The notes under the pieces: generated by a model
The model's input: the letters and a program-made list of their open reading frames with translations, nothing else
Told to the model about the DNA's origin: nothing
Database searches by the model: none
Translations under genes and position numbers: made by a program
In this document: piece by piece, positions 1-64,000 of the stretch
Layout: every line of letters begins with the position of its first letter
Numbering within the stretch: the first letter of the stretch is position 1
NCBI GenBank assembly: GCA_017553505.1
Contig: JAFZLD010000006.1
Span: 62,001-126,000, forward strand
DNA length: 64,000 bases
Source: Lachnospiraceae bacterium
GTDB lineage: Bacteria; Bacillota; Clostridia; Lachnospirales; Lachnospiraceae
Reading direction: 5' to 3'

Positions 1-591
1 AAGTACTGCTGCCGCATCGTCGGGGTCAACGTTGGAGATGAACTTAGCTTCCATCTTGAAGTTGCCGGTTTTCTTGGCCCAGTTTTCAAGAGCAAGGTAC
101 ATAGCGCGGGGACCTAAGTCACTTCCGCCGATACCGATCTGAACTACTGTGGTGAATTTCTCGCCCTTAGCGTTGGCAATTGCGCCGCTGTGAACCTTCT
201 CGGCGAACTCAGCGATTTTCTTCTGCTCGCCTACGTAGAATTCTCTCTTGTCTACGCCGTCAGCCACAACCTTGTCACCAAGCATGCCTCTGGTAAGCTG
301 ATGAAGCACGAGTCTCTTCTCGCCTGTGTTGATAACCTCGCCGTTGTATAAAGCTTTGAACTTTTCGGTAAGCTCAGCTTCCCCCGCAAGTTCTTCGAGA
401 ACTTTTAATACATCCTCATCAACAGCCTTAGCCGCATAGTTAAAAGAAAGACCGCATGCCATGGGCACACTGTATTCCTTAACTCTCTTGGCTCCCGCCT
501 CACCGCTCATAGCGGCCTTAAGATTAACCTTACCGGTTGAAGCAAGCTTCTTGTAGCTTGCAAGAGTGTCTAAATTATTCCATGAAACCAT
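1..591 (-). CDS. pgi: glucose-6-phosphate isomerase, N-terminal part (cut by window edge)
   Basis: Interconverts glucose 6-phosphate and fructose 6-phosphate in cytosolic glycolysis/gluconeogenesis. The frame is open from an ATG at 591 to the left edge, giving 197 residues. The hallmark stretch GIGGSDLGPRAMYLALENWA of the sugar isomerase family lies near residue 140, and residues such as SFNYAAKAV and HQLTRGM also fit bacterial Pgi. A GGAGG ribosome-binding site about 7 bases upstream supports this start. The C-terminal half with the catalytic Glu, His and Lys lies outside the window. It is divergent from nothing nearby and probably monocistronic. Confidence 0.93.
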   Translation of the reverse strand, partial: MVSWNNLDTLASYKKLASTGKVNLKAAMSGEAGAKRVKEYSVPMACGLSFNYAAKAVDEDVLKVLEELAGEAELTEKFKALYNGEVINTGEKRLVLHQLTRGMLGDKVVADGVDKREFYVGEQKKIAEFAEKVHSGAIANAKGEKFTTVVQIGIGGSDLGPRAMYLALENWAKKTGNFKMEAKFISNVDPDDAAAVL

Positions 592-683
592 TATATTTCC
601 TCCATTAATTAATAATGTATTTCCGCAAATTTTCGTACGCCTTTATGATAATCGATTTGCTCTTTCTTTTCAAGAAGAAGCAA

Positions 684-1442
684 TTACAGCTCTATGTCAA
701 GCTCCACCGGGCAGTGATCGGAACCGTAAATTTCATTGTGAATCGACGCGCCCGTAATCTTATCCTTAATATCATCGGAGACAATAAAGTAGTCGATACG
801 CCAGCCTGCGTTCTTTTCACGCGCGTGGAAGCGGTAAGACCACCAAGAGTAAGCGTCCTTTAAATCGGGATAGAGATATCTGAAGGAATCCACATACCCG
901 CTCGCAAGAAGGTCGGTCATCTTGCCGCGCTCCTCATCGGTAAAGCCTGCGTTGCGACGGTTGGTCTTGGGATTCTTTAAGTCAATCTCCTGATGCGCCA
1001 CGTTAAGGTCGCCACAGAAAATCACCGGCTTCTTTTTCTTCAATCCATTAATATAGGCAAGGAAATCATCTTCCCACTTCATACGGTAGTCGAGGCGGCG
1101 AAGCTCGTCCTGAGAATTGGGCGTATAGCAGGTTATGAAAAAGAAATTGTCATACTCAAGCGTAATAACTCTGCCTTCGTGGTCGTGCTCGTCGACACCG
1201 ATGCCGTATGCGACGCTGATCGGCTCGTGCTTGGTAAAGATTGCGGTGCCGGAGTACCCTTTCTTTTCCGCGTAATTCCAGTAACCCTTGTAGCCTTCGG
1301 GAAGTTCTAAGTCTATCTGACCCTCCTGAAGCTTCGTCTCCTGCAGGCAAAAGAAGTCGGCCCCGGCCTCCTTAAAGAAATCCGTAAACCCCTTATCTAC
1401 GCAGGCGCGAAGGCCGTTTACGTTCCAAGATATCATTTTCAA
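684..1442 (-). CDS. xth: exodeoxyribonuclease III / AP endonuclease
   Basis: Cleaves DNA 5' of abasic sites and removes nucleotides 3' to 5' in base excision repair. The 252-residue protein shows the endonuclease/exonuclease/phosphatase fold: [10 protein letters not shown] at the N terminus (metal-binding Asn), LQETKLQ (metal Glu), GDLNVAH (catalytic Asp/Asn) and [14 protein letters not shown] at the C terminus (catalytic Asp-His). I take a TTG at 1442 as the start because GGAGG sits 8 bases upstream and it yields the family-typical [10 protein letters not shown]. An in-frame ATG at 1490 would add 16 residues with no family match. Length is normal for ExoA/XthA. Confidence 0.93.
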
Positions 1443-1520
1443 GGCAATTTCCTCCAAATATGTTCTTTTTTCGTAGTGATGTTTGGACATAATTATACCA
1501 TCACTTTAATGATTTTGTGC

Positions 1521-1526
1521 TATAAT
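1521..1526 (+). promoter_or_regulatory. -10 element for the TSCPD-murG pair
   Basis: A consensus TATAAT lies about 50 bases before the TSCPD gene in the divergent gap after exonuclease III. I see no good -35 hexamer at the expected distance, so only the -10 is called. Confidence 0.45.
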
Positions 1527-1574
1527 GTGAAACTGAAATTGTTAACCCGTTTAGTTTGAGAAAGAGGTATAGCT

Positions 1575-1826
1575 ATGCATTTTAAACCCAGTGGAATTTG
1601 TGCAATCGGAATAGATTTCGAAGTTGTAGACGATCGCGTATACGACGTTCGTTTCACCGGCGGATGCGACGGTAACCATAAAGGCCTTGCGGCATTGATA
1701 GAAGGTATGCCCGTTCAGGAAGCAATCGACAGACTTTCAGGCATCACCTGCGGTCCCCGCAGCACTTCCTGCCCCGACCAGCTTGCAAGAGCTTTACAAG
1801 AATATTCATCCAAGAAGGCAGTTTAA
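1575..1826 (+). CDS. TSCPD domain protein (TIGR03905-like)
   Basis: An 83-residue protein carrying the family signature GPRSTSCPDQLARAL near residue 60 and the N-terminal FTGGCDGNHKGLAALIEGM segment. The TSCPD domain also occurs at the C terminus of some vitamin B12-dependent ribonucleotide reductases, where its Cys residues may bind metal; the stand-alone Firmicute proteins have no firmly assigned function. Cysteines fall in GGCDGN, ITCGP and TSCPD. The stop codon shares one base with the murG start (TAATG), so the two are probably translationally coupled. Confidence 0.85.
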   Translation: MHFKPSGICAIGIDFEVVDDRVYDVRFTGGCDGNHKGLAALIEGMPVQEAIDRLSGITCGPRSTSCPDQLARALQEYSSKKAV

Positions 1827-2896
1827 TGAGTAAGAAAATTGTTTTGACGGGTGGCGGTACCGCGGGTCATGTTACCCCCAACATCGCGCTTATCCCCGAG
1901 CTTAAGAAAGCGGGATACGAGATAAGCTACATCGGTTCCAAGGACGGTATCGAGAAGCGCCTTATCGAAGACTACGACATTCCTTACTACGGAGTGTCCA
2001 CCGGTAAGTTCCGCAGATACTTCGACCTTAAGAACTTTACGGATCCCTTCAGAATCATTCACGGATTTGCGGAGGCCAAGTCAATCCTTAAGGAGATTCA
2101 GCCCGATATCGTATTTTCCAAGGGCGGTTTCGTGAGCGTTCCCATTGTAAGAGCGGCTCATGCACTTAAGATTCCCTGCATCATCCACGAATCCGACATC
2201 ACGCCGGGACTTGCCAATAAATTGTGCATTCCCACAGCCGTGAAGATATGCTGTAACTTCCCCGAGACCATGCACTATGTTCCCGCGGACAAGGGCGTTC
2301 TTACCGGCACCCCCATCAGAGAAGAGTTAACCGAAGGTGTTCGCAAGAAAGGCCTCGACCTTTGCGGATTCCACGAGTTTAAGCCTGTACTCCTTATAAT
2401 CGGCGGCAGCCAGGGCTCAAGACTTGTTAATGAATGTGTCCGTCAGAGCCTTCCCACACTTCTTAAGGATTTCCAGATTATCCACTTATGTGGTAAGGGC
2501 AACCTCGACGAAAGCCTTAATGACACCTTAGGCTACAAGCAGTTTGAATATTTAAAAGAAGATTTAAAAGATGCTTTTGCCGCATCCGACGTAGTAATTT
2601 CCCGCGCCGGTGCCAATGCCATCTGTGAGTTGCTGGCGCTCCATAAGCCCAACCTCTTAATTCCGCTTGATGCGGGCAGCCGAGGCGACCAGATATTGAA
2701 TGCAGATTCTTTTGCCGCTCAGGGATTCTCAATGGTCCTTGCGGAGAAAGACATGACTCCCGAGACACTTACATCGTCAGTTCAGGAGCTCTTCTGCAAC
2801 CGCCAGTCCTACATCGAGGCCATGACCAAGTCGGGCCAGATGCAACCGATTCTTACCATCGTAAGTCTCATAGAAAAGTACAAAAAAACAGAGTAA
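1826..2896 (+). CDS. murG: UDP-GlcNAc--lipid I GlcNAc transferase MurG
   Basis: Transfers GlcNAc from UDP-GlcNAc to undecaprenyl-pyrophosphoryl-MurNAc-pentapeptide to make lipid II at the inner face of the membrane. The 356-residue GT-B protein has the N-terminal glycine loop LTGGGTAGHVTPN, the lipid-acceptor HESDITPGLANK region, the second glycine loop LIIGGSQGS near residue 190, and the C-terminal UDP-binding SRAGANAICELLA motif near 255. Length is normal. It is coupled by a 1-base overlap to the TSCPD gene rather than sitting in a dcw cluster. An intrinsic terminator follows the stop. Confidence 0.95.
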   Translation: MSKKIVLTGGGTAGHVTPNIALIPELKKAGYEISYIGSKDGIEKRLIEDYDIPYYGVSTGKFRRYFDLKNFTDPFRIIHGFAEAKSILKEIQPDIVFSKGGFVSVPIVRAAHALKIPCIIHESDITPGLANKLCIPTAVKICCNFPETMHYVPADKGVLTGTPIREELTEGVRKKGLDLCGFHEFKPVLLIIGGSQGSRLVNECVRQSLPTLLKDFQIIHLCGKGNLDESLNDTLGYKQFEYLKEDLKDAFAASDVVISRAGANAICELLALHKPNLLIPLDAGSRGDQILNADSFAAQGFSMVLAEKDMTPETLTSSVQELFCNRQSYIEAMTKSGQMQPILTIVSLIEKYKKTE

Positions 2897-2903
2897 ATTT
2901 ACG

Positions 2904-2950
2904 AATCGCAAAATGATATGTGTAACAGCTGTCATTTTGCGATTTTGTTT
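2904..2950 (+). terminator. intrinsic terminator after murG
   Basis: Perfect 13-bp inverted repeat (AATCGCAAAATGA and its complement at 2932-2944) followed by a T-rich tail. The tail runs directly into the 26-bp block that begins the RiPP promoter at 2944. Confidence 0.8.
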
Positions 2951-2991
2951 CCATTTACTTTATTCACTTCCCACCGTATTTGGTGTACACT
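2944..2991 (+). promoter_or_regulatory. promoter P1 of the peptide locus with shared 26-bp upstream block
   Basis: Positions 2944-2969 are identical over 26 bp to 3520-3545. The 3' end of the block supplies a -35-like TTCACT (2963-2968), then 17 bp, then a -10-like TACACT (2986-2991). Both hexamers match the consensus poorly, as expected of an activator-dependent promoter. Inside the block TTTACTT and TTCACTT recur about one helical turn apart, so it may bind a regulator. The transcript would start about 25 bases before the GTG start of the first peptide. Confidence 0.65.
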
Positions 2992-3021
2992 TTATGTACA
3001 TCATAAAGAGGAGGTGAAATT

Positions 3022-3201
3022 GTGATTAAACTCAAAGATGTTATATGGGGTGAAGTTGATTTAATCGATGAATTCACTCTTTCGGAGGACGCAGACGACA
3101 CCGGATTAGATGCAGAAATAAACGGAGGCTATGGAAACTCTGTTACCATGTGTTGCGGCGGCATAGGTCGTGGCCTATTACAGATAGGATGTGGCAAATA
3201 A
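3022..3201 (+). CDS. RiPP-like precursor peptide 1 (59 aa)
   Basis: A short peptide that I do not recognise from a named family with certainty. It starts at GTG 3022 behind a very strong AGAGGAGGTG site. The N terminus (M)IKLKDVIWGEVDL is nearly identical to two following peptides and is followed by an acidic stretch rich in Asp/Glu, as in a leader peptide. The C-terminal third is a Gly-rich core beginning VTMCCGGIGRG and ending QIGCGK, with three Cys. Its position before a radical SAM/SPASM enzyme suggests it is the substrate of that enzyme. Clo7bot- or CLI_3235-type Cys-rich peptides are possible relatives; I could not test this. Confidence 0.75.
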   Translation: MIKLKDVIWGEVDLIDEFTLSEDADDTGLDAEINGGYGNSVTMCCGGIGRGLLQIGCGK

Positions 3202-3223
3202 ATTATAGAAAGGATTTTATACA

Positions 3224-3394
3224 ATGATTAAACTTAAAGACGTTTTATTTGGAGATGTTGATTTAACAGTTGATGACACAGACAAAGAGGAGCCTAAGTA
3301 CGAATACGATCCCAATATTGGTATTATCGTTGTTGCTATGTGCTGTGGGGGCGGACATCCCGTAGGTAACGACCCCAGCCCTTGGCGTCCTTAA
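3224..3394 (+). CDS. RiPP-like precursor peptide 2 (56 aa)
   Basis: Second copy, 22 bases after the first and co-transcribed with it. The leader MIKLKDVLFGDVDL is conserved, followed by an acidic linker. The core region starts VVAMCCGGGHPVG and ends in a Pro-rich SPWRP tail, with only the adjacent Cys-Cys pair. The ATG at 3224 has an AAAGGA site about 8 bases upstream, weaker than that of peptides 1 and 3. An intrinsic terminator follows at 3431, so peptides 1 and 2 form their own transcript. Confidence 0.75.
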   Translation: MIKLKDVLFGDVDLTVDDTDKEEPKYEYDPNIGIIVVAMCCGGGHPVGNDPSPWRP

Positions 3395-3430
3395 TTTTCT
3401 GACTATCATACCATAGGTACATAATTATGA

Positions 3431-3473
3431 AAAAGCACGAAGGAAGCTAATACTTCTATTCGTGCTTTTCTTT
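3431..3473 (+). terminator. intrinsic terminator after precursor 2
   Basis: Perfect 11-bp stem AAAAGCACGAA with its complement at 3459-3469, an inner GAAG/CTTC extension, and a CTTTT tail. It separates the peptide 1-2 transcript from promoter P2. Confidence 0.85.
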
Positions 3474-3519
3474 TAAGCATAAATTTCAAAAATATACGTT
3501 TTTACCATTTAATTGGGAG

Positions 3520-3567
3520 TTTGTTTCCATTTACTTTATTCACTTGCTTTTTGTCAAATAGTATAAT
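3520..3567 (+). promoter_or_regulatory. promoter P2 of the peptide locus with the same 26-bp block
   Basis: The exact 26-bp duplicate of 2944-2969 is followed by the same geometry: TTCACT (3539-3544), a 17-bp spacer, and here a consensus TATAAT (3562-3567). It drives precursor 3, the radical SAM enzyme and the M55-like gene. Downstream of the -35 the two promoters diverge, so the conservation is confined to the putative control block. Confidence 0.75.
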
Positions 3568-3600
3568 AGTAACTATCAAAGAGAAAGGAGGTGAATTGGG

Positions 3601-3783
3601 ATGATTAAGCTTAAAGACGTAGTCTGGGGTGAAGTTGAGTTAGTAGAAGAAGACGATACAAACGCCGGCGGTGGCAGCGTATCCGTTATGACTTGTTGTG
3701 GTTGGCCGCCTCCGGATGAAGGCCTTCGTTGTTGGATCAACATACCGATTCTTACTCCGTTTACTTGTGACAAAAGACGCTAG
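3601..3783 (+). CDS. RiPP-like precursor peptide 3 (60 aa)
   Basis: Third peptide of the set. ATG 3601 follows a strong AAAGGAGGTG. The leader MIKLKDVVWGEVELVEED matches peptides 1 and 2; a GGG stretch then precedes the core, which begins SVMTCCGWPPPDEG and ends FTCDKRR. Four Cys are present (an adjacent pair plus two single residues), and the core is longer and more hydrophobic than in peptides 1 and 2. It lies immediately upstream of the maturase, separated by a 9-bp-stem hairpin, and shares its promoter. Confidence 0.78.
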   Translation: MIKLKDVVWGEVELVEEDDTNAGGGSVSVMTCCGWPPPDEGLRCWINIPILTPFTCDKRR

Positions 3784-3811
3784 TCTTTACTATTGAGAAT
3801 TTTATTGGGGT

Positions 3812-3838
3812 GCGGACATGTATTTACCACGTGTCCGC
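3812..3838 (+). promoter_or_regulatory. hairpin between precursor 3 and the maturase gene
   Basis: GCGGACATG (3812-3820) pairs with CGTGTCCGC (3830-3838) as a 9-bp stem with one G-U pair and a 9-base loop. No T tract follows, so it is not a full terminator. The ATG at 3818-3820, the longest possible start of the maturase, is buried in the stem. A processing or partial-attenuation hairpin that keeps peptide expression above enzyme expression would fit. Confidence 0.6.
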
Positions 3839-5215
3839 GCCTTAACCATGAATGGGGTATTTTATTATATGAAACTTATCAAGCACATGTTTGTCCGAGA
3901 AATCGGAAACATCAACAATCAACATATCATTGCCAATACTTTGACCGCTTTTGTCGGAGTATTGTATGAAGAAGAAAAGAATATTGTCCTCAAGTGGACA
4001 AAGGAAGACAACATTATTCCCGTAACCGACAAGGAAAAGGCTCTCTATGACATTCTTTCCGAGAACAAATTCCTGGTCCATGACGATGTCGAAGAAGAGA
4101 AAACCGTAGCAGACATGCTTACTGCCGGCAGAAACACGCACCGTGAACTTGCCAAAGATACACGTCGAATTATCCTCGCTCTTACATATATGTGCAACTT
4201 TGCTTGTCCTTATTGCTTCGAAAAAGAAAACTGTGATGAGAAAAAGGGAAAGGTAATTACCAAAGAGCAAATAGATAAAGTATTCGACTTAAGCACTCAG
4301 AAGATAGAAAATATCGAGCTTTTTGGCGGAGAACCTCTTCTTCCCATCACCAAGGACATTGTATCCTATATATTTAAGAAAGCTCCTAACGAACATTACA
4401 GTGTGACCACCAACGGCTACTATCTCGATGAATTTATTCCGTTATTTAAGACCGTTCATGTCTTTCGCATTACCGTTACCCTTGACGGAAAGCGTGACAA
4501 TCACAACAAAACACGCAAGTTATGGAATGGCGACGGAACTTATGACAAGGTAATCGGTAACGTAGAAAAGGCCCTTGAAAGTGGTCTGCCTATCAGCATA
4601 AGAATGAATCTCACCGCCGAAAACAAGGACGAAGGTATATCTCTGCGCGAAGAGCTCAGAAATAAATATGCCGACTATTATGCAACCGGCAAGCTTACTT
4701 TTGACCTTCAAACAGTTTTTCAGCAGGACGAGGCCCAGAAGACACAAATTTACATGGATACTCTGTATAATTTCCCCAAGAACAGTAAGAATATTGTATC
4801 CAATAACCTGGCAATGCTCAGCACATATCCTCTGTTAAGAAATCTCATGACTCCTCACGATAACTTTATTCCCAAATACTGCCATTGCGATTCTGAGGAA
4901 AGACTTATGATTTATGACGCATATGGCGATATGTACTCCTGTCCTGTTGCACTTGGCAACAAGAACGCTGTTATCGGCACTTATTATCCCGAGTACACAA
5001 TAAAAAACGAAAGCATGTTAAACAGAAACATTGAGAGCGTTCCCGAATGTCGCGCGTGCATTTATAAGTTTATATGCGGCGGCGGTTGTGCCAACGAGAT
5101 TGTGGAAGAAGGAAAATCAATCTTAAGACCCAATTGCCATCATCTTAACATTCAAATCGACCATCTTATTGCATTCGCCAAGCGGGAGTTAGATAACCAA
5201 TGTCAACCTACATAA
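3818..5215 (+). CDS. radical SAM/SPASM peptide maturase
   Basis: Predicted to install a Cys-linked or other radical modification in the adjacent peptides. In the longest reading (465 aa) an N-terminal region of about 115 residues may recognise the leader. The radical SAM CxxxCxxC motif CNFACPYC follows at 126-133, then the glycine motif ELFGGEPLL, and a C-terminal SPASM region with YSCPVALG, CRACIYKFICGGGC and PNCHH that supplies auxiliary Fe-S ligands. The start is uncertain: ATG 3818 lies within a hairpin and has no AGGAG, while in-frame ATGs at 3848 and 3869 (MKLIKHMFVREIG) look more protein-like. I give the longest form but consider 3869 at least as likely. The CcpM-type maturases of Clostridia are the nearest family I can name from memory. 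Confidence 0.88.
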   Translation: MYLPRVRALTMNGVFYYMKLIKHMFVREIGNINNQHIIANTLTAFVGVLYEEEKNIVLKWTKEDNIIPVTDKEKALYDILSENKFLVHDDVEEEKTVADMLTAGRNTHRELAKDTRRIILALTYMCNFACPYCFEKENCDEKKGKVITKEQIDKVFDLSTQKIENIELFGGEPLLPITKDIVSYIFKKAPNEHYSVTTNGYYLDEFIPLFKTVHVFRITVTLDGKRDNHNKTRKLWNGDGTYDKVIGNVEKALESGLPISIRMNLTAENKDEGISLREELRNKYADYYATGKLTFDLQTVFQQDEAQKTQIYMDTLYNFPKNSKNIVSNNLAMLSTYPLLRNLMTPHDNFIPKYCHCDSEERLMIYDAYGDMYSCPVALGNKNAVIGTYYPEYTIKNESMLNRNIESVPECRACIYKFICGGGCANEIVEEGKSILRPNCHHLNIQIDHLIAFAKRELDNQCQPT

Positions 5216-6090
5216 TTTTAGCAGACCTCGAAGGTATCTTCGGAGTAACCGATTTATTCGATTCAGAGACTAACAGAAGCCTTCTTTTGGCTCAAATAAA
5301 ACGGACCATAGACTGTATCAAAAAAACAGAAGACTCAATTGTAAAAGTATGCCTCATCCATGATGACGGGAGAATGGATATAGAAAAAGATGTCCTCGAT
5401 CTCGGAGCCTGTTACTATGGAAGCGGTATTAAATCGCTTCTTAGTTTAGAATCCGCCGCCGACTACGCCATCCTGATAGGCTTTCACAGCAAAGCCGGCG
5501 GAGCGGGAGTCTTCCCACATTCTTTCAAGCTGGAAATAGAAAAAGTTTCGACGGATGACAAAGATGTCGGAGAAGTTTACATGTTCTCCAAGTTTTTTAA
5601 GCTCAGGGGCACCAAAGTAATCTTTGTTTCCGGAGAAGGCTTCTTTGACGATGAAATGGTATTTGAAGGAACCATAACTCACTACATTAACAATTCGGTC
5701 GACTATGAGGACTCCCTGTCGACAGCCCTTGAAGCTCCGGTCGAAAGCATAAAGAGTTTTGTTACCGACGATGAAGTACTCCTTTATCTTAACAATACCG
5801 ATTATTACAATCTCATAGACCACTCTTCCTACTCAAAGGAAAGAAAATGCTTTGTTTTTGAGTCTATACAGGATTTTTTTAAAAAAATAATTGAACTTGC
5901 CATAGAAATCAATAGGGCATCCGTCATCATCAGACGAACCAACTTAAATTTTGCCAAAGAAATAAGCCGTCTTATCAAATCCGGCCAGGCTGAAATGCCC
6001 GACATCGAACTCCTTAACAAAGATATTTTTCTTTTTAATGAGTTCGAGCGAGAGATGGTGATGAATCTACTTAAAACAGCTACCAAATAA
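5200..6090 (+). CDS. M55 (DppA-like) family protein in the RiPP locus
   Basis: A 296-residue protein whose N-terminal half resembles the M55 D-aminopeptidase DppA. It has ILADLEGIFGVTD (metal ligands Asp9 and Glu11 of the DMEG motif), IHDDGRM at 53-59 (counterpart of NDSHxxM), LIGFHSKAGGAGVFPHSF at 92-109 (GYHA motif, His96) and VGEVYMF (Glu125). Against DppA as I recall it, the third metal His is replaced by Asp56 and the nucleophilic Cys before HS by Pro106, so activity may be altered. The C-terminal 110 residues match nothing I know. It overlaps the maturase by 16 bases, so the two are coupled. A role in leader removal or peptide processing is inference only. Confidence 0.7.
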   Translation: MSTYIILADLEGIFGVTDLFDSETNRSLLLAQIKRTIDCIKKTEDSIVKVCLIHDDGRMDIEKDVLDLGACYYGSGIKSLLSLESAADYAILIGFHSKAGGAGVFPHSFKLEIEKVSTDDKDVGEVYMFSKFFKLRGTKVIFVSGEGFFDDEMVFEGTITHYINNSVDYEDSLSTALEAPVESIKSFVTDDEVLLYLNNTDYYNLIDHSSYSKERKCFVFESIQDFFKKIIELAIEINRASVIIRRTNLNFAKEISRLIKSGQAEMPDIELLNKDIFLFNEFEREMVMNLLKTATK

Positions 6091-6094
6091 ATTG

Positions 6095-6125
6095 GCGGGG
6101 CGACATCGGTCGCCCCGCTTTTTTA
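6095..6125. terminator. terminator between convergent M55-like and MutS-like genes
   Basis: GCGGGGCGAC and GTCGCCCCGC form a perfect 10-bp stem with a 4-base loop, then TTTTTT. It ends the peptide operon on the + strand and may also serve the convergent gene that stops at 6123. Confidence 0.9.
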
Positions 6126-7742
6126 TCCTTCCTGCAATATTTGTTCGTATAATTCTAATCCGAAGCTCGATAATTCGGGCTCGTGCCTGATCATTTTAAA
6201 TGTTCTGGTACCGTTCTCAAGACGCTCGGCGCTTAGGAAGACGGAGTCGGGGCTTTCGGCGCCACCGCATTCTTCGTACATGCGACGGGCGAAGGACATC
6301 AGGTGAGTTACCGTCATAACTTTGATGCCCGATTCCTTTAAGGCCTTAACGATGTCGTAGGCGATTGCGGAGCCTTCTTTTTCCGTAGTAGTCGCGAACG
6401 ATTCGTTGAGAAGAACCAGCGAGCCGGGAGTAACGTTCTCGACTATCTTGCCCATGCGCTTAAGTTCTTCGTCGAGCTTACCGCTGTTCATGGCGCTGTC
6501 TTCGCGGCGGGTGAAGTGGGTGAAGATGTTCTTGAAAAGCCCGCTCTTGAACTCTTCTGCAGCCACAAACATACCGCACTGCATCATAATCTGCGCCAAG
6601 CCCACACTTCTTAAGAACGTGGACTTACCGCCCTGATTGGCGCCGGTGATAACCGCGAGGGTCTTGCCGTCGAGGGTGTCGGTGTTGCCGACGGTGTCGC
6701 AATGCTGGCTCATGGCCATGGAGGCTTCCTTGAGGTTCTTAAATTCCAAGGTGGTAAAAGAACCTACCTCGGGGAAGCAATATCCTACGCGGAACCGTTT
6801 CATTTCGTTCTTGATATTGATCGCGCCGAAATAAAAGCCCGTTTCAAAGCGCAGTCTGTCGATAAAGCCACCGTATTCGTTGATGGTGTTCTTAAGACAG
6901 GTCATTACGAAGGACACAGATTCTTTTTCCAGTTTCTGAGCGTCTTCCTCGAGAGGCTGATTGCCTATAATCGGTATCGTGTATTTCTTAAGCCTGCTGA
7001 TCTGACTTCGAAGCTTGGCCATGATGCCGTATGGGTTTCTGTAAGCTTCAACCTTACACTTGAACTCATCAAGCTTAATGTCGGTGAACTTAAGGCCGTC
7101 GGCCACGCCCACGTCAATGACTATGGTCGGATTAATCTGCTCGTAATAACCACGCTTGACCTCTTTAATCTTCGTGTCGGCAAAGAAAGAAAGGTCGTCG
7201 AGCACCTGTCTCAGATTTTCTGCCTTATCTTCCGAAAACTCTTCATTGATTCTCTTGTTAAGTTCTGTCAGTCCACGCGATTTTAAGCCTTCCTCGTATT
7301 CCGCAAAGAGCTGCTTAATATCTTTCATTGCGTCGTATAAAAGCTTCAGAACCTCGATATCCGTGGTGAGTCCGCCGCCGGATTCTTTGGATTCGCTGCG
7401 CTTTTTGTTGCGCCCTTTCTTTTCCCACTCGGAGATGGTCTGCTGGCAGATTACGAAGAGCTTGACGATGAAGGTCTCGTGCTGCAGGCAGTCTTTCATG
7501 ATTTCGTGTCTGTAAGCGATTTCTTCTTCCGTAAGGGCAACAGCCATAACACGCTTAACTATCAGCGACAGGTTATCGTATTCGCGTTGCGCGTTATAGT
7601 TGGTTCCGAGGCCTAACACCGAGTCTTTTCTTGCTACGCGGAATAGTATGTCGAGCCCCAGGTCCTTCACTATCTCGTTCCAGTCAAGGTACGCTTCGGA
7701 GTCACTGTGGTTACGATTCTGATAAAGCAAATTTACATTCAT
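6123..7742 (-). CDS. MutS-like ATPase A (DNA mismatch repair MutS-related)
   Basis: A 539-residue protein with a C-terminal MutS ATPase domain and an N-terminal helical region resembling only the lever/clamp part. The Walker A motif is TGANQGGKST (367-375 region, canonical GPNMGGKST). The Walker B segment reads SLVLLNESFATT (441-452), with Asn446 where MutS has Asp before the Glu. The signature SAMNSGKLDEELKRM and a terminal VMTVTHL His switch are present. There are no mismatch-recognition domains (Phe-x-Glu), so it is not MutS or MutS2. It overlaps the next gene upstream by 4 bases (ATGA), with AAGGAGAG before its ATG. Likely a partner of ATPase B; function unknown. Confidence 0.82.
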   Translation of the reverse strand: MNVNLLYQNRNHSDSEAYLDWNEIVKDLGLDILFRVARKDSVLGLGTNYNAQREYDNLSLIVKRVMAVALTEEEIAYRHEIMKDCLQHETFIVKLFVICQQTISEWEKKGRNKKRSESKESGGGLTTDIEVLKLLYDAMKDIKQLFAEYEEGLKSRGLTELNKRINEEFSEDKAENLRQVLDDLSFFADTKIKEVKRGYYEQINPTIVIDVGVADGLKFTDIKLDEFKCKVEAYRNPYGIMAKLRSQISRLKKYTIPIIGNQPLEEDAQKLEKESVSFVMTCLKNTINEYGGFIDRLRFETGFYFGAINIKNEMKRFRVGYCFPEVGSFTTLEFKNLKEASMAMSQHCDTVGNTDTLDGKTLAVITGANQGGKSTFLRSVGLAQIMMQCGMFVAAEEFKSGLFKNIFTHFTRREDSAMNSGKLDEELKRMGKIVENVTPGSLVLLNESFATTTEKEGSAIAYDIVKALKESGIKVMTVTHLMSFARRMYEECGGAESPDSVFLSAERLENGTRTFKMIRHEPELSSFGLELYEQILQEG

Positions 7743-9229
7743 GCCAGTCTCTCCTTTATCTGCTCGTAAGTGAGCCCGTATTTGACCGTCAAAGCGTTGG
7801 TGCCCACGTATTCGCGCGCCGCTTTTCTGGCGATTTTAAAGGTTCTGTTGAGGTTCTCGTCAAGTTCGGCTGTAAGGCTTACAACAGCTCCGTCAGCCTC
7901 CGACAATTCATTTAAATGCGTAACATATGCACCCTTCGCGCCCTCACCGATAAGGTATTTGAGCACTTTCTCGCCCATCACGCAGGCGTCAAGGTGCGCC
8001 GCGGTGGTGAAAAGCTCGTTGATTACTATAAATGCGTTGTGCTCACGCTTCTCCATGATAGGCTTAAGTCGCTCCAGCTCATCCACAAGCTTTCCTCGGC
8101 CCGTAGCATTACTCTCTTCCACCGAGAAATGCGTAAGAAGCGTCCCGAAGAACGGAAGCGTCGCCTTGGTCGCGGGCACATCAAGCCCCATCTTGTAAAA
8201 GAACACGAGCTGCCCGAGACTTCTTGCAAAAGTAGTCTTACCGCCCTGGTTCGGACCGGTAACTACGAAGAAGCTCTCGCCTTCCTTCAGCTCAGCATCA
8301 TTGGGTACTACAACGTTCTCACTTTCACTATACGCGCATGCAAGTGCCAAATCGTAAAGTCCGTTTACCGAGAACTTGTCTCCATCGGTACGACCCGCTG
8401 TGAAGCGCAGCCCTTGCTTTTGCATACGTTCCATGAATCGGTAGTAAGCGGTATAATATGTCACTTCTTTCTTCAAAAGAAGAATCTCTTCGCGCACATA
8501 ATCCTTGGCATTAAGAAGAAACGCCTCGGCCCACTCAGCGAAGGCTTTGTTCTTCTTCATGAGCATCTTGGCGGTCTCATACTCGATGTCGGACGTCTCA
8601 ACACCGTTTAAATAGGGGTTCCTGAAGGTAGCGTCCTTGCAGTTAAAATGTTCCCCGAGAGCATCCTGATAAGTGCCCTTGCCGGAGCCTTCGGTTATCA
8701 CGAATTTGTCCCGAGTGTATGTAATCTTAACCCTGAAGCCCACGAGCTCGTCGTAGAGAGCGTAGACCGTTTCTTTGTAGCTCTTATACTCTTCCGTGCC
8801 CGTATACTCATCAATGAAGGCCATAAGCCGCTTCATTCCTTCGGACTCAAAGCCCATGGGAGGAAGTTTTTCTTTTAACAACTCTACCGCAGCGAGGTAC
8901 GCGTGAACTTCTCTTATGTACCACACACACTGCTGGAGGCTTATGTCGAACTTCTCTTTCTTTTCCTTGCAGTCGGCCCACTCGTCAAGAATGTCCTGAA
9001 AACACGAAAAGATTTCTGCCACACCTTCTTTCTTGATGTCGGCAAAAATCTCCCTGCGATATTCCGCCTCCTCGGCATCGGCAGGGAAAAGATCGTAAAG
9101 TTTCTTTACATCATCCCCCAGTCCCGCCGTTACGAGCCGGATTATTCTGTCGATGTTTAAGTCCGAAATAAGCGCATAAGGCACCTTCACGGACAGCTTT
9201 TCATCGTCTTTGACCAATATGCTGAACAT
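7739..9229 (-). CDS. MutS-like ATPase B (partner of A)
   Basis: A 496-residue homologue of ATPase A encoded just upstream. Walker A is VTGPNQGGKTT (323-333). Walker B is AFIVINELFTT (399-409), again with Asn instead of Asp. The signature NATGRGKLVDELERL and the AYVTHLNEL His motif are present. The N-terminal 300 residues are mostly helical with no recognisable DNA-mismatch domain. The two proteins are diverged paralogues with matched substitutions, suggesting a heterodimer that handles DNA or another substrate. Start ATG 9229 is preceded by GGGGG at 5 bases. The pair probably shares a promoter with, or follows, the small membrane gene upstream. Confidence 0.82.
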   Translation of the reverse strand: MFSILVKDDEKLSVKVPYALISDLNIDRIIRLVTAGLGDDVKKLYDLFPADAEEAEYRREIFADIKKEGVAEIFSCFQDILDEWADCKEKKEKFDISLQQCVWYIREVHAYLAAVELLKEKLPPMGFESEGMKRLMAFIDEYTGTEEYKSYKETVYALYDELVGFRVKITYTRDKFVITEGSGKGTYQDALGEHFNCKDATFRNPYLNGVETSDIEYETAKMLMKKNKAFAEWAEAFLLNAKDYVREEILLLKKEVTYYTAYYRFMERMQKQGLRFTAGRTDGDKFSVNGLYDLALACAYSESENVVVPNDAELKEGESFFVVTGPNQGGKTTFARSLGQLVFFYKMGLDVPATKATLPFFGTLLTHFSVEESNATGRGKLVDELERLKPIMEKREHNAFIVINELFTTAAHLDACVMGEKVLKYLIGEGAKGAYVTHLNELSEADGAVVSLTAELDENLNRTFKIARKAAREYVGTNALTVKYGLTYEQIKERLA

Positions 9230-9259
9230 TGTAACCCCCTTGTTATTATCCCCGTCGTA

Positions 9260-9625
9260 TTATTTATCAAGTCCGTCCATTATCTCTTCCGCAATCCTAT
9301 ACCAGTGCTGCGTGGTATTTTCAAGGAAGAAATAATGCAGGACGTAAAAGAACAAAACCACCAAAATCACAAGCGACACCGCAAATGCCACAATCGTCTT
9401 AAGCGCCACAAACGCCAGATACAGCGCAAACAGCTCGCATATCGCGGTCAGCAAAAGAACAATAAGATGTATCAGTCTCTCGTGTTGTAACCACCTAAGC
9501 TTCTCCAGGTGCCTGTCCAAAAGTTTCTGCGAAGCTCCCTTCTCCGCAAGCTCCTTCCTGACAGCCTCTTCGTGCTCTGCACAAAACTTACGCATTTTGA
9601 TTCCGTACTTGTCTTTATTATTCAT
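9260..9625 (-). CDS. small membrane protein, unknown function
   Basis: 121 residues. A charged, helical N terminus of about 50 residues (MRKFCAEHEEAVRKELAEKG) is followed by two adjacent hydrophobic segments, roughly 53-73 and 79-99, and a short polar tail ending EEIMDGLDK. AGAGGGA lies 5 bases before the ATG. It is the first gene of a minus-strand run with the two MutS-like ATPases (30-base gap), so a functional link is possible. I do not recognise the family. Confidence 0.7.
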   Translation of the reverse strand: MNNKDKYGIKMRKFCAEHEEAVRKELAEKGASQKLLDRHLEKLRWLQHERLIHLIVLLLTAICELFALYLAFVALKTIVAFAVSLVILVVLFFYVLHYFFLENTTQHWYRIAEEIMDGLDK

Positions 9626-9801
9626 AGTGTTCCCTCTTTACCGTCACTATATATTATTGTGAATATTCGACAGTATATTTGTCAATCCATATATAACAAT
9701 ATTAATAATTGTTAAGAACTCGATAATTCGTTTCTGATAGTATGATACTGCCTATACTTTCCGTTTGAAAAGGATTTCGAATTTGTCAAGGAGGAACAAG
9801 C

Positions 9802-10437
9802 ATGGTAGGTATAAACGGTTATTCAAAAGGTAACAACAACTTAGACGCCGTACATACCGACAACGCCAAGCGTGCAGGAGGCGTAAAGGCAAAAAACGGC
9901 GAAGGCAAACTCTCTAAGAAAGCGGCAGATTTTCTTGCTAAGTTAAGAGAAGAAAGACCCGACTTCGACTTTCAGGTTGCAAGCGGTAAGGACTTAAGAG
10001 CTCTTGCCACCGATACCGACAAAGAGTATTCGGTAATCTTTGATGCAGAAGAACTCGAGAAAATGGCTGATGACGAGAATTATGCCAAAGAAAAACTCGG
10101 CCACTTAGACACGATCGTGGAGATGTCCGACAAGATTACCAAGGACACAGGCTTCGCATCGCTTTTGGGTGAAAACGCAACAGGCAATTTCTATGCCGAC
10201 CTAATCAGCTTCTCTGTTAAGGATAGCGGAGAGATAACGATTTTCGCGGATATTAAGAAAGCTGCCGAAGAAAAGGCTGAACAAACAAAAGCCACAGATA
10301 CAGAAAAACCCGAGAAGAAATCCTTAAACGAACGTGACGTACGTGAAAAAGCTGAAGCAGAGAAGCCTTTCAAGCCTATTAAAGTTGAGGCTCTTTCAGT
10401 GGAAGATTTCCTTGCAAAGCTTCGTAACATCGCTTAA
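9802..10437 (+). CDS. hypothetical protein, possibly DUF6033-like
   Basis: 211 residues with no signal peptide or membrane segment. The start MVGINGYSKGNN behind AAGGAGG is followed by a globular middle (about 35-155: KKAADFLAKLREERPDFDF, FADLI-type segments) and a low-complexity Lys/Glu/Ala linker (about 155-190), then a short amphipathic end VEDFLAKLRNIA that echoes the FLAKLREE helix near residue 44. I suspect the Lachnospiraceae DUF6033 family from overall shape but could not verify it. Monocistronic, with its own terminator. Confidence 0.6.
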   Translation: MVGINGYSKGNNNLDAVHTDNAKRAGGVKAKNGEGKLSKKAADFLAKLREERPDFDFQVASGKDLRALATDTDKEYSVIFDAEELEKMADDENYAKEKLGHLDTIVEMSDKITKDTGFASLLGENATGNFYADLISFSVKDSGEITIFADIKKAAEEKAEQTKATDTEKPEKKSLNERDVREKAEAEKPFKPIKVEALSVEDFLAKLRNIA

Positions 10438-10453
10438 ATAATAGGCACCAAAG

Positions 10454-10491
10454 GTCGGAGGACGATGGCTACCATCGGTCTCCGACTTTTT
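10454..10491 (+). terminator. intrinsic terminator after 9802-10437
   Basis: A 15-bp stem with two mismatches (GTCGGAGGACGATGG against its partner at 10472-10486), a 3-base loop and TTTTT. Confidence 0.85.
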
Positions 10492-10501
10492 GCTGCTATT
10501 C

Positions 10502-11551
10502 TTACATCTTCTTAACGTAATCTATCAATGTCATCGCATCGTTGATTACCTTCTCTTCTCCTGTCCGCTTAAATCCGCACTTCTCATACAAGTGGCAGTT
10601 ACCGGGCTCCTGAAGTATTGTGTCAAGGCGCCATTCTTTGGCCTCCGGGAACATCTTGAAAATCTTATGAATTGCAGCCTGAGCAATGCCTTTTCCCTGA
10701 TACTTGGGATCCACAAATATGGGCGAAATCCAAAAGATATCATCTTCGCCGGTCCTGTGACCGATATTTACCGCACCGACACGAGCTCCCTGATATGTGA
10801 TGAAATAATACTTTCTGTTATTCATCTCTTCTCTTGCTTTAAGCTTCTCAATTGGCTCTATCGCAGGCGAACCCTCGTCATGATACTTCTCATACAGCGG
10901 CATGAAGCTTCTAATCTGCATCTCGTGAAGAATTTCTATCTCCTGCGGCTTAATCGGGTCAATCTTAATCATTCTGTAGATGTCGGTAATGACCTTGTTG
11001 GGGAGTTTAAAGTATTCTTTTATCTCCCTTGCTACGTCCGCAGGCTCGCGATAAGTATTATCAATCTTTATATAGTTCTTAAAAGGAATCTCTCCGTCTC
11101 TGCTGACGATACGGTACTTGGTCTCCTCTCTGAGCATACGCTCCTCGGATACCTGAACGTCTCGCTTGGACGCTTTATTTTTCAGACGGTTCTCAGACTT
11201 GTTGCGCTCAAGTCTCACTGCCTGATCCGCCACAAGCTCCACATAATACACTGTTCCGCCGCTTGCCTCGAACTTGTCGGTCACATACTTAACATAGTCC
11301 CAGTCACTTTGCTCATCAAACGCCCACATGTAAGTAAATATCATGCCCACGTTATCGCTTTTGATGAACTCATCAAAGACCACGTCTCTGAGTCTGTTAA
11401 CCGCCGCTCCGTTAAAATATCCCCAAATTTCAATAACCGGCTCAATCGTCATATGATTGTGAAAGAGTCTGAAATCCGTGATTTTCATAAGCTCCTGCCC
11501 GACCGTCATCTTGCCGACGGCTCCGCTTCCGATAATTATAATTAAATCCAT
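10502..11551 (-). CDS. fusion: P-loop kinase-like domain plus GNAT acetyltransferase
   Basis: 349 residues in two domains. The first about 180 residues form a P-loop NTPase of the shikimate/nucleotide-kinase type: IIIIGSGAVGKMTVGQEL (Walker A at 8-16) and FHNHMTIEPV, with a lid-like Lys/Arg-rich region KNKASKRDVQVSEERM. The last about 160 residues are a GNAT domain: QIRSFMPLYEKYHDEG, the acetyl-CoA-binding FVDPKYQGKGIAQAAI motif and LYEKCGFKRTGEE. The combination suggests dual modification of a small molecule, perhaps an antibiotic, but the substrate is not visible. AGGAG lies 7 bases before the ATG. A 27-codon leader ORF and terminator end 22 bases upstream, so expression probably needs terminator read-through. 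Confidence 0.82.
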   Translation of the reverse strand: MDLIIIIGSGAVGKMTVGQELMKITDFRLFHNHMTIEPVIEIWGYFNGAAVNRLRDVVFDEFIKSDNVGMIFTYMWAFDEQSDWDYVKYVTDKFEASGGTVYYVELVADQAVRLERNKSENRLKNKASKRDVQVSEERMLREETKYRIVSRDGEIPFKNYIKIDNTYREPADVAREIKEYFKLPNKVITDIYRMIKIDPIKPQEIEILHEMQIRSFMPLYEKYHDEGSPAIEPIEKLKAREEMNNRKYYFITYQGARVGAVNIGHRTGEDDIFWISPIFVDPKYQGKGIAQAAIHKIFKMFPEAKEWRLDTILQEPGNCHLYEKCGFKRTGEEKVINDAMTLIDYVKKM

Positions 11552-11573
11552 AGCCCAACTCCTTTTCTTTGGC

Positions 11574-11609
11574 TAAAAAAATAACCACTTACCTTTCAAG
11601 ATAAGTGGT
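11574..11609 (-). terminator. intrinsic terminator/attenuator before the kinase-GNAT gene
   Basis: On the minus strand ACCACTTATCT and AGGTAAGTGGT pair with a 4-base TGAA loop, followed by TATTTTTTT. The tail ends 22 bases before the ATG at 11551, leaving no room for a separate promoter. Confidence 0.85.
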
Positions 11610-11658
11610 CTTAATAAACTGCTTGTTAAGATAGCTTACTGCTCTTGTCCGGTTGAAA

Positions 11659-11742
11659 TCACGATATACAAAAATAGCAATCCATATAAATATGCATTGC
11701 GTAAGATTCGTAATATCTGTTTTCAATCGAAAACTTCTGCAT
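11659..11742 (-). CDS. 27-codon leader peptide or small peptide (MQKFSIENR...)
   Basis: Short ORF starting at ATG 11742 behind AAAGGAG (7 bases) and encoding MQKFSIENRYYESYAMHIYM followed by DCYFCIS. It is the only ORF between a consensus promoter and a terminator. Its beginning resembles the 28-codon ORF at 20562-20648 (M-x-[RK]-F-S-[VI]-[DE]-x-R), and both end with an aromatic/Cys/Ile-Val-rich tail. Most likely a regulatory leader ORF whose translation controls termination; a secreted or toxic peptide is the alternative. Confidence 0.6.
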   Translation of the reverse strand: MQKFSIENRYYESYAMHIYMDCYFCIS

Positions 11743-11772
11743 CAAGCTACTCCTTTCATCGATGATGGTTTC

Positions 11773-11801
11773 AATATACACGGGTAAATTTCACTTGTCA
11801 A
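11773..11801 (-). promoter_or_regulatory. consensus promoter of the 27-codon leader
   Basis: On the minus strand: perfect TTGACA (11796-11801), 17-bp spacer, TATATT (11773-11778). It is the best promoter match in this intergenic region and is placed 31 bases before the ATG. Confidence 0.85.
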
Positions 11802-11837
11802 CGATTGTTTGAAGCTTAATGCCGAAAGACTTCCTCT

Positions 11838-11990
11838 GATAGTCCCGGGAGCTAAGACTATCATTGAGGAATGTTTTAGAAGGAATGTGGCGGGCTATGG
11901 CTATATGCTCCCATATTTAACTTTATATTCTATATCAGAGAGTTTACGTACCCGTACTAAAGGAGTCTTGCGACGGCTCCTTTAGTCGGG
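11838..11990. other. structured intergenic region, possible non-coding RNA
   Basis: The gap 11552-12316 is the longest without a sizeable gene. Besides the two tiny ORFs it holds strong inverted repeats: GATAGTC at 11838-11844 with GACTATC at 11856-11862, and a 14-bp stem with one bulge at 11951-11990 (CCCG, ACTAAAGGAG, loop, CTCCTTTAGT, CGGG). GTGGC and GCCAC flank part of the region. No T tract follows the 14-bp stem on either strand. I could not match it to tmRNA, SRP RNA, RNase P RNA or a riboswitch. Strand is undecided; the minus strand would make it the 3' part of the 12037-12111 transcript. Confidence 0.35.
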
Positions 11991-12036
11991 CCACATATAT
12001 TTGAATCTCCCCGGATAAATAAAAGTACTACGTTAG

Positions 12037-12111
12037 TTAGGGTCTACCCTTTCCTGTTAAAAGAATACGAATAATGTCACTTACAAATCCTATGTCCATT
12101 GTGTAATACAT
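12037..12111 (-). CDS. 24-codon small peptide (MYYTMDIGFVSDIIRI...)
   Basis: ATG 12111 follows a very strong GGAGGAGG site, and the frame encodes 24 residues: MYYTMDIGFVSDIIRILLTG then KGRP. The middle is an amphipathic/hydrophobic helix with a basic end, as seen in small membrane-active or signalling peptides. A plausible promoter lies at 12213-12242. It sits downstream of an AgrC/AgrA-like two-component system but there is no AgrB-like processing enzyme. Its reality rests on the ribosome-binding site and promoter only. Confidence 0.45.
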   Translation of the reverse strand: MYYTMDIGFVSDIIRILLTGKGRP

Positions 12112-12212
12112 ACTGTTCAATCCTCCTCCGTTTTTCTTCGGGCTGTGCACTGTTCGCCCGAGTCCACTTAACCGATTAAGCTATTTTGGGCCCTTCCCCT
12201 TTACCTACATTT

Positions 12213-12242
12213 ACTATAGCCCGCCTGCTTCCAACTTCTCAA
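12213..12242 (-). promoter_or_regulatory. candidate promoter for the 24-codon ORF
   Basis: Minus strand: TTGAGA (12237-12242), 18-bp spacer, TATAGT (12213-12218). Upstream of it lies a perfect 7-bp inverted repeat TTACGAA / TTCGTAA (12271-12293) that could be an operator. Confidence 0.5.
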
Positions 12243-12307
12243 GTGTAATGTTGTGAGTAGGCTTTTTTTGTTACGAAACCCGTAAATTCGTAAATATTTA
12301 TGCAAAA

Positions 12308-12330
12308 ATCGGAGGCCTAAGCCTCCGAAA
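12308..12330 (-). terminator. terminator of the GHKL kinase gene
   Basis: On the minus strand CGGAGGC, a TTAG loop and GCCTCCG are followed by ATTTTT. The stop codon TAG of the kinase gene forms part of the loop. Confidence 0.8.
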
Positions 12331-13585
12331 TCATTTCAATTCTTACATTCATACAGCCGTCTTTGTATATCCATTCACAGCTTCCGTCATACTTCTCGAC
12401 CGTCTCACGAATCTTACCTATTCCAAGCCCATGACCCGGTTGTTTCTTGTCCGAAACCAGGTTGGCGTCGCTTTGCGCGGCTGAATTTCTCATATCGATA
12501 AAGACATGATTCTTGTAGTGTGATATCTCCAGATCAAACTGCTTCCTTCCGCTCACCTTGTTAAAAGCTTCCGCCACATTATCTGTAAGATTGGACATTA
12601 AGATACTCATGTCAACGTAGTCAATCGGCATATTATCGGGAAATCTTCCCACCGCGGTATATTCAAAAGTCTCGTCGTTTTTAAACTCCTGAATCAGCTT
12701 GTTGACAAAAATATCAGCCACTCTGTTGTTGGTATTAACGTATTTGATGAAGTCGTACTTGCCGTAAATACCGTCTATATAATCAGCTACGGCTGTGTCG
12801 CCGCTTTCTTTGGCCAGATTGCCTATCATCAGAAGATGGTTCTTAAAATCGTGCCTGAAGCTTCGAAGCTCTCCCTCGCTCTCGAGGAGAAAGTCCACAT
12901 GACGACGGTTTAACTCGATTATTCTGTTCTGGTACTCGTTGCGCTCCTGCATGAGCGTCAGTTTGTTACGCTGATACATGCTCCAGACAGAAACCAATAT
13001 GAACATCGCCGCTATGATGACGCTTAAGAATCCCGCATACAGAAGCAACCGGTTATCAGGCTGTTCCGTAAAAAGAAACTGCATTATTCCCACCCACAAA
13101 AAGGCCATGAGCGAGATTATCGGAATGCTTAGGTTAATCTTTACATCATCCCTAAAAATCATCTCATGTATTTCTTTGCGATGATTTCTTACGCAAAATG
13201 CCAGCAATGCAAGAACGGGTATCGACACTGCATCTCTCCATCCGTACCCCGTGGCCGGCGGACAGTTCATAAATATCAGTATGTTGTTAATGGTGAGGTC
13301 AATAACCGCAACTACGCTGATTGAAAGCATCGAAATCGATACTTTGATACCGATTCGCCCGGCAAAAAACACAACCGGGAAAAGAATAAACCATATAAGC
13401 TTATATACGCTCAGCATGTCTCCCCTATAAGACACCACAATCGGCATTATAACCAACGGGAAAAGAAAGACTAAATGCGCGTAAAGTTTCTTAAACGGCT
13501 GAAAGCCCAATATAAAGCGAAAAATGATATAGATTTTTAAAGACTCAATGATGCCCCATGCATAAATCATGAGAAGGCCCTTCAT
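12317..13585 (-). CDS. GHKL-type sensor histidine kinase (AgrC/VirS-like)
   Basis: 422 residues. Six to seven hydrophobic segments fill the first about 210 residues, with no extracellular domain; a coiled segment (MQERNEYQNRIIELNRRHV) leads to the phospho-acceptor region SFRHDFKNHLLMIGNL (His near 244) and a GHKL ATP-binding domain with an N-box SNLTDNVAEA and GLGIGKIRETVEKY. This architecture is typical of peptide-sensing kinases paired with LytTR regulators. It overlaps the stop of the upstream response-regulator gene by one base and ends the operon. Confidence 0.88.
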   Translation of the reverse strand: MKGLLMIYAWGIIESLKIYIIFRFILGFQPFKKLYAHLVFLFPLVIMPIVVSYRGDMLSVYKLIWFILFPVVFFAGRIGIKVSISMLSISVVAVIDLTINNILIFMNCPPATGYGWRDAVSIPVLALLAFCVRNHRKEIHEMIFRDDVKINLSIPIISLMAFLWVGIMQFLFTEQPDNRLLLYAGFLSVIIAAMFILVSVWSMYQRNKLTLMQERNEYQNRIIELNRRHVDFLLESEGELRSFRHDFKNHLLMIGNLAKESGDTAVADYIDGIYGKYDFIKYVNTNNRVADIFVNKLIQEFKNDETFEYTAVGRFPDNMPIDYVDMSILMSNLTDNVAEAFNKVSGRKQFDLEISHYKNHVFIDMRNSAAQSDANLVSDKKQPGHGLGIGKIRETVEKYDGSCEWIYKDGCMNVRIEMISEA

Positions 13586-14283
13586 CAGTACACCGCCTTT
13601 CTGCGACAGTATTCAGAGAATCGATCTTTGAATGCGCGATAATACTTGTCGGATATTTTGAGGCGTTCTTTGCCCACAAGCGCGCACTTGCCACCGTCTT
13701 GTGCACTGTCGATTTTATCAACATACGCAAGGTTGACTATCGTGCTTCTGTGAATCCTGCAAAAATCGTACCCGGCCAGTTTCTCTTCTATAGCTGACAT
13801 ACTCTCTCTGTGGAGCTTGGAATTATCATCTTCCAGAATGAGCTTGGCGTAGACACCTTCTGCCGTCACAAATCTTATGTTCTTAACAGCAATCCCCGCA
13901 AGATATACATCACTTTCGCTTCGCATCTCCAGAGCTTTCTGAAGCATTCTGGGAAGTGCCGACGCAATGTCTTCTTTCTGTACAAACCCCATTACATTGA
14001 GGCCAAAAGAATCCATCACGTAATCCGTATATCCCGACACAAAAATGATAATTATGTCAAGTCTGTTTTCTTCGATATAGTTTTTGAGCGATATACCGTT
14101 TTCATCACCCATTTCTATATCGAGAAGGAGAATGTCCACGCGGCTGAGTAGCTTTTTGACCGCCTTAACCGACTCAAATTCGCAGATACCGAAAGATATG
14201 TCAGAACGGTCTCGCACCTTCTCACATACTTTTCGAATATCATCCCTATAACTTTTATTGTCGTCACATATCGCCACATTCAT
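13585..14283 (-). CDS. LytTR-family response regulator (AgrA/ComE-like)
   Basis: 232 residues. The receiver domain starts MNVAICDDNKSYRDD with phospho-acceptor Asp in ILLLDIEMGDENG (near 56), a switch Ser in FVSGYTDYV, and a Lys position in VQKED. The C-terminal LytTR DNA-binding domain covers about 130-228 (VTAEGVYAKLILED, FCRIHRSTIVNLAYV). It is the first gene of a two-gene operon with the GHKL kinase. The promoter region carries a short inverted repeat around 14321-14345. Targets are unknown; the nearby 24-codon ORF is one candidate. Confidence 0.9.
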   Translation of the reverse strand: MNVAICDDNKSYRDDIRKVCEKVRDRSDISFGICEFESVKAVKKLLSRVDILLLDIEMGDENGISLKNYIEENRLDIIIIFVSGYTDYVMDSFGLNVMGFVQKEDIASALPRMLQKALEMRSESDVYLAGIAVKNIRFVTAEGVYAKLILEDDNSKLHRESMSAIEEKLAGYDFCRIHRSTIVNLAYVDKIDSAQDGGKCALVGKERLKISDKYYRAFKDRFSEYCRRKAVY

Positions 14284-14413
14284 TAAATATATACAGCCTC
14301 CCGATTATGTACGATTAACAGTGTATCACACTATTCGTGTGTGAATCAATCGTACTTTATTGTGACAAAAAATAACGGTTAAGCGGTAACGTTCTCTGAA
14401 TATATTCTGAACA

Positions 14414-14447
14414 TAAAAACACCGCCGAAGATTTCTCTCCGGCGGTG
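14414..14447 (-). terminator. terminator after the binding-protein gene
   Basis: Minus strand CACCGCCG and CGGCGGTG pair around a 12-base loop, followed by TTTTT. Confidence 0.85.
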
Positions 14448-14464
14448 CGGTTTCTTTGGCCCAA

Positions 14465-15460
14465 TTAATGGATATACTGGCTGATGTTCTCCGGTGTAAT
14501 AGGTACGAAGGGTACCCATACATACTTAAGGTCTTCTGTAGCTCCGTCAAGACTTGATACCGATTTGCCTTTGGCGAGAGTTACGGCGCTTACGATAGCC
14601 GCTTCACCCTGCTTGGCGGTATCCTGTAAAACGGTCATATAAAGGTCACCGCTTCTGATGGCGTCGCATCCGCCTGCGGTAGCATCAATACCTGCCACAA
14701 GAACCTTTTTGGTATCGTATCCGTTATCTTTAAGCCATTCGATGGCGCCAAGCGCCATGGGGTCGTTATTGGCGATAATACAGTCAAACGGCTGTCCTGT
14801 TATCTTAAACTGGTCCAGTCTGCTGTATGCTACCGTATCGGACCAGTCAGCATAGTCGGCAAATACGATATTGGCTTTGACGCCCTGATCCATGAAGAAG
14901 TACTTAACTGCGTTGGTACGCTGAGGTACGGCTGCGTGTCCTCTCTGGCCTTCCAGGATGATTACGTTAAGGCTTGAGGGCTTACCGAGACCGTTCCAGA
15001 TATACTCAGCCTGGAATCGACCCGCGTCCTGCTCGTAGGAGCCTACGTAAACATATTTGTCGGCCTTGAGGTAGTCGGCACTGGGCTCGTTGTTAATAAA
15101 GACTATCGGCACGTCTCCTGCCGCAATTTCCATCTGAAGAATGGTCGATGCATCTGCAAGACGGCATATGATTGCGTCGTACTTGTCTGCGGCTGCTTTT
15201 TCCACCTGCTGCTTCTGTACGCTCGGGTCGCCCGCGCAGTAGACGATATCAAGAGTGATTCCCATGGATGAAGCCTTCCGGGTCATGGCATCCACCAAGG
15301 TGATGAGGAATGTGTCGGTATCGTCATGAAGCGTCATTAAGATTCTGGTTCCGCCTCCGCCTCCCGAAGCACTGCCGGAGCCGCTACAGCCTGTAAGAGT
15401 AAACGCAAGGAGCGTCATAACTATAACTATTATCAATGATTTTCTAATAATATTCTTCAT
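14465..15460 (-). CDS. sugar-type substrate-binding lipoprotein (RbsB-like)
   Basis: 331 residues. The N-terminal lipoprotein signal MKNIIRKSLIIVIVMTLLAF ends in a lipobox LTGCSGSG (Cys25), then a Gly/Ser linker and a periplasmic-binding-protein type 1 fold: ILMTLHDDTDTFLITLVDAM, YDAIICRLAD, FDCIIANNDPMALGAIEWL and VLVAGIDATAGG. Such proteins bind sugars or other small ligands outside the cell. No ABC transporter genes adjoin; instead it lies 21 bases after a chemoreceptor gene, so it may present ligand to the receptor. Confidence 0.87.
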   Translation of the reverse strand: MKNIIRKSLIIVIVMTLLAFTLTGCSGSGSASGGGGGTRILMTLHDDTDTFLITLVDAMTRKASSMGITLDIVYCAGDPSVQKQQVEKAAADKYDAIICRLADASTILQMEIAAGDVPIVFINNEPSADYLKADKYVYVGSYEQDAGRFQAEYIWNGLGKPSSLNVIILEGQRGHAAVPQRTNAVKYFFMDQGVKANIVFADYADWSDTVAYSRLDQFKITGQPFDCIIANNDPMALGAIEWLKDNGYDTKKVLVAGIDATAGGCDAIRSGDLYMTVLQDTAKQGEAAIVSAVTLAKGKSVSSLDGATEDLKYVWVPFVPITPENISQYIH

Positions 15461-15481
15461 ATCTGACTTCCTCCTTTCCGC

Positions 15482-17473
15482 TTAAATCCTGAACTGATTT
15501 ACGTATGAGGTCAGCATCTCGGAAGTCTTGGCGAGTTCGTGAGAGTTGTCCGCTACGTCGTGGCTGTTTCTGGTGATGCTGTTGGCCTGTTCAACCATCT
15601 GCTTACTGGTCTCAAGTATCTCATCGGTACTTGCAGCCTGCTCTTCGGAGATGGCCGCTACACTGGTTGCAACATCGTCAACCTTCTGCACATCCTGAAT
15701 CATCAAATCGATAAGCTCATTGGACTTCTCGATGTTATTGTAAATATGGTCGAATGTCTCAACGGCGGAATCGATAAGTTCGCTGTTCTTTTCAATGTTC
15801 TTGGCACTGGTCTCTGCCTGTCTTACGACTCCGTTGATTGCTTCGCCTACGTCATTGATAAGCCTTGAAATATTCTCGGCACTTTGAGCCGAGTTCTGAG
15901 CCAGCTTACCGATTTCTGTTGCAACAACCGCGAATCCCTTACCGGACTCACCCGCTCTTGCAGCCTCGATACTTGCGTTCAGCGAAAGAAGGTTGGTCTC
16001 CTCGGCAATCTCTGCGATAAGGCCGACAATCTTGGTAATTTCTTCGGACGCCTTGCCTACTTCGTTGATAGAATCTACAAGCTCGTTATTGCCTTCTTTG
16101 ATGGCCTGCATTGCCGTAGCAAGCTGTTCCATATCCTTCTTACCGTTACGGCTGATTTCAACGGTTTCTTTCATGCTGTTATTGGCCTGCTGTGAGTTGT
16201 CTCTTGTGTCTGCCACAACCATGGCAAGCGTCGTAGCATTCTCGGCAATCTCGTTAACTGCTACAGCCAGCTGGTCAACCGTATTGTTAAGATTCTGCAT
16301 AGCTTCCGACTGAGCCTGAGAGGCTTCGTACATATCCTTGGATACTCTGTCGGAGTTCTCGGATTCTTCTTTTAACTTAATGGACTCATCGTTAATGGAA
16401 GTAAGCATTCCTCGCATGGTCGCTACGAATTCGCTTACCTTCTCACTCATCAGGCCGATTTCGTCGTTGCTGTTATGGGCAACTTCGATCGTAAAGTCGC
16501 CGGCCGACATATCTGTGATATTCTTGGTAATACCGCCGATGGGAGCGATAACCTTGGATACCACAAAGTTGATGATGAATACTATGAGCGCGATTGCAAT
16601 CGCACCGATTATAACAAGCGTAAAGGTGAGCTTGTTGACGTCTTTCATGATTGTTTTTTCGGCAACATAAGAAACAAGCACCCAGTCGGTTCCGGCTATA
16701 GTCTTAAAAGCAACCACGTTGCTGTCCATGGAAACCGAGGTGTAATTTCTTTTCTTAACCTTAGCTGCGATGTCTGCCATCAGCTTGTTGCTGTCAGTGG
16801 TACTTAACTTGGTAGACACTCTTGCCGAGTCTCTGTGCGCAAGTATGGTATCGTCTGTGATATCGACAAGGAAAGAAGCCGCATTGTCCATCTTTACTCG
16901 GGAGTTAACTATGATGCTTATCTGATCGAGAGACAGGTCGGCCGCAAACACCTTAACCTCACCGGAGCCGTCATCCAAAAGGCCCGATGCGCTTATTACG
17001 CTTGTTCCGTCAGCATCTTTATAGGTATTGCCGTACGCTATGTTTACCCTGGTAATACCCTGTTTAAACCACTCCTGCGAGGTAACGTCATTAATAACCT
17101 TGGTAGAATTCTCGGCTTTGAACACCTTACCGCTCTTGGTGGCAATATAAGGCCCGTTCTTACAATAGGAGTTGAAACCGTAGCAAGAATCAATCATAGC
17201 CTGAAGTTCTTCGTCACTTGCTCCGCTCTTTTCTACCAAAAGTTTAACTGTGTTGAAATTCTGAAGATTTTCGTTGAGCCAGGACTCTATGTTATCTGCC
17301 TGGTTCGAAATAGATGAATTCAATTCGGATGTTGCCATAGAAATCAAGCTTCTGCTTGATAAGTAACCCGAAATGATAACCAGCACCAAGATAGCAACCA
17401 CTACTGCCGGCAAAAGAAAGAGCAGCAGTTTGTTCTTTATCTTCGCGTGTTTACGTTGCGTACCGTTTTCCAT
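15482..17473 (-). CDS. methyl-accepting chemotaxis protein with dCache sensor
   Basis: 663 residues from ATG 17473, chosen because GGAGGAGG lies 6 bases upstream; an earlier in-frame ATG at 17515 has no such site. TM1 (about 15-38) is followed by an extracytoplasmic dCache-type domain (about 40-285, with [20 protein letters not shown] and [14 protein letters not shown]), TM2 (about 288-313), HAMP, and a long signalling coiled coil with the conserved tip [20 protein letters not shown]. It is co-transcribed with the downstream binding protein, suggesting a receptor-binding protein pair for chemotaxis to a sugar-like ligand. Confidence 0.93.
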
Positions 17474-17603
17474 AAAAGCCTCCTCCTTTACGAGCAAATG
17501 AAAAACTCTCCTCAAAAACTCCTGAAAACTCGATGATTTCCCAATACTATTAAATTGTATCCCTGCGTAATTATAAAAAAGTTATATTTGGAGGCTTTTT
17601 CGC

Positions 17604-17642
17604 ATGAAAAAAAGCGACTCTGAGAGTAGTCTCAAAGTCGCT
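17604..17642 (-). terminator. terminator after lipoprotein A
   Basis: Minus-strand stem AGCGACTTTGAGA with TCTCAGAGTCGCT, a 4-base loop and a TTTTTTT tail. Confidence 0.9.
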
Positions 17643-17670
17643 CTTTATTCATTGCTGTATTAGTTAATAA

Positions 17671-18243
17671 TTATTCCTCAACAACACCGTTAGCGTCAAC
17701 CTTGCAAGCGTAAACTTCTACGCCGTTAGCATCAACATAAGATAAAGCGAAAACGATGCCATCGATGCCTGAACCCTGCTCAACAAGCTTAACAGCGTCA
17801 ACTAACTGCTTAACGCTTGCAGAATCTGCAGCCATCTGCTCTTCGAAAGCAGCTGCATAGGTAGGAGCGGTGGTCTCATCTACTTCGATGGGAAGTGCAT
17901 AGGTGTAAAGTACTACGTTACCTTCAACGCTGATTGTAAGACCTTCAACAGATGCTTCCTGAGCCTTCATAGCCTGGTACTCAGCATCGTTGTTAGCAAA
18001 GTACTCTTCAAGAGTAGAAGCGGTAGCTTCCTTAACTTCTTCTTCTACAGAAGCAACTTCCTCTTCTTCCTTCTCAACTACTTCTTCAACAACCTCTTCA
18101 ACAGAAGCTTCTACAGATGCTTCAACGGAAGCCTCGGTGGAAGTCTCAGATACAGAAGCCTCAACAGACTCAGTCTTGCCACAAGCTGCAAGAACAAGCA
18201 TGGAAGCAAGTACTACTGCTGCAAGTTTAATGTTCTTTTTCAT
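17671..18243 (-). CDS. Glu/Ser/Ala/Val-rich lipoprotein A
   Basis: 190 residues from ATG 18243, which has GAGGAG at 9 bases; an ATG at 18249 is too close to the site. The signal MKKNIKLAAVVLASMLVLAA ends in a lipobox AACGKTES. Then come tandem EASV units (SVEASVEASVEASVEE-like), a Glu/Val-rich stalk to about residue 85, and a C-terminal globular domain of about 110 residues (LEEYFANNDAEYQAM, GLTISVEGNVVLYTYALP). Paralogous at its signal and repeats to lipoprotein B at 20812-21120. Likely a surface protein with a flexible acidic spacer; function unknown. Confidence 0.8.
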   Translation of the reverse strand: MKKNIKLAAVVLASMLVLAACGKTESVEASVSETSTEASVEASVEASVEEVVEEVVEKEEEEVASVEEEVKEATASTLEEYFANNDAEYQAMKAQEASVEGLTISVEGNVVLYTYALPIEVDETTAPTYAAAFEEQMAADSASVKQLVDAVKLVEQGSGIDGIVFALSYVDANGVEVYACKVDANGVVEE

Positions 18244-18493
18244 ACTCATATTCTCCTCTATTCTACATTGTGATTTCGAGAGATTGCTAAATCGTTTCTC
18301 TCCCGATTTTGATACAACAACGTTGTTTATCTTATCTTTTTGCGATTTTTTATTCAAGTAAAAATATTCACAAGATTTCGGCAGTGACGAGTATGAATTT
18401 CTTGTAATTTTACCATTGCTAAAAATGTAGTTTTGGGAACCACATCTCTTTTTTCTGAAAATTACATGCATGACTTTAAAGTATTCGCAAGCC

Positions 18494-19597
18494 TTATCCT
18501 TTTGTGTCAAAAGCAATTAACGGTATCAGCATTTCATCCTCGGTAATGCTTCCGTGCATTGCGGCAAGTGGCTCCTCAGCAAAGAAGATTGACAGGTCAC
18601 TTATACCTATTGCAAGGTAATTGCCGAGCATGCCTGCGAATTCTTCACGAGGCTTGCCGGGGCCGAACAGTTTCCTTTCAATCGCTTCCTCCATAGGCAT
18701 CAGCAGAAAATCTTCCCCGAACTCTTTATTGAATTCTGCTTCAAAAAGCTTTTCTTTGCCTTCTTTGACAAAGAAATTCAGTACCCTCGGCTCAAACGCG
18801 GGGAGGCGTACGAGACAATCCATTATCGCCGGATAATCCTGCAACACAACCGTCCGGTTATCAAGGTGTCCGTGATCGGCAGTCACAATAAGAAGAGTGT
18901 CGTCAATTTCTTCTGCGAGTTTAGACACCTGCTCTTCCATGTTGAGAAGCGCTTCATGTACTTCGGGAGCACCCGTTCCAATGTTGTGCATTAGACCGTC
19001 AGGCTGGTTCCAGTATGCATATATATATTTCTGCCCAGGCTCCTCACAATAGCCTTTAATTCGGTCACAGATTTTCTCTATGCTATTACATTCGCTGTCC
19101 AGAAAAGGTGCAACAGCGTATGCCTTACCGCCCTCCTTATTGATTTTGTTCATGATGTTCTCATACGGCGTATATGTCCATGCCAGGTTGTAATCGGCCG
19201 CAGGTATCTCTGTCCCCTGAATATAGTTAAGAAACACAACTACGTTCTTATCAACCGGAGGATAGTAGCACTCCCAACCGAGCCATCCATGCTCACAAGG
19301 CTGAAGTCCCGACATAACCGAGGTTGTAGCCGCAACCGTTGTCGAAAGAAAGACCGAGTTATAAATCCCTTCCAGATGGGTTCTGAACGGACCGTCTTCC
19401 TTCAAGTGCTTCTCAATAATGACCTTACCCATTCCGTCGAGCAAAAGAACAACTACGTTCTTATATTCTTTGTCCACAAATTTTTCAAAAAGAGGAAGAG
19501 TGTCACCCACAGGCTCTACTCCAAACTTTTTAAGTATTGAATTGGGAAGGTTTGCTATACAGTTTGTGTAATCGGGCCATACTAGTTTTTTCTTCAT
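18494..19597 (-). CDS. alkaline phosphatase superfamily protein (type I phosphodiesterase/nucleotide pyrophosphatase)
   Basis: 367 residues, cytoplasmic (no signal). Metal and catalytic motifs are present: VVLLLDGMGKV (metal Asp near 54), the nucleophile region VFLSTTVAATTSVMSG (Thr near 87), NQPDGLMHNIG (Asp and His ligands), and IVTADHGHLDNR (Asp-His ligands). These match the nucleotide pyrophosphatase/phosphodiesterase branch. The substrate is not evident. The gene lies 24 bases after the methyltransferase stop on the same strand. Confidence 0.85.
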   Translation of the reverse strand: MKKKLVWPDYTNCIANLPNSILKKFGVEPVGDTLPLFEKFVDKEYKNVVVLLLDGMGKVIIEKHLKEDGPFRTHLEGIYNSVFLSTTVAATTSVMSGLQPCEHGWLGWECYYPPVDKNVVVFLNYIQGTEIPAADYNLAWTYTPYENIMNKINKEGGKAYAVAPFLDSECNSIEKICDRIKGYCEEPGQKYIYAYWNQPDGLMHNIGTGAPEVHEALLNMEEQVSKLAEEIDDTLLIVTADHGHLDNRTVVLQDYPAIMDCLVRLPAFEPRVLNFFVKEGKEKLFEAEFNKEFGEDFLLMPMEEAIERKLFGPGKPREEFAGMLGNYLAIGISDLSIFFAEEPLAAMHGSITEDEMLIPLIAFDTKG

Positions 19598-19621
19598 ATA
19601 TGTTTCACCCCATGATTCTTT

Positions 19622-20446
19622 TTACTTTTTCTTTAGTATCCATATCAGGTTGCTGCGGTATTTGCATGCGGACATAGGGTCGCTTAAGTCTTCTTTATCC
19701 CATTTGTAACCTCTGTAAATATCAAGAATTTCAAATCCGCAGAGCTCCGCAAGAAGGAATATCTCCGAGCGATACGTCTGCCTCATAAGGAGCGGTCTGA
19801 CTCGCTCGCCGATCACTTCGCCGGCTTCGTTGTACTCTTCAAATTTCCAGTTACCGTACATTTGCTGGAGATAAGGATTATAAGCAATTGCGTTATATAT
19901 CTTTTCTCGATTACCGCGATTGTTGACATATTCAAGCCTGAAACAATAGTCATCCGGCGTCGTATTCATCTGCGCAGCCTGAATAGGCGGCCACGGATCG
20001 AAAGTATTAAATGTGAGTATTCCGCCGGGAAGAAGCTGTTCCGAAATGTTCATAAGCGCATCCTTTTGAAGCTGCTGCGTAGGAAGATGCATAAATCCGC
20101 TTCTTGCTATAATCGCAAGAGAATATTTTCTGCCCGAAGAAAACTTCGTCATATCCGCAGGATATATGTTTAGTTTAAGACCTTGTTCCTTAGCTTTGGC
20201 ATCCGCTACCTTGCACATTTCTTCAGATAAATCCGTTCCGTCAACATCGATTCCTCTCTCTGCAAGATAAAGAAGAACCGCACCCGTACCGCAAGCAATA
20301 TCGACCACTCCGCCGACGCCGTATTTCTTGGCAAGGTCATAGTAGAATTCCTGAAACCCTTCGTGGTTGTCTTGTCCCTCTGTATACATCACTTCGAGAT
20401 ATCTGTCATAATTTTCCGCAACATCTTTGTAATCATGTAAATCCAT
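19622..20446 (-). CDS. class I SAM-dependent methyltransferase
   Basis: 274 residues with the Rossmann SAM-binding motif VVDIACGTGAVLLYLAERG (near 47-65), the acidic VDGTDLSEEM loop and a post-II motif LAIIARSGFMHL. The closing part YKWDKEDLSDPMSACKYRSN is typical of small-molecule methyltransferases; the substrate is unknown. AAGGGAC lies upstream of the ATG. A 28-codon leader ORF and intrinsic terminator end 44 bases before this start with no promoter between, so I infer control by attenuation. Confidence 0.85.
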   Translation of the reverse strand: MDLHDYKDVAENYDRYLEVMYTEGQDNHEGFQEFYYDLAKKYGVGGVVDIACGTGAVLLYLAERGIDVDGTDLSEEMCKVADAKAKEQGLKLNIYPADMTKFSSGRKYSLAIIARSGFMHLPTQQLQKDALMNISEQLLPGGILTFNTFDPWPPIQAAQMNTTPDDYCFRLEYVNNRGNREKIYNAIAYNPYLQQMYGNWKFEEYNEAGEVIGERVRPLLMRQTYRSEIFLLAELCGFEILDIYRGYKWDKEDLSDPMSACKYRSNLIWILKKK

Positions 20447-20490
20447 TGTTTTGTCCCTTTCTTTATTAATTCATGCCCTTGGCCAAGGCT

Positions 20491-20524
20491 ATAAAAAAAC
20501 CACCTGTCTGTTACGGACAGGTGG
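20491..20524 (-). terminator. intrinsic terminator/attenuator before the methyltransferase gene
   Basis: Minus-strand CCACCTGTCC and GGACAGGTGG-type arms with a short loop, then TTTTTTT. Within the leader ORF the sequence CCACTGTC could pair with the 3' arm, offering an alternative fold. Confidence 0.88.
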
Positions 20525-20561
20525 CTAAGCTTACTGTATTACAATCACCTATTCAGTCCGA

Positions 20562-20648
20562 CTAAACATATACGCAAATAAGACCATTATCGGTAGTGAC
20601 AGTGGTCAATGTAGCGGTATGTCTATAATCGACTGAAAAACGTGCCAT
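20562..20648 (-). CDS. 28-codon leader peptide or small peptide (MARFSVDYR...)
   Basis: ATG 20648 is preceded by AAAGGAAAG. The frame encodes MARFSVDYRHTATLTTVTTD followed by NGLICVYV. The opening resembles the 27-codon ORF at 11659-11742, and both are followed by a shared CAGTAAGCT before the terminator. It is the sole ORF between a consensus promoter and the terminator. Best read as a regulatory leader ORF for the methyltransferase; a stand-alone peptide is possible. Confidence 0.62.
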   Translation of the reverse strand: MARFSVDYRHTATLTTVTTDNGLICVYV

Positions 20649-20678
20649 TGCTTTCTTTCCTTTCTGAATGTTGTAGTT

Positions 20679-20707
20679 AGGATACTATCGGAAAAAGAAA
20701 TTGTCAA
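20679..20707 (-). promoter_or_regulatory. promoter of the 28-codon leader
   Basis: Minus strand: perfect TTGACA (20702-20707), 17-bp spacer, TATCCT (20679-20684), 30 bases before the ATG. Confidence 0.82.
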
Positions 20708-20726
20708 TACAATTCTCCAAATTAAC

Positions 20727-20763
20727 AAAAAAGAACGCAGCCTCGAGAAGCTCAAGACTGCGT
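20727..20763 (-). terminator. terminator after lipoprotein B
   Basis: Minus-strand stem ACGCAG.CT..GAGC with its partner GAGGCTGCGT, followed by TTCTTTTTT. Confidence 0.8.
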
Positions 20764-20811
20764 CCACATTTGGGGTTTGATTTAAAAAATCATTATCGAA
20801 GTAAATTCGAA

Positions 20812-21120
20812 TTATTCACCGTCAGAAACGGACTCTTCTTCTTCAGAAACTTCTACGGGAGCTTCCTCTTCGGTAGCTTCTTCGGTAGCTTCTTCAGCAA
20901 CTTCTTCTACAGAAGCTTCGGTCTCTTCAGTAGCTGCTTCTTCAACAGATGCTTCGGTCTCTTCCGCTGCTTCTTCAACAGTCTCTTCTACGGAAGCTTC
21001 TACAGATGCTTCAACAGAAGCCTCTACGGAAGTCTCGGATACGGAAGCTTCGGTCTTACCGCAAGCTGCTACCATCATTGTTGCAAGTACGATTGCTGCT
21101 AATTTAATATTCTTCTTCAT
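20812..21120 (-). CDS. Glu/Ala/Ser/Val/Thr-rich lipoprotein B
   Basis: 102 residues from ATG 21120 (AGGAGG at 9 bases; ATG 21126 is only 3 bases away). The signal MKKNIKLAAIVLATMMVAAC is nearly identical to that of lipoprotein A, with the lipobox Cys at about 20. Everything after is low complexity: EASV repeats, then EETVEEAAEETEASVEEAAT-like acidic repeats, ending VSEEEESVSDGE. There is no globular domain, unlike paralogue A. It could be a surface spacer or acidic coat protein, or a truncated relative of A. It has its own promoter and terminator. Confidence 0.75.
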   Translation of the reverse strand: MKKNIKLAAIVLATMMVAACGKTEASVSETSVEASVEASVEASVEETVEEAAEETEASVEEAATEETEASVEEVAEEATEEATEEEAPVEVSEEEESVSDGE

Positions 21121-21209
21121 AATCATTATCCTCCTAAATAGGTATTTCATTGCCACCGGGGATTCGGGCTCTAGAAACCGTTAAGGTATCTCCGACAGCA
21201 ACGAAACAT

Positions 21210-21238
21210 ATAGTATGCCATATCTTAGGAATTAACAA
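21210..21238 (-). promoter_or_regulatory. promoter of lipoprotein B
   Basis: Minus strand TTGTTA (21233-21238), 17 bp, TACTAT (21210-21215), giving an untranslated leader of about 80 bases. Confidence 0.6.
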
Positions 21239-21335
21239 TTTACATTTTTGACAATTTTTCCTTATGATGGGACTGAATTTTCTCAATTTTCGACACTAAA
21301 AAAACAATTCCTTCCTTTGTCATCCGTAAAAATGT

Positions 21336-21377
21336 AAAAAAAATACACAGACCCTCGCAAAAATGCGATAGTCTGTG
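21336..21377 (-). terminator. terminator after degV-family gene
   Basis: Minus-strand CACAGAC...TCGCA with TGCGA...GTCTGTG around a TTTT loop, then TATTTTTTTT. Confidence 0.9.
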
Positions 21378-21404
21378 CTTTTCTCGTGTACATGTGTGTG
21401 CGAC

Positions 21405-22235
21405 TTACGAACACTCGCAACCTATAATTATGCCTCCGCGCTCCGCATAGAAGCCACATAAGCCACCGGAAAGAATGCTTTTTATATCAATTTTTCCGAA
21501 TTCTTCCTTCAATTTAGTCACTATTGCGGTAGAAAGCGCTTCGTTTTCAACGTGACAGATTCTTATCTTGCCACCCTTAAAGCCAATCTTCTTAAACTCC
21601 GAAACAATCGTCTCAATAAGTTTCTTCTCACCGCGACACTTGGCAACAGGCTCGATGGTGCCTTCCTTGCTGGCAGTGCCGAGAATCCTTATATTCATAA
21701 TTCCTACAGCCGACGCCACAATCTTACTCACACGACCGTTCTGAGCAAGATTGTGAAGGGAGCGCAGGCCGAAGAATAATCTTAACTTGTCCCTGTATCC
21801 GTTTATAACCGAGCTTACTTCCTCAAAAGTCTTGCCGGCGTTCTTAAGCTCTACTATCTTTTCAATTATCAACACTTCACCGGGTCCGGTGGACAAAGAA
21901 TCCACAACGCACACCTTAGCTTCGGGGTGATTCTCAATATACTGATCTCTTGCAACACAAGCGCTGTTATAAGTTCCCGACAAACCGCTTGTAATCGTTA
22001 CAACATATACCTCATCGGCGCCCTCAAAAGCATCAAGCCAAGCTTGTGTGGAGGGACACGCTGTCGACGATTTACCGTGATGTGAGTAAAAATAATCCAG
22101 CATTTCGTGAAGATTAAGACTCTTATCATCTACGTAAGTGCGCTCTTCCGTGGACAATGTGAGCGGAACCGTTTCGAACCCGATACCCGGATAATCCTTC
22201 AAATCGCATGCCGAATCTGCGATAATTTTGACCAT
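21405..22235 (-). CDS. DegV family fatty-acid-binding protein
   Basis: 276 residues from ATG 22235 (AAGGAAAAG upstream); the longer frame begins with a TTG lying in that site. DegV/FakB proteins bind a fatty acid and present it to the kinase FakA. Motifs include IIADSACDL at the start, STACPSTQAWLDAF, VVTITSGLSGTYNSA (head-group-binding Thr/Ser), VVDSLSTGPGEVLI and a C-terminal GGIIIGCE. Length is typical. Monocistronic. Confidence 0.9.
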   Translation of the reverse strand: MVKIIADSACDLKDYPGIGFETVPLTLSTEERTYVDDKSLNLHEMLDYFYSHHGKSSTACPSTQAWLDAFEGADEVYVVTITSGLSGTYNSACVARDQYIENHPEAKVCVVDSLSTGPGEVLIIEKIVELKNAGKTFEEVSSVINGYRDKLRLFFGLRSLHNLAQNGRVSKIVASAVGIMNIRILGTASKEGTIEPVAKCRGEKKLIETIVSEFKKIGFKGGKIRICHVENEALSTAIVTKLKEEFGKIDIKSILSGGLCGFYAERGGIIIGCECS

Positions 22236-22354
22236 TTCTTTTCCTTCTTCCAACTGATTTTATCCAATGTAGTTTTCAATACTGCGTGTATTGTATCACA
22301 CGACCACGTGTTAAGGAACTACTTTATGAAATTTTAATACTTCCAAATTGCAGT

Positions 22355-22387
22355 AAAAGAAGCCGCCCCGACAGAACGGCTTCTTTT
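22355..22387. terminator. terminator after the EAL gene
   Basis: AAAAGAAGCCG with CGGCTTCTTTT is an 11-bp stem; on the minus strand the T-rich arm follows directly. It is symmetric and may work both ways. Confidence 0.75.
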
Positions 22388-22409
22388 GCGTTTCCTTTGC
22401 TTATGATTA

Positions 22410-24134
22410 TCACACATTATACTTCTCATACGTCATGCCTTTTTCAGCAGTCATCTTTCTGCTCTCATCCAGAGGCATCGGCTTTCCGAAGTAATAACCC
22501 TGCGCCTTTTCGCAGCCGATTTTGCGCAAGAATTCGTAGTGATCGATTGTCTCTACGCCTTCGCAAAGAGGAATAATACCCATTCCTCGCGCGCCGTCCA
22601 CAATATAGTTCATAAGAGCTCCCGTCTTAATATTGTGGTCGTAGCTTCTCAAAAAGACCATATCAAGCTTGAGCACGTCAAAAGAATACTCCGCAAGCGA
22701 ATTAAGCGACGAGTATCCGCTTCCGAAATCGTCAAGCCATATCTGGTAGCCGAGATTTCGCATCTTAACGCATTCGTCCTTAATATGACCCACATTATCA
22801 TTCATCGCGCTCTCGGTAATCTCAATGTCTAACATATCCCTCGGCACGTTATATTTCTTTCGCGTCTCTTCCACAAAAGTAAAAATGTCGCAAAGATCAA
22901 AATCGAGTCTTGAAATATTTACCGAGGCAGGCACCACAGGCTCTCCGCTTTCAATTATTCTGTCGTAATCCCTGCACACCTGCTCGACCACACATTGGTC
23001 AATCTTATGAATAAGGTGGAACTGCTCAAGCGTCTCTATAAAATCTCCCGGCGAAAGAATACCAAACTTCGGGTCGACCCACCTGACAAGAGCCTCGTAT
23101 CCGCAAATCTCTCCCGTCCGAACTCTGATAACCGGCTGATAGTATACCTTGATATATCCATTCTCGATTGCTTCGTCCACATGATCCACTACATACTGTT
23201 GCTTTCGAAGTTTCTCGCGTAACATCTCATCGTATACACAATAGAAGACATCGTGCCTTCCCTTAATACTGTTACAGGCAAGTCGGGCATGGTCGCAGGC
23301 AAGACCTATTTCGGCAACACGCCAGTCCATATAATAGATTCCCGCCTTGATTCTTACGCGCTTCGCGCTGTCCTCCGACTGAAGCAATCTGTTATATACG
23401 ACTTCGGTCTTCGCGATAACCTCTTCCTTGGGAATCTTGGTACATACCACAAAGTGGTCGTCTGAAAATCGAGATGCAATCTCGTCCTTGAATTCTTCTT
23501 TTATTATCTTTGCAAGGTCACACAGGAGCTCATCGCCCAGTCGGAATCCGTTTCTTTCGTTAAACAGTTTAAAATTCGGGATATCGAAATGAATTATAGA
23601 TATCTGCTTTCCGCGTTCTTTGGGCGAAACCAGAAGCCGCTGAACGCTTTGATAGAAGAATGACATGTTGTAAAGACCCGTTAACGGATCCGTTTCGTGA
23701 TTCATGGACAGAATCTCAGCCTCGGCATATGAGTTCCTGCTGCGGTTAAAGTATTCGTTTCTGTCTACGTCTACAATGAACACGTAGAAAAAGCTCTTAC
23801 CGTTTTCTCCGTGCATCAGGTGTCCGAAGTCCTCGATGTAATGAGTCTCGCCCGCCTTCGTGACGATTCGATACCTGACATAGTCATGGCGCTTCTCGCC
23901 GAACATAGTCTGCGCCTGAATCTGGTTCTGTATCTTATTGTAGTCTTCGGGATGCACCATACCGGCAAAAGAATGGTTAGTATATTCCAGAAACTCTTCA
24001 TAAGTCTCGCAACCATACATACGAATTACATTTTCATCGGCAAAAAGAATCTCATCGTTTCCGCCGTTTTCGTAGATAAAGAAACCTCCCGGGAGCCCTG
24101 TCGGAATCTCCCCGTTTTTGCTCTTACGTCTCAT
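22410..24134 (-). CDS. PAS-GGDEF(degenerate)-EAL protein, probable c-di-GMP phosphodiesterase
   Basis: 574 residues. A PAS-like domain (about 15-130, with MVHPEDYNKIQNQIQ and RYRIVTKAGETHYIEDFG) is followed by a GGDEF-type domain whose signature is degraded to RFSDDHF, so it should not make c-di-GMP, and a C-terminal EAL domain with intact YEALVRW, NISRLDFDL, DIEITESAM, IWLDDFGSGYSSL and LCEGVET. Hydrolysis of c-di-GMP is therefore the expected activity, with the degenerate domain possibly binding GTP as a regulator. No membrane segments. AGGA-type site before ATG 24134. Confidence 0.9.
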   Translation of the reverse strand: MRRKSKNGEIPTGLPGGFFIYENGGNDEILFADENVIRMYGCETYEEFLEYTNHSFAGMVHPEDYNKIQNQIQAQTMFGEKRHDYVRYRIVTKAGETHYIEDFGHLMHGENGKSFFYVFIVDVDRNEYFNRSRNSYAEAEILSMNHETDPLTGLYNMSFFYQSVQRLLVSPKERGKQISIIHFDIPNFKLFNERNGFRLGDELLCDLAKIIKEEFKDEIASRFSDDHFVVCTKIPKEEVIAKTEVVYNRLLQSEDSAKRVRIKAGIYYMDWRVAEIGLACDHARLACNSIKGRHDVFYCVYDEMLREKLRKQQYVVDHVDEAIENGYIKVYYQPVIRVRTGEICGYEALVRWVDPKFGILSPGDFIETLEQFHLIHKIDQCVVEQVCRDYDRIIESGEPVVPASVNISRLDFDLCDIFTFVEETRKKYNVPRDMLDIEITESAMNDNVGHIKDECVKMRNLGYQIWLDDFGSGYSSLNSLAEYSFDVLKLDMVFLRSYDHNIKTGALMNYIVDGARGMGIIPLCEGVETIDHYEFLRKIGCEKAQGYYFGKPMPLDESRKMTAEKGMTYEKYNV

Positions 24135-24194
24135 AAGATTTTTCCTTCCTAGGAAATCATTCTAACACGGCGCCTGCTACAAAATTATTAAAGA

Positions 24195-24235
24195 AACTCC
24201 CGAGAAGATACAAGTTTCGTATCTTTTCAGGAGTT
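24195..24235 (-). terminator. terminator after the ABC permease gene
   Basis: Minus-strand AACTCCTGAAAAGATAC and its partner around GAAACTT, followed by TCTTTAA. Confidence 0.8.
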
Positions 24236-24267
24236 CCCTCGCTGTGTTTTACACTATTCTATTTGAA

Positions 24268-26904
24268 TTAGCCCAGTTCTCTGATTCTCTCTACTACGCT
24301 TACTTTGGTAAGTCCTTTGTAGGAAATCGCCGGAATCAGAAAACCGATAATTGCAAATATCGGAATCATAACCAGTACAGGTGTAACGGAGAAATGGCCC
24401 GAATAGAACCAGAACATTCCTTCAATGGTCGAATTAAGTAACGGCACAAGCACAGTAGACAATACAAGTGCAATTACTCCGGCTCCGACTGTATATATCA
24501 ATCCTTCGGTCACTAGCATTTCTTTAACCTGCTTACCTGTCATACCGATTGCCTGAAGCACAGCAATCTCGTTCTTTCGCGCAATAATTCCTGCCATGAC
24601 AGCGTTAATGAAGTTAAGCACGCCTACCATTCCGATAATAATCACGAGTACGCCGCCAAAAAGAGCAAACATATTTTTAAAGTCTTCAAATTCTTTTCTT
24701 TTTATCTCTTTGCTTTCGTATCCCAGTTCTTCGCCGGATTCTTCAACCAGGTTGCCGATATACTGTTCTGCTGCGGCCTCATCGGCTTCGCTGTCGGTGT
24801 TAAGCGCAACAAATATGGGTTTAACATTTTCGCCAAAAACTTCTTTGGCTGTATCTACGCCTATAATTGCGTCTTTTCCGAACGTGCCTTTGCGAAGGCT
24901 TATCGAATAAGGAACTCCCACATATGCACACACAGTGAACTCGTGCTCAGTTACATCAATAAATTCTTCCTCAATATTTTCATCGTACATTACGCCTTCA
25001 CCGGGTGCCTCACCGGTTCTCTTGTCTAATGCCAATACTTGCTTGACCGTAGCATATGTAATTTTGTCGCCTACCTTGAATGCGTTCGGATCATCCTTAA
25101 TATACTTAAAAGATTCATCATCAGACAAAAGAGCGACATATCTACCGCTTTTATCGTTTAGTAAGCTTATATCACCTTCATACACCTTAAGCGATTCCGC
25201 CAAAGCAGGATTAAACGCCTCAATATAGGAACCTATATAATATCCTCCGTCTTCCTGCGGCTTTTGGTGCGGCTGTCCTCCGGGGCAGGTATCAACATAT
25301 TCCTGATGTTGTGCTTCAGTTGCCTTATATACGAGATATCCTGTTATTTCGTATCCCTCTCCCCATAATGAAGGATTCGTATTATCTTTAATGGCTTCTG
25401 CCACTTCCGGATTCATAGCACCACGTTCACCACCCATAAACTTGAAATAGCCGGTATTACCTACCACAAAGTCGGTAGCATCCGATGCCGCAATCCACTT
25501 TTCTTTGTCAAAACCTTCCACAAACAGGTTAACCGAATTCAGTATTACCAATGCGAAGGCCAAAGAAACAAATACAAGCACAGTTTTTTTCTTGTTTCTG
25601 CCCATGTTGGCTATGGCCATTGAAACGACCTTGGCGCCTTTTGTAGTCTTTCTTTTGCGTGTAATGCCGCTTCCTTCAGTATATTTCACAGCCTCTACGG
25701 GTGATACTCCTGCAGCGAGGCGTCCGGGCTTAGCGGTAGAAACTATAACTGTCAGAATTTCAAACAAAGCCGATGCAACAAATATTACGGGCGAAGTGCT
25801 GATAGTCAAAGCATTGCCCGACATATTGCTCATCTTGATAATTACCGGCATAAGAATCGCGCCCAAGCCAAATCCCAACAAAAGGCCTACGGGAATTCCT
25901 ATAATGCAAAGCGCAAGCGCCTGAATTCTGATGACTCTTTTAATCTGTCTTGATGTGGTTCCGATAGTTTTAAGCAGTCCGTAGAAACGTATGTCTCCGG
26001 CCACGGAAATCTGGAAAATGTTATAAATGATCAGGTAGCCTGTAAATATAACGAGTATTGCAAAAGCAAGAATGCAAGCAATTGTGCCGGGGGTAAATAT
26101 ATCGGACCCCCTCGAAAACGTATAGCCCGGATTGACTCCAAATCTTATATAATTCTCAGCATCCGACTGATTGAGGGTAAAGCCTGATTCTTCGGCAACC
26201 TTAATCAACTTACTTTCAACATCCACCGAAGATGAAAACATTACGTCAAGGTCGGTTCTTAAAGATGAGTAGCCCTTTTCAGCTACCATTTTATTGAAGT
26301 CTTCCACATATTCTTTGGTCACATTTATAAAGTGGACGGGGCACAACTGATCAAACTCCCAATATCCTGCCAATGTAAAGGTATCGGTTACCACTGCACT
26401 TTCGTCATATATGCCCATTATGTTAAAAGAAATCGTTACTTCTTCCCCAAGCTTAGGCTCTACTCCAAGAAGTTTTAATGCTTCCGTGTCCATGATTACT
26501 TCTTTGCCCGAAGTGGGAAGATGGCCTTCTTTGAGCTTTATGTATGACCACTTTGTATCGTTTTCATCCATGAAACTGATTTCGGCCGAGCGCTTTGTAA
26601 AAGGAGCTTCCGCCGCAATTCCGATGACAGTTCTCTCGCCGTATTCTTTAATCAACTTATGGGAGGTTAACTTCTCTATCTGTTCGTCGGTAACATCTTT
26701 AAAAGTCGCATGAGCATAACCGCCGAGCTGTCTGAAGGTATTGGTCTCATATGTGGAGCTTATGGACATCAATATAGTAAATAATGTAGTAAAAAGAATA
26801 GCCGTAAGTGCAATCGCCGCGATGGCTATGATGTTTCTTCTTTTGTTGGTAAGGAGGCTTCTGACTCCGATGCGGCGCACGCATTTTCTGTTATTGACAC
26901 GCAT
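24268..26904 (-). CDS. MacB/FtsX-type ABC transporter permease
   Basis: 878 residues. An N-terminal TM (about 23-48), a first extracytoplasmic MacB-PCD-like region (about 50-270), a three-TM FtsX domain (about 280-405), a further TM near 443 and second large extracellular region (about 460-745), and a C-terminal three-TM FtsX domain (about 750-878, with LQAIGMTGKQVKEMLVTEG). Such permeases act in extrusion or sensing of peptides and lipids rather than import. It begins 5 bases after the ATPase gene and ends the operon. Confidence 0.9.
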   Translation of the reverse strand: MRVNNRKCVRRIGVRSLLTNKRRNIIAIAAIALTAILFTTLFTILMSISSTYETNTFRQLGGYAHATFKDVTDEQIEKLTSHKLIKEYGERTVIGIAAEAPFTKRSAEISFMDENDTKWSYIKLKEGHLPTSGKEVIMDTEALKLLGVEPKLGEEVTISFNIMGIYDESAVVTDTFTLAGYWEFDQLCPVHFINVTKEYVEDFNKMVAEKGYSSLRTDLDVMFSSSVDVESKLIKVAEESGFTLNQSDAENYIRFGVNPGYTFSRGSDIFTPGTIACILAFAILVIFTGYLIIYNIFQISVAGDIRFYGLLKTIGTTSRQIKRVIRIQALALCIIGIPVGLLLGFGLGAILMPVIIKMSNMSGNALTISTSPVIFVASALFEILTVIVSTAKPGRLAAGVSPVEAVKYTEGSGITRKRKTTKGAKVVSMAIANMGRNKKKTVLVFVSLAFALVILNSVNLFVEGFDKEKWIAASDATDFVVGNTGYFKFMGGERGAMNPEVAEAIKDNTNPSLWGEGYEITGYLVYKATEAQHQEYVDTCPGGQPHQKPQEDGGYYIGSYIEAFNPALAESLKVYEGDISLLNDKSGRYVALLSDDESFKYIKDDPNAFKVGDKITYATVKQVLALDKRTGEAPGEGVMYDENIEEEFIDVTEHEFTVCAYVGVPYSISLRKGTFGKDAIIGVDTAKEVFGENVKPIFVALNTDSEADEAAAEQYIGNLVEESGEELGYESKEIKRKEFEDFKNMFALFGGVLVIIIGMVGVLNFINAVMAGIIARKNEIAVLQAIGMTGKQVKEMLVTEGLIYTVGAGVIALVLSTVLVPLLNSTIEGMFWFYSGHFSVTPVLVMIPIFAIIGFLIPAISYKGLTKVSVVERIRELG

Positions 26905-26909
26905 CTTTC

Positions 26910-27590
26910 CTATCTCCCTTCACCCTTGGATACAATGTGACCGTCTTCAATTCTGATGATTCGGTCGGCAAGCTGAGCTATCTCGTCGTTGTGCGTAATC
27001 ATTACGATGGTCTGAGAAAACTTCTCGGCAGAAACCTTTAAAAGGCTTAATACGTCCTGTCCGGTCTTGGAGTCAAGGTTACCGGTCGGCTCATCCGCAA
27101 GGATTATAGCCGGGCGAAAAGCAAGCGCTCTTGCGATGGCAACTCTCTGCTGCTGACCACCCGACAACTGATTGGGAAGGGCTTCTTTTTTCTCCGAAAG
27201 GCCCAGTGTATTGATTATTTCTTCCACAAATTCCTTGTCGATTTTAGCTCCGTCAAGTTCAATCGGAAGAACTATGTTCTCGTATACGTTTAATACAGGT
27301 ACAAGGTTAAATGCCTGAAAAATGAAACCGATTTTTCTTCTTCTGAAGATTGTCAGTTCTTCGTCTTTAAGCTTCGAAATGTCTTTCTGCTCTACGATTA
27401 CCTCGCCTTCGGTGGGACGGTCCAAACCGCCGAGCATATGAAGAAGTGTTGACTTACCGCTTCCGGAAGTTCCTACGATAGCAACGAACTCGCCTTTCTT
27501 AACTTCAAGATCGACGCCTCTTAACGCATTTACCTTGTTCTCTCCTTCTCCGTATATTTTCTTTAACCCTTTAGCCTCAAGTATATTCAT
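26910..27590 (-). CDS. ABC transporter ATP-binding protein (LolD/MacB type)
   Basis: 226 residues with Walker A VGTSGSGKSTLLHML, Q-loop FIFQAFNLVP, signature LSGGQQQRVAIARAL, Walker B ILADEPTGNLDS and switch MITHNDE. Partner of the FtsX-type permease that follows. Neighbouring kinase and regulator genes suggest an induced antimicrobial-peptide response module. The gene is separated from the kinase gene by a terminator and a repeat-rich putative operator, so it may have its own promoter. Confidence 0.93.
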   Translation of the reverse strand: MNILEAKGLKKIYGEGENKVNALRGVDLEVKKGEFVAIVGTSGSGKSTLLHMLGGLDRPTEGEVIVEQKDISKLKDEELTIFRRRKIGFIFQAFNLVPVLNVYENIVLPIELDGAKIDKEFVEEIINTLGLSEKKEALPNQLSGGQQQRVAIARALAFRPAIILADEPTGNLDSKTGQDVLSLLKVSAEKFSQTIVMITHNDEIAQLADRIIRIEDGHIVSKGEGR

Positions 27591-27605
27591 GTGTTCTCTC
27601 CTAAA

Positions 27606-27647
27606 TAAAAAAATCTGTATGGGAAGTTCCCTTCCACATACAGATTA
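27606..27647 (-). terminator. terminator between kinase and ABC genes
   Basis: Minus-strand AATCTGTATG...GGAAG with CTTCC...ATACAGATT and a TTTTTTTA tail. It ends the regulatory transcript or attenuates read-through into the ABC genes. Confidence 0.85.
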
Positions 27648-27655
27648 TCTCACCC

Positions 27656-27712
27656 GATTCTTTCAAGAATCTTTCAAAAAGAAATTTTAATTCTGTCAGT
27701 TTTGAAAGATTC
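27656..27712. promoter_or_regulatory. triple GAWTCTTTCAA repeat, putative operator
   Basis: Two abutting direct copies (27656-27666 and 27667-27677) and one inverted copy (27702-27712); a 13-bp perfect inverted repeat spans 27667-27679 and 27700-27712. It lies upstream of the ABC genes and touches the kinase stop codon. A binding site for the adjacent response regulator is the simplest reading. Confidence 0.5.
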
Positions 27713-28623
27713 TACTCTTTTTTCAGGAAAACAGCGAATTCCGAGCCTTCTCCGGGCTTAGACGACACTTTCATGTAGCCGCCCTCAAGCTTAACTATCT
27801 CTCTTGCAAGATACAGACCGATGCCGACACCCTCCTCGTTTCTTGAAGACTCAAGACGGTTGAATCTTCCAAAAATCTTGGGGATATCCTCCTCGGAAAT
27901 ACCAATGCCCGTATCTTTAACCGTGATGCAGGCAAACATCTCATAATTCTTGACCGCTAACGTAATTCCGCCACTCTGTGTATATTTCACAGCGTTGTCC
28001 ACTATATTGATGAGCGCCTCAGTCGTCCACTTTCTGTCAAAAGAAGCTTTGACGTCTTCCTCCGGCAAATCTGTCTTGATATAAAGCCCCTTCTTGTCAG
28101 CCTTGCCACGCATTTCGGAGGCCACTTCGGTGACGATGGAAGAAACGCTTTCTTTGGCAGGGTTAAGGCTCAGGATTCCGTTCTCGAGACGTGAAAGCTT
28201 AACCAACGCATCAATCAGAAACCTAAGCTTATCGCTCTCTCTTAAGAGCGCATCCACACATTCTTCCTGCTCGGGATTTAGGTCGGATTCTTTGAGCAGT
28301 TCGCCATGAAGCACAAGATTCGCGATGGGGGTCTTGGTCTGGTGAGAAATGTCGGCTATGAGCGTTTTAATCTTGTCTCGCTCGTTCTTAACGTTAAGCG
28401 CCGAGACGCCCGAAGCTCGCAAATACTCTGTGAGCTTAGTCTCAAGGCGTGAAGTTCTTTCTTCCGAAAAACTTTCCTGAAATGTATCGCCTTCTATGGC
28501 TTTATCAATAAGTTCTTCAACTCTGTCGAGCGTTTTCTTGGTACTGATGCGGCTACATATGAAAAAACCGACTCCCAGCACTGCTGCCGCTATGCCTATA
28601 TACAATACGATATCATTCATCAT
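27712..28623 (-). CDS. sensor histidine kinase, single membrane segment
   Basis: 303 residues. One N-terminal TM (about 5-24) and no extracellular sensor, then HisKA with ADISHQTKTPIANLVLHGE (His near 95), N-box LINIVDNAVKYT, G1 VKDTGIGIS, and F/G2 GVGIGLYLAREIV. The lack of a sensor domain suggests that it senses through a partner, plausibly the adjacent ABC transporter. It overlaps the response-regulator gene by 11 bases. Confidence 0.92.
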   Translation of the reverse strand: MMNDIVLYIGIAAAVLGVGFFICSRISTKKTLDRVEELIDKAIEGDTFQESFSEERTSRLETKLTEYLRASGVSALNVKNERDKIKTLIADISHQTKTPIANLVLHGELLKESDLNPEQEECVDALLRESDKLRFLIDALVKLSRLENGILSLNPAKESVSSIVTEVASEMRGKADKKGLYIKTDLPEEDVKASFDRKWTTEALINIVDNAVKYTQSGGITLAVKNYEMFACITVKDTGIGISEEDIPKIFGRFNRLESSRNEEGVGIGLYLAREIVKLEGGYMKVSSKPGEGSEFAVFLKKE

Positions 28624-29299
28624 CCTTCACCCACACATACCCGATACCGTAGACTGTCTTGATACGATCCTTATCATCAAGCTTATCTCTTAAACGCTTC
28701 ACCGTAACCGAAAGCGCATTCTCATCCACGTACTCCGCGCCATCGGTCCAGAGCCTGTCCACAAGTTTGCCTCGCTCCTGCGTAATGCCTTTATTGAACA
28801 CTAAAATCTTTAAAAGCTTCTGCTCTATCTTACTGAGAGACACTTCCGCGCCTCGTACTTTATAAGTCATTTTTTCGAAGTCAAAATCGTAGATTCCTGT
28901 GACGATTCTTTCTTTGGACTCGTTACCACCGGCACTTCTGAGCCGGGTATTGACCCTTGCTCGCAGTACACTAAGAGAGAACGGCTTCGTCACATAATCG
29001 TCCGCACCCATCTCAAGGCCCTTCACCACATCCGCATCCGTATCATTCGCAGACAGCAAAAGAACTCCTGTCTCGGGCCTACTTTCTTTGATTTCTTTAA
29101 GCAGTGTGAGCCCGTTTCCGTCGGGAAGGTTAATATCAAGCAGCACCAATGCCGGGGACATCAGCTCAATCTGCTCCCTCGCACTTTTAAGGTTCTCACA
29201 AGATACAATATTTCTGTTTTCTTCTTTGAGCGCCTTACATAGGCCTCTGTTTAAATCGACGTCGTCTTCGACGATGATGATTTGGTTTACTTTACTCAT
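28613..29299 (-). CDS. OmpR-family response regulator
   Basis: 228 residues. Receiver with acidic pocket VEDDVDL, phospho-acceptor LVLLDINLPDGNG (Asp near 54), LLSANDTD and KPFSLSVL; C-terminal winged helix with RTVDVH-like ENALSVTVKRLRDKL and TVYGIGYVWV. Overlaps the upstream cysteine-protease-like gene by 4 bases and the kinase gene downstream by 11. Probably regulates the ABC genes through the repeats at 27656-27712. Confidence 0.93.
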   Translation of the reverse strand: MSKVNQIIIVEDDVDLNRGLCKALKEENRNIVSCENLKSAREQIELMSPALVLLDINLPDGNGLTLLKEIKESRPETGVLLLSANDTDADVVKGLEMGADDYVTKPFSLSVLRARVNTRLRSAGGNESKERIVTGIYDFDFEKMTYKVRGAEVSLSKIEQKLLKILVFNKGITQERGKLVDRLWTDGAEYVDENALSVTVKRLRDKLDDKDRIKTVYGIGYVWVKDDE

Positions 29300-30099
29300 A
29301 CTGCTCCGTTTTTTATAAGTAGTATATATTGTTCCACAAGTTTCCTAAGCTTGTCGAGGGAGATTGCATCAGCCAAAAGGCTTGTTCTTTCTCCTCGCAT
29401 GAAGTCCAGGAAATCTTTTTGAATGCTTTTGAATTCTGCCGCAAGTTTCCTTTCGCCTGCAAGTTCAAGCATCGTAATACCGTCAAGAAGCAATGCCCTG
29501 AATAGCTTATTAAGCGCTTCGTCGTACTCCTTCGGCTTATGAGTTATCGTGCAGAATGCTTCAATTTCAGAGATATTATCGCGAATAACCAGTGCCGACT
29601 CTTCCCGAAGTTTGTTAAGATTTACACTTTGGGGTTCTTGCTCTTTCAAATGTCCCACCATCATAGTACCCTCTACGGAGTCAAGCAATTCTTCCTCTGT
29701 AAGAGCTATTTCTGTCGGCTGACCACTTCCTTCCTTGGTAGGATTAGAAAAGTGGTATCCCCCGTTGTATTCATGAAATACTACTGCATGCTTACCGGTT
29801 ATTTCAATTCTCTTGATGCCGAGCATACACGGCTTATGGTTCTTCAGGTACTCCGGAAGGTGACTTTTTTCAATCGGTTCCTCCTGTAGGCAAAAGCCCT
29901 TCGGATTAAGATACAAGTCAAACCACTTTGCCCCCTGAAGCATAGGCCCCGCCAAGTACTCATCGCCTTCTTTGGCAAAAAGCCACGGAAGCCCCATCTC
30001 CAGGGCGATTTCCGTATCTTCGGTTTCTATTCCTTTTTCCTCCAAAAGCATCGCAAGCGCCGTATAGGAGCATGACGAATTAAAGTGCATGTATTTCAT
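29296..30099 (-). CDS. papain/C39-like (BtrH-N-like) protein, first gene of the regulatory operon
   Basis: 267 residues, no signal peptide. The N-terminal half resembles C39/BtrH-type cysteine enzymes: FNSSCSYTALAMLLEEKG places Cys10 at a helix start and TGKHAVVFHEYNGG supplies a candidate catalytic His104, followed by YHFSNPT, a typical Asn/Asp position. The C-terminal 120 residues are helical with no match. It is translationally coupled to the response regulator (4-base overlap). Possible roles include peptide cleavage or acyl transfer; catalysis is inferred from two residues only. Confidence 0.65.
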   Translation of the reverse strand: MKYMHFNSSCSYTALAMLLEEKGIETEDTEIALEMGLPWLFAKEGDEYLAGPMLQGAKWFDLYLNPKGFCLQEEPIEKSHLPEYLKNHKPCMLGIKRIEITGKHAVVFHEYNGGYHFSNPTKEGSGQPTEIALTEEELLDSVEGTMMVGHLKEQEPQSVNLNKLREESALVIRDNISEIEAFCTITHKPKEYDEALNKLFRALLLDGITMLELAGERKLAAEFKSIQKDFLDFMRGERTSLLADAISLDKLRKLVEQYILLIKNGAV

Positions 30100-30127
30100 A
30101 AATACCCCCTCACAAAACTATAACATC

Positions 30128-30159
30128 AAAAGAGTGCTTCTGACTATGTAAAAGCACTC
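30128..30159 (-). terminator. terminator after the YjbR-DUF3795 gene
   Basis: Minus-strand GAGTGCTT and AAGCACTC with a 12-base loop, then TTTTG. Confidence 0.7.
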
Positions 30160-30174
30160 ACAATTACTCACTTT

Positions 30175-30822
30175 TTACTTAATGCTCCTCTCGCACCATC
30201 TCTTGCACTGCTCGATTCTTAATCCGGGCGGGTTGTCGCCTTGCTCGGGATCATTGGTGTACTGCAAAAGAAGCTCGCACGGAAACGTTGAGCATTCTCC
30301 GCAATGCATGTGGCGCTTCTCCTGACAGCATATGGCTATCGGACACTCGCCGTGGAAGGGGTGACCGTTGGTCTCGATGCAACCGCCGCAGTTGCAGGGT
30401 TGTTTGTACTCGCAGTTGTAGCAGTGAAGACCACAACGAGTATCGATGATGATTGGTTCTGACGCGAGAATTTCCGCCTGCTTCTTTTTGCTGAAACTCT
30501 CAAGCACTATGGCGTAGGCGTCATCAAGCATATTCTTAAGAAGGTCGTCGGGGACGTTGCCGTCTGCTTTGACTGAGTTCCAGTTCACTTTATTCATATA
30601 GTAGCCCGGGATTATGTCCTCGTACTCGCTACGAAGTGCCTCGGCCTGCATAGGTTCGAGCTTCATGGTGATATAGTACGGCTCATTGGTGTTGTCGTCT
30701 CGACACACAGCCGCGAACATTTTGCTTCCGAGCTTGTAGCGGATCCAGTTCCATTCTCTCTGCAGGTCGCGGATTACGCCGGGCTTGTTCATCAGGTATT
30801 CGTCTATCCACTCGTATTTCAT
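30175..30822 (-). CDS. fusion: MmcQ/YjbR-like domain plus Cys-rich DUF3795-like domain
   Basis: 215 residues. The first about 115 resemble the MmcQ/YjbR fold (WNWIRYKLGSKMFAAVCRDD, YYITMKLEPMQAEALR, PGYYMNKVNWNSV). The C-terminal about 90 residues contain many Cys in DTRCGLHCYNCEYKQ, CNCGGCIETNG, CPIAICCQEK, HCGECSTFPC, matching DUF3795 and likely binding zinc or an Fe-S cluster. Both families lack firm function. The fusion suggests one pathway. Downstream of the DinB-like gene by about 19 bases on the same strand. Confidence 0.75.
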   Translation of the reverse strand: MKYEWIDEYLMNKPGVIRDLQREWNWIRYKLGSKMFAAVCRDDNTNEPYYITMKLEPMQAEALRSEYEDIIPGYYMNKVNWNSVKADGNVPDDLLKNMLDDAYAIVLESFSKKKQAEILASEPIIIDTRCGLHCYNCEYKQPCNCGGCIETNGHPFHGECPIAICCQEKRHMHCGECSTFPCELLLQYTNDPEQGDNPPGLRIEQCKRWCERSIK

Positions 30823-30841
30823 AATAATCTCTCCAAACTCT

Positions 30842-31555
30842 CTATCCCAAAATCTTATCTATGCTTGTAGGAAGGTGCATCATGTGGTGCGATGTCATAG
30901 GTGTAAGAATCATGCCCCCGATAGTAAGTCTTCCCCAGAATACAAGGAGCCAGACAGAACGGAAATCTGTTGTTACTCCGCCTTCTTCAAGTATTCTCAT
31001 TACCCATTCTTCGGGCACCATCGACTTAATCTGTTCAAGAGTGAGTCCCGAAAGAATCTGTCTGGTGTTCTTGCCGACTGCAATCATGTAGTTCTTTAAT
31101 TCAGCCACATTAATATCCTTGGCCCATGCAACAACCTCGTCAAACTCTAAGGCGTTACCTGTATCGGTTATTGAGGAATTGATTTTCTTTTGCCACTCCT
31201 CATTGAATATCTGATTGCCGTTCGCCATGAGAATGTTGCTGACCAAATCTTCTATTCTGTAGGTATGCCATAACTGCCAGCAAATCGGGACCGTCTTGGT
31301 TCCCGCGTAGTGAAGATCCGTGTCCCAGGTTTCTCGGGGAACAATGTCGTTTTGATGGCCCGCGAGAACATAATCCAATACTATGTCAGCCACTGTCTTC
31401 TCCGTTCTTCCCGATACTTCCGCAGGATGAACCATGGCGTGAAGTTCTAAAGTAAGTTCCTTGATTTTAGTAAGGCCGTCTCCCTCAAGAGCCACTTTCA
31501 GTTCCTCGAACTTTGCATTTATCCCCTTGTACATTTCCTCTTTGTTCATTGCCAT
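30842..31555 (-). CDS. DinB-superfamily protein (putative metal enzyme)
   Basis: 237 residues, helical. Conserved His positions characteristic of DinB four-helix bundles are visible: ELHAMVHPAEV, LWHTYRIEDLVSN and the C-terminal MTSHHMMHLPTSIDKI. The family includes thiol transferases and hydrolases; the substrate is unknown. It follows the WYL regulator by 6 bases, so the pair is one operon. Confidence 0.7.
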   Translation of the reverse strand: MAMNKEEMYKGINAKFEELKVALEGDGLTKIKELTLELHAMVHPAEVSGRTEKTVADIVLDYVLAGHQNDIVPRETWDTDLHYAGTKTVPICWQLWHTYRIEDLVSNILMANGNQIFNEEWQKKINSSITDTGNALEFDEVVAWAKDINVAELKNYMIAVGKNTRQILSGLTLEQIKSMVPEEWVMRILEEGGVTTDFRSVWLLVFWGRLTIGGMILTPMTSHHMMHLPTSIDKILG

Positions 31556-31561
31556 TCTCCT

Positions 31562-32479
31562 TTAGTTTAAAATTTGCTCGTATCTTCTTGCTATCTCGGA
31601 GGTAATCTGATAAAGCCTTTCCCTAATCCTCTGCGGTTCAAGGACAGTCACTTTGTCTCTGCAGGATAGCATCCAGGCTATCAGCCCCTCATCATCGGCA
31701 TACTCCTGCTCAAACAACAGGCTTCCGTCATCCATCTCGGTAAAAGAATTCACTCCATACTCCTCCACAAGCTGCCATTTCATCGAAGAATCGAACAACG
31801 CCTTCACCTTGTCCTTGGGGGGAAATATCTTCTCACTCGACAAATCCGGCAGCGGAACCTCTCGGTTTCCTTCGTGCGATGCGACATGCGTGATACCGTC
31901 CATACGGTTCAGCTTAAACAACCTGAAATCTTTTCGAAGCAGACAATAGCCGTATACATACCAGCTGGTCCACTTGAATATCAGATAATATGGTTCTATT
32001 TCCCTTTCAGTATCACCGTTCGGAGAATAATAACTGAATCTGATGGTCTTCTTTAAACTTATGGCATCCTGTATGGTCTCTATCTTGGGAGCAAGAGACT
32101 TACGATACCATGATGACAAATCAATCAGAATGGAATCTCTTCCGCTGATAAACTCAGACGACCCCGCCTGAATCTTCTCCATCAGCTGCCCGTAATACCC
32201 GCTTCCGCTTACGCTGTCAAGGCTCCTTAAGCCCGCAAGAATCATCTGCATGTCACGCGATGTAAGTAGCGTCTTGTCCATGCGGTAGCCATCCATAATA
32301 CTGATGCCTCCGCCAAAGCCCTGGGCAGTCACTATCGGAATACCTGCCTTACACAAATCCTCTATGTCTCTGTTTATTGTTCTTCTGGAAACCTCAAACT
32401 GTTCCGCAAGTTCGGGAGCCGTCACTTGGTCTTTTTGCAAAAGAACGGATAGTATGCCTATTAATCGATCGATTTTCAT
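31562..32479 (-). CDS. YafY-type HTH/WYL-domain transcriptional regulator
   Basis: 305 residues. N-terminal winged helix (VTAPELAEQFEVSRRTINRD, about 18-40), a WYL domain from about 140 (IRFSYYSPNGDTEREIEPYYLIFKWTSWYVYGYC) and a WCX extension. WYL domains bind small ligands or nucleic acids. A perfect 10-bp palindrome lies 33 bases before the start, suggesting autoregulation. It probably controls the DinB-like and DUF3795 genes downstream. Confidence 0.9.
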   Translation of the reverse strand: MKIDRLIGILSVLLQKDQVTAPELAEQFEVSRRTINRDIEDLCKAGIPIVTAQGFGGGISIMDGYRMDKTLLTSRDMQMILAGLRSLDSVSGSGYYGQLMEKIQAGSSEFISGRDSILIDLSSWYRKSLAPKIETIQDAISLKKTIRFSYYSPNGDTEREIEPYYLIFKWTSWYVYGYCLLRKDFRLFKLNRMDGITHVASHEGNREVPLPDLSSEKIFPPKDKVKALFDSSMKWQLVEEYGVNSFTEMDDGSLLFEQEYADDEGLIAWMLSCRDKVTVLEPQRIRERLYQITSEIARRYEQILN

Positions 32480-32511
32480 ATTCTTACGCTCCGAATATAT
32501 GATACTAATTA

Positions 32512-32537
32512 TAACATGTCACATATATGACATGTTA
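32512..32537. promoter_or_regulatory. palindromic operator of the WYL regulator
   Basis: TAACATGTCA, 6-base CATATA spacer, TGACATGTTA: perfect 10-bp arms. On the minus strand the outer edge contributes to a TATAAT -10, so binding would block the promoter. Confidence 0.75.
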
Positions 32538-32621
32538 GTCTGCAAAATCTTTTCTTCCACGCCTTTTAGCCGGATTTTAAGTGTCGGATTAAAATAATAT
32601 ACAATATATGATTAATATTAA

Positions 32622-32650
32622 TTGCTTAATTTTAAGTAATGATGTATCAT
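32622..32650 (+). promoter_or_regulatory. lacI-family gene promoter with internal operator
   Basis: TTGCTT (32622-32627), 17-bp spacer, TATCAT (32645-32650). The spacer begins with AATTTTAAGT (32628-32637), a 10-mer found twice more at the transporter promoter; with flanks it forms CTTAATTTTAAG, a near palindrome. Confidence 0.6.
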
Positions 32651-32687
32651 TGTTCTAATTAAAACGTTTCACCATGCGAGGTATAAT

Positions 32688-33707
32688 ATGTCCAAAAAAG
32701 TCAAGCTCTCCGACATAGGCGACAAGCTCGGCGTAAGTGCCGTTACCGTTTCCAAGGCCCTTTCGGGACAGGAGGGCGTATCTGATGAAATGCGCGCCAA
32801 GATTAAAGCCCTGGCTGAAGAGATGGATTACCGGCCACCCAAGTCAGGTAAGGCTCCGCGTAACAAGTCCTATAACATAGGAATTATAATTTCCGATAAA
32901 TATTTCGATCAGACTCAGTCCTTCTACTGGCAAATGTATCAGGAGGTTGCTACCCGTGCCATTTCGAGAGAGTGTTTCACCCTTTTGGAGATCGTCAATC
33001 ATGACGACGAAGAGAAACTTGTTACTCCTAAACTTTGTGAAGGCAATAAGGCAGACGGTATCATTATCATCGGTTCCATGAACAAAGATTACCTTGACAA
33101 TCTCGACAAGAGTTTAAACGTTCCTTACATATACCTCGATTTCTACGATGACAAAGAATACTGCGATGCTATCGTGTCCCAGAATTTCCTCGGAATGTAT
33201 TCTCTCGTTAATCACCTGATCGATATGGGTCACAAAAAGATCGCCTATGTAGGAACTCTTATGTGCACCAACAGCATTACCGATCGATACTTTGGTTATT
33301 GCAAGGCACTTTTAGAGCATGGCATAACATACAGACCCGAATACATAATCGATGATCGTACCTTTACAGCCGGCGATCGTCTTAACTACAAAGATATTTC
33401 TTTTCCGGAAGATATGCCTACTGCTTTTGCATGTAATTGCGATGTTACCGCTACAGAAATAGTTAAAGCGTTAAATTACAGAAAGTTAAACGTTCCCCAA
33501 GATTGTTCCGTTGTAGGCTTTGATAATTATAACTTCAATAATCCTACAAACGTTGAAATAACCACCTTCGACGTAAACATGCGCGACATGGCCAAGAAGG
33601 TTATCAGCAATCTTATCAAAAAAATGAGTCATGACCCTTACAAAAACGGAATTATTGAAATTCCCGGAAAGATTGTGTTTAAAGACAGTGTGAGAAATAT
33701 AAAATAG
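32688..33707 (+). CDS. LacI-family transcriptional regulator of the mannoside operon
   Basis: 339 residues. The LacI HTH begins KVKLSDIGDKLGVSAVTVSKALSG with hinge helix DEMRAKIKALAEEMDYRP, then a sugar-binding core with NIGIIISDKYF, KADGIIIIGSM, GHKKIAYVG and VVGFDNYNF. It probably represses its own gene and the transport/phosphorylase operon through the AATTTTAAGT sites, with a mannoside as inducer. A terminator follows. Confidence 0.92.
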   Translation: MSKKVKLSDIGDKLGVSAVTVSKALSGQEGVSDEMRAKIKALAEEMDYRPPKSGKAPRNKSYNIGIIISDKYFDQTQSFYWQMYQEVATRAISRECFTLLEIVNHDDEEKLVTPKLCEGNKADGIIIIGSMNKDYLDNLDKSLNVPYIYLDFYDDKEYCDAIVSQNFLGMYSLVNHLIDMGHKKIAYVGTLMCTNSITDRYFGYCKALLEHGITYRPEYIIDDRTFTAGDRLNYKDISFPEDMPTAFACNCDVTATEIVKALNYRKLNVPQDCSVVGFDNYNFNNPTNVEITTFDVNMRDMAKKVISNLIKKMSHDPYKNGIIEIPGKIVFKDSVRNIK

Positions 33708-33748
33708 TCTTTCTACTTCCAACTTAATTTTTTAGCTCATTTTTAAGT

Positions 33749-33788
33749 AACCGACCTTTTGTTAAGTTTACAAAGGTCGGTTTTTTTG
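33749..33788 (+). terminator. terminator after the LacI-family gene
   Basis: ACCGACCTTT and AAAGGTCGGT around a 12-base loop, then TTTTTT. Confidence 0.92.
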
Positions 33789-33860
33789 TTGATTTTGGTT
33801 AATTTTAGCCAATGCCATTTGTTTATTTAGGAGATTATGCTTAATTTTATTTAATTTATG

Positions 33861-33898
33861 TTGATTAATTTTAAGTGAATAATATAATAATTTTAAGT
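33861..33898 (+). promoter_or_regulatory. transport operon promoter with two operator copies
   Basis: TTGATT (33861-33866), 16-bp spacer, TATAAT (33883-33888). AATTTTAAGT occurs at 33867-33876, right after the -35, and at 33889-33898, right after the -10: 22 bp apart, two helical turns. Confidence 0.7.
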
Positions 33899-33946
33899 TG
33901 CATAACATGTAACGAGCACACAACGCAAAATGCGTAGGAGGTATTT

Positions 33947-35377
33947 ATGAAAAAGAAAAATGTATGGGCTCTCTTGATGGCAGCGGTTATGACACTTTCT
34001 CTTGCCGCTTGCGGTCTAACAAACACTCCCGCTTCCAAGACTTCCAAAGCAGAGGTTCAGGCAAGCACATCTAAAGAAGAATCAACGGGCGGCGCTGATA
34101 CCGCAGACATTAAGGTTCCTTCTTACACCGAGCTTAATCTTGACGATTACAAAGATGTAACCGCTTCTATTAAGTTCATCCACCATAAGACAGACCGTGC
34201 TGCAGACGGCACAATGGACAACATGGTAGCCGAATTCAACAAAGAATTCCCTGGCATCACAGTTTCCATGGAAGCTATCACAGATTATGCAGAAGATTCT
34301 CTATTAAGACTTAACGCAGGCAACTGGGGCGATATAATGTTCATTCCCGCCGTTGATAAGTCAGAACTTAAGAATTACTTCATGCCACTCGACAGCTACG
34401 AAAACTTATCAGGTGTTCTCAATTTCGTAGATGCATGGCAGTTTGACAACATCTGCTACGGTATTCCTTACATGGCTAACGCTCAAGGTGTTCTTTACAA
34501 CAAGGCAGTTTTCAAAGCAGCCGGAATTGACAATCTTCCCACCACTCCCACAGAGTTCCTTGCAGACTTAGCTCTTATCAAAGAAAAGACAAATGCTATT
34601 CCCCTTTACACCAATTATGCCGCAGGCTGGACGATGGGCGCATGGGACGCATACATCGGCTCCGTATCAAACGGCGACGATACTTTCATGAATCAGAAAT
34701 TCGTCCACACAGCAGCTCCTTTCGCAGATCCCGGCGATGACACGGGTGCTTACAACCTTTACAGAATCCTTTATGAAGCATCCCAGAACAACCTCATTGA
34801 GGACGACTACACCACAACCGACTGGGAAGGTTCCAAGGGAATGCTTAACAGAGGCGAAATCGGAACAATGGTACTCGGTTCCTGGGCTTATGCTCAGATG
34901 CAGGAAGCAGATTCTCATCCCGAAGATGTCGGATATATGCCTTTCCCGATTACCGTTAACGGAACCCAATATGCTCTTGCCGGCGGCGACTACAACTACG
35001 CTATCAATGTTAAATCATCTGACGAAAACAAACTTGCTTCTTTAATCTTCGTTAAATGGATGACCGAAAAGTCCGGATGGTGCTACAACGAAGGCGGTTA
35101 CACAGTAGTTAAGGGCGGTAAGAACCCCGATATGTACTCCGCATTCGACGGATGCTCTGTTTTATCCGATCAGCCCGCTCTTGCAGGTGAAGAAACCTTA
35201 TTAAATGACATGAACAATGAGTCGGAGCTTTCCTTTAATGCAGGCGGAAACGCTAAGGTTCAGCGAATCATCGAATCCGCTGTAACAGGTTCCGAAACCT
35301 TGGATGATATCTTACTTGATTGGACTAAGGCTTGGAATGCAGCTCAGAAAGAACTTGGTATTGAAGTTAAGTACTAA
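33947..35377 (+). CDS. carbohydrate ABC transporter substrate-binding lipoprotein
   Basis: 476 residues. Lipoprotein signal MKKKNVWALLMAAVMTLSLA with lipobox AACGL (Cys22), a Ser/Thr/Lys linker, then a family 1 solute-binding fold (IKFIHHKTDR, GNWGDIMFIPAVDKSEL, YMANAQGVLYNKAVF, MGAWDAYIGS, GDYNYAINVKSSDENKLA). Likely binds a mannose-containing disaccharide such as mannobiose, judging from the downstream enzymes. A terminator after the gene probably keeps permease levels lower. Confidence 0.92.
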   Translation: MKKKNVWALLMAAVMTLSLAACGLTNTPASKTSKAEVQASTSKEESTGGADTADIKVPSYTELNLDDYKDVTASIKFIHHKTDRAADGTMDNMVAEFNKEFPGITVSMEAITDYAEDSLLRLNAGNWGDIMFIPAVDKSELKNYFMPLDSYENLSGVLNFVDAWQFDNICYGIPYMANAQGVLYNKAVFKAAGIDNLPTTPTEFLADLALIKEKTNAIPLYTNYAAGWTMGAWDAYIGSVSNGDDTFMNQKFVHTAAPFADPGDDTGAYNLYRILYEASQNNLIEDDYTTTDWEGSKGMLNRGEIGTMVLGSWAYAQMQEADSHPEDVGYMPFPITVNGTQYALAGGDYNYAINVKSSDENKLASLIFVKWMTEKSGWCYNEGGYTVVKGGKNPDMYSAFDGCSVLSDQPALAGEETLLNDMNNESELSFNAGGNAKVQRIIESAVTGSETLDDILLDWTKAWNAAQKELGIEVKY

Positions 35378-35390
35378 ATATTAACAGTTT

Positions 35391-35423
35391 AATCGGGGAG
35401 AGTCCTCTCTCCCCGATTTTTAT
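35391..35423 (+). terminator. intra-operon terminator between binding protein and permeases
   Basis: AATCGGGGAGAG and CTCTCCCCGATT with a 4-base loop, followed by TTTTT only 15 bases before the permease start. Partial read-through would set the binding-protein/permease ratio. Confidence 0.88.
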
Positions 35424-35437
35424 AAAAAGGAAACTAT

Positions 35438-36442
35438 ATGCAGGCAAAAGCAAAAGCAATAAAGAAAAAAAGAACATTCTCACAATGGCTCAAATCACGC
35501 GACGGGCAAAAGGTCTTAATCATAACCGCCTTTATGGTAATACCCTTATTGCTTTTATTTGTGTTTACATATTTACCCTTCGGCAAGATGTTTTCTTTCA
35601 GCTTCTATGACATGAAATATGTGGGTCAAAGAAAATTCGTGGGACTGAAAAACTACGTTAAAGTCTTTACTCGTGACGACTGCTTCAAAGCTTTGGGACT
35701 AAGCCTTTATTACATGCTCGGTGCCGTAATTCAGCTTGGAATCGCACTTTATTTTGCAACCATATTGAGTTTTAAGACACGTGGGGGCTCCGTATTCAAA
35801 GGCCTTATGTTTTTCCCTTATCTTATAAATGGTATCGCCATAGGTTTTATCTTTAAGTTCTTTTATACCAGAGGCTTCGTATTCGATACCGTTCTTCATT
35901 GGTTCGGCTTTAATCTTGAAAACTTACCTTACTGGCTTAAAGACCAACGTATTAATAACTTCTCGCTTGTGGGAACTTCAGTCTGGAGGTATTTCGGCCA
36001 GAATATGGTACTCTTTATAGGCGCAATAATGAGCGTCGATTCAGAACTGTATGAAGCCGCGATGCTTGATGGAGCAGGCAAGTTCCAGCAGTTTAAGTAC
36101 ATTATTCTTCCAAGCATCAAGACAATAATCTTACTTAACGTAATTCTTTCTATTTCAGGTTCTTTGAGCGCTTTTGAGCCTCCGTATGTTATAACATCCG
36201 GTGCAAACGGAACCGGAACCTACTTCGTGGTAATGCATGAGATAGCTCATACCCAGCAAAAGGTTGGACTGGCGTCAGCCATGGCTATAGTACTTCTCAT
36301 AATCATTTTTATAGCAACCATAATTCAGAGATTGCTGTTTAAATATGTATTCGTAAGCGGAGAAGATGATAATCCGAAGGATGCTATCAGAAGAGAACGG
36401 CGGCTTAATCGCTATTTAAAGCATAAGGCACATAGGAGATAA
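35438..36442 (+). CDS. sugar ABC transporter permease 1 (MalF-like)
   Basis: 334 residues with six hydrophobic segments. The first TM starts near residue 28; the coupling EAA loop reads DSELYEAAMLDGAGKFQQFK. Pairs with the next gene to form the membrane channel for the binding protein upstream. No ATPase gene is in the operon, so a shared MsmK-type ATPase elsewhere is likely. Confidence 0.92.
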   Translation: MQAKAKAIKKKRTFSQWLKSRDGQKVLIITAFMVIPLLLLFVFTYLPFGKMFSFSFYDMKYVGQRKFVGLKNYVKVFTRDDCFKALGLSLYYMLGAVIQLGIALYFATILSFKTRGGSVFKGLMFFPYLINGIAIGFIFKFFYTRGFVFDTVLHWFGFNLENLPYWLKDQRINNFSLVGTSVWRYFGQNMVLFIGAIMSVDSELYEAAMLDGAGKFQQFKYIILPSIKTIILLNVILSISGSLSAFEPPYVITSGANGTGTYFVVMHEIAHTQQKVGLASAMAIVLLIIIFIATIIQRLLFKYVFVSGEDDNPKDAIRRERRLNRYLKHKAHRR

Positions 36443-36446
36443 ATCA

Positions 36447-37295
36447 ATGAACTTTATAATACGGCTAAAAAAAGTCTTTTTTATAACACTTAAATACTTA
36501 TCCCTCTGCTTCTTTGCTTTTTTGTCGGTCCTTCCGGTTGTTTCCTGTCTTATAACTGCTTTTAAAACAGATCAGGAGTATAACAGCACCAATGTAATGG
36601 TGCTTCCTCACTCATGGTTTAATTTTCAAAACTTTATAGATGCATTCACCAAAGCCAACATGGCGCGGGCGTTCTTGAATTCCACCATCATACTGGCATG
36701 TGTTCTTTTGATAAGCACCATTATCGGTACGCAGCTCGCTTATGTTCTTAACAGATTCAACTTTGTGGGTAACTCTCTTATAAGAAATCTGTTTCTTTTT
36801 GCAAGCCTCTTACCCGGCGTAGCCATGCAGATTTCGGTTTATGAAATTATGACGAAGCTCAATTTCATCAATTCTTTACCGGGTTATATAATCATGATTT
36901 GCGGTACGGATGTTATATCGATATATATTTACATTCAGTTCTTTGAAAACATTGATAAATCGCTCGATGAATCTGCAATTGTGGACGGAGCCAATTACTT
37001 TACGATTTTTTATAGGATTCTTTTGCCTCTTCTTAAGCCGGCGATTGTAACCTCCTGCATATTGAAAGGCGTCAGCACTTACAACGAATATTACAGTGCA
37101 AGCTTGTATCTTCAGGACAAAAAACTCTATCCTACGGTAGCCACATCTCTTTATACCTTCGTGGGCCCTTTGGGCAGTAAATATAACCTGATATGCGCCG
37201 GCGTAATAATCTCTCTACTGCCTGCACTAATCGTGTTCATATGCTGTCAAAAGCAAATCTACTCAGGCCTCACCGCAGGCGCTATTAAAGGTTAA
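36447..37295 (+). CDS. sugar ABC transporter permease 2 (MalG-like)
   Basis: 282 residues, six TM segments, EAA loop IDKSLDESAIVDGANYFTIF, and the C-terminal GAIKG typical of MalG-type subunits. GGAGATAAATCA before ATG, 4 bases after the preceding stop. Second half of the carbohydrate permease. Confidence 0.93.
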   Translation: MNFIIRLKKVFFITLKYLSLCFFAFLSVLPVVSCLITAFKTDQEYNSTNVMVLPHSWFNFQNFIDAFTKANMARAFLNSTIILACVLLISTIIGTQLAYVLNRFNFVGNSLIRNLFLFASLLPGVAMQISVYEIMTKLNFINSLPGYIIMICGTDVISIYIYIQFFENIDKSLDESAIVDGANYFTIFYRILLPLLKPAIVTSCILKGVSTYNEYYSASLYLQDKKLYPTVATSLYTFVGPLGSKYNLICAGVIISLLPALIVFICCQKQIYSGLTAGAIKG

Positions 37296-37305
37296 GGACT
37301 TTTAT

Positions 37306-38484
37306 TTGAATATGAAAGAAGAAATATATAATCATCTTACCAAAGATTTAATTCCTTTTTGGAAATCCCTTATAGACAAAGAAAACGGCGGCTTCTACGG
37401 CTACATGGATTTTAACCGTCATGTGGACAGATTATATGAGAAAGGTTGTATTCTTAACAGCCGAATCACATGGTTCTTTGCCAATGCTTATACTCTTTTA
37501 AATGACCCGATATTGCTTGAATATGCCAAACACGGCTACGAATTTATGAAATGCCACTGCATTGACCGTGAATTCGGCGGAGTTTACTGGTCTCTTAATT
37601 ACAACGGTACCGTTAAAGACTCCATGAAACACACATACAATCAAGGATTTGCCATCTACGCACTTTCTTCTTACTATGAAGCATCCGGTGACCCGGAAGC
37701 ACTTGAGCTCGCCATGAATATCTTTGATATAGTCGAGGCACATTGCAGGGATGAGTACGGATATACCGAGTCTTTTTCGCGAGAATTCAGTCCCGCTCCC
37801 AACATAGCATTGTCCGAGAACGGTGTAATTGCGGAAAAGACTATGAATACACTTTTACACGTGGTAGAAGGCTATACGGAACTCTACAGCGTTTCCGGCA
37901 ACACCTGTGTTAAAAGAAAGCTTGAAGAAATCCTGGATATTTTTGCGACCAAAATCTTCAATCCAACTCTTAAGAGACAGGAAGTATTCTTTGATAAGTG
38001 TTACAATAGCATTATCGATTTACATTCTTTCGGACATGATATTGAGACTTCGTGGCTGTTAGATCGAACCGCCAAAGTGCTTGGTGAGGAAAAGTATAAA
38101 AAAATAATCTATCCTCTGACCACTCATTTATGCGAGCAGGTATATGCTTCTGCTTACGACGGTAATTCTCTCTCTTACGAGTGTGACAAGGGCACCGTTA
38201 ATGAAATGCGAATCTGGTGGGTGGAAGCCGAAACGGTTCTTGGATTCTTAAATCAGCACGAAAAAGAATTCGGAGATACCGGATATCTGAAAGCAGCTGA
38301 GAGCGTTTGGGATTTTATTAAGAAGCATTTTATCGACAATCGGATTGATGGCCCCCGCGAATGGTTCTACCGCGTAGACAAAACCGGAAAGATTGATATT
38401 CCACTTCCTTTAGTCGAACCTTGGAAATGTCCATACCACAACGGAAGAATGTGTTTCGAAATACTTAAAAAAGATTATCTATAA
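37306..38484 (+). CDS. AGE-family epimerase (cellobiose/mannobiose 2-epimerase-like)
   Basis: 392 residues from a TTG with AGGA 7 bases upstream (ATG at 37312 is the alternative). The (alpha/alpha)6-barrel family converts beta-1,4-disaccharides at C2 of the reducing sugar. Conserved positions include [40 protein letters not shown] (catalytic His) and [15 protein letters not shown]. Placed before a GH130 phosphorylase it should convert mannobiose into mannosyl-glucose. Confidence 0.9.
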
Positions 38485-38494
38485 GAGGTGCTTT

Positions 38495-39676
38495 ATGCTC
38501 CATGAGAATTACTATAAAGAATTAAAGAAATACGAAGAACTAATCCATAAGAAGAATCATGTGGACGAAAGCTTCTATAACGGTATATACGACAGATACG
38601 TAAATCCCGTACTTACAAGAGACCACGTTCCTCTTTTCTGGCAGTATGATTTAAATCCCGAAACCAATCCCTATTTTATGAAGCGCCTCGGTATTAATGC
38701 AGTGATGAACTCAGGTGCTGTTTATCTTAACGGCAAATACTACCTCGTGGCCAGAATCGAGGGCGACGACCGCAAGTCTTTCTTTGGCGTGGCTGAGTCC
38801 GATAACGGTATCGACGGATTTGAGTTCTTTGAAAAGCCTATTCTTTTTGAGGATACGGACAAAAAAGAAACCAATGTCTATGACATGCGCCTTACCAAGC
38901 ATGAAGACGGATATATATATGGAGTATTCTGCTCCGAGAAAAAGGATGAAAGAAATCCTGATTTGTCTGCTGCCATAGCGTCTGCGGGAATAGTACGGAC
39001 CAAAGATTTGATCCATTGGGACAGACTTCCCAATCTCGTAACTTTTCGCTCTCCTCAGCAAAGAAATGTGTGCTTGCATCCTGAATTTGTGAACGGTATG
39101 TATGCTTTTTACACTCGTCCCATGGATGACTTTATCGATACGGGTTCGGGAAGCGGCATCGGCTTTGGCTTATGCGATGATATTACGCACGCAGTTATAG
39201 ATGAAGAAAAAATGACCTCCATCAGAAAGTATCACACTATCACGGAGGTCAAGAACGGCGCAGGTGCTGTACCGATTAAGACGGAGCGCGGATGGATTCA
39301 CATTGCCCATGGTGTACGCAATACTGCTGCCGGCCTAAGATATGTAATTTATGCTTTTGCTACCGACTTAAACGACCCTTCAAAGGTTATCGCAGAGCCT
39401 TCTGGACTCTTAATCGGACCTCGCGGAAATGAGCGTGTAGGCGATGTATCGAATGTATGCTTCACTAACGGTGCGATAGTTAACGACAAGAACGAAGTAT
39501 TTATCTACTACGCTTCTTCCGACACCAGAATGCATGTTGCCACTACTACAATTGATAAGTTAGTCGATTATGTATTCAATACTCCTTCAGATCCGTTAAG
39601 GTCCGTTGAGTGTGTGGCACAAAGGATCGGGTTAATTGATAAGAACCTTGAGTATCTGAAACATAATAAAGTGTAA
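38495..39676 (+). CDS. GH130 4-O-beta-D-mannosyl-D-glucose phosphorylase
   Basis: 393 residues, five-bladed beta-propeller GH130 family. Phosphorolyses mannosyl-glucose to mannose 1-phosphate and glucose. Motifs: [89 protein letters not shown] and [12 protein letters not shown], all closest to the mannosylglucose phosphorylase subgroup (GH130_1). Together with the epimerase it completes intracellular mannobiose use. GAGGTG precedes the ATG. Confidence 0.93.
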
Positions 39677-39679
39677 CTC

Positions 39680-40702
39680 TTATTGCTCAGCGCATCCAGG
39701 AAGATTTTTGAGAACTGAACATATCTCCTTTTCAATCTTTCTTAAGTACTTAATCCGGTCTATGGTATTATGGACTTCTTGCTCGCCAAGTTTAATTTCT
39801 TCGGGCGCTGAGCCTTCCATACCAAGAGCTCGCCTGATGTTGTATTCAAGCCATTCTACCCATGTGTAAGATATTCCATAAAGCTCATCATAAGCTCTGA
39901 AACCGTTATCATAAACCTTGAGGTATCCTTTGAAGAATGCCTCAAGGTTTTCTTTGTCAAACTTCTGCGTAACTGTGCCTGCCCACTGAAGTGCGAGATT
40001 TAAAACCGCGGACATAGGATTGCTGTAATCCAGACACTCAAGATCGATGGCATAAGCCTTGCCTTCGTGCCACATGATGTTCTTGGGATCCATGTCATCG
40101 TTGCTGATGACACGCATGGAAGGCAGGCTCTTGCGAGCTTCATTGAGTTTATTTTGCGAAGTTTCCAGCAACTCTATATTGTCAGCGAGAGGTTTCTCGA
40201 TTGGACTATCTTGGTCCTTTGCAGTCTTGAGGTAAGCTTGAAAATCTATGCTGCTAAGTTCGGGCTCTTCCGGCTCGACTTTCTGAGACTCTATAGCGTG
40301 AATGCGTCCTAGTAACTCGCCCGCCTGAAGGCACTGCTCTTTTCGTATATCGTTAAAATCCGTAATACTGCCTTCCTGCCACTTGAAAACATAGTAGTAT
40401 TGTCCGTCGCTCTCGATCATTTTCTTGCCGTCAAAAGAAAGTGCAGCCACAATCGGCAGGTCATTCTCTTCAAGGATTCGCTCAAAACGCTCTGCCCTCG
40501 CATAGTTGTCCATAACTCCCGGACGCTTCATAATCTCGGGGTTGAGGCATTTTACAGCGTAGGTACCTAAGGTAGTCTCGACTCTGTACATCTTGTGCAT
40601 GAGACCGCCGGAAACCGGGGCGATATCAGCTGTCATCTCACCGAGTCCGCAGACTTGAACAAGTTTATTCAGTTTGTCGTTCATTGATTCTGTTGTTTGC
40701 AT
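39680..40702 (-). CDS. APH-family phosphotransferase
   Basis: 340 residues from ATG 40702 (just after the upstream stop at 40719); the open frame extends further but would overlap that gene deeply. Kinase-fold motifs: YAVKCLNPEIMKRP (ATP-binding Lys), SNDDMDPKNIMW (catalytic Asp; the usual HGD His is Asn) and YAIDLECLDYSNP (metal Asp). The family covers antibiotic, choline and homoserine-type kinases; the substrate is unknown. Coupled to the adenylyltransferase-like gene upstream. Confidence 0.8.
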   Translation of the reverse strand: MQTTESMNDKLNKLVQVCGLGEMTADIAPVSGGLMHKMYRVETTLGTYAVKCLNPEIMKRPGVMDNYARAERFERILEENDLPIVAALSFDGKKMIESDGQYYYVFKWQEGSITDFNDIRKEQCLQAGELLGRIHAIESQKVEPEEPELSSIDFQAYLKTAKDQDSPIEKPLADNIELLETSQNKLNEARKSLPSMRVISNDDMDPKNIMWHEGKAYAIDLECLDYSNPMSAVLNLALQWAGTVTQKFDKENLEAFFKGYLKVYDNGFRAYDELYGISYTWVEWLEYNIRRALGMEGSAPEEIKLGEQEVHNTIDRIKYLRKIEKEICSVLKNLPGCAEQ

Positions 40703-40718
40703 ATGTTCTTGCGTCGCC

Positions 40719-42110
40719 CTACTCAGCGCTGATTTCTCGCAGCATGTATGTGGCATATTTCTTACTTTCTTCTTCGTTGTACGTACCGGTCTTACCCTTG
40801 GCATACTCTTCCATCGCTTCTTGTATGAGTGCATGGTATTCCTCTGGAAGATTCTTAAGTGCCCACTCGCCGCCTTCTTTTTTCGAAAGAACAAGGCTTT
40901 CCCGCTTATACGCAAGCACTCTGGCAAGGTTCAAAATAATATACATCGGATTGTCTATAATGTCGTCTTCAGCTTCAGCGATGTCATTCCAAATAGAATC
41001 CATGTAGTCGGTCTTCGGCACTTCCCCGAAAACATCGTCAATACGCTCACCGCAAAGGCACTTGCCACGCTTTTTGATAATCGTGAAGTGTGCCGCAATG
41101 TCTGCGTCGGCTCCGTTCATCTTCTTGACATAATCATCAGGATTGCTCTTGTACCAGCCAATATGCATAGCCGAGAAATGTAACTCAAAGGGCGTAGGAT
41201 ATGCAAACGGATTGCACACCGCTTTGGTTACTATACTCATCTCAATCCCCTTGGCGGGAGCCTCTTCGTTGAGAGCTACGACCATGTCCATGAATTTTCT
41301 TTTGACATCATCAGACATAGGAGAGTCGACCACAACCATAAGATCGATATCGCTCTTGTCGGGATTGAAACATCCCATTACAGCAGAGCCATGAAGATAG
41401 ATTCCTACAAGATTCTCACCCAGGATTTCCTGAGACTGCTCTACGAATTTAGTGGTAACCTTGTAAAGCTTGCTATTGTGAAGCTCTGACACTTCTTTGC
41501 AGGGCTTTATAGGCTCACCGGCAGCAATTCTTTCTTCCACCATAGCTCTGACCTTGGCGCACCAAGCATCAGTCTTTGAAATATCCTCGCAGTACTCCTT
41601 CAAAATACCGTCGCATTCCTGCAGCGCTGCATCATATTGTTCTTGAGTCAGTTCACCGGAAGCGTATGCAGCGTCAAGTTCGTCTCTGTCATCAATCTTG
41701 ACATCTCCCTCGGGAGTGAAAATAACATCAAGATATTTATCAATGTATGTCGCTATACCGTACTCGTCGTACTTGATTCCTTCGGTGATGTCCACGTAAT
41801 AAATGGACGGCTGATATCTCTTGTCCGCTGGTATCGGATAATTGTGCCTCTCTGCATCATGCTTCCCATCGGGAAAGTACATAATCGTGATAACTCTGTT
41901 GGTGTTATCGGGCACAAGTTCAAGCCATGACATACCTGCCCCTGTCACCTGAATCCTTCCGGCTTTGGGCGTCTCCCAATAATTTTCCTCGCCGTCGGTC
42001 ATCTTAATAAGACAAGCCGTTCCGCGGAACAGCTCGTCATCTATTCTCATCTGATAGTACGGATAGTAAAAAAACCCCCATCCGTCGCGATTTAAACGCT
42101 TGTGCTTCAT
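40719..42110 (-). CDS. fusion: DUF402 domain plus aminoglycoside-type nucleotidyltransferase
   Basis: 463 residues. Residues 1-195 match DUF402 (IYYVDITEGIKYDEYGIATYIDKYLDVIFTPEGD, then DRDELDAAYASGELTQEQYD), a family of nucleoside-diphosphate phosphatases/RNA-binding proteins. Residues about 210-463 match AadA/ANT(9)-type adenylyltransferases: VGIYLHGSAVMGCFNPDKSD followed by IDLMVVV supplies the GS-x(n)-DxD active site, with a C-terminal helical domain (NPMYIILNLARVLAYK). This fusion is unusual. Modification of an aminoglycoside-like compound is possible but not shown. Confidence 0.8.
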   Translation of the reverse strand: MKHKRLNRDGWGFFYYPYYQMRIDDELFRGTACLIKMTDGEENYWETPKAGRIQVTGAGMSWLELVPDNTNRVITIMYFPDGKHDAERHNYPIPADKRYQPSIYYVDITEGIKYDEYGIATYIDKYLDVIFTPEGDVKIDDRDELDAAYASGELTQEQYDAALQECDGILKEYCEDISKTDAWCAKVRAMVEERIAAGEPIKPCKEVSELHNSKLYKVTTKFVEQSQEILGENLVGIYLHGSAVMGCFNPDKSDIDLMVVVDSPMSDDVKRKFMDMVVALNEEAPAKGIEMSIVTKAVCNPFAYPTPFELHFSAMHIGWYKSNPDDYVKKMNGADADIAAHFTIIKKRGKCLCGERIDDVFGEVPKTDYMDSIWNDIAEAEDDIIDNPMYIILNLARVLAYKRESLVLSKKEGGEWALKNLPEEYHALIQEAMEEYAKGKTGTYNEEESKKYATYMLREISAE

Positions 42111-42115
42111 GAATT

Positions 42116-42727
42116 TTATACCCCTATATCAATGTGCTCAAAGCTAACTCCGGCCTCACTTACATCAATTAAAAGCCATGAAGCCCCTTCAAGTCCTGTG
42201 GCCGAAACCGAGACCACGTTTTCTTTAACAAAATTGCGATGACAGTGTCCGATTGCAACGAGGTCGTATTTCTGCACATCTTCGCTCTTGCATGCCTCGT
42301 CGAATGTGCCATTCTTTAAGGATGATAACTGCAAATAGGGATACTGCGCCTGAATATCCGAAAAAAGAAAGTGCGTAAAAAGAAGCTTTTTTCCGTCAGT
42401 CTCGATTTCATAAAACAATGGCATCTGCTTTATAAACTGCATCTGCTCCGCTGTGACCTTAGCCCGTGCTCCATCGTAGTATTCACGCAAATACTCAACA
42501 TCGGGGTCGATATCGACTCCGTTTGCAAGATAAAGCTCACAGTTACCCTTAATACATGTAATTCCGCTGTCCTGTATCAGCTTAAGGCATTCAATCTCTT
42601 CATTGCCGCGCTGGAAAATGTCACCGAGAAATACCGTCTTATCTACATTCTTATCTTTAATCTGTTCAAGGACTTCTTTCATTGCTTTAAGATTTCCGTG
42701 AACATCGGAAAATACTGCAATTTTCAT
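42116..42727 (-). CDS. metallophosphoesterase (YfcE/MJ0936-like)
   Basis: 203 residues. Dimetal motifs: FSDVHGN, FLGDIFQRG, IKGNCE, TH(F) and GHCHRNF. Small calcineurin-like phosphodiesterase of uncertain substrate. Start ATG 42727. Next in a minus-strand run toward the DUF402 fusion (5-base gap). Confidence 0.88.
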   Translation of the reverse strand: MKIAVFSDVHGNLKAMKEVLEQIKDKNVDKTVFLGDIFQRGNEEIECLKLIQDSGITCIKGNCELYLANGVDIDPDVEYLREYYDGARAKVTAEQMQFIKQMPLFYEIETDGKKLLFTHFLFSDIQAQYPYLQLSSLKNGTFDEACKSEDVQKYDLVAIGHCHRNFVKENVVSVSATGLEGASWLLIDVSEAGVSFEHIDIGV

Positions 42728-42755
42728 ACCTTACCCCTACTATTCTCTTCAAAAA

Positions 42756-43265
42756 TCATGTGTTTGATTTAACAAAATCAGCTATAAGTTTTGCAGTCTC
42801 CGCTTCCGACTGATTGGTGTTGTCGATAAAAAGCGGGAACTTACCTTTGTTTCTTCTGAACCACTTGTTAAACTCAACGTGAGGCATAATCTTTTCGTCC
42901 GATGTAAAGCCGCGCTCGGCGGGCCTTGCTTTAAGTCTTCTTATAATTTCCTCGTCAGCGGGACAAAGAACAGTAAAATAAGTGCCCTCGATGCACTCCG
43001 GAACCACAGCGATTGTGTAGTAATCCTGAGGATTAATACAGGATACGAATACCATATCCTTGCCACCGGCCATCTCTACGGCTCTTGCAAGAGTGTCGTC
43101 TTTATATTTGTATTCATGGTCGGTTCCTGCGTAATCCCACCAGTTTAAACCGACTTCGTCATTGTCGATGCATGCGTATTTATCTGAGTCAAGCAACTGA
43201 TTCAGCGCATCTTTCATAGTTGATTTACCGGATCCGCAACAACCGGTAATAATAAATAATTTCAT
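42756..43265 (-). CDS. P-loop nucleotide-kinase-like protein
   Basis: 169 residues. Walker A IITGCCGSGKSTMKDAL at the N terminus, CIDNDEVGLNWWDYAG acceptor-side acidic motif, and a lid region RRLKARPAERGF. Resembles shikimate/gluconate-type kinases and AAA_18-like ATPases; the substrate is unknown. AGGAGA-type site before ATG 43265. Confidence 0.78.
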   Translation of the reverse strand: MKLFIITGCCGSGKSTMKDALNQLLDSDKYACIDNDEVGLNWWDYAGTDHEYKYKDDTLARAVEMAGGKDMVFVSCINPQDYYTIAVVPECIEGTYFTVLCPADEEIIRRLKARPAERGFTSDEKIMPHVEFNKWFRRNKGKFPLFIDNTNQSEAETAKLIADFVKSNT

Positions 43266-43275
43266 ACCATTCTCC

Positions 43276-43656
43276 TCAATTTTTCTTTTTATATACCCGG
43301 TATATTATCATTTCGATGAAAAAGAAAACAACCGCTCCCGCCAAAACAGCCAGCGTAAAAAGGAAAAAAATCGCCGCGCCAAGCCCCGACCAACCGGGTA
43401 TGGAGTCTACAATCATCACCCCTACCCAATAGTATAAAATGACAAAGGACGGGATTACCCAGTAACAGTGCCTGCCGATGTGCTCTCTCAGCCATACAAA
43501 TGCTGTCCATTCTGCAAACATGAGCAGCCACAAAAATACAAGCCACCCAAATAAACCTCTGAGATTATCGCCGGTAAGCAGTGCATATAAATAACTAATT
43601 ACGAACGCCGCAAGGCAGACCATCAGTCTTATCATGCTTGCTCTTTTGGTAATCAT
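43276..43656 (-). CDS. small four-helix membrane protein, unknown
   Basis: 126 residues with four predicted TM segments (about 9-28, 34-54, 62-82, 90-115) and short charged ends (MITKRASMIR, VYKKKN). No family recognised. It lies 10 bases upstream of the kinase-like gene, so it is probably in the same transcript. Confidence 0.65.
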   Translation of the reverse strand: MITKRASMIRLMVCLAAFVISYLYALLTGDNLRGLFGWLVFLWLLMFAEWTAFVWLREHIGRHCYWVIPSFVILYYWVGVMIVDSIPGWSGLGAAIFFLFTLAVLAGAVVFFFIEMIIYRVYKKKN

Positions 43657-43693
43657 ACCGTCACCCCCTATTCATCCTATGTAAACGCTTCGC

Positions 43694-44344
43694 TTACTTT
43701 TCTGCCCTGAGTGCATGGGTTGTGCCCCAAGTGCCGATTTCTTCCACCTTTGAAAAGCCTGCTGCCAGAAGTATTTTCTTTTCATGCTCTGTCGTCATGG
43801 GCGTATCGTAATGATAGAAAACGCCTTCTGGCAGATTCTGTTCTTTCCTGAGTCGCAGCAGTTCACGTCTAAAGAAAGCTTCCTGATCGTCCGTATCACA
43901 ATAATAATCTGTCAGGACAAAGTATCCTCCCGGTTTTAATGCTTTCCAAAGTTTATTATACAACGGAAGCTTCTCTTCTTCCGAAAAATGATGCAAAGAT
44001 TCTACCGAAACCGCAGCATCGAAAGCCTCTTCGCCAAACGGCACATCAAAGTAAGAACCGCAGATAGTCGTAATCTTTTTGTCAGGCAATTTTTCTTTAA
44101 GCGCACTAAGCATAGCCTCGGTAAGGTCGATTCCCGTAACCTCTGCAGCCGGATTTAGGCCCAAAAATGCCTCGAGCTCCAAGCCTGTTCCGCAACCAAG
44201 ATCGAGAACTTTAGCATTCTCTGTCTTCGGAAGCATTGATGCCGTATAAGCATAAAACTCCGAATCTTCTTCTACATACTGTCTCATGTGTTCGTCATAA
44301 CCGTCAACGCGGGCAGTAAAAAAATCATCCATTCTCTCTAACAT
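43694..44344 (-). CDS. class I SAM-dependent methyltransferase
   Basis: 216 residues from ATG 44344, chosen because AGGAG lies upstream and the extended frame would run into the preceding gene. Motifs: AKVLDLGCGTGLELEAFL (SAM loop), VTGIDLTEAM, FDAAVSVESLHHF and GGYFVLTDYYC. Similar to ubiquinone/tellurite-type small-molecule methyltransferases; the substrate is unknown. Confidence 0.85.
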   Translation of the reverse strand: MLERMDDFFTARVDGYDEHMRQYVEEDSEFYAYTASMLPKTENAKVLDLGCGTGLELEAFLGLNPAAEVTGIDLTEAMLSALKEKLPDKKITTICGSYFDVPFGEEAFDAAVSVESLHHFSEEEKLPLYNKLWKALKPGGYFVLTDYYCDTDDQEAFFRRELLRLRKEQNLPEGVFYHYDTPMTTEHEKKILLAAGFSKVEEIGTWGTTHALRAEK

Positions 44345-44362
44345 AGTAATCTTTTCTCCTAT

Positions 44363-44390
44363 AAGAAACGGCCGGACCCAAGCCCGGCCG
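44363..44390 (-). terminator. weak terminator after the CD3324-type gene
   Basis: Minus-strand CGGCCGG and CCGGCCG with an 8-base loop, followed by TTTCTT. Confidence 0.6.
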
Positions 44391-44426
44391 ATATCAGTTT
44401 TATTCAGCATTGTTACTCTTAAAAAG

Positions 44427-44699
44427 TTATATTTCAGCAAGTCTTTGGTTCCTAAGAATTCTCTGAATGCTTTTCTCCGACAAAGAAAAAACCTTAGCAA
44501 GTTCACGAAGTCCCATTCCGCCTTTGTAAGTCTCATAAATTCTTTCGTTGCGTTCTCTAAAGAATACCTTAGCGGAGGTGGTACTGCCCCACTCCTGTTT
44601 TTCCTTGCATGGAATATATATCAATTTTCCGTCTACATATTGCTGAATCGTTTCTATTAATTCCTGAGGCAGTACATTCTCTGCCTTTATATAGCTCAT
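44427..44699 (-). CDS. CD3324-family small HTH protein
   Basis: 90 residues from ATG 44699 with AGGAGG 6 bases upstream. Begins MSYIKAENVLPQELIETIQQ and GKLIYIPCKEK, as in the CD3324 family, and ends in a helix-turn-helix (MGLRELAKVFSLSEKSIQRI) related to Mor-type regulators. Likely a DNA-binding protein; targets unknown. Confidence 0.82.
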   Translation of the reverse strand: MSYIKAENVLPQELIETIQQYVDGKLIYIPCKEKQEWGSTTSAKVFFRERNERIYETYKGGMGLRELAKVFSLSEKSIQRILRNQRLAEI

Positions 44700-44852
44700 A
44701 TTGCTCCTCCTAATATTGTTTCTTTTAGGATTCATCTGAGCTTACGATTCATTTATTTAAGCCCAGACTACTGAGCGTTAACTAATTTGATGGTCATATA
44801 ATTGCTCCTCTACTGTCAAACAACGTATTTTACTTGATTATATGCGAACAAA

Positions 44853-44895
44853 GCGCAACTTTCAACCTTAAGAACGGTTATAAACAAAGTTGCGC
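44853..44895 (-). terminator. terminator after the phosphotransferase at 44907
   Basis: GCGCAACTTT and AAAGTTGCGC form a 10-bp stem with an inner AACC/GGTT pairing, then TTTGTTC on the minus strand. Confidence 0.75.
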
Positions 44896-44906
44896 CACGC
44901 TTTACT

Positions 44907-45902
44907 TTAGTTTTGTCCGATGCCTGCATACGGTATCGATTCGATAAGGCTCTGTGCCGCGCCCTCGATATCTTCGTAGTCAAGTTCTTCACCCTCACGC
45001 GCACAGCACTCAAACTCATCAACTATGTTCTCAATCAACACCATATCAATAAACAGCGGCAGCTTTTCAAGCATTTCTTCCGAAATGTCCGTTTCGGTTT
45101 TGTAGCCCTGCAACTGAAGGTCGAAACACTGCTGCATGAGCGCAAAGCGTTTGCCGGGGTCTGTTTCCTGCCTTGTCCAGCCTTCGTTGTGAATCCATAG
45201 ATTGGCAAGATCGAACATGTACCAGCAGTTCATGCAGTTGTCAAAGTCAAACACCGTAATCGCGCCCGTGTCCATATCAATATGGTAGTTGCCATCGCTA
45301 TAGTCAAAGTGCACCAAACCATAGCAACCTTTGTCTTTCGGGAGCGTATCGAATTTCTCCAAACGCTCTGCGATAGCCTTCTTCAATTCACTGTATTCAT
45401 CCGGAATCAGCCCGTCTATATACGTTATATTGTACTTTTCGAAGTAATCCGGGCGGGAATGAACCGGCACATATTCTTTAGACAACCTGTGAATTGCACC
45501 CAAAGCTTTGCCGGTGTTATAGAAATATTCGCTGAGCGGTGCTCCTTCCCTATAGCGGTAGCCGTTATCCGCAAGCAGCATCCCTTTGGCAAAAGAAAAC
45601 AGACTGACAAAAGCTTCTTTTCCGTCTGCTTCTGCACGTTCCACCAATCTGCCATTAACGGATGGAATTACATCCGCAACAGGCGCTCCGTTCTCAGCCA
45701 AAAAGCGCACAAACTCCGTTTCCGCAAGATAATCGTTCTCGTCTCGATCTTCGAGCTCGGAGATTCGAAGAACATATTTCTTTTCCCCATTATGGCTGAC
45801 AATTACTATCCGGTTCCGACCGCCTTCGTGGCCGGATACCGGAGTAAATGTGTAGCCCTCCAAAGTATATAGTTTCTTCGCTTGTTCAAGAATTCGATTC
45901 AA
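44907..45902 (-). CDS. APH/homoserine-kinase-like phosphotransferase
   Basis: 331 residues. Motifs: KKYVLRISE (ATP Lys), YGLVHFDYSDGNYHID (catalytic HxD...N) and ITVFDFDNCMNCWY (metal Asp). Resembles SrkA/homoserine kinase II-type small kinases. It lies 25 bases downstream of the toroid-like protein gene and probably shares its transcript. Substrate unknown. Confidence 0.83.
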   Translation of the reverse strand: MNRILEQAKKLYTLEGYTFTPVSGHEGGRNRIVIVSHNGEKKYVLRISELEDRDENDYLAETEFVRFLAENGAPVADVIPSVNGRLVERAEADGKEAFVSLFSFAKGMLLADNGYRYREGAPLSEYFYNTGKALGAIHRLSKEYVPVHSRPDYFEKYNITYIDGLIPDEYSELKKAIAERLEKFDTLPKDKGCYGLVHFDYSDGNYHIDMDTGAITVFDFDNCMNCWYMFDLANLWIHNEGWTRQETDPGKRFALMQQCFDLQLQGYKTETDISEEMLEKLPLFIDMVLIENIVDEFECCAREGEELDYEDIEGAAQSLIESIPYAGIGQN

Positions 45903-45927
45903 TCAAATACCTCCCCTGTACCATTTA

Positions 45928-46797
45928 TTATTGCGCCATATATACATATAGCGTTACCCACTTGTTCTCTTCCCCGACGTTACCTACCTTAAATGCCGGT
46001 ACACTTTTGGATGCTGCCAGCACATATCTGCCGTTAGCCAGCCTGTACTGATTTAGTACCTTATATCCGGCCTGCATAGCCTCCGATTCCGGCGCGCACC
46101 CCAAAACGCGCAGGGCATAAACAATCTGATGTGCCCCGATTTTAATTGGGTCGGGCGGATAAAACGTGCTAAGCATTACATCCACCATGGGCGTCTTCAT
46201 ATCATCTGTACGGTAGAAGATGTTTCTTTTGGTGAAATAATGCGTAAGCGCCTCTTCGCACTCCGTCTTGTATCCATGTAAATGTAGCTCTGCCACCAGC
46301 AGTAAATGTTCCACAGTATACCGTGCACAGCTCTTATGCGGTTTCCTTGGATTATTAATCTTCTTGTTGGTACTGATGCACCCAAATCCGCCGTCGTCTT
46401 TTATGAGCTTAAGAACTGAATCTATCTCATTCTTAACTATATCTTCGTTATAATACCCTAACTTTACGAGATTTCTGAGAAGAAGCGGCTCACCGCACAG
46501 CATCTTAAAGCCTGTGCTTTCAATAAGAGCGAACACTTCGCTGTCGATATCTTTTCCGATATCGTCTCTTGTGAGTCCCCATTCGGCAAAAGCCATGATT
46601 GCATCATACTTATCCCACGGCTTCTCCTTCTTTAATTTCTTAAGTCCCCGCTCATATACTTTACTGCCGAGCAGTTCCTTTTTGCATGCAACAACTCTTT
46701 CATCGTCTTCCGGAAGCTTTTCAAACTCCTTCAGAGTTCTAAGCCTTACCTCCGGATTTATTTCTTCCAAAAGCCAATCCAAAATGTTTTGATCCAT
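45928..46797 (-). CDS. alpha/alpha-toroid-like protein (prenyltransferase/squalene-cyclase-like repeats)
   Basis: 289 residues from ATG 46797, preferred because GAGGG is 8 bases upstream and it lies after the stop of the AraC-type gene. Repeated helical units with KDDGGFGCISTNKK, ARYTVEHLLLVAELHLHGY and IGAHQIVYALRVLG resemble the QW-like repeats of terpenoid-cyclase toroids. No DxDD catalytic motif is evident, so it may be a non-enzymatic relative. Between an AraC-type regulator and a small kinase in one transcript. Confidence 0.65.
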   Translation of the reverse strand: MDQNILDWLLEEINPEVRLRTLKEFEKLPEDDERVVACKKELLGSKVYERGLKKLKKEKPWDKYDAIMAFAEWGLTRDDIGKDIDSEVFALIESTGFKMLCGEPLLLRNLVKLGYYNEDIVKNEIDSVLKLIKDDGGFGCISTNKKINNPRKPHKSCARYTVEHLLLVAELHLHGYKTECEEALTHYFTKRNIFYRTDDMKTPMVDVMLSTFYPPDPIKIGAHQIVYALRVLGCAPESEAMQAGYKVLNQYRLANGRYVLAASKSVPAFKVGNVGEENKWVTLYVYMAQ

Positions 46798-46814
46798 TCG
46801 CATCGCCCTCTTAA

Positions 46815-47708
46815 TCACTTCTTCTTTACAGGAATCCATATAGCGCTGTGATAATCCGGAGAGCTCGGATCCGCGTCACCATACCACTCAATATTCGCGC
46901 GACCCGGGAACTCAAAGTCGGGATTGCCCGGCATCCACTCCTTAAAAATCTTTGTGTTTACGTCCTGAAGTGCCTTAGGGCAAGGACCGTAACAATCGAA
47001 AATAGCCCAGTCAAAGTCAGGAAGTTCATAAACTGTCATGCCTTCAGGAACTTCGCCACCCTTGTAAACGCCTGCAACGATATAACTAAACTTGCCTTCG
47101 CCGACATCATCAACACAGACACCGTATTCACCGATGTTGTTATCTACAATTGCCTTCTCAATGGCGTTTGCAGGTGCGTTTCCCTTCCAGACATTATTAG
47201 CATATTTATCTCTTATCTCATCCCAGAACTTAGGAATCTCTATATACGACGTTTCTCCGTCAAATACCCTTGCAAAACCTATTACCTTAAATCCGACCAT
47301 GGTTTTAATTTTGTAATCCATCTTATTACCTCCGTGAATAGAAATCTCAATTTTCAGAGGAAGAAATGGCTTAATCGGCGCTCCTTCCCGCACCTGCGAA
47401 GGGCTTACACCATGGAAACGTGAAAAAGCTTTTGTAAAGCTCTCGGGTGTTTCATAGCAGTAACGAAAAGCAATATCGATTATTCTATCATCCGTTTCCT
47501 GAAGGTCTGATGCCGCGCGGTACAATCTGCGATTTCTGATATACTCAGCAATTCCGTACCCGGTCATCACTGCGAATCCCTTCTGGAAAAAGAACGAGGA
47601 CATAAACACCTCATCGGCAACATCCTGCGCACTAATGTTGTCTTCGAGATGTTCTTCCATGTAATCAATAGCCTTCCGAATGCAGGTAAGCCACTCCATT
47701 TGTCCCAC
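46815..47708 (-). CDS. AraC-family regulator with GyrI-like effector domain
   Basis: 297 residues. Two HTH motifs in the N-terminal 110 residues (ISAQDVADEVFMSSFFFQKG and IDIAFRYCYETPESFTKAF), then a GyrI/Rob-type ligand-binding domain (DYKIKTMVGFKVIGFARVF ... YVDIC-like WAIFDCYGPCP). Likely controls its own operon with the toroid-like and kinase genes. Confidence 0.9.
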   Translation of the reverse strand: MGQMEWLTCIRKAIDYMEEHLEDNISAQDVADEVFMSSFFFQKGFAVMTGYGIAEYIRNRRLYRAASDLQETDDRIIDIAFRYCYETPESFTKAFSRFHGVSPSQVREGAPIKPFLPLKIEISIHGGNKMDYKIKTMVGFKVIGFARVFDGETSYIEIPKFWDEIRDKYANNVWKGNAPANAIEKAIVDNNIGEYGVCVDDVGEGKFSYIVAGVYKGGEVPEGMTVYELPDFDWAIFDCYGPCPKALQDVNTKIFKEWMPGNPDFEFPGRANIEWYGDADPSSPDYHSAIWIPVKKK

Positions 47709-47790
47709 TCCTTCTCTATGGTGATTCTATTCTAAGCGGAGCCTAAAAAGAAATCCTGTCAATTTATGTTCTTTTTTGTCCGGGTATTTA

Positions 47791-48351
47791 TCATATTCCA
47801 TAAACCGCCACGCCGACTATAGCCGCGAGGCATATAAGTCCGATAGGTGACAAGCCTTTTTTAACTGCTTTCCTTGATCCAAAATATATCACTGCGATGC
47901 CACAGGTAATGAGAATCGCGGTGATATCCACACGACTCTCGGCCTTAACATAGCAATTGCCGAGAATCATATATACGCCCGTTGCAAGAATTACACCGAT
48001 AACACAAGGTTTAAGTCCTCGCAATGTCGCCTGCACGTAAGGGTTCTTAAGGAGGCTCTTTGCAAGAATCATTATAAAAAGAATAATAAGAAACGCAGGA
48101 AGCATAACCGCCGTCGTGGCAATCACTGCTCCGAGAAAGCCGCCCTTGTTGCTGCCTACATAAGTGGCAAGATTCACCATTATAGGGCCCGGCGTGCTTT
48201 CACTGACAGCTATCATGTAAGAAAGCATCTCATCATCCAGCCATCTGTGTGCTAACACCACGTCTCTGATAAGCGGTATCGCAGCATATGCTCCGCCAAA
48301 AGAAAACAGACCGACTTCCAAAAATCCTATTAAAAGGTCTAAGTATATCAT
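47791..48351 (-). CDS. chromate transporter subunit (ChrA half 2)
   Basis: 186 residues, about five TM segments. N-terminal FSFGGAYAAIPLIRDVVLAH and SESTPGPIMVNLATYVG are the conserved ChrA motifs. Half-size CHR proteins occur as pairs of opposite orientation. Starts within the stop of the partner gene (4-base overlap). Confidence 0.9.
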   Translation of the reverse strand: MIYLDLLIGFLEVGLFSFGGAYAAIPLIRDVVLAHRWLDDEMLSYMIAVSESTPGPIMVNLATYVGSNKGGFLGAVIATTAVMLPAFLIILFIMILAKSLLKNPYVQATLRGLKPCVIGVILATGVYMILGNCYVKAESRVDITAILITCGIAVIYFGSRKAVKKGLSPIGLICLAAIVGVAVYGI

Positions 48352-48920
48352 GCCTGCCCCTCCTTTCTACGTCCTTTTTCCGCAAGAAAGAAAGCGACAC
48401 TGACAAGCGCTGCCGTAAGCATCACCAATATCGATGATACATGCAGTTTCAGCACATTTATAAGCATTATCACAGCAAAAGAAGCCAAAAGAATACCTAT
48501 CTGCAACGGTTTCTTTTTCATCTTCTTAATCATCTTAATTGCCGCGTCAAGAATCAGTATGCCAACCGCTATCTTGATACCTTGAAACGCGTGCGCAATC
48601 CATGTGATTTCCAAAAATCCTTCCAGAAACATGGATATTGCAAAGATAATAACGAACGAAGGTAACGCCACCCCAAGAGTCGCAAGAATTGCACCCGGAA
48701 GCTTACCTTTCTTATAACCTACATACGTAGCGCAGTTAATCGCTATCGGCCCGGGAGTCGATTCGGCGATTACCGTTATATTCATCATTTCGTCATGTGT
48801 TATCCAGTTTTTTTGTTCCACGCAGATGTTCTCGATAATCGAGAGCATCGCATACCCTCCGCCGAAGGTAAATAGTCCGATTTTGGCAAAGGTTAAGAAT
48901 AGTTCCATAAGTATGGGCAT
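48348..48920 (-). CDS. chromate transporter subunit (ChrA half 1)
   Basis: 190 residues with the motifs FTFGGGYAMLSIIENICVEQ and ESTPGPIAINCATYVGYKKG. The pair should form one functional ion transporter; chromate is the family name, though sulfate or another oxyanion may be the natural substrate. Confidence 0.9.
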   Translation of the reverse strand: MPILMELFLTFAKIGLFTFGGGYAMLSIIENICVEQKNWITHDEMMNITVIAESTPGPIAINCATYVGYKKGKLPGAILATLGVALPSFVIIFAISMFLEGFLEITWIAHAFQGIKIAVGILILDAAIKMIKKMKKKPLQIGILLASFAVIMLINVLKLHVSSILVMLTAALVSVAFFLAEKGRRKEGQA

Positions 48921-48989
48921 GTAGGCACCTTCTTTTACAATTTAATTGCCAAAGCAAGCTTCTTACCGCATAGATAGCATCATGCTGCC

Positions 48990-50351
48990 TCAAGCCCGTG
49001 AAAGTGAAACGACCGTCTCGACATGCGTTGTGTGCGGGAACTGATCCACCGGACGGACACGCTTAAGTTCGTAGCCGTTTTGCAAAAGAAACTTTAAGTC
49101 ACGAGCCAAGGTTGCGGGATCGCAGGATACATAAACTACTCGTTCGGGCTTTACGGATACTATGGTATCAAGAAGTTTTTGATCGCAGCCTTTGCGAGGC
49201 GGGTCGACCACTATAATGTCGGGAGTGGGCAGATTTGAAGCTACGTCTTCCGACGCTCCCACGAAGAATTCTGCGTTTTTGATACCGTTAAGTCCGGCAT
49301 TTACGCGCGCATCGGCTATTGCTTCGGGCACAATTTCCACACCGTAAACAGTCTTCGCGCCGGATGCAAGGTACAAAGAAATCGTACCGATTCCGCAATA
49401 CAAATCCCACAGAACTTCTTTGCCCGTAAGGCCTGCGTATTCCTTCGCCAAGTCATAGAGTTTGCGAGTCTGCTCGGGGTTAACCTGATAGAAGGACAAC
49501 GGAGAAATACGGAATTTAACGTCTCCAATGTAGTCCTCTATATAAAGCTCACCATACACAGGCACACATTTGTCGCCCATGATGACGTTGGTGTTCTTTT
49601 TATTGATGTTAAGACTCAGGCTCTTAAGCTCATAGCCTTCTTTGGCCACGACTTCTTTTAACGTCTCTGTAAGCACTTCGCTGTGGGGCAAAGAATCACC
49701 GTTCACAACGATGCACACCATGAATTCCTTACTGGTGAAGCCGGTACGGGTAAAGACATGGCGTACGAGTCCCGTTCCTGTTTCCTCGTTGTAAGGTGCG
49801 ATCTTGTAGTCGTTTAAAAACTTCTGAACCGCCTCAAGCACGGGCTCATTTAAAGCCGCCTGGATGGTGCACTCGGTATTGGCTACTACATCGTGAGAAT
49901 GTCTGCGGTAGAAGCCCACAACAGCCTTACCCTCCTTATCGGTTCCGACAGGAAACTGAGCCTTGTTGCGATAGAAAAAAGGCGTATCAGCGCCCACAAT
50001 CGTCTCCATAGGCGGGTTCTCAATGCCTCCGATACGGGTTAAGCAGTTATAAACCTTCTCCTGCTTGTACTCAAGCTGCTTCTTGTAATCCATGTGCTGG
50101 AATGTGCAACCGCCACACTTACGGGCCACCGCACATTTAGCCTCAACGCGAAAATACGAAGGCTCCAAAAGCTTCGCAGCAAAAGCATACGCGTAAGCCT
50201 TCTTAACCTTCGTGATATGTGCAAGTACCTTGTCGCCGGGAAGCGCATCAGTTACGAAAACGGTCATTCCGTCTTCAGTATGCCCGATGCCTTCTCCTTC
50301 CGAGCCAAGGTCAGTTATAATAATCTCTAATTCCTGATTTTTGGTAAGCAA
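48990..50351 (-). CDS. rlmD: 23S rRNA (uracil-C5)-methyltransferase RlmD/RlmCD family
   Basis: 453 residues. N-terminal TRAM domain (LGSEGEGIGHTEDGMTVFV), Fe-S cysteines in CAVARKCGGCTFQH plus a fourth Cys in ANTECTIQ, SAM motif DLYCGIGTISLYLA, DPPRKGC and catalytic YVSCDPATLARDL. In Gram-positives such enzymes often methylate both U747 and U1939. It is 8 bases after the YhaM gene in the same operon. Confidence 0.93.
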   Translation of the reverse strand: MLTKNQELEIIITDLGSEGEGIGHTEDGMTVFVTDALPGDKVLAHITKVKKAYAYAFAAKLLEPSYFRVEAKCAVARKCGGCTFQHMDYKKQLEYKQEKVYNCLTRIGGIENPPMETIVGADTPFFYRNKAQFPVGTDKEGKAVVGFYRRHSHDVVANTECTIQAALNEPVLEAVQKFLNDYKIAPYNEETGTGLVRHVFTRTGFTSKEFMVCIVVNGDSLPHSEVLTETLKEVVAKEGYELKSLSLNINKKNTNVIMGDKCVPVYGELYIEDYIGDVKFRISPLSFYQVNPEQTRKLYDLAKEYAGLTGKEVLWDLYCGIGTISLYLASGAKTVYGVEIVPEAIADARVNAGLNGIKNAEFFVGASEDVASNLPTPDIIVVDPPRKGCDQKLLDTIVSVKPERVVYVSCDPATLARDLKFLLQNGYELKRVRPVDQFPHTTHVETVVSLSRA

Positions 50352-50359
50352 ATCTACTC

Positions 50360-51307
50360 CTATTCTTCCTGCTTGGTAGCACGCAGATTGGACTCAAAGA
50401 GCCTGTTGAATCCAAGCCAGCCCTGCTCTGTCGTAGCGCCGAGTATTTCTTTGAATGTCTCCATCTTGGCATCAAGATCGTCGGCAAAGTTAAGCGCAAC
50501 AGCCTCGATAAGCGCGGGTTTCTTGGGTGAACCGAACTCAAGCTTTCCGTGATGCGCTAAGATACAGTGCTTCAATTCGTTTAAAAGTGACTTCGGGAAT
50601 CCGTCGATTAAGGCAGCCTTCTCACCTACCATCTCGGCGCCCATTACGATGTGGCCGAGGAGATTTCCCTCATCGGTGTAATCATTCTCCGGAAAAGAAG
50701 AAATCTCGTACACCTTACCGATATCGTGAAGAAGCGCTGCGGACACCACAAGATCCTTCTTAAGCATAGGGTACTTGGCCGCATAATATCTGCAGAGATT
50801 GGCAACCGATACGGTATGCTCCAAGAGTCCGCCTACAAAGCAGTGATGCACGCTCTTAGCCGCACTCGCCTGCTTGAACCGCTTGATAAATGCCTCATCC
50901 TTAACAAAGAACTCATCAAGAAGCGCTTTCAAATAGTGATTGGAGATATCTCCCACATATCCGAGGAGCTCCTTGTACATTTCATCGATATCGCGCTCAC
51001 TCACAGGGAGGTAGTCTCTCGGGTCGTACTCGCCTTCGCCTGCGACGCGCGTTCTTTTGATACTAACCTGCAAGGCGCCGTTAAAAGAAGACACCTCGCC
51101 CACTATATCAACATAATCAAGAGCATCAAAATCGCAGATTCCCGCGCTTCCGACATCCCAGATCTTGCAATCAATCGAACCTGTCTTGTCCTGCAAAATA
51201 ACGTTATCGTAAGGCTTACCGTTCTTGGTAACCGCCGAATTTTTCTGCTTGCAGAGGTAAATCCCCGCAACATGATCCCCTTCTCTAAACTCCTGAATGT
51301 ACTTCAT
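50360..51307 (-). CDS. yhaM: 3'-5' exoribonuclease YhaM-type (OB plus HD domain)
   Basis: 315 residues. OB-fold (about 10-95: VAGIYLCKQKNSAVTKNGKP, LQDKTGSIDCKIWDVG) and a C-terminal HD domain with VHHCFVGGLLEHTVSVANLC and SAALLHDIGKVYE. Length and order match B. subtilis YhaM. It lies between the HtrA-like gene and rlmD. Confidence 0.92.
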   Translation of the reverse strand: MKYIQEFREGDHVAGIYLCKQKNSAVTKNGKPYDNVILQDKTGSIDCKIWDVGSAGICDFDALDYVDIVGEVSSFNGALQVSIKRTRVAGEGEYDPRDYLPVSERDIDEMYKELLGYVGDISNHYLKALLDEFFVKDEAFIKRFKQASAAKSVHHCFVGGLLEHTVSVANLCRYYAAKYPMLKKDLVVSAALLHDIGKVYEISSFPENDYTDEGNLLGHIVMGAEMVGEKAALIDGFPKSLLNELKHCILAHHGKLEFGSPKKPALIEAVALNFADDLDAKMETFKEILGATTEQGWLGFNRLFESNLRATKQEE

Positions 51308-51321
51308 ATATCCTCCTAAAT

Positions 51322-52692
51322 CTACTTTTTAATTTCACTGAAGTTGACCTCAAGGTCAATCTGCTTGTATACGCCTTGTGAGCTTCTGAATACTCTGATG
51401 GTCTCTGTATCGCCCTGATTGAATCCACGCAAAAGAATAAGATAGTCGCTAAACTTATTGATTCTCGTAATGGGCGTTCCGACTATTATATCACCGCTTT
51501 GGATACCTGCGCGCATGGCCGGTGAATCCATTTCGACAGATAGAACAAACACTCCTTCCGGCGCTCCCGTAGAAACCATCGCCGCCGGAACATCGTCGCC
51601 GGTAATACCCATATAAACTGTATCAAGACCGTTCATCATACGCTCAAGCGGTTTCTTAAGCTCGGTAATTCCGTATGCACAGATAAGATTCCTGGTATCG
51701 GAAACCGAGTGAGTGGTATCGATTATTCCAAGAACTTCACCTTTAAGATTAATGAGCACTCCCGTAGCGGATGAACTGCCGTAGATATTGGTATAAAGCT
51801 GCTTGTAAACACTGTCTGTAAGATTGAGCTTATTGGCGTTCGAGGTAATAATACCGTAATTGACCGATCTGTACACGCCAAGCGGACTGCCCACGGCAAT
51901 TATGGGCATACCTACAATGCTATAGCTGGTAGACGAACCGAGCGGCGCCATTCTGATAGTCTCTCTCGTAACTTCGTTGATATCATCTTCCAGAACACCG
52001 ATTACGCATAAATCTGTAGTCGTGTCATAAGCAGCTATAGTTGCTCTAGCCGACACTCCGTTACAGAACGTAACCAAAATGTCGTTGCTGCCCTTAACCA
52101 TAGAATACTTGGTGGTGATAAAAAGCTCCGTCTCATTGCTCTCGGTAATAATACCCGACAGCTCGCTCTCTCTTACGTAAGCGTTATTAAATATATCCGT
52201 GCTGTCCTTAACCGGTGTGACTCTTACTATAAAACGCTGAGCATTAACCGCCACATCGGAAAGAGTCTTGTACATGTTCTGATAATCATCAAGCGAAAAC
52301 TTAACGTCTGAAATAAGCGCTTTAATCTCTTCCTCATCAAGCTGCGTCCCTTCCGGTATCTCCGGAGCGGGATCGGTGGATGTAAGAATCATATCCTCAG
52401 GCGTCATCTCTTCTTCCACAGTCTCCTCGGGAAAAGAAATCACAACGGGCTCAACCTTAACCTCTTCTTCCTTCTCATTACCGGAGATTCTGTCGATTAC
52501 AAAAGGTGCAAGAAGCGCAAAAGTAACACACGCAACAAGACCAAAGACTACCGCTGAAAGGGCGGCAACCATGGTGTTACGCATAAGTTTCTTACGATTT
52601 ATCGGGCGAGATTTTATCTCTTCACGCATAAAGACGAATTCGTCTTTTTCCTGAGTCTCGCTTTCCAATTTTTTGAGTTCGTCGTCAGTCAT
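51322..52692 (-). CDS. HtrA-like membrane protein with degraded catalytic triad plus PDZ
   Basis: 456 residues. Cytosolic N terminus, one TM (about 42-66), an acidic linker, a trypsin-like domain (about 145-345) and a C-terminal PDZ (about 365-445: SVEMDSPAMRAGIQSGDIIV). The triad is incomplete: the TNxHV His position reads TTKYSM (Tyr196), the Asp region YDTTTDLCVIGV keeps Asp227, and GNSGG is replaced by YGSSSATGV. It should therefore be a pseudoprotease or scaffold. It opens the operon with yhaM and rlmD, divergent from mutS2. Confidence 0.82.
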   Translation of the reverse strand: MTDDELKKLESETQEKDEFVFMREEIKSRPINRKKLMRNTMVAALSAVVFGLVACVTFALLAPFVIDRISGNEKEEEVKVEPVVISFPEETVEEEMTPEDMILTSTDPAPEIPEGTQLDEEEIKALISDVKFSLDDYQNMYKTLSDVAVNAQRFIVRVTPVKDSTDIFNNAYVRESELSGIITESNETELFITTKYSMVKGSNDILVTFCNGVSARATIAAYDTTTDLCVIGVLEDDINEVTRETIRMAPLGSSTSYSIVGMPIIAVGSPLGVYRSVNYGIITSNANKLNLTDSVYKQLYTNIYGSSSATGVLINLKGEVLGIIDTTHSVSDTRNLICAYGITELKKPLERMMNGLDTVYMGITGDDVPAAMVSTGAPEGVFVLSVEMDSPAMRAGIQSGDIIVGTPITRINKFSDYLILLRGFNQGDTETIRVFRSSQGVYKQIDLEVNFSEIKK

Positions 52693-52742
52693 GTAAGCCC
52701 TCCAAAAGCCTCTTATAAAGAGTATATCCGCGCCGCCCTTTA

Positions 52743-52771
52743 TTGTAAAGAGCGGTGTCGTATGGTAGAAT
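52743..52771 (+). promoter_or_regulatory. mutS2 promoter
   Basis: TTGTAA (52743-52748), 17-bp spacer, TAGAAT (52766-52771), 34 bases before the chosen start. Confidence 0.65.
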
Positions 52772-52805
52772 AATGGGGAATTTAGAGTATAGTACCGAGG
52801 GTTTT

Positions 52806-55187
52806 ATGAACGAAAAAGTTTTATCCACACTTGAATATACAACCATAATCAAAATGCTTGAAGATCATGCGGATTCCGCTCCCGGCAAGAAGCTTTGTCG
52901 TGAGCTTCTTCCCATGACCAGGCTTTCAGATATCGAGGAAGCTCAGCTTCAGACCGCCGATGCTCTTTCTCGCCTATTTAAGAAAGGCAGCATCACTTTC
53001 GGCTCCAATAAAGATCTGGGCTTTGCCATTAAATCTTTGGAAATCGGCTCGTCACTTACGGCAGCCGAGCTTCTTTCTTTTGCAGGATTCTTAAGAAACG
53101 TAGGGCGCGTTAAGTCTTGGGGCGTTCGCGAGAAGGAGGATGAGACTCCCGATTCGCTCGACGACTACTTCAATCTGCTTGAGCCCCTCACCAGAACCGC
53201 TGACGAAATCAGCCGTTGCATTCTGTCCGAGGAAGGCGAGATTGCAGACGATGCAAGCTCCACTCTTAAATCCATCAGAAAGGCTATGCAGCAGGCTAGT
53301 GAGAAGATTCATTCCGAGCTTAACTCCATGGTTAACGGCTCGCTTCGCACATACCTTCAGGACGCTGTCGTTACTATGCGTAACGGGCGTTATTGTATTC
53401 CCGTAAAGAGCGAATACAAGGGTCAGGTATCCGGTATGGTGCACGACCAGTCGTCTTCGGGTTCCACTTTCTTTATCGAGCCTGCCAAGGTTGTTGAGCT
53501 TAACAATAAGATTCGCGAGTTAGAGCTTGATGAGCAGAAAGAAATCGCTGTTATCCTTGCGACCCTTTCGGCTTCTCTTTCCGAGCATACTGTTCAGCTT
53601 AAGACCGATGCCGAGTTTATGACGAAGCTTGACTTTATATTTGCCAAGGCTCGCCTCGCAATGGACCAGAAAGCTTCAAGACCTGTATTCAATACAGATC
53701 ACTACATAAATATCCGCAAGGGACGTCACCCCCTTCTTGATAAAAAGAAAGTGGTACCTATCGATGTTCCTCTCGGCAAGGACTATGACCTTTTGGTTAT
53801 TACAGGTCCCAACACCGGCGGTAAGACGGTTACTCTTAAGACCGTCGGCCTCTTTACACTCATGGGTCAGGCAGGTCTTCACATTCCCGCAGGCGATTTG
53901 TCCGAGCTTTCGGTATTCGATGAAGTGTTTGCGGATATCGGTGATGAGCAGAGCATTGAACAGAGCCTTTCAACCTTCTCTTCTCACATGAAGAGTATTG
54001 TAAATATCTTAGACAAAGCAGACTCGAACTCTCTTTGTCTTTTTGACGAACTTGGCGCCGGTACCGATCCTACCGAAGGTGCCGCTCTTGCTATCGCGAT
54101 ACTTAGCTTCTTACACGACAGAGGCATTCGCACCATGGCTACCACTCATTACAGCGAGCTTAAGATATTTGCGCTCTCCACTGACTTTGTAGAGAATGCC
54201 TGCTGTGAGTTTGATGTGGAGACACTTTCTCCTACTTACAGATTATTGATTGGTATTCCGGGCAAGAGTAATGCTTTTGCCATTTCATCCAAGCTCGGAC
54301 TTTCCGGCGACATTATTGAGGCCGCCAAGCGCCAGATTACCGATGAATCAGAGCGTTTCGAAGATGTTATTGCCGACCTTGAGAATACAAGAGTGTCTAT
54401 CGAAAAGGATAAGCTTTACATCGAAGAACAGAAAGCTTTGGTAGAGCGTGAGCGCGCTGAGCTCAAGGAAAAGACCGACCGTCTCAACGAGTCCCGCGAC
54501 AAGATTCTTAAGAACGCCAATGAAGAAGCTCGCGACATCTTAGCTGAGGCCAAGGAATTTGCCGACGAAGCAATTCGCGCCATCCAGAAAAGCGGCGGCG
54601 CCGTATCTCTTAAGGACCTTGAAGCCAGAAGACAGGGGCTCCGCGATAAGGTTAACGACAAGAACTCCAAGCTTTCCATCAAGAAAGAAGCTGCTGCGAA
54701 TTCCGGCGTCAATCCCAAAGATTTACATCTCGGTGACAAGGTTAAGATTGTATCCATGGGTCTTACGGGAACTGTCAGCTCGCTTCCCGATGCCAAGGGT
54801 AACTTGTATGTTCAGTGCGGAATCATCCGCTCTCAGAGTAATGTTAAAGACTTAAGACTTGTTCAGGAAGAAACCATCACCGCTCCCGGCCTCACCAAGA
54901 AAAGTTCAGGCAGCGGTAACATCAAGATGTCTAAGTCTATGTCCATTTCCTATGAGTGCAACCTTATAGGTAAGACTGTTGACGAAGCGCTTGCCATCCT
55001 CGATAAGTATCTTGATGATGCATATTTGTCACACATTCCCAGTGTTCGTATCGTCCATGGTAAGGGCACGGGCGCATTAAGAAACGCTGTTACTTCTTTT
55101 GTTAAAAAGTGCAAGTATGTTAAGTCCTACAGAGCCGGCGAGCACGGTGAAGGCGACGCAGGCGTAACCATCGTTGAGTTCAAATAA
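52806..55187 (+). CDS. mutS2: MutS2 endonuclease / ribosome-collision factor
   Basis: 793 residues from ATG 52806 (GAGGG 4 bases upstream); a longer frame from 52755 would begin inside the promoter. Walker A VITGPNTGGKTVTLKTV, Walker B SLCLFDELGAGTDPTEG, the coiled-coil region (about 515-620) and a C-terminal Smr domain (IPSVRIVHGKGTGALRNAV) give the full MutS2 order. MutS2/RqcU acts in suppressing recombination and splitting collided ribosomes. Unlike the pair at 6-9 kb the Walker B keeps Asp-Glu. Confidence 0.95.
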   Translation: MNEKVLSTLEYTTIIKMLEDHADSAPGKKLCRELLPMTRLSDIEEAQLQTADALSRLFKKGSITFGSNKDLGFAIKSLEIGSSLTAAELLSFAGFLRNVGRVKSWGVREKEDETPDSLDDYFNLLEPLTRTADEISRCILSEEGEIADDASSTLKSIRKAMQQASEKIHSELNSMVNGSLRTYLQDAVVTMRNGRYCIPVKSEYKGQVSGMVHDQSSSGSTFFIEPAKVVELNNKIRELELDEQKEIAVILATLSASLSEHTVQLKTDAEFMTKLDFIFAKARLAMDQKASRPVFNTDHYINIRKGRHPLLDKKKVVPIDVPLGKDYDLLVITGPNTGGKTVTLKTVGLFTLMGQAGLHIPAGDLSELSVFDEVFADIGDEQSIEQSLSTFSSHMKSIVNILDKADSNSLCLFDELGAGTDPTEGAALAIAILSFLHDRGIRTMATTHYSELKIFALSTDFVENACCEFDVETLSPTYRLLIGIPGKSNAFAISSKLGLSGDIIEAAKRQITDESERFEDVIADLENTRVSIEKDKLYIEEQKALVERERAELKEKTDRLNESRDKILKNANEEARDILAEAKEFADEAIRAIQKSGGAVSLKDLEARRQGLRDKVNDKNSKLSIKKEAAANSGVNPKDLHLGDKVKIVSMGLTGTVSSLPDAKGNLYVQCGIIRSQSNVKDLRLVQEETITAPGLTKKSSGSGNIKMSKSMSISYECNLIGKTVDEALAILDKYLDDAYLSHIPSVRIVHGKGTGALRNAVTSFVKKCKYVKSYRAGEHGEGDAGVTIVEFK

Positions 55188-55210
55188 TATATCCCGAAGG
55201 GAGTTAATAT

Positions 55211-55927
55211 ATGCTTACCAGACAAAGAATCCTGATAGTAGATGACGACCCCAGCATTTCAGACCTTGTGTCTCTTTATCTTATCAAGGAACAATACGAT
55301 ACCAAGATTGCAGCAGACGGCGAGACTGCCCTTGCGTGCTTTGAAGACTTCGATCCTTCTTTGATTATTCTGGATCTGATGCTTCCCGGCATAGACGGTT
55401 ACGGTGTGTGCCGCGAAATTCGTACCAAGTCCAAGGTGCCGATTATTATTCTTTCGGCCAAAGGAGACACCTTCGATAAAGTCCTTGCACTCGAAATGGG
55501 TGCCGACGACTACATGGAAAAGCCCTTTGATACCAAGGAACTCGTGGCAAGAGTCAAGGCTGTCTTGAGACGCACCTCAGTATACTCAGCTCCCGAGACC
55601 GAAAGCAAAGATGTTGAGCGGGTTATCTATCCCGGCCTTACCATCAACATCACCGAATACAACGTTACATACAATGACGAGTTCGTGGAAATGCCTCCCA
55701 AAGAAATCGAGCTTCTTTATATACTTGCCAAGAATCCCAATCACGTTTTCACCAGAGAGCAGCTTCTTGACAAGGTATGGGGCTATGACTACGTAGGCGA
55801 CTCACGTACCGTCGACGTTCATATCAAACGTATCAGAGAAAAGATTAAAGACCATGATGTGTGGAGCATTGCCACCATCTGGGGTGTAGGATACAAATTT
55901 ATACTTAAAGACGGTCCCAAGATCTGA
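55211..55927 (+). CDS. OmpR-family response regulator
   Basis: 238 residues. Receiver: ILIVDDDPSISDLV, LIILDLMLPGIDGYG (phospho-Asp), ILSAKGDTFDKV, EKPFDTKEL; winged helix: PNHVFTREQLLDKVWGYDY and SRTVDVHIKRIREK. Followed 20 bases later by its kinase. Confidence 0.95.
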   Translation: MLTRQRILIVDDDPSISDLVSLYLIKEQYDTKIAADGETALACFEDFDPSLIILDLMLPGIDGYGVCREIRTKSKVPIIILSAKGDTFDKVLALEMGADDYMEKPFDTKELVARVKAVLRRTSVYSAPETESKDVERVIYPGLTINITEYNVTYNDEFVEMPPKEIELLYILAKNPNHVFTREQLLDKVWGYDYVGDSRTVDVHIKRIREKIKDHDVWSIATIWGVGYKFILKDGPKI

Positions 55928-55947
55928 CCTAAGAATAAGGAATAATC

Positions 55948-57363
55948 GTGAAAAGAACACTGTATCTCAAGTTTTTGATGGCATACTTAATATTCGGTGT
56001 TTTCGGCTTTATCATTGTCAGTTCTTTTGTGTCTACCAACACCTATCAGACCTTCCTCAAAGAAAAAGCCGACTCCTACTACAGAGAAGCCAATCTCATC
56101 GCCAACACATATGCGACCGACCTCTATCAGAGCACCAGAACCCTTGAAGAGGTTAAGCAGCAGATTGATGACTTGGACACTTTTTTGAATGCCGAAATAT
56201 GGATTATCAACCCTTCGGGTCGTATGATTCTAAGCTCCCGCCTTCCGATTAACGTCGATGAGGCAATAGTAATTGAAGGCTTTGATTCCACCGTTATGGG
56301 TAAGTCCAACTACACTACCGGCACTTTCTTTAATTCTTTCAGCGAAGAAATGTTAAGTGTGTTCTCACCCATCGTTGCCGATTACAAGGTTAAAGGTTAC
56401 GTGGTGATTCATGCTTCCATGCACGATATCATGATGCTTAGCGACAGATACCTGCGGGTATGTTATCTGCTCCTTGTTATTCTGTTTGCCTTGTCACTTA
56501 TCATTTTGTTCTTTTTCACCATTATGGTGTACAGACCGCTTAAGAAAATTACCCACGCGACCGAGCAATACGCGCTTGGTAATATGCATTACGAATTTAC
56601 GCTAGACAGTGATGACGAGATGGGTTACCTGGGCGCCTCACTTTCATATATGGCCAGCCAGATTGCCCGCTCCGAAGATAATCAAAAGAAATTTATCGCG
56701 AATGTCTCTCACGACTTCCGTTCCCCGCTTACTTCCATCCGCGGCTATCTCGAAGCGATGCTCGACGGCACTATTCCGCCTGAGATGCATGAGAAGTACA
56801 TAGGCATAGTGTTAAGTGAGACCGAAAGACTTACCAAGCTTACGAACAGCCTTCTTTCGCTGAATAACTTAAATATGGCGGGTGTGGTTCTCGACATGAA
56901 TGACTTCGACATTAACAAGGTTATTCGCAATACGGCGGCTTCTTTTGAAGGAACATGTAAGAACAAACAGATTAGTATCAATCTTATTCTTACCGGCGAA
57001 GAGCTTACGGTTCACGCAGACGAGACCAAGATTCAGCAGGTTCTTTATAACCTCTTGGATAATGCGATTAAGTTCTCGCATCACAATTCGACCATTACAA
57101 TTGAAACCACCGAGAAGCACTCAAAGGTATTTGTTTCCGTCAAGGATCAGGGAATCGGTATTCCCAAGGAAGACCAGAAGCTTGTATTCGACCGCTTCTA
57201 CAAGTCAGACCTTTCCCGTGGCCGTGACAAGAAAGGTACCGGCTTAGGCCTCTCGATAGTCAAAGAAATCATCATGGCTCATAACGAACACATCAACGTT
57301 ATCTCCACCGAGGGAGTCGGAACCGAGTTCGTGTTCTCGCTTGCCAAGGTTGATGACGAATAA
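55948..57363 (+). CDS. sensor histidine kinase with HAMP
   Basis: 471 residues from GTG 55948 (AAGGA upstream). TM1 (about 9-29), extracellular domain (about 30-165, PAS/Cache-like), TM2 (about 168-195), HAMP, HisKA with IANVSHDFRSPLTSIRGYLE (phospho-His), N-box LYNLLDNAIKFS, G1 VKDQGIGIP and G2 KGTGLGLSIVKEI. Partner of the preceding regulator. The signal is unknown. Confidence 0.94.
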   Translation: MKRTLYLKFLMAYLIFGVFGFIIVSSFVSTNTYQTFLKEKADSYYREANLIANTYATDLYQSTRTLEEVKQQIDDLDTFLNAEIWIINPSGRMILSSRLPINVDEAIVIEGFDSTVMGKSNYTTGTFFNSFSEEMLSVFSPIVADYKVKGYVVIHASMHDIMMLSDRYLRVCYLLLVILFALSLIILFFFTIMVYRPLKKITHATEQYALGNMHYEFTLDSDDEMGYLGASLSYMASQIARSEDNQKKFIANVSHDFRSPLTSIRGYLEAMLDGTIPPEMHEKYIGIVLSETERLTKLTNSLLSLNNLNMAGVVLDMNDFDINKVIRNTAASFEGTCKNKQISINLILTGEELTVHADETKIQQVLYNLLDNAIKFSHHNSTITIETTEKHSKVFVSVKDQGIGIPKEDQKLVFDRFYKSDLSRGRDKKGTGLGLSIVKEIIMAHNEHINVISTEGVGTEFVFSLAKVDDE

Positions 57364-57378
57364 ATACAGGCAACATGA

Positions 57379-57410
57379 AAGCGCCCCGTTTCGTAATGAA
57401 CGAGGCGCTT
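57379..57410. terminator. terminator between convergent kinase and trmL genes
   Basis: AAGCGCCCCGTT pairs with AACGAGGCGCTT (one mismatch), 8-base loop, then an A/T-rich tail. Confidence 0.75.
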
Positions 57411-57414
57411 ATTA

Positions 57415-57906
57415 TTATTTCCAGTCCAATCTGTGAAGATGTCCTTCGGTTTCCATACCTGTGAAGCCCTGCTGTCTTAATGCTTCGTACAGCACGATTG
57501 CTACGCTGTTTGAAAGGTTAAGAGAGCGAATCTTGGGAAGCATCGGAATCCTGATGCACTGCTCTTCGTGTTCTACCAATATCTCCTCGGGTATTCCCGC
57601 AGATTCTTTGCCGAACATAATATAATCATCGGGGCCGAACTCCACATCAGTGTAGGAATGCTTGGCCTTGGTGGTGGCGTACCATATCTTGGCACCGGGA
57701 TTCTTATTGCAAAAATCTTCGTAGTTAATGTACGTAGATACGTTGAGATGTTCCCAGTAATCCATGCCGGCGCGCTTGATGGACTTCTCATCAAGTCTGA
57801 AGCCGAGAGGCTCTATTAAGTGAAGAGATGTGTCCGTCGCTACGCAGGTACGACCGATGTTGCCGGTATTGGCGGGTATTTCAGGTTCGTGTAGTACTAT
57901 ATGCAT
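57415..57906 (-). CDS. trmL: tRNA (cytidine/uridine-34-2'-O)-methyltransferase TrmL
   Basis: 163 residues of the SPOUT class: MHIVLHEPEIPANTGNIGRT start, LIEPLGFRLDEKSIKRAGMD, YIMFGKESAGIPEEIL and RIPMLPKIRSLNLSNSVAIV trefoil-knot motifs. Methylates the wobble 2'-OH of tRNA-Leu species. Overlaps the aminotransferase stop by one base. Confidence 0.94.
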   Translation of the reverse strand: MHIVLHEPEIPANTGNIGRTCVATDTSLHLIEPLGFRLDEKSIKRAGMDYWEHLNVSTYINYEDFCNKNPGAKIWYATTKAKHSYTDVEFGPDDYIMFGKESAGIPEEILVEHEEQCIRIPMLPKIRSLNLSNSVAIVLYEALRQQGFTGMETEGHLHRLDWK

Positions 57907-59081
57907 TATCTGCCCTGCTCCTTGCGAAGCTTCTCAACAAAGCGTGCAAGTCTTTCCATGGCGATTTTAAGATGGTCCAAAGAATATGCGTAGGATATAC
58001 GTAAGAATCCTTCACCGCAGTCTCCGAAAGCAGTTCCGGGAACGGCCGCAACCTTCTCTTCCTCAAGGAATCTCGTAGCAAACTCATCGCTGGTCATTCC
58101 GAATTCCTTAACGCAAGGGAATACGTAGAATGCGCCGTAAGGCTCAAAGCACTCAAGTCCCATCTTTTTAAATGCGTCAAGAAGAAAGCGTCTTCTCTGG
58201 TCGTATGCATCACGCATCTTAGCGATGTCGTCATCACCGTTCTTGATAGCCTCAATAGCGGCATACTGGCTGGTGGTAGGTGCACACATGATACAAAACT
58301 GGTGAACCTTGGTCATCTGGGAAATAACTTCCTTAGGGCCGCATGCGTATCCGAGTCTCCAACCGGTCATAGCGTAAGCCTTGGAGAAACCGTTGATGAG
58401 AATGGTACGCTCCTTCATGCCGGGAAGGGAAGCGATTGATACGTGCTTGCCCTTGTAGGTAAGCTCTGCATAAATTTCATCGGACATTACGAAGATGTCC
58501 TTCTCTACACAGACCTTGGCAATTGCAACAAGGTCGCTTTCTTCCATGATGGCACCTGTAGGGTTATTGGGGAAGGGAAGTATCAAGACTCTGGTCTTGT
58601 CTGTAATAGCATCCCTGAGTTCCTGCTCGGTTAATCTGAATTCATTCTCGGCCTTAAGCTCGATAATTACAGGCTTACCGCCTGCAATAACAGTACAAGG
58701 CTCGTATGATACGTATGAAGGCTGAGGAATAAGCACCTCGTCGCCGGGGTTAAGCATAGCGCGAAGTCCCACATCGATACCTTCGGAACCGCCTACCGTA
58801 ATAAGCATTTCGGTGTTGGGGTCGTATGATACGTTGTACTTTCTCTCAAGATACTTGCTAATCTCCTGTCTTAACTGAATAAGACCCGAGTTAGAAGTGT
58901 AAATTGTCTTACCCTTTTCGAGGGAATAGATGCCCTCATCTCTGATATGCCAGGGTGTGTCAAAGTCAGGCTCGCCCACACCGAGGGAGATAGCATCCTT
59001 CATTTCATGAACTATGTCGAAAAACTTACGAATACCCGAGGGCTTAAGCTTAACGACTTCTTCCGACAGCGGTATTCTCAT
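57906..59081 (-). CDS. class I/II PLP-dependent aminotransferase
   Basis: 391 residues. Motifs: GVGEPDFDTPWHIRDEG, FPNNPTGAIM, SDEIYAELTY (PLP Asp), INGFSKAYAMTGWRLGY (Schiff-base Lys) and FLRISYAYS (substrate Arg). Closest to the aspartate/aromatic subgroup I-gamma; the exact substrate is uncertain. Coupled (4-base overlap) to the Lrp-type regulator upstream. Confidence 0.9.
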   Translation of the reverse strand: MRIPLSEEVVKLKPSGIRKFFDIVHEMKDAISLGVGEPDFDTPWHIRDEGIYSLEKGKTIYTSNSGLIQLRQEISKYLERKYNVSYDPNTEMLITVGGSEGIDVGLRAMLNPGDEVLIPQPSYVSYEPCTVIAGGKPVIIELKAENEFRLTEQELRDAITDKTRVLILPFPNNPTGAIMEESDLVAIAKVCVEKDIFVMSDEIYAELTYKGKHVSIASLPGMKERTILINGFSKAYAMTGWRLGYACGPKEVISQMTKVHQFCIMCAPTTSQYAAIEAIKNGDDDIAKMRDAYDQRRRFLLDAFKKMGLECFEPYGAFYVFPCVKEFGMTSDEFATRFLEEEKVAAVPGTAFGDCGEGFLRISYAYSLDHLKIAMERLARFVEKLRKEQGR

Positions 59082-59560
59082 AATGTAATTTTCTCCCTTT
59101 CGTCAACTTTCTGAGCGCCGATAATGGTGCCGTGATCTTTGTATTTTTTAAGAACAAAGTGTGTTGAAGTGCTGATAACGGTTTCAAGTGTGGAAAGCTT
59201 ATCGGATACGAAAAGCGATACTTCCTTAAGAGTCTTTCCTTCAAGCGAAACCAAAAGGTCGAAACCACCTGAAATCAAATATACAGCATTAACTTCGGGG
59301 TATTTGTAGATGCGCTCTGCGATATTGTCAAAGCCCTGTCCTCTCTGAGGTGTAACCTTAACTTCGATAAGTGCGCTTACCTTTTCAATAGAGGTCTTAT
59401 CCCAGTCAATAAGGGTATGATATCCGCAGATGATACCTTCCTCCTCCATAGCCTTTAACTCATTGGCAACGTCTATCTCGCTGTAGCCTAAGATTACTGC
59501 GAGCTCCTTAATATCAATACGTGAATTCTTCTCGATAACATTTAAAATTTTCTCTCTCAT
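59078..59560 (-). CDS. Lrp/AsnC-family transcriptional regulator
   Basis: 160 residues: N-terminal HTH (IDIKELAVILGYSEIDVANE) and C-terminal RAM ligand-binding domain (VKVTPQRGQGFDNIAERIYK, YLISGGFDLLVSLEG). Amino-acid-responsive regulator; probably controls the aminotransferase that follows. Confidence 0.92.
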   Translation of the reverse strand: MREKILNVIEKNSRIDIKELAVILGYSEIDVANELKAMEEEGIICGYHTLIDWDKTSIEKVSALIEVKVTPQRGQGFDNIAERIYKYPEVNAVYLISGGFDLLVSLEGKTLKEVSLFVSDKLSTLETVISTSTHFVLKKYKDHGTIIGAQKVDEREKITL

Positions 59561-59572
59561 GTTCAGTCTCCT

Positions 59573-60556
59573 TTATATTACTTTATAAAGTTCGTCCGTC
59601 TTGGCAGGCTCCAAGAATCTTCGCATTTCTCCGTTAATGAGTACCCTGTCGTTATTGTCGGTGCATTTGCCGATAATTGTGGCCTCTATGCCTGCTGCCT
59701 GTAAGTCCATTACAAGGCGGTTGCCGTCCTCGGCTGTCATCAGCATACTGCCACCCGACATAAGCTCGTAGGGATTGATGTCAAAGAAATTGCAAATTTC
59801 AACCGTCTCCTGCTTAACGGGTATCTTACGTAAGTCTATCAAAAGTCCAACGCCAGAGCTTTCTGCAAGTTCCCAAAGGGCTCCGAATACTCCTCCCTCG
59901 GTAACGTCATGCATCGCAGTCACGCCGGACTTAACGGCGGGTGCGGCCTCAGGTGCCACAGATAAGAACTTGTCAAAATTCTTACTGTCGTATATGAGTT
60001 TCGGCGGAAACTTCTTTAAAAGCTCCGCTTCTTTTGCTTTGGCCAGGATGGAAGTGCCTTCTAAGCCTATCCACTTGGTGATTACTACGTCGTTACCGGG
60101 CTTGGCTCCTCCGGTACTGATGAATGCGTTCTCGCGCACCTTGCCGACTGCTGTCAGCGAAAGAACGGGCTTCGTAACCGCAGCGGTAATCTCCGTGTGT
60201 CCGCCCATTATCTGTATATTGAGAGCCTTGCAGGATTCATCCAAATCCTTCATGATGGCCTTAATGTCTTCTTCTTCGGTATTAATCGGCAGAAGTGCCG
60301 TAACAAGAATTCCTATGGGAGTCGCTCCGCTTGCCGCAAGGTCGTTAACTGCGACATTGACTGCGTAAAGACCTGCGTCCTCAGTGGTAGCGGTAACAGG
60401 GTCGGAAGAAAGTACCATAACTTCAGCGTCCCCTAATTTAACGCAAGCGCAGTCTTCCCCAACACCTGCTCCGATGAGGACCTCACTGCGCTTACTGCCT
60501 GTTTTCTTCAGTATGGACCGTTTAAGGACGTTTTCCGGTACTTTACCTATCTTCAC
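59573..60556 (-). CDS. AIR-synthase/HypE-like protein
   Basis: 327 residues from GTG 60556 with GGGAG 7 bases upstream, giving MKIGKVPENVLKRSILKKTG. PurM-like ATP-grasp-independent fold: VGEDCACVKLGD, SSDPVTATTEDAGLYAVNVA, NDLAASGATPIGILV, MGGHTEITAAV and HDVTEGGVFGALWELA. HypE matures [NiFe] hydrogenase cyanide ligands, but there is no C-terminal PRIC-type Cys and no hyp or hydrogenase gene nearby, so an orphan AIR-synthase-related role is more likely. Confidence 0.85.
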   Translation of the reverse strand: MKIGKVPENVLKRSILKKTGSKRSEVLIGAGVGEDCACVKLGDAEVMVLSSDPVTATTEDAGLYAVNVAVNDLAASGATPIGILVTALLPINTEEEDIKAIMKDLDESCKALNIQIMGGHTEITAAVTKPVLSLTAVGKVRENAFISTGGAKPGNDVVITKWIGLEGTSILAKAKEAELLKKFPPKLIYDSKNFDKFLSVAPEAAPAVKSGVTAMHDVTEGGVFGALWELAESSGVGLLIDLRKIPVKQETVEICNFFDINPYELMSGGSMLMTAEDGNRLVMDLQAAGIEATIIGKCTDNNDRVLINGEMRRFLEPAKTDELYKVI

Positions 60557-60579
60557 GCTTTTACTCCCGTTTCGTTGTC

Positions 60580-60684
60580 TTAGATAAAATAAGATGTTAC
60601 AATTGGAATGACCATACACAGTACTAAAATCGCGACAAGTACTATGGTGAAGATACGTCTGTTTTTCTTATTGAAAAAATTCAT
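60580..60684 (-). CDS. 34-residue single-pass membrane peptide
   Basis: ATG 60684 follows AAGGAAC (7 bases). The peptide begins with a basic stretch MNFFNKKNRR and continues with a hydrophobic helix (IFTIVLVAILVLCMVIPIVT) to SYFI. Its lysine/arginine N terminus and single TM are typical of small inner-membrane proteins in Firmicutes (DUF4044-like in shape). The gene stops 23 bases before the HypE-like start and is probably co-transcribed. Confidence 0.62.
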   Translation of the reverse strand: MNFFNKKNRRIFTIVLVAILVLCMVIPIVTSYFI

Positions 60685-60731
60685 AATGTAAGTTCCTTTA
60701 AATACATTTCTAATGGAGAAAATTATAGTCT

Positions 60732-61343
60732 ATGTATTGGAAAATTGCAAGTTTACTGATATTCGCAATATTCGGAGCCTGGACCTGGTACGAGTCTAAG
60801 TCCAGAGCCCGCAAAATGGAGAAAAAGGAAGATGCTTTCTGGGAGCGTGAGTTAAAGGCCGACTCTGTAAGACGCAAGCCCATCGACGGTCTTAAATATA
60901 TTAAGATTCCCGATGACCTTCCCACCGATCTTCTTTCCGACAATCCCGAGATGGTAAGCATACTCGCTACTATCGAAGGTCTCAGAAAAGATAAGATTTT
61001 AAATCTTACAGGCTATTCAAACACTGACTTAAAGATGGAATACGGCGCTGCGAACCTTACGGATTTGTCCCGCTTCGACGGAAATTTCACTACTCTTGTA
61101 ACTACTTTTCAGAAGTGGGCAGACCTTCTTTTGGAAGCAGGTTACGAAGCTGAGGCAGTATCGCTCATGGAATACATCGTTGATAATGGCGGCGATATAG
61201 GAAAGACTTACCGACTTCTAGGTCGTCATTATATCGACCACGGAGAGTCATCGAAGATTGACAGCCTTGTGGAACGCGCGAAGGAACTTAAGTCTCTTAA
61301 TAAGCCTTATATAGTCGAGTCCATCGAGGCTTTGAGGTCCTGA
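60732..61343 (+). CDS. membrane-anchored hypothetical protein with TPR-like C terminus
   Basis: 203 residues. One N-terminal TM (about 4-20), a charged linker, and a helical domain ending in LLLEAGYEAEAVSLMEYIVD / GKTYRLLGRHYIDHGESSKI, which resembles two TPR-like helical pairs. No enzyme motif. Divergent from the 34-residue peptide gene. Function unknown. Confidence 0.65.
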   Translation: MYWKIASLLIFAIFGAWTWYESKSRARKMEKKEDAFWERELKADSVRRKPIDGLKYIKIPDDLPTDLLSDNPEMVSILATIEGLRKDKILNLTGYSNTDLKMEYGAANLTDLSRFDGNFTTLVTTFQKWADLLLEAGYEAEAVSLMEYIVDNGGDIGKTYRLLGRHYIDHGESSKIDSLVERAKELKSLNKPYIVESIEALRS

Positions 61344-61452
61344 TTTTTCTTTTATTATTACTCTTGATATCTTATAATTATTATATAGATATATGCATTG
61401 GGGGAACGTGGCTTATACCCGTACTCCGCATTAAATTATCGGAGGTTACAAC

Positions 61453-62865
61453 ATGAAACTCAACAAAAAACGTACCTGCCTTATCGGCTTTGCCTTCTTC
61501 GGCATTCTACTCCTGTGGCAGGTATACGATTCCTGGTGTCCCACCTTTTTGACCGATATTTTCGCACGCAGAATGTACGGAATGTCTTCTGCCGAGTTAA
61601 AGGCGAGCGACCCTTCCACCATTTTGAATGTTCAGTGGATAGTCGGAATTATTATGGCGTGTGACAATCTTGCGGCGCTCATTCTTTTACCTATATTCGG
61701 TAATCTGTCCGACAAGACCAAGAGCCCTATCGGCAAAAGAATGCCTTACATCCTTACCGGTACATTTGTCGCAGCTGTGGCATTTCCTTTTATCCCTTTG
61801 TTCTTCCACAAGAATAACATTGTCGGCATGGTAATCATGATGGGTATCGTGCTCATGTTCATGATGATGTATCGTAACCCTGCGGTTGCGCTTATGCCCG
61901 ACATTACTCCCAAGCCTTTGAGAGCCAAGGCCAACGGTATCATCAATATCATGGGTTACCTCGGCGGCGCGGCTGCTACTGTTCTCGGAATCTTCTTAAA
62001 GCTTTCCGATTACATCAACGCAGCCGATGAAGCAAGAAAAGTCTGGACCATCGAAATTCCTTTCCTGATTGCTTCCGTGCTGATGGTTATTTCCGCACTC
62101 GTTCTTTTCTTTACCATTAAGGAAAATAAGCTTGAAGAAGAATTGAAACCCGAGATGGAAGAAGGCGAGCGCCTGGCCGCTATCGAGACTCCCGTCGACG
62201 ACGACAAGCCTATGTCGGCTGCCAATAAGAAGATGCTTCTTGCTATCCTCGGCGCTGAGTTCTTATGGTTCATGGCAGATAACGCTATCGGAACTTACAT
62301 CGGTAACTACGTAATTTATTACTTACAGTCTTCATCCGGTAAGACCATGATTCTTACAATCCTCGGCGGTCTTGCTTCGGTAATCGGTTTTGCTACCGCA
62401 GGTTCAATCGCTGATAAGATTGGTCGTAAGTGGACCATTTCAATCGGTCTCGGAATCACGGTTCTTGGCTACATCGTAATGCTCTTTGCGAAGCCTACGG
62501 GTGTTGTGGTCGGTGTTAACGGCGAGTTCAGCTTCCCTGTAATCCTCTTTGTGGTATGGGCTATCAAGGGATTCGGTATGGCACTTGTTCATAACTGTTC
62601 CTTCCCGATGGTTGTGGAACTTTGTTCCTCTGCAAAGATTGGCAAGTTCACCGGTTACTACTACGCAGCCAGCATGTCGGCTCAGACGGTTACACCTATC
62701 CTTCTCGGTCTTGTATTCATGGCTACAAGCGCATGGGGCGTGCTTCCTATCTATGCAGGCATCCTGATGATCTTAAGCTTCACGGTATTTACCGCACTTG
62801 TTAAGAACATTAAGGCAAGCAAGGTTGCCAACGCCAAAGGTCTTGAAGCTTTGGGCGATGATTAA
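61453..62865 (+). CDS. MFS transporter, GPH/SLC45-like sugar symporter
   Basis: 470 residues with twelve TM segments. Signature NLAALILLPIFGNLSDKTKS followed by PIGKRMPYIL (family A-motif region), and LMPDITPKPLRAKANGIIN. Resembles glycoside-pentoside-hexuronide/SLC45 sucrose-type symporters. Strong CGGAGG before the ATG. Monocistronic with a terminator. Confidence 0.9.
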   Translation: MKLNKKRTCLIGFAFFGILLLWQVYDSWCPTFLTDIFARRMYGMSSAELKASDPSTILNVQWIVGIIMACDNLAALILLPIFGNLSDKTKSPIGKRMPYILTGTFVAAVAFPFIPLFFHKNNIVGMVIMMGIVLMFMMMYRNPAVALMPDITPKPLRAKANGIINIMGYLGGAAATVLGIFLKLSDYINAADEARKVWTIEIPFLIASVLMVISALVLFFTIKENKLEEELKPEMEEGERLAAIETPVDDDKPMSAANKKMLLAILGAEFLWFMADNAIGTYIGNYVIYYLQSSSGKTMILTILGGLASVIGFATAGSIADKIGRKWTISIGLGITVLGYIVMLFAKPTGVVVGVNGEFSFPVILFVVWAIKGFGMALVHNCSFPMVVELCSSAKIGKFTGYYYAASMSAQTVTPILLGLVFMATSAWGVLPIYAGILMILSFTVFTALVKNIKASKVANAKGLEALGDD

Positions 62866-62882
62866 TAAGATATGTAATACTC

Positions 62883-62914
62883 GGCGGCACCCCGTAATGG
62901 GATGCCGCTTTTTT
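62883..62914 (+). terminator. terminator after the MFS gene
   Basis: GCGGCACCCC with GGGATGCCGC around GTAAT, then TTTTTT. Confidence 0.9.
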
Positions 62915-63003
62915 ATTGTTTACGTTCTGTCTTGCTTGATAAAAAAACAATTATGGATTATCTTATTAATACAGACATTATTCTCAAAAAAGGGGGAATA
63001 CCT

Positions 63004-64000
63004 ATGATTAGTGAACAAAATGTCCACGATATTGTAAATTCGCAAAAAAAGTTTTTCTCTACGGGAAAGACTCTTGATATTAAGTTCAGACTCGCTCAGT
63101 TAAAGGCCCTGAAAAAAGCTGTTGAGAGTCATGAAGCGGCTCTCGTCTCAGCGCTCAATAAAGACCTCGGCAGGCAAAAGGTTGAAGCATATATTTGTGA
63201 TGTAGGCTTAGTAATTGCCGAAATCAACGAAGCGATTCATCATTTACGCAAGTGGAGCCGGACTGAAGTTCATTTCAGCGGTATGCTATGCTTCCCGAGC
63301 CTTTTTACAAGAGTATATAAGATGCCTTATGGTGTCTCTTTGATTATGAGTCCGTATAACTTTCCTTTTACACTTTCTCTCGGTGTGCTCGTAGCCGCTA
63401 TCTCAGGCGGAAATACGGCGGTGATAAAAGCAAGTTCCAAGACTCCCAATTGTACGCAGGCATTACAGGATTTAATTGCAAATACGTTCCCCCCCGAATA
63501 TATTACCGTCATTGCAGGCGGGCATGATGTCGCTGACATGTGTCTTAACGAATGCTTTGATAAAATTTTCTATACAGGCTCCACCAAGGTCGGCAAGCAT
63601 GTTTTGGAATGCGCATCCAAGAATCTTACTTCCACAGCCTTGGAGCTCGGTGGTGAAAACGGTAACTGGTGCATCATCAGAAAAGATGCCAATGTCAAGG
63701 ACGCCGCTCGCAAACTCGCCTTCTTTAAAATGTTCAACAGCGGACAGGTATGCATTAACGTCAATCAGGTTGCAGTGGCTAGGGAAATTGCGGAGGAATT
63801 CATAGAAGAATTCAAAAAGGCCGCTATCTCTCAGATAGGTGAGCATGCTTGCATGAACCCTGAATATGCTTGCCTGGTCAATGAATCCGCATATGAAAAG
63901 TGCGCCTGCGAAGCTGAAGAGTACAGAGACCGAATAGTTTTCGGCGGGGAAGGTTGTCCGGAGACGCGTAAATATTCTCCTACGCTTATTTATCCTGTTG
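63004..64000 (+). CDS. aldehyde dehydrogenase, N-terminal part (cut by window edge)
   Basis: Open from ATG 63004 (GGGGGA upstream) to the right edge, 332 codons with no stop. NAD(P)-dependent aldehyde dehydrogenase of the class 3/YwdH type: MSPYNFPFTLSLGVLVAAIS, FYTGSTKVGKHVLE, ALELGGENGNW (catalytic Glu) and FNSGQVCINVNQV (catalytic Cys). The C-terminal oligomerisation part is outside the window. Substrate probably a medium or long aliphatic or aromatic aldehyde. Confidence 0.92.
   Translation, partial: MISEQNVHDIVNSQKKFFSTGKTLDIKFRLAQLKALKKAVESHEAALVSALNKDLGRQKVEAYICDVGLVIAEINEAIHHLRKWSRTEVHFSGMLCFPSLFTRVYKMPYGVSLIMSPYNFPFTLSLGVLVAAISGGNTAVIKASSKTPNCTQALQDLIANTFPPEYITVIAGGHDVADMCLNECFDKIFYTGSTKVGKHVLECASKNLTSTALELGGENGNWCIIRKDANVKDAARKLAFFKMFNSGQVCINVNQVAVAREIAEEFIEEFKKAAISQIGEHACMNPEYACLVNESAYEKCACEAEEYRDRIVFGGEGCPETRKYSPTLIYPV

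Follow-up and report, generated by a model that had tools for sequence, protein, structure and literature searches.

The window, a stretch of 64,000 nucleotides from a Lachnospiraceae genome, carries a compact locus of three precursor ORFs followed on the forward strand by a radical SAM/SPASM gene and an M55-like gene. We consider it probable (roughly 65%) that this uncharacterised cysteine RiPP is under the control of an RRNPP-like quorum-sensing pair encoded elsewhere in the genome. Because the locus promoters share a DNA switch with the gene of a secreted-type peptide that adjoins a regulator gene on another contig (C14), the sequence suggests that the modified peptides would be made on a cell-to-cell signal. 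Neither the box-bearing promoters P1 and P3 nor the pheromone/regulator pair had been noticed in the first-pass annotation of the locus. Coordinates are given in Table 1.

Table 1. Genes and predicted signals at the locus (positions are those of the window).
Feature	Position	Strand	Details and evidence
Hairpin between MurG-type gene and locus	2903..2945	+	z -4.4 vs shuffles for 2890-2950
Putative promoter P1	2947..2991	+	box GTTTCCATTTACTTTA 2947-2962; -35-like TTCACT 2963-2968; 17-base spacer; -10-like TACACT 2986-2991
Precursor peptide 1, 59 aa, GTG start	3022..3201	+	core MCCGGIGRG...GCGK; ORF list, alignment
Precursor peptide 2, 56 aa	3224..3394	+	core MCCGGGHPVGNDPSPWRP; ORF list, alignment
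Hairpin then T-rich sequence after precursor 2	3431..3469	+	-20.5 kcal/mol for 91-nt stretch, z -3.5
Putative promoter P3	3523..3567	+	same box as P1 3523-3538; TTCACT 3539-3544; 17-base spacer; TATAAT 3562-3567
Precursor peptide 3, 60 aa	3601..3783	+	core MTCCGWPPP...CDKRR; ORF list, alignment
17-bp hairpin between precursor 3 and enzyme genes	3805..3845	+	z -4.8 for 3784-3868
Radical SAM/SPASM enzyme, 448 aa	3869..5215	+	CNFACPYC at residue 109; CRACIYKFICGGGC at 394
M55-like protein, 296 aa	5200..6090	+	M55 match residues 6-152; remainder without Pfam match
Terminator-like hairpin closing operon	6094..6119	+	terminator scan, folding

The three short ORFs with a common leader and CCG onset, singled out by the first-pass annotation, are borne out by the ORF translations and by an alignment with three precursors of genome YSD2013. 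The leader common to the own three reads M-I-K-L-K-D-V-[ILV]-[WF]-G-[ED]-V-[DE]-L, and the CCG onsets are TMCCGG in precursor 1, AMCCGG in 2 and MTCCGW in 3. Over all six sequences 14 columns are invariant (including M1, K3-V7, G10, V12, L14 and C44-C45-G46), and the leader is constant whereas the core varies. Such variable cores on a constant leader are typical of diversifying secreted RiPPs. Precursor genes of this anatomy adjoin a maturase gene, as is required of a RiPP locus. None of the three precursors matches any Pfam family and none any NCBIfam family, which rules out membership of a family known to these collections.

A profile of the six precursors recovers the own three copies, from which it was in part built, at E 4e-27 to 1e-18. 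At E<=1 the only other match among 18 genomes of the genus (12 of them outside the 90%-complete, 5%-contaminated class) is YSD2013. This is the one other copy found, by a scan of named genomes that detects close relatives only, and all five genes are kept in it, the peptides and the M55-like gene included. Among 397 family genomes the profile gives 12 further genomes at E 0.013-0.1, and in seven of these 12 weak-match stretches no CCG precursor was seen beside a radical SAM gene (ORFs with CC or longer than 120 aa).

The enzyme matches Pfam Radical_SAM at 1.1e-21. Its longest ORF starts at 3818 (465 aa), and the start common with YSD2013 is 3869. In both copies CNFACPYC and CRAC-N5-C-N3-C are present, which fit what we take to be the radical SAM CxxxCxxC and SPASM cysteine motifs. 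By sequence the closest solved relative is 5wgg, presumably the SCIFF maturase CteB, and the best NCBIfam score is that of the PapB ranthipeptide maturase (NF047865). The enzyme shares the radical SAM and SPASM cysteines with 5wgg and PapB-type maturases, but it reaches 122.6 bits against the PapB cut-off of 340, and its precursors have no family match; for none of the 25 NCBIfam families listed does its score come near the cut-off. Other radical SAM proteins found at E<=1e-25 in the 397 family genomes (six places in four genomes) are 29-31% identical. A compact radical SAM/SPASM RiPP locus is supported by these sequence features. This part of the first-pass annotation stands; a sactipeptide or ranthipeptide, the types it named, is at most a candidate product, given the distance of the enzyme from the NCBIfam cut-offs.

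Both predicted precursor promoters read GTTTCCATTTA-N5-TTCACT-N17 followed by a -10-like hexamer. The pheromone promoter on C14 has the same layout, with TACACT, TATAAT and TACAAT as the last hexamer in P1, P3 and the pheromone promoter, respectively, where the -35/-10 assignment is the best over several offsets. A RiPP promoter of genome G047 reads box-N6-TTCACT-N17-TATAAT. Among the 18 sites listed, seven have TTCACT without a mismatch. As for RNA structures, the hairpin after precursor 2 is absent from the terminator-scan listing; in YSD2013 a strong hairpin is predicted before the enzyme genes too, with other stem letters. Rfam gave nothing at gathering score within 1500-7000.

A search of the 3.1 Mb genome for the 22-base box TTTCCATTTACTTTATTCACTT with up to three mismatches gives three sites, all exact: two at the locus and one before the C14 gene for a 62-aa peptide. 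Reading the box backwards as a control yielded 0 and 1 matches. Within the window the 23-base form matches twice (0 in shuffles) and the 11-base core twice, against 0.04 expected. At <=2 mismatches the 22-base box is found in 3 of the 18 genus genomes, the same three that hold a full-length regulator; for the 16-base form, 12 out of 12 exact matches fall in these three and 0 in the other 15. Less favourable to the proposed control, four genomes without the regulator show five one-mismatch 16-base matches, with four in the backward control. The own genome, too, has further exact 16-base boxes, on contig C5 and, in reverse orientation, ahead of a Cys-rich radical SAM locus on C14; contig C16 has one with a single mismatch. 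The Cys-rich locus is kept out of our main claim because it was selected for holding the box. That the box is a mere local repeat is ruled out by its recurrence at the pheromone gene and by the core in other genera.

With fixed 400-base upstream windows, and with a box core chosen after several sites had been viewed, 12 pheromone or RiPP promoters outside the locus were compared with 62 control windows. A box-like match reaches p<0.05 in seven of the promoters (Fisher 2.5e-11) and in seven of the controls. Two of the seven promoters are less regular: the match of the G290 pheromone falls within the ORF that precedes it, and the box of the G290 RiPP points away from its operon. Five promoters miss p<0.05. 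Without a box in the fixed window are the G666 RiPP (5 mismatches), where a palindrome sits just outside the 400 bases, the G681 pheromone (3) and the own C22 pheromone (3).

On C14 the gene for the 62-aa secreted-type peptide converges on a regulator gene of 630 aa, and this pair is on a different contig from the RiPP genes, an observation that speaks against pheromone control. The regulator consists of two homologous HTH-TPR-like halves, which align with each other at E 2.6e-20 over 223 columns. The N-half profile matches PlcR (E 0.001) and Lmo0325 (E 0.0065), in each case over the HTH alone. For the C-half an HTH protein scores better (0.028) than PlcR, which is aligned over almost its full length at 0.17. 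Kinship with PlcR is weakly indicated by these values, but compared with PlcR/PapR the receptor here is a tandem form. HTH_3 is above cut-off with two stretches in all six regulators tested, and a TPR family is above the Pfam cut-off in only one of them, with weak matches in others. All 11 regulators seen (627-637 aa) have a convergent small ORF of 43-71 aa beside them with a hydrophobic N-terminal stretch, chosen by eye and judged by hydropathy rather than by a signal-peptide program. A GDE(D/N)xG(Y/T/S) stretch is present in 5 of these 11 putative signals. The own genome holds three regulator copies: the one beside the 62-aa peptide, a second on C14 and a paralogue on contig C22.

All six regulator loci examined that are not of the C14 type have RiPP enzymes (radical SAM in the own C22, G290, G156, G047 and G681; YcaO in G666). 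Most of them have a related box in neighbouring intergenic space, and all six carry MFS- or ABC-type ORFs as read by eye. Against the proposed control stand the 14-16 kb around the five C14-type regulators, where no RiPP enzyme was recognised by eye, and G402, which has the regulator/peptide pair and the box but no precursors.

From these data we propose the following mechanism. The 62-aa gene would encode a propeptide with a hydrophobic leader, which the cell would secrete, process and import again; the mature peptide would then bind the adjacent regulator with its two homologous halves in tandem. The regulator in turn may bind GTTTCCATTTA-type boxes, to which the shared box and spacing point; such boxes directly adjoin the -35 in both precursor promoters and in the pheromone promoter. 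Precursors 1 and 2 probably form one hairpin-ended transcript and precursor 3, the radical SAM gene and the M55-like gene another, in which the hairpin before the enzyme genes may ensure that less enzyme than peptide is made. Judging from its family and the precursor anatomy, the enzyme would modify the CCG cores, guided by the MIKLKDVxWGEVDL-type leader. The M55-like protein could perhaps act on the modified peptide, after or together with the radical SAM enzyme. Export would proceed via a general or distant transporter, because no transporter was seen beside the locus (Pfam and reading ORFs by eye); the first-pass annotation had likewise seen no exporter.

Other readings have to be weighed against control by the C14 pair. 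The locus might encode an ordinary Cys-RiPP of ranthipeptide or sactipeptide type that is constitutive or otherwise controlled; the box would then belong to an unrelated regulator, and co-regulation would be all that ties the C14 peptide to the locus. The PapB family as best match, the relative 5wgg (which we take to be CteB) and the lack of linkage between pair and locus agree with this, but the same kind of regulator adjoins RiPP genes in independent loci, most with a related box, and regulator and box are equally distributed in the genus; we regard it as fairly unlikely. It is unlikely, too, that the task falls to the C22 paralogue or to the second regulator on C14 instead of the one beside the 62-aa peptide. 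All three regulators are present in the own genome with box-like sites near each, but the exact 22-base box occurs at the 62-aa peptide promoter only (the other two pheromone promoters have 2 and 3 mismatches to a 12-base core), and YSD2013 has no C22-type match at E<=1e-30 though it has two C14-type copies. Finally, the CCG peptides could be signals themselves or cell-bound products without export. Indeed no exporter was seen in the locus, unlike the six RiPP-linked regulator loci, but the pattern of cores and leader is generally that of secreted RiPPs; we regard this reading as quite improbable.

The M55-like gene overlaps the radical SAM gene by 16 bases (5200-5215), in agreement with the first-pass annotation. 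Peptidase_M55 (PF04951) matches at 44.1 bits (gathering cut-off 25, E 2.2e-11) over profile positions 5-162 of 264, and no Pfam family matches the part after residue 152. The likeness to DppA, with 1hi9 at E 0.067, is confined to the N-terminal half, and the score for the DppA family NF058634 is 29.4 bits against a curated cut-off of 430. Of the DppA zinc ligands, which we take to be D8, E10, H60, H104 and E133, four positions are kept (D9, E11, H96, E125); no His stands at the H60 position, where one alignment places Asp56 of both copies and another leaves a gap. Structure prediction from a two-row alignment gave a mean pLDDT of 47. At E<=0.001 the 397 family genomes yield three matches, the own copy and M55 genes of G105 and G284, both with no radical SAM gene seen by eye within 1.5 kb on either side (ORFs of at least 70 aa). 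A search of plasmids and viral contigs found nothing. No paper joining radical SAM, RiPP, M55 and peptidase was found, nor one joining radical SAM, RiPP and D-aminopeptidase, in literature without preprints and most subscription journals, where absence means little. The role of RiPP leader peptidase, one of the options that the first-pass annotation named for the protein, is conceivable but doubtful. Its gene overlaps that of the maturase and is retained in the single further copy found, which together with the four ligand positions argues for this role; the H60 position and the unmatched remainder argue against it, and in the portion of main text available from a review of RiPP leader proteases (PMC10885120) M55 does not occur.

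Among known systems, the nearest are the streptococcal RaS-RiPPs under Rgg/SHP, namely streptide, tryglysin and streptosactin. According to the available portions of two papers (PMC12445099, PMC13361665), a short hydrophobic peptide and an RRNPP regulator govern the radical SAM RiPP genes in such operons. Reading the genes alone, a peptide and an RRNPP-like regulator would do the same here. However, the receptor is a chain of about 630 aa built of two homologous halves, its gene and that of the signal are convergent and lie off the RiPP contig, and the host belongs to the Lachnospiraceae, a family that the main texts of these two papers, as far as available, do not name. The available text of a paper on rumen quorum sensing (PMC7035670) likewise contains RRNPP, Rgg and PlcR 0 times, and we found no paper on RRNPP and Lachnospiraceae together, though preprints and most subscription journals were outside the scope and absence is weak. 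The RRNPP_detector signature expects a receptor of 250-500 aa (PMC10075063, as far as available), a range that the regulators seen here exceed.

If a secreted peptide and the box switch RiPP loci on, the inducer could be predicted from the genome and added as a synthetic peptide, and the product could be read out. To our knowledge, the product has yet to be identified for many RiPP loci in anaerobes of the gut and rumen. RiPP quorum control would then extend from streptococci to Lachnospiraceae through a type of receptor too long for the RRNPP_detector length filter, and the M55-like protein would gain a testable substrate. A broader reading is tentative and, in our estimate, somewhat short of even odds: an undescribed class of Lachnospiraceae pheromone receptors, each a single-chain tandem of two RRNPP-like modules binding the palindrome as an internal dimer, would be dedicated to switching on RiPPs (radical SAM and YcaO), with signals partly bearing GDE(D/N)xG(Y/T/S), and one such signal would act in trans on a new RiPP class with a re-purposed M55 protein as second enzyme.

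Among the genes neighbouring the locus, Pfam recognises a MurG-type glycosyltransferase and a TSCPD protein, and reading by eye adds an exonuclease-like ORF and two MutS-like ORFs.

Three short ORFs in front of the radical SAM/SPASM enzyme (the maturase) share a MIKLKDV-x-[WF]-G-[ED]-V-[DE]-L start, an acidic middle and a CCG core onset. ORFs and alignment thus bear out the first-pass annotation, which had reported this common leader and core. We regard the reading as a RiPP locus as strong (probability about 0.93). Precursor 3 and the maturase are predicted to be separated by a 17-bp hairpin, and in Lachnospiraceae bacterium YSD2013 by a comparable one with different stem letters. The terminator scan lists one of the three locus hairpins, that at 6094. 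The layout of genes and hairpins suggests two transcripts: one with precursors 1 and 2, the other with precursor 3 and the enzymes.

Features of the RiPP-like locus (window coordinates)
Feature	Position	Remark
Precursor ORF 1	3022-3201	
Precursor ORF 2	3224-3394	
Hairpin 3' of precursor 2	3431-3469	predicted fold
Precursor ORF 3	3601-3783	
Maturase ORF	3869-5215	start is the one shared with the sole close relative
M55-like ORF	5200-6090	
Hairpin 3' of M55-like gene	6094-6119	predicted fold and terminator scan

The maturase carries the cysteines of the radical SAM CxxxCxxC and SPASM motifs. It stays below the NCBIfam cut-off in all 25 families listed (nearest PapB, 122.6 of 340 bits), and the solved structure nearest by sequence is 5wgg. 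One other genome, G079, has three radical SAM/SPASM genes related to the maturase (29-31%; L050, L054, L055), one of them followed by an ORF that by eye resembles a clostripain-type protease. In the M55-like protein the Pfam M55 match covers residues 6-152, with no Pfam match beyond. Its D9, E11, H96 and E125 occupy the positions of DppA zinc ligands; the position of the DppA ligand H60 is Asp56 in both M55-like copies in a four-sequence alignment and a gap in the pairwise alignment with DppA. Because the gene is coupled to the maturase, our best guess is a role on the modified peptide.

The scan of named genomes, which detects close relatives only, returned a single relative, YSD2013, with a maturase 75% identical. 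Here three precursors, maturase and M55-like gene recur with the same order and overlap, so in the only relative found the neighbourhood keeps both peptides and M55-like gene. Precursors at E<=1 were found in two of 18 genus genomes (own and YSD2013). Per 150-base bin, the left flank (window 1-3000) is 93-100% identical to YSD2013 and the maturase-to-M55-like stretch 60-79%; bin 3301-3450, holding the second half of precursor 2, reaches 97%, and the right flanks differ. This mosaic divergence of window 3001-6150 against the YSD2013 locus (L009), mostly 60-79% beside a flank at 93-100%, suggests that the cassette has undergone recombination or allelic exchange.

GTTTCCATTTACTTTATTCACTT lies upstream of precursor 1 (2947-2969) and precursor 3 (3523-3545), with no match in the shuffled window. 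Searching both strands of the whole own genome with the 22-base box (<=3 mismatches; backward-read control 0 and 1 matches) gave one further place, C14:133128. It precedes an ORF of 62 aa (the putative pheromone) whose N-terminal part is hydrophobic and which is convergent with the gene for a 630-aa regulator. About 4 kb further lies a second, paralogous pair whose peptide repeats GDEDVGYSAE as GDEDVGYAAE; both pairs occur in YSD2013 and one in G402. At all three promoters the box is followed at equal distance by TTCACT, 17 bases, and TACACT (precursor 1), TATAAT (precursor 3) or TACAAT (pheromone), as found by a script taking the best -35/-10 over several offsets. This spacing would fit an activator touching the -35 region. 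Exact TTCACT occurs in seven of the 18 box sites listed and is missing from several sites elsewhere (G156, G290, own C5, second C14 pheromone). Judged from these sequences, pheromone control of the RiPP locus in trans is likely.

The box was scored in fixed 400-base windows, using a 12-base query from the window and promoters outside the window locus and discovery site. The p<0.05 threshold is passed by seven of the 12 promoters of pheromone or RiPP genes (Fisher 2.5e-11), compared with 7 of 62 control windows taken from these loci. The p-values are flattering, since several tested sites were already known to bear the motif when the query was fixed. The misses are three own promoters (second C14 pheromone 0.077, C22 pheromone 0.36, C22 RiPP 0.0505), the G666 RiPP promoter (1.0; palindrome beyond 400 bases) and the G681 pheromone (0.48). 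Both G290 matches are weak passes: the pheromone box lies inside the preceding ORF and the RiPP box points away from the operon. Passing controls comprise the genes for two regulators (the first own C14 copy and that of G681), an MFS-like gene sharing intergenic space with the G681 regulator, a G047 MFS-like gene where both strands bear the exact core, and a carboxylase-like gene (L059); for the other two no link was seen. The first C14 regulator and a carboxylase subunit-like ORF are each preceded by a box-like inverted pair with one mismatch per core (L059:7464-7490, 12378-12402), both kept in YSD2013 (L065).

Eleven full-length regulators were compared. Five are of one type (two on own C14, two in YSD2013, one in G402), and inspection by eye of the surrounding 14-16 kb revealed no RiPP enzyme near any of them. 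The other six (own C22, G290, G156, G047, G666, G681) all have a RiPP enzyme next to them according to Pfam, which is YcaO in G666 and radical SAM in the remaining five. In G047 a 46-base stretch holding the palindrome CTAAATGGAAAC-N6-GTTTCCATTTAG stands before both a pheromone-like ORF and the RiPP operon. In G666 (L088, 3648-6157) a palindromic box separates the tandem regulator from the YcaO gene and a 52-aa Ala/Gly-rich precursor-like ORF (5566-5724). On own C22 (L075:6320-17919) the third regulator, which is 45% identical, is paired with a small peptide. An ORF of 331 aa that Pfam does not match comes next, then a PqqD-like gene between two radical SAM genes, and ORFs that read like two ABC transporters and another radical SAM protein; this is likely a second pheromone-controlled RiPP locus, as far as gene content tells.

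Pfam HTH_3 matches in two stretches in all six regulators scanned, a TPR family above cut-off in one. Aligned to each other, the halves give E 2.6e-20 over 223 columns, covering HTH and helical part. The N-half profile matches PlcR (0.001) and Lmo0325 (0.0065) in the HTH region only; the C-half best matches a solved HTH protein (0.028) and aligns weakly (0.17) with PlcR, from position 10 to position 293 of a 300-position profile. Our best description, though unproven, is that of a tandem PlcR-like receptor. At E<=1e-40, full-length relatives occur in 4 of the 299 genomes searched in the family, counting the own one, with weak N-terminal matches in another three; they occur in 4 of 392 order genomes, own and G290 being in both sets, and among genus genomes 3 of 18 have one. 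The proposed control resembles that of streptococcal RaS-RiPPs by Rgg/SHP (PMC12445099, PMC13361665). The system has the adjacent small propeptide and HTH expected of RRNPP, but at 630 aa the regulator falls outside RRNPP as defined by RRNPP_detector, whose receptors must span 250-500 aa (PMC10075063). No paper with both RRNPP and Lachnospiraceae was found in the literature searched.

Across the genus, GTTTCCATTTASTTTA with <=1 mismatch was matched 22 times, in seven of the 18 genomes (backward control: 4). All 12 exact matches fall in the three regulator-bearing genomes (own 5, YSD2013 6, G402 1); the other four genomes with matches, which lack the regulator, hold five one-mismatch matches. 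The exact own sites are two in the window, the pheromone, C14:94345 (reversed) and C5:45283, and a sixth on C16 has one mismatch. The own C5 box (L113) precedes a 476-aa ORF without Pfam match; its YSD2013 counterpart (L114:5050-11631, G410:C37) precedes a different gene, whose product is an RHS-repeat protein of 2193 aa matched in 18 stretches. If these sites are real, the regulon would join RiPPs with a contact-type competition protein. At C14:94345 (L090:6351 and 6430-9943) the exact 16-base box lies on the opposite strand upstream of a Cys-rich precursor-like ORF accompanied by radical SAM and ABC-type genes, and YSD2013 has a like box in the corresponding position (L030).
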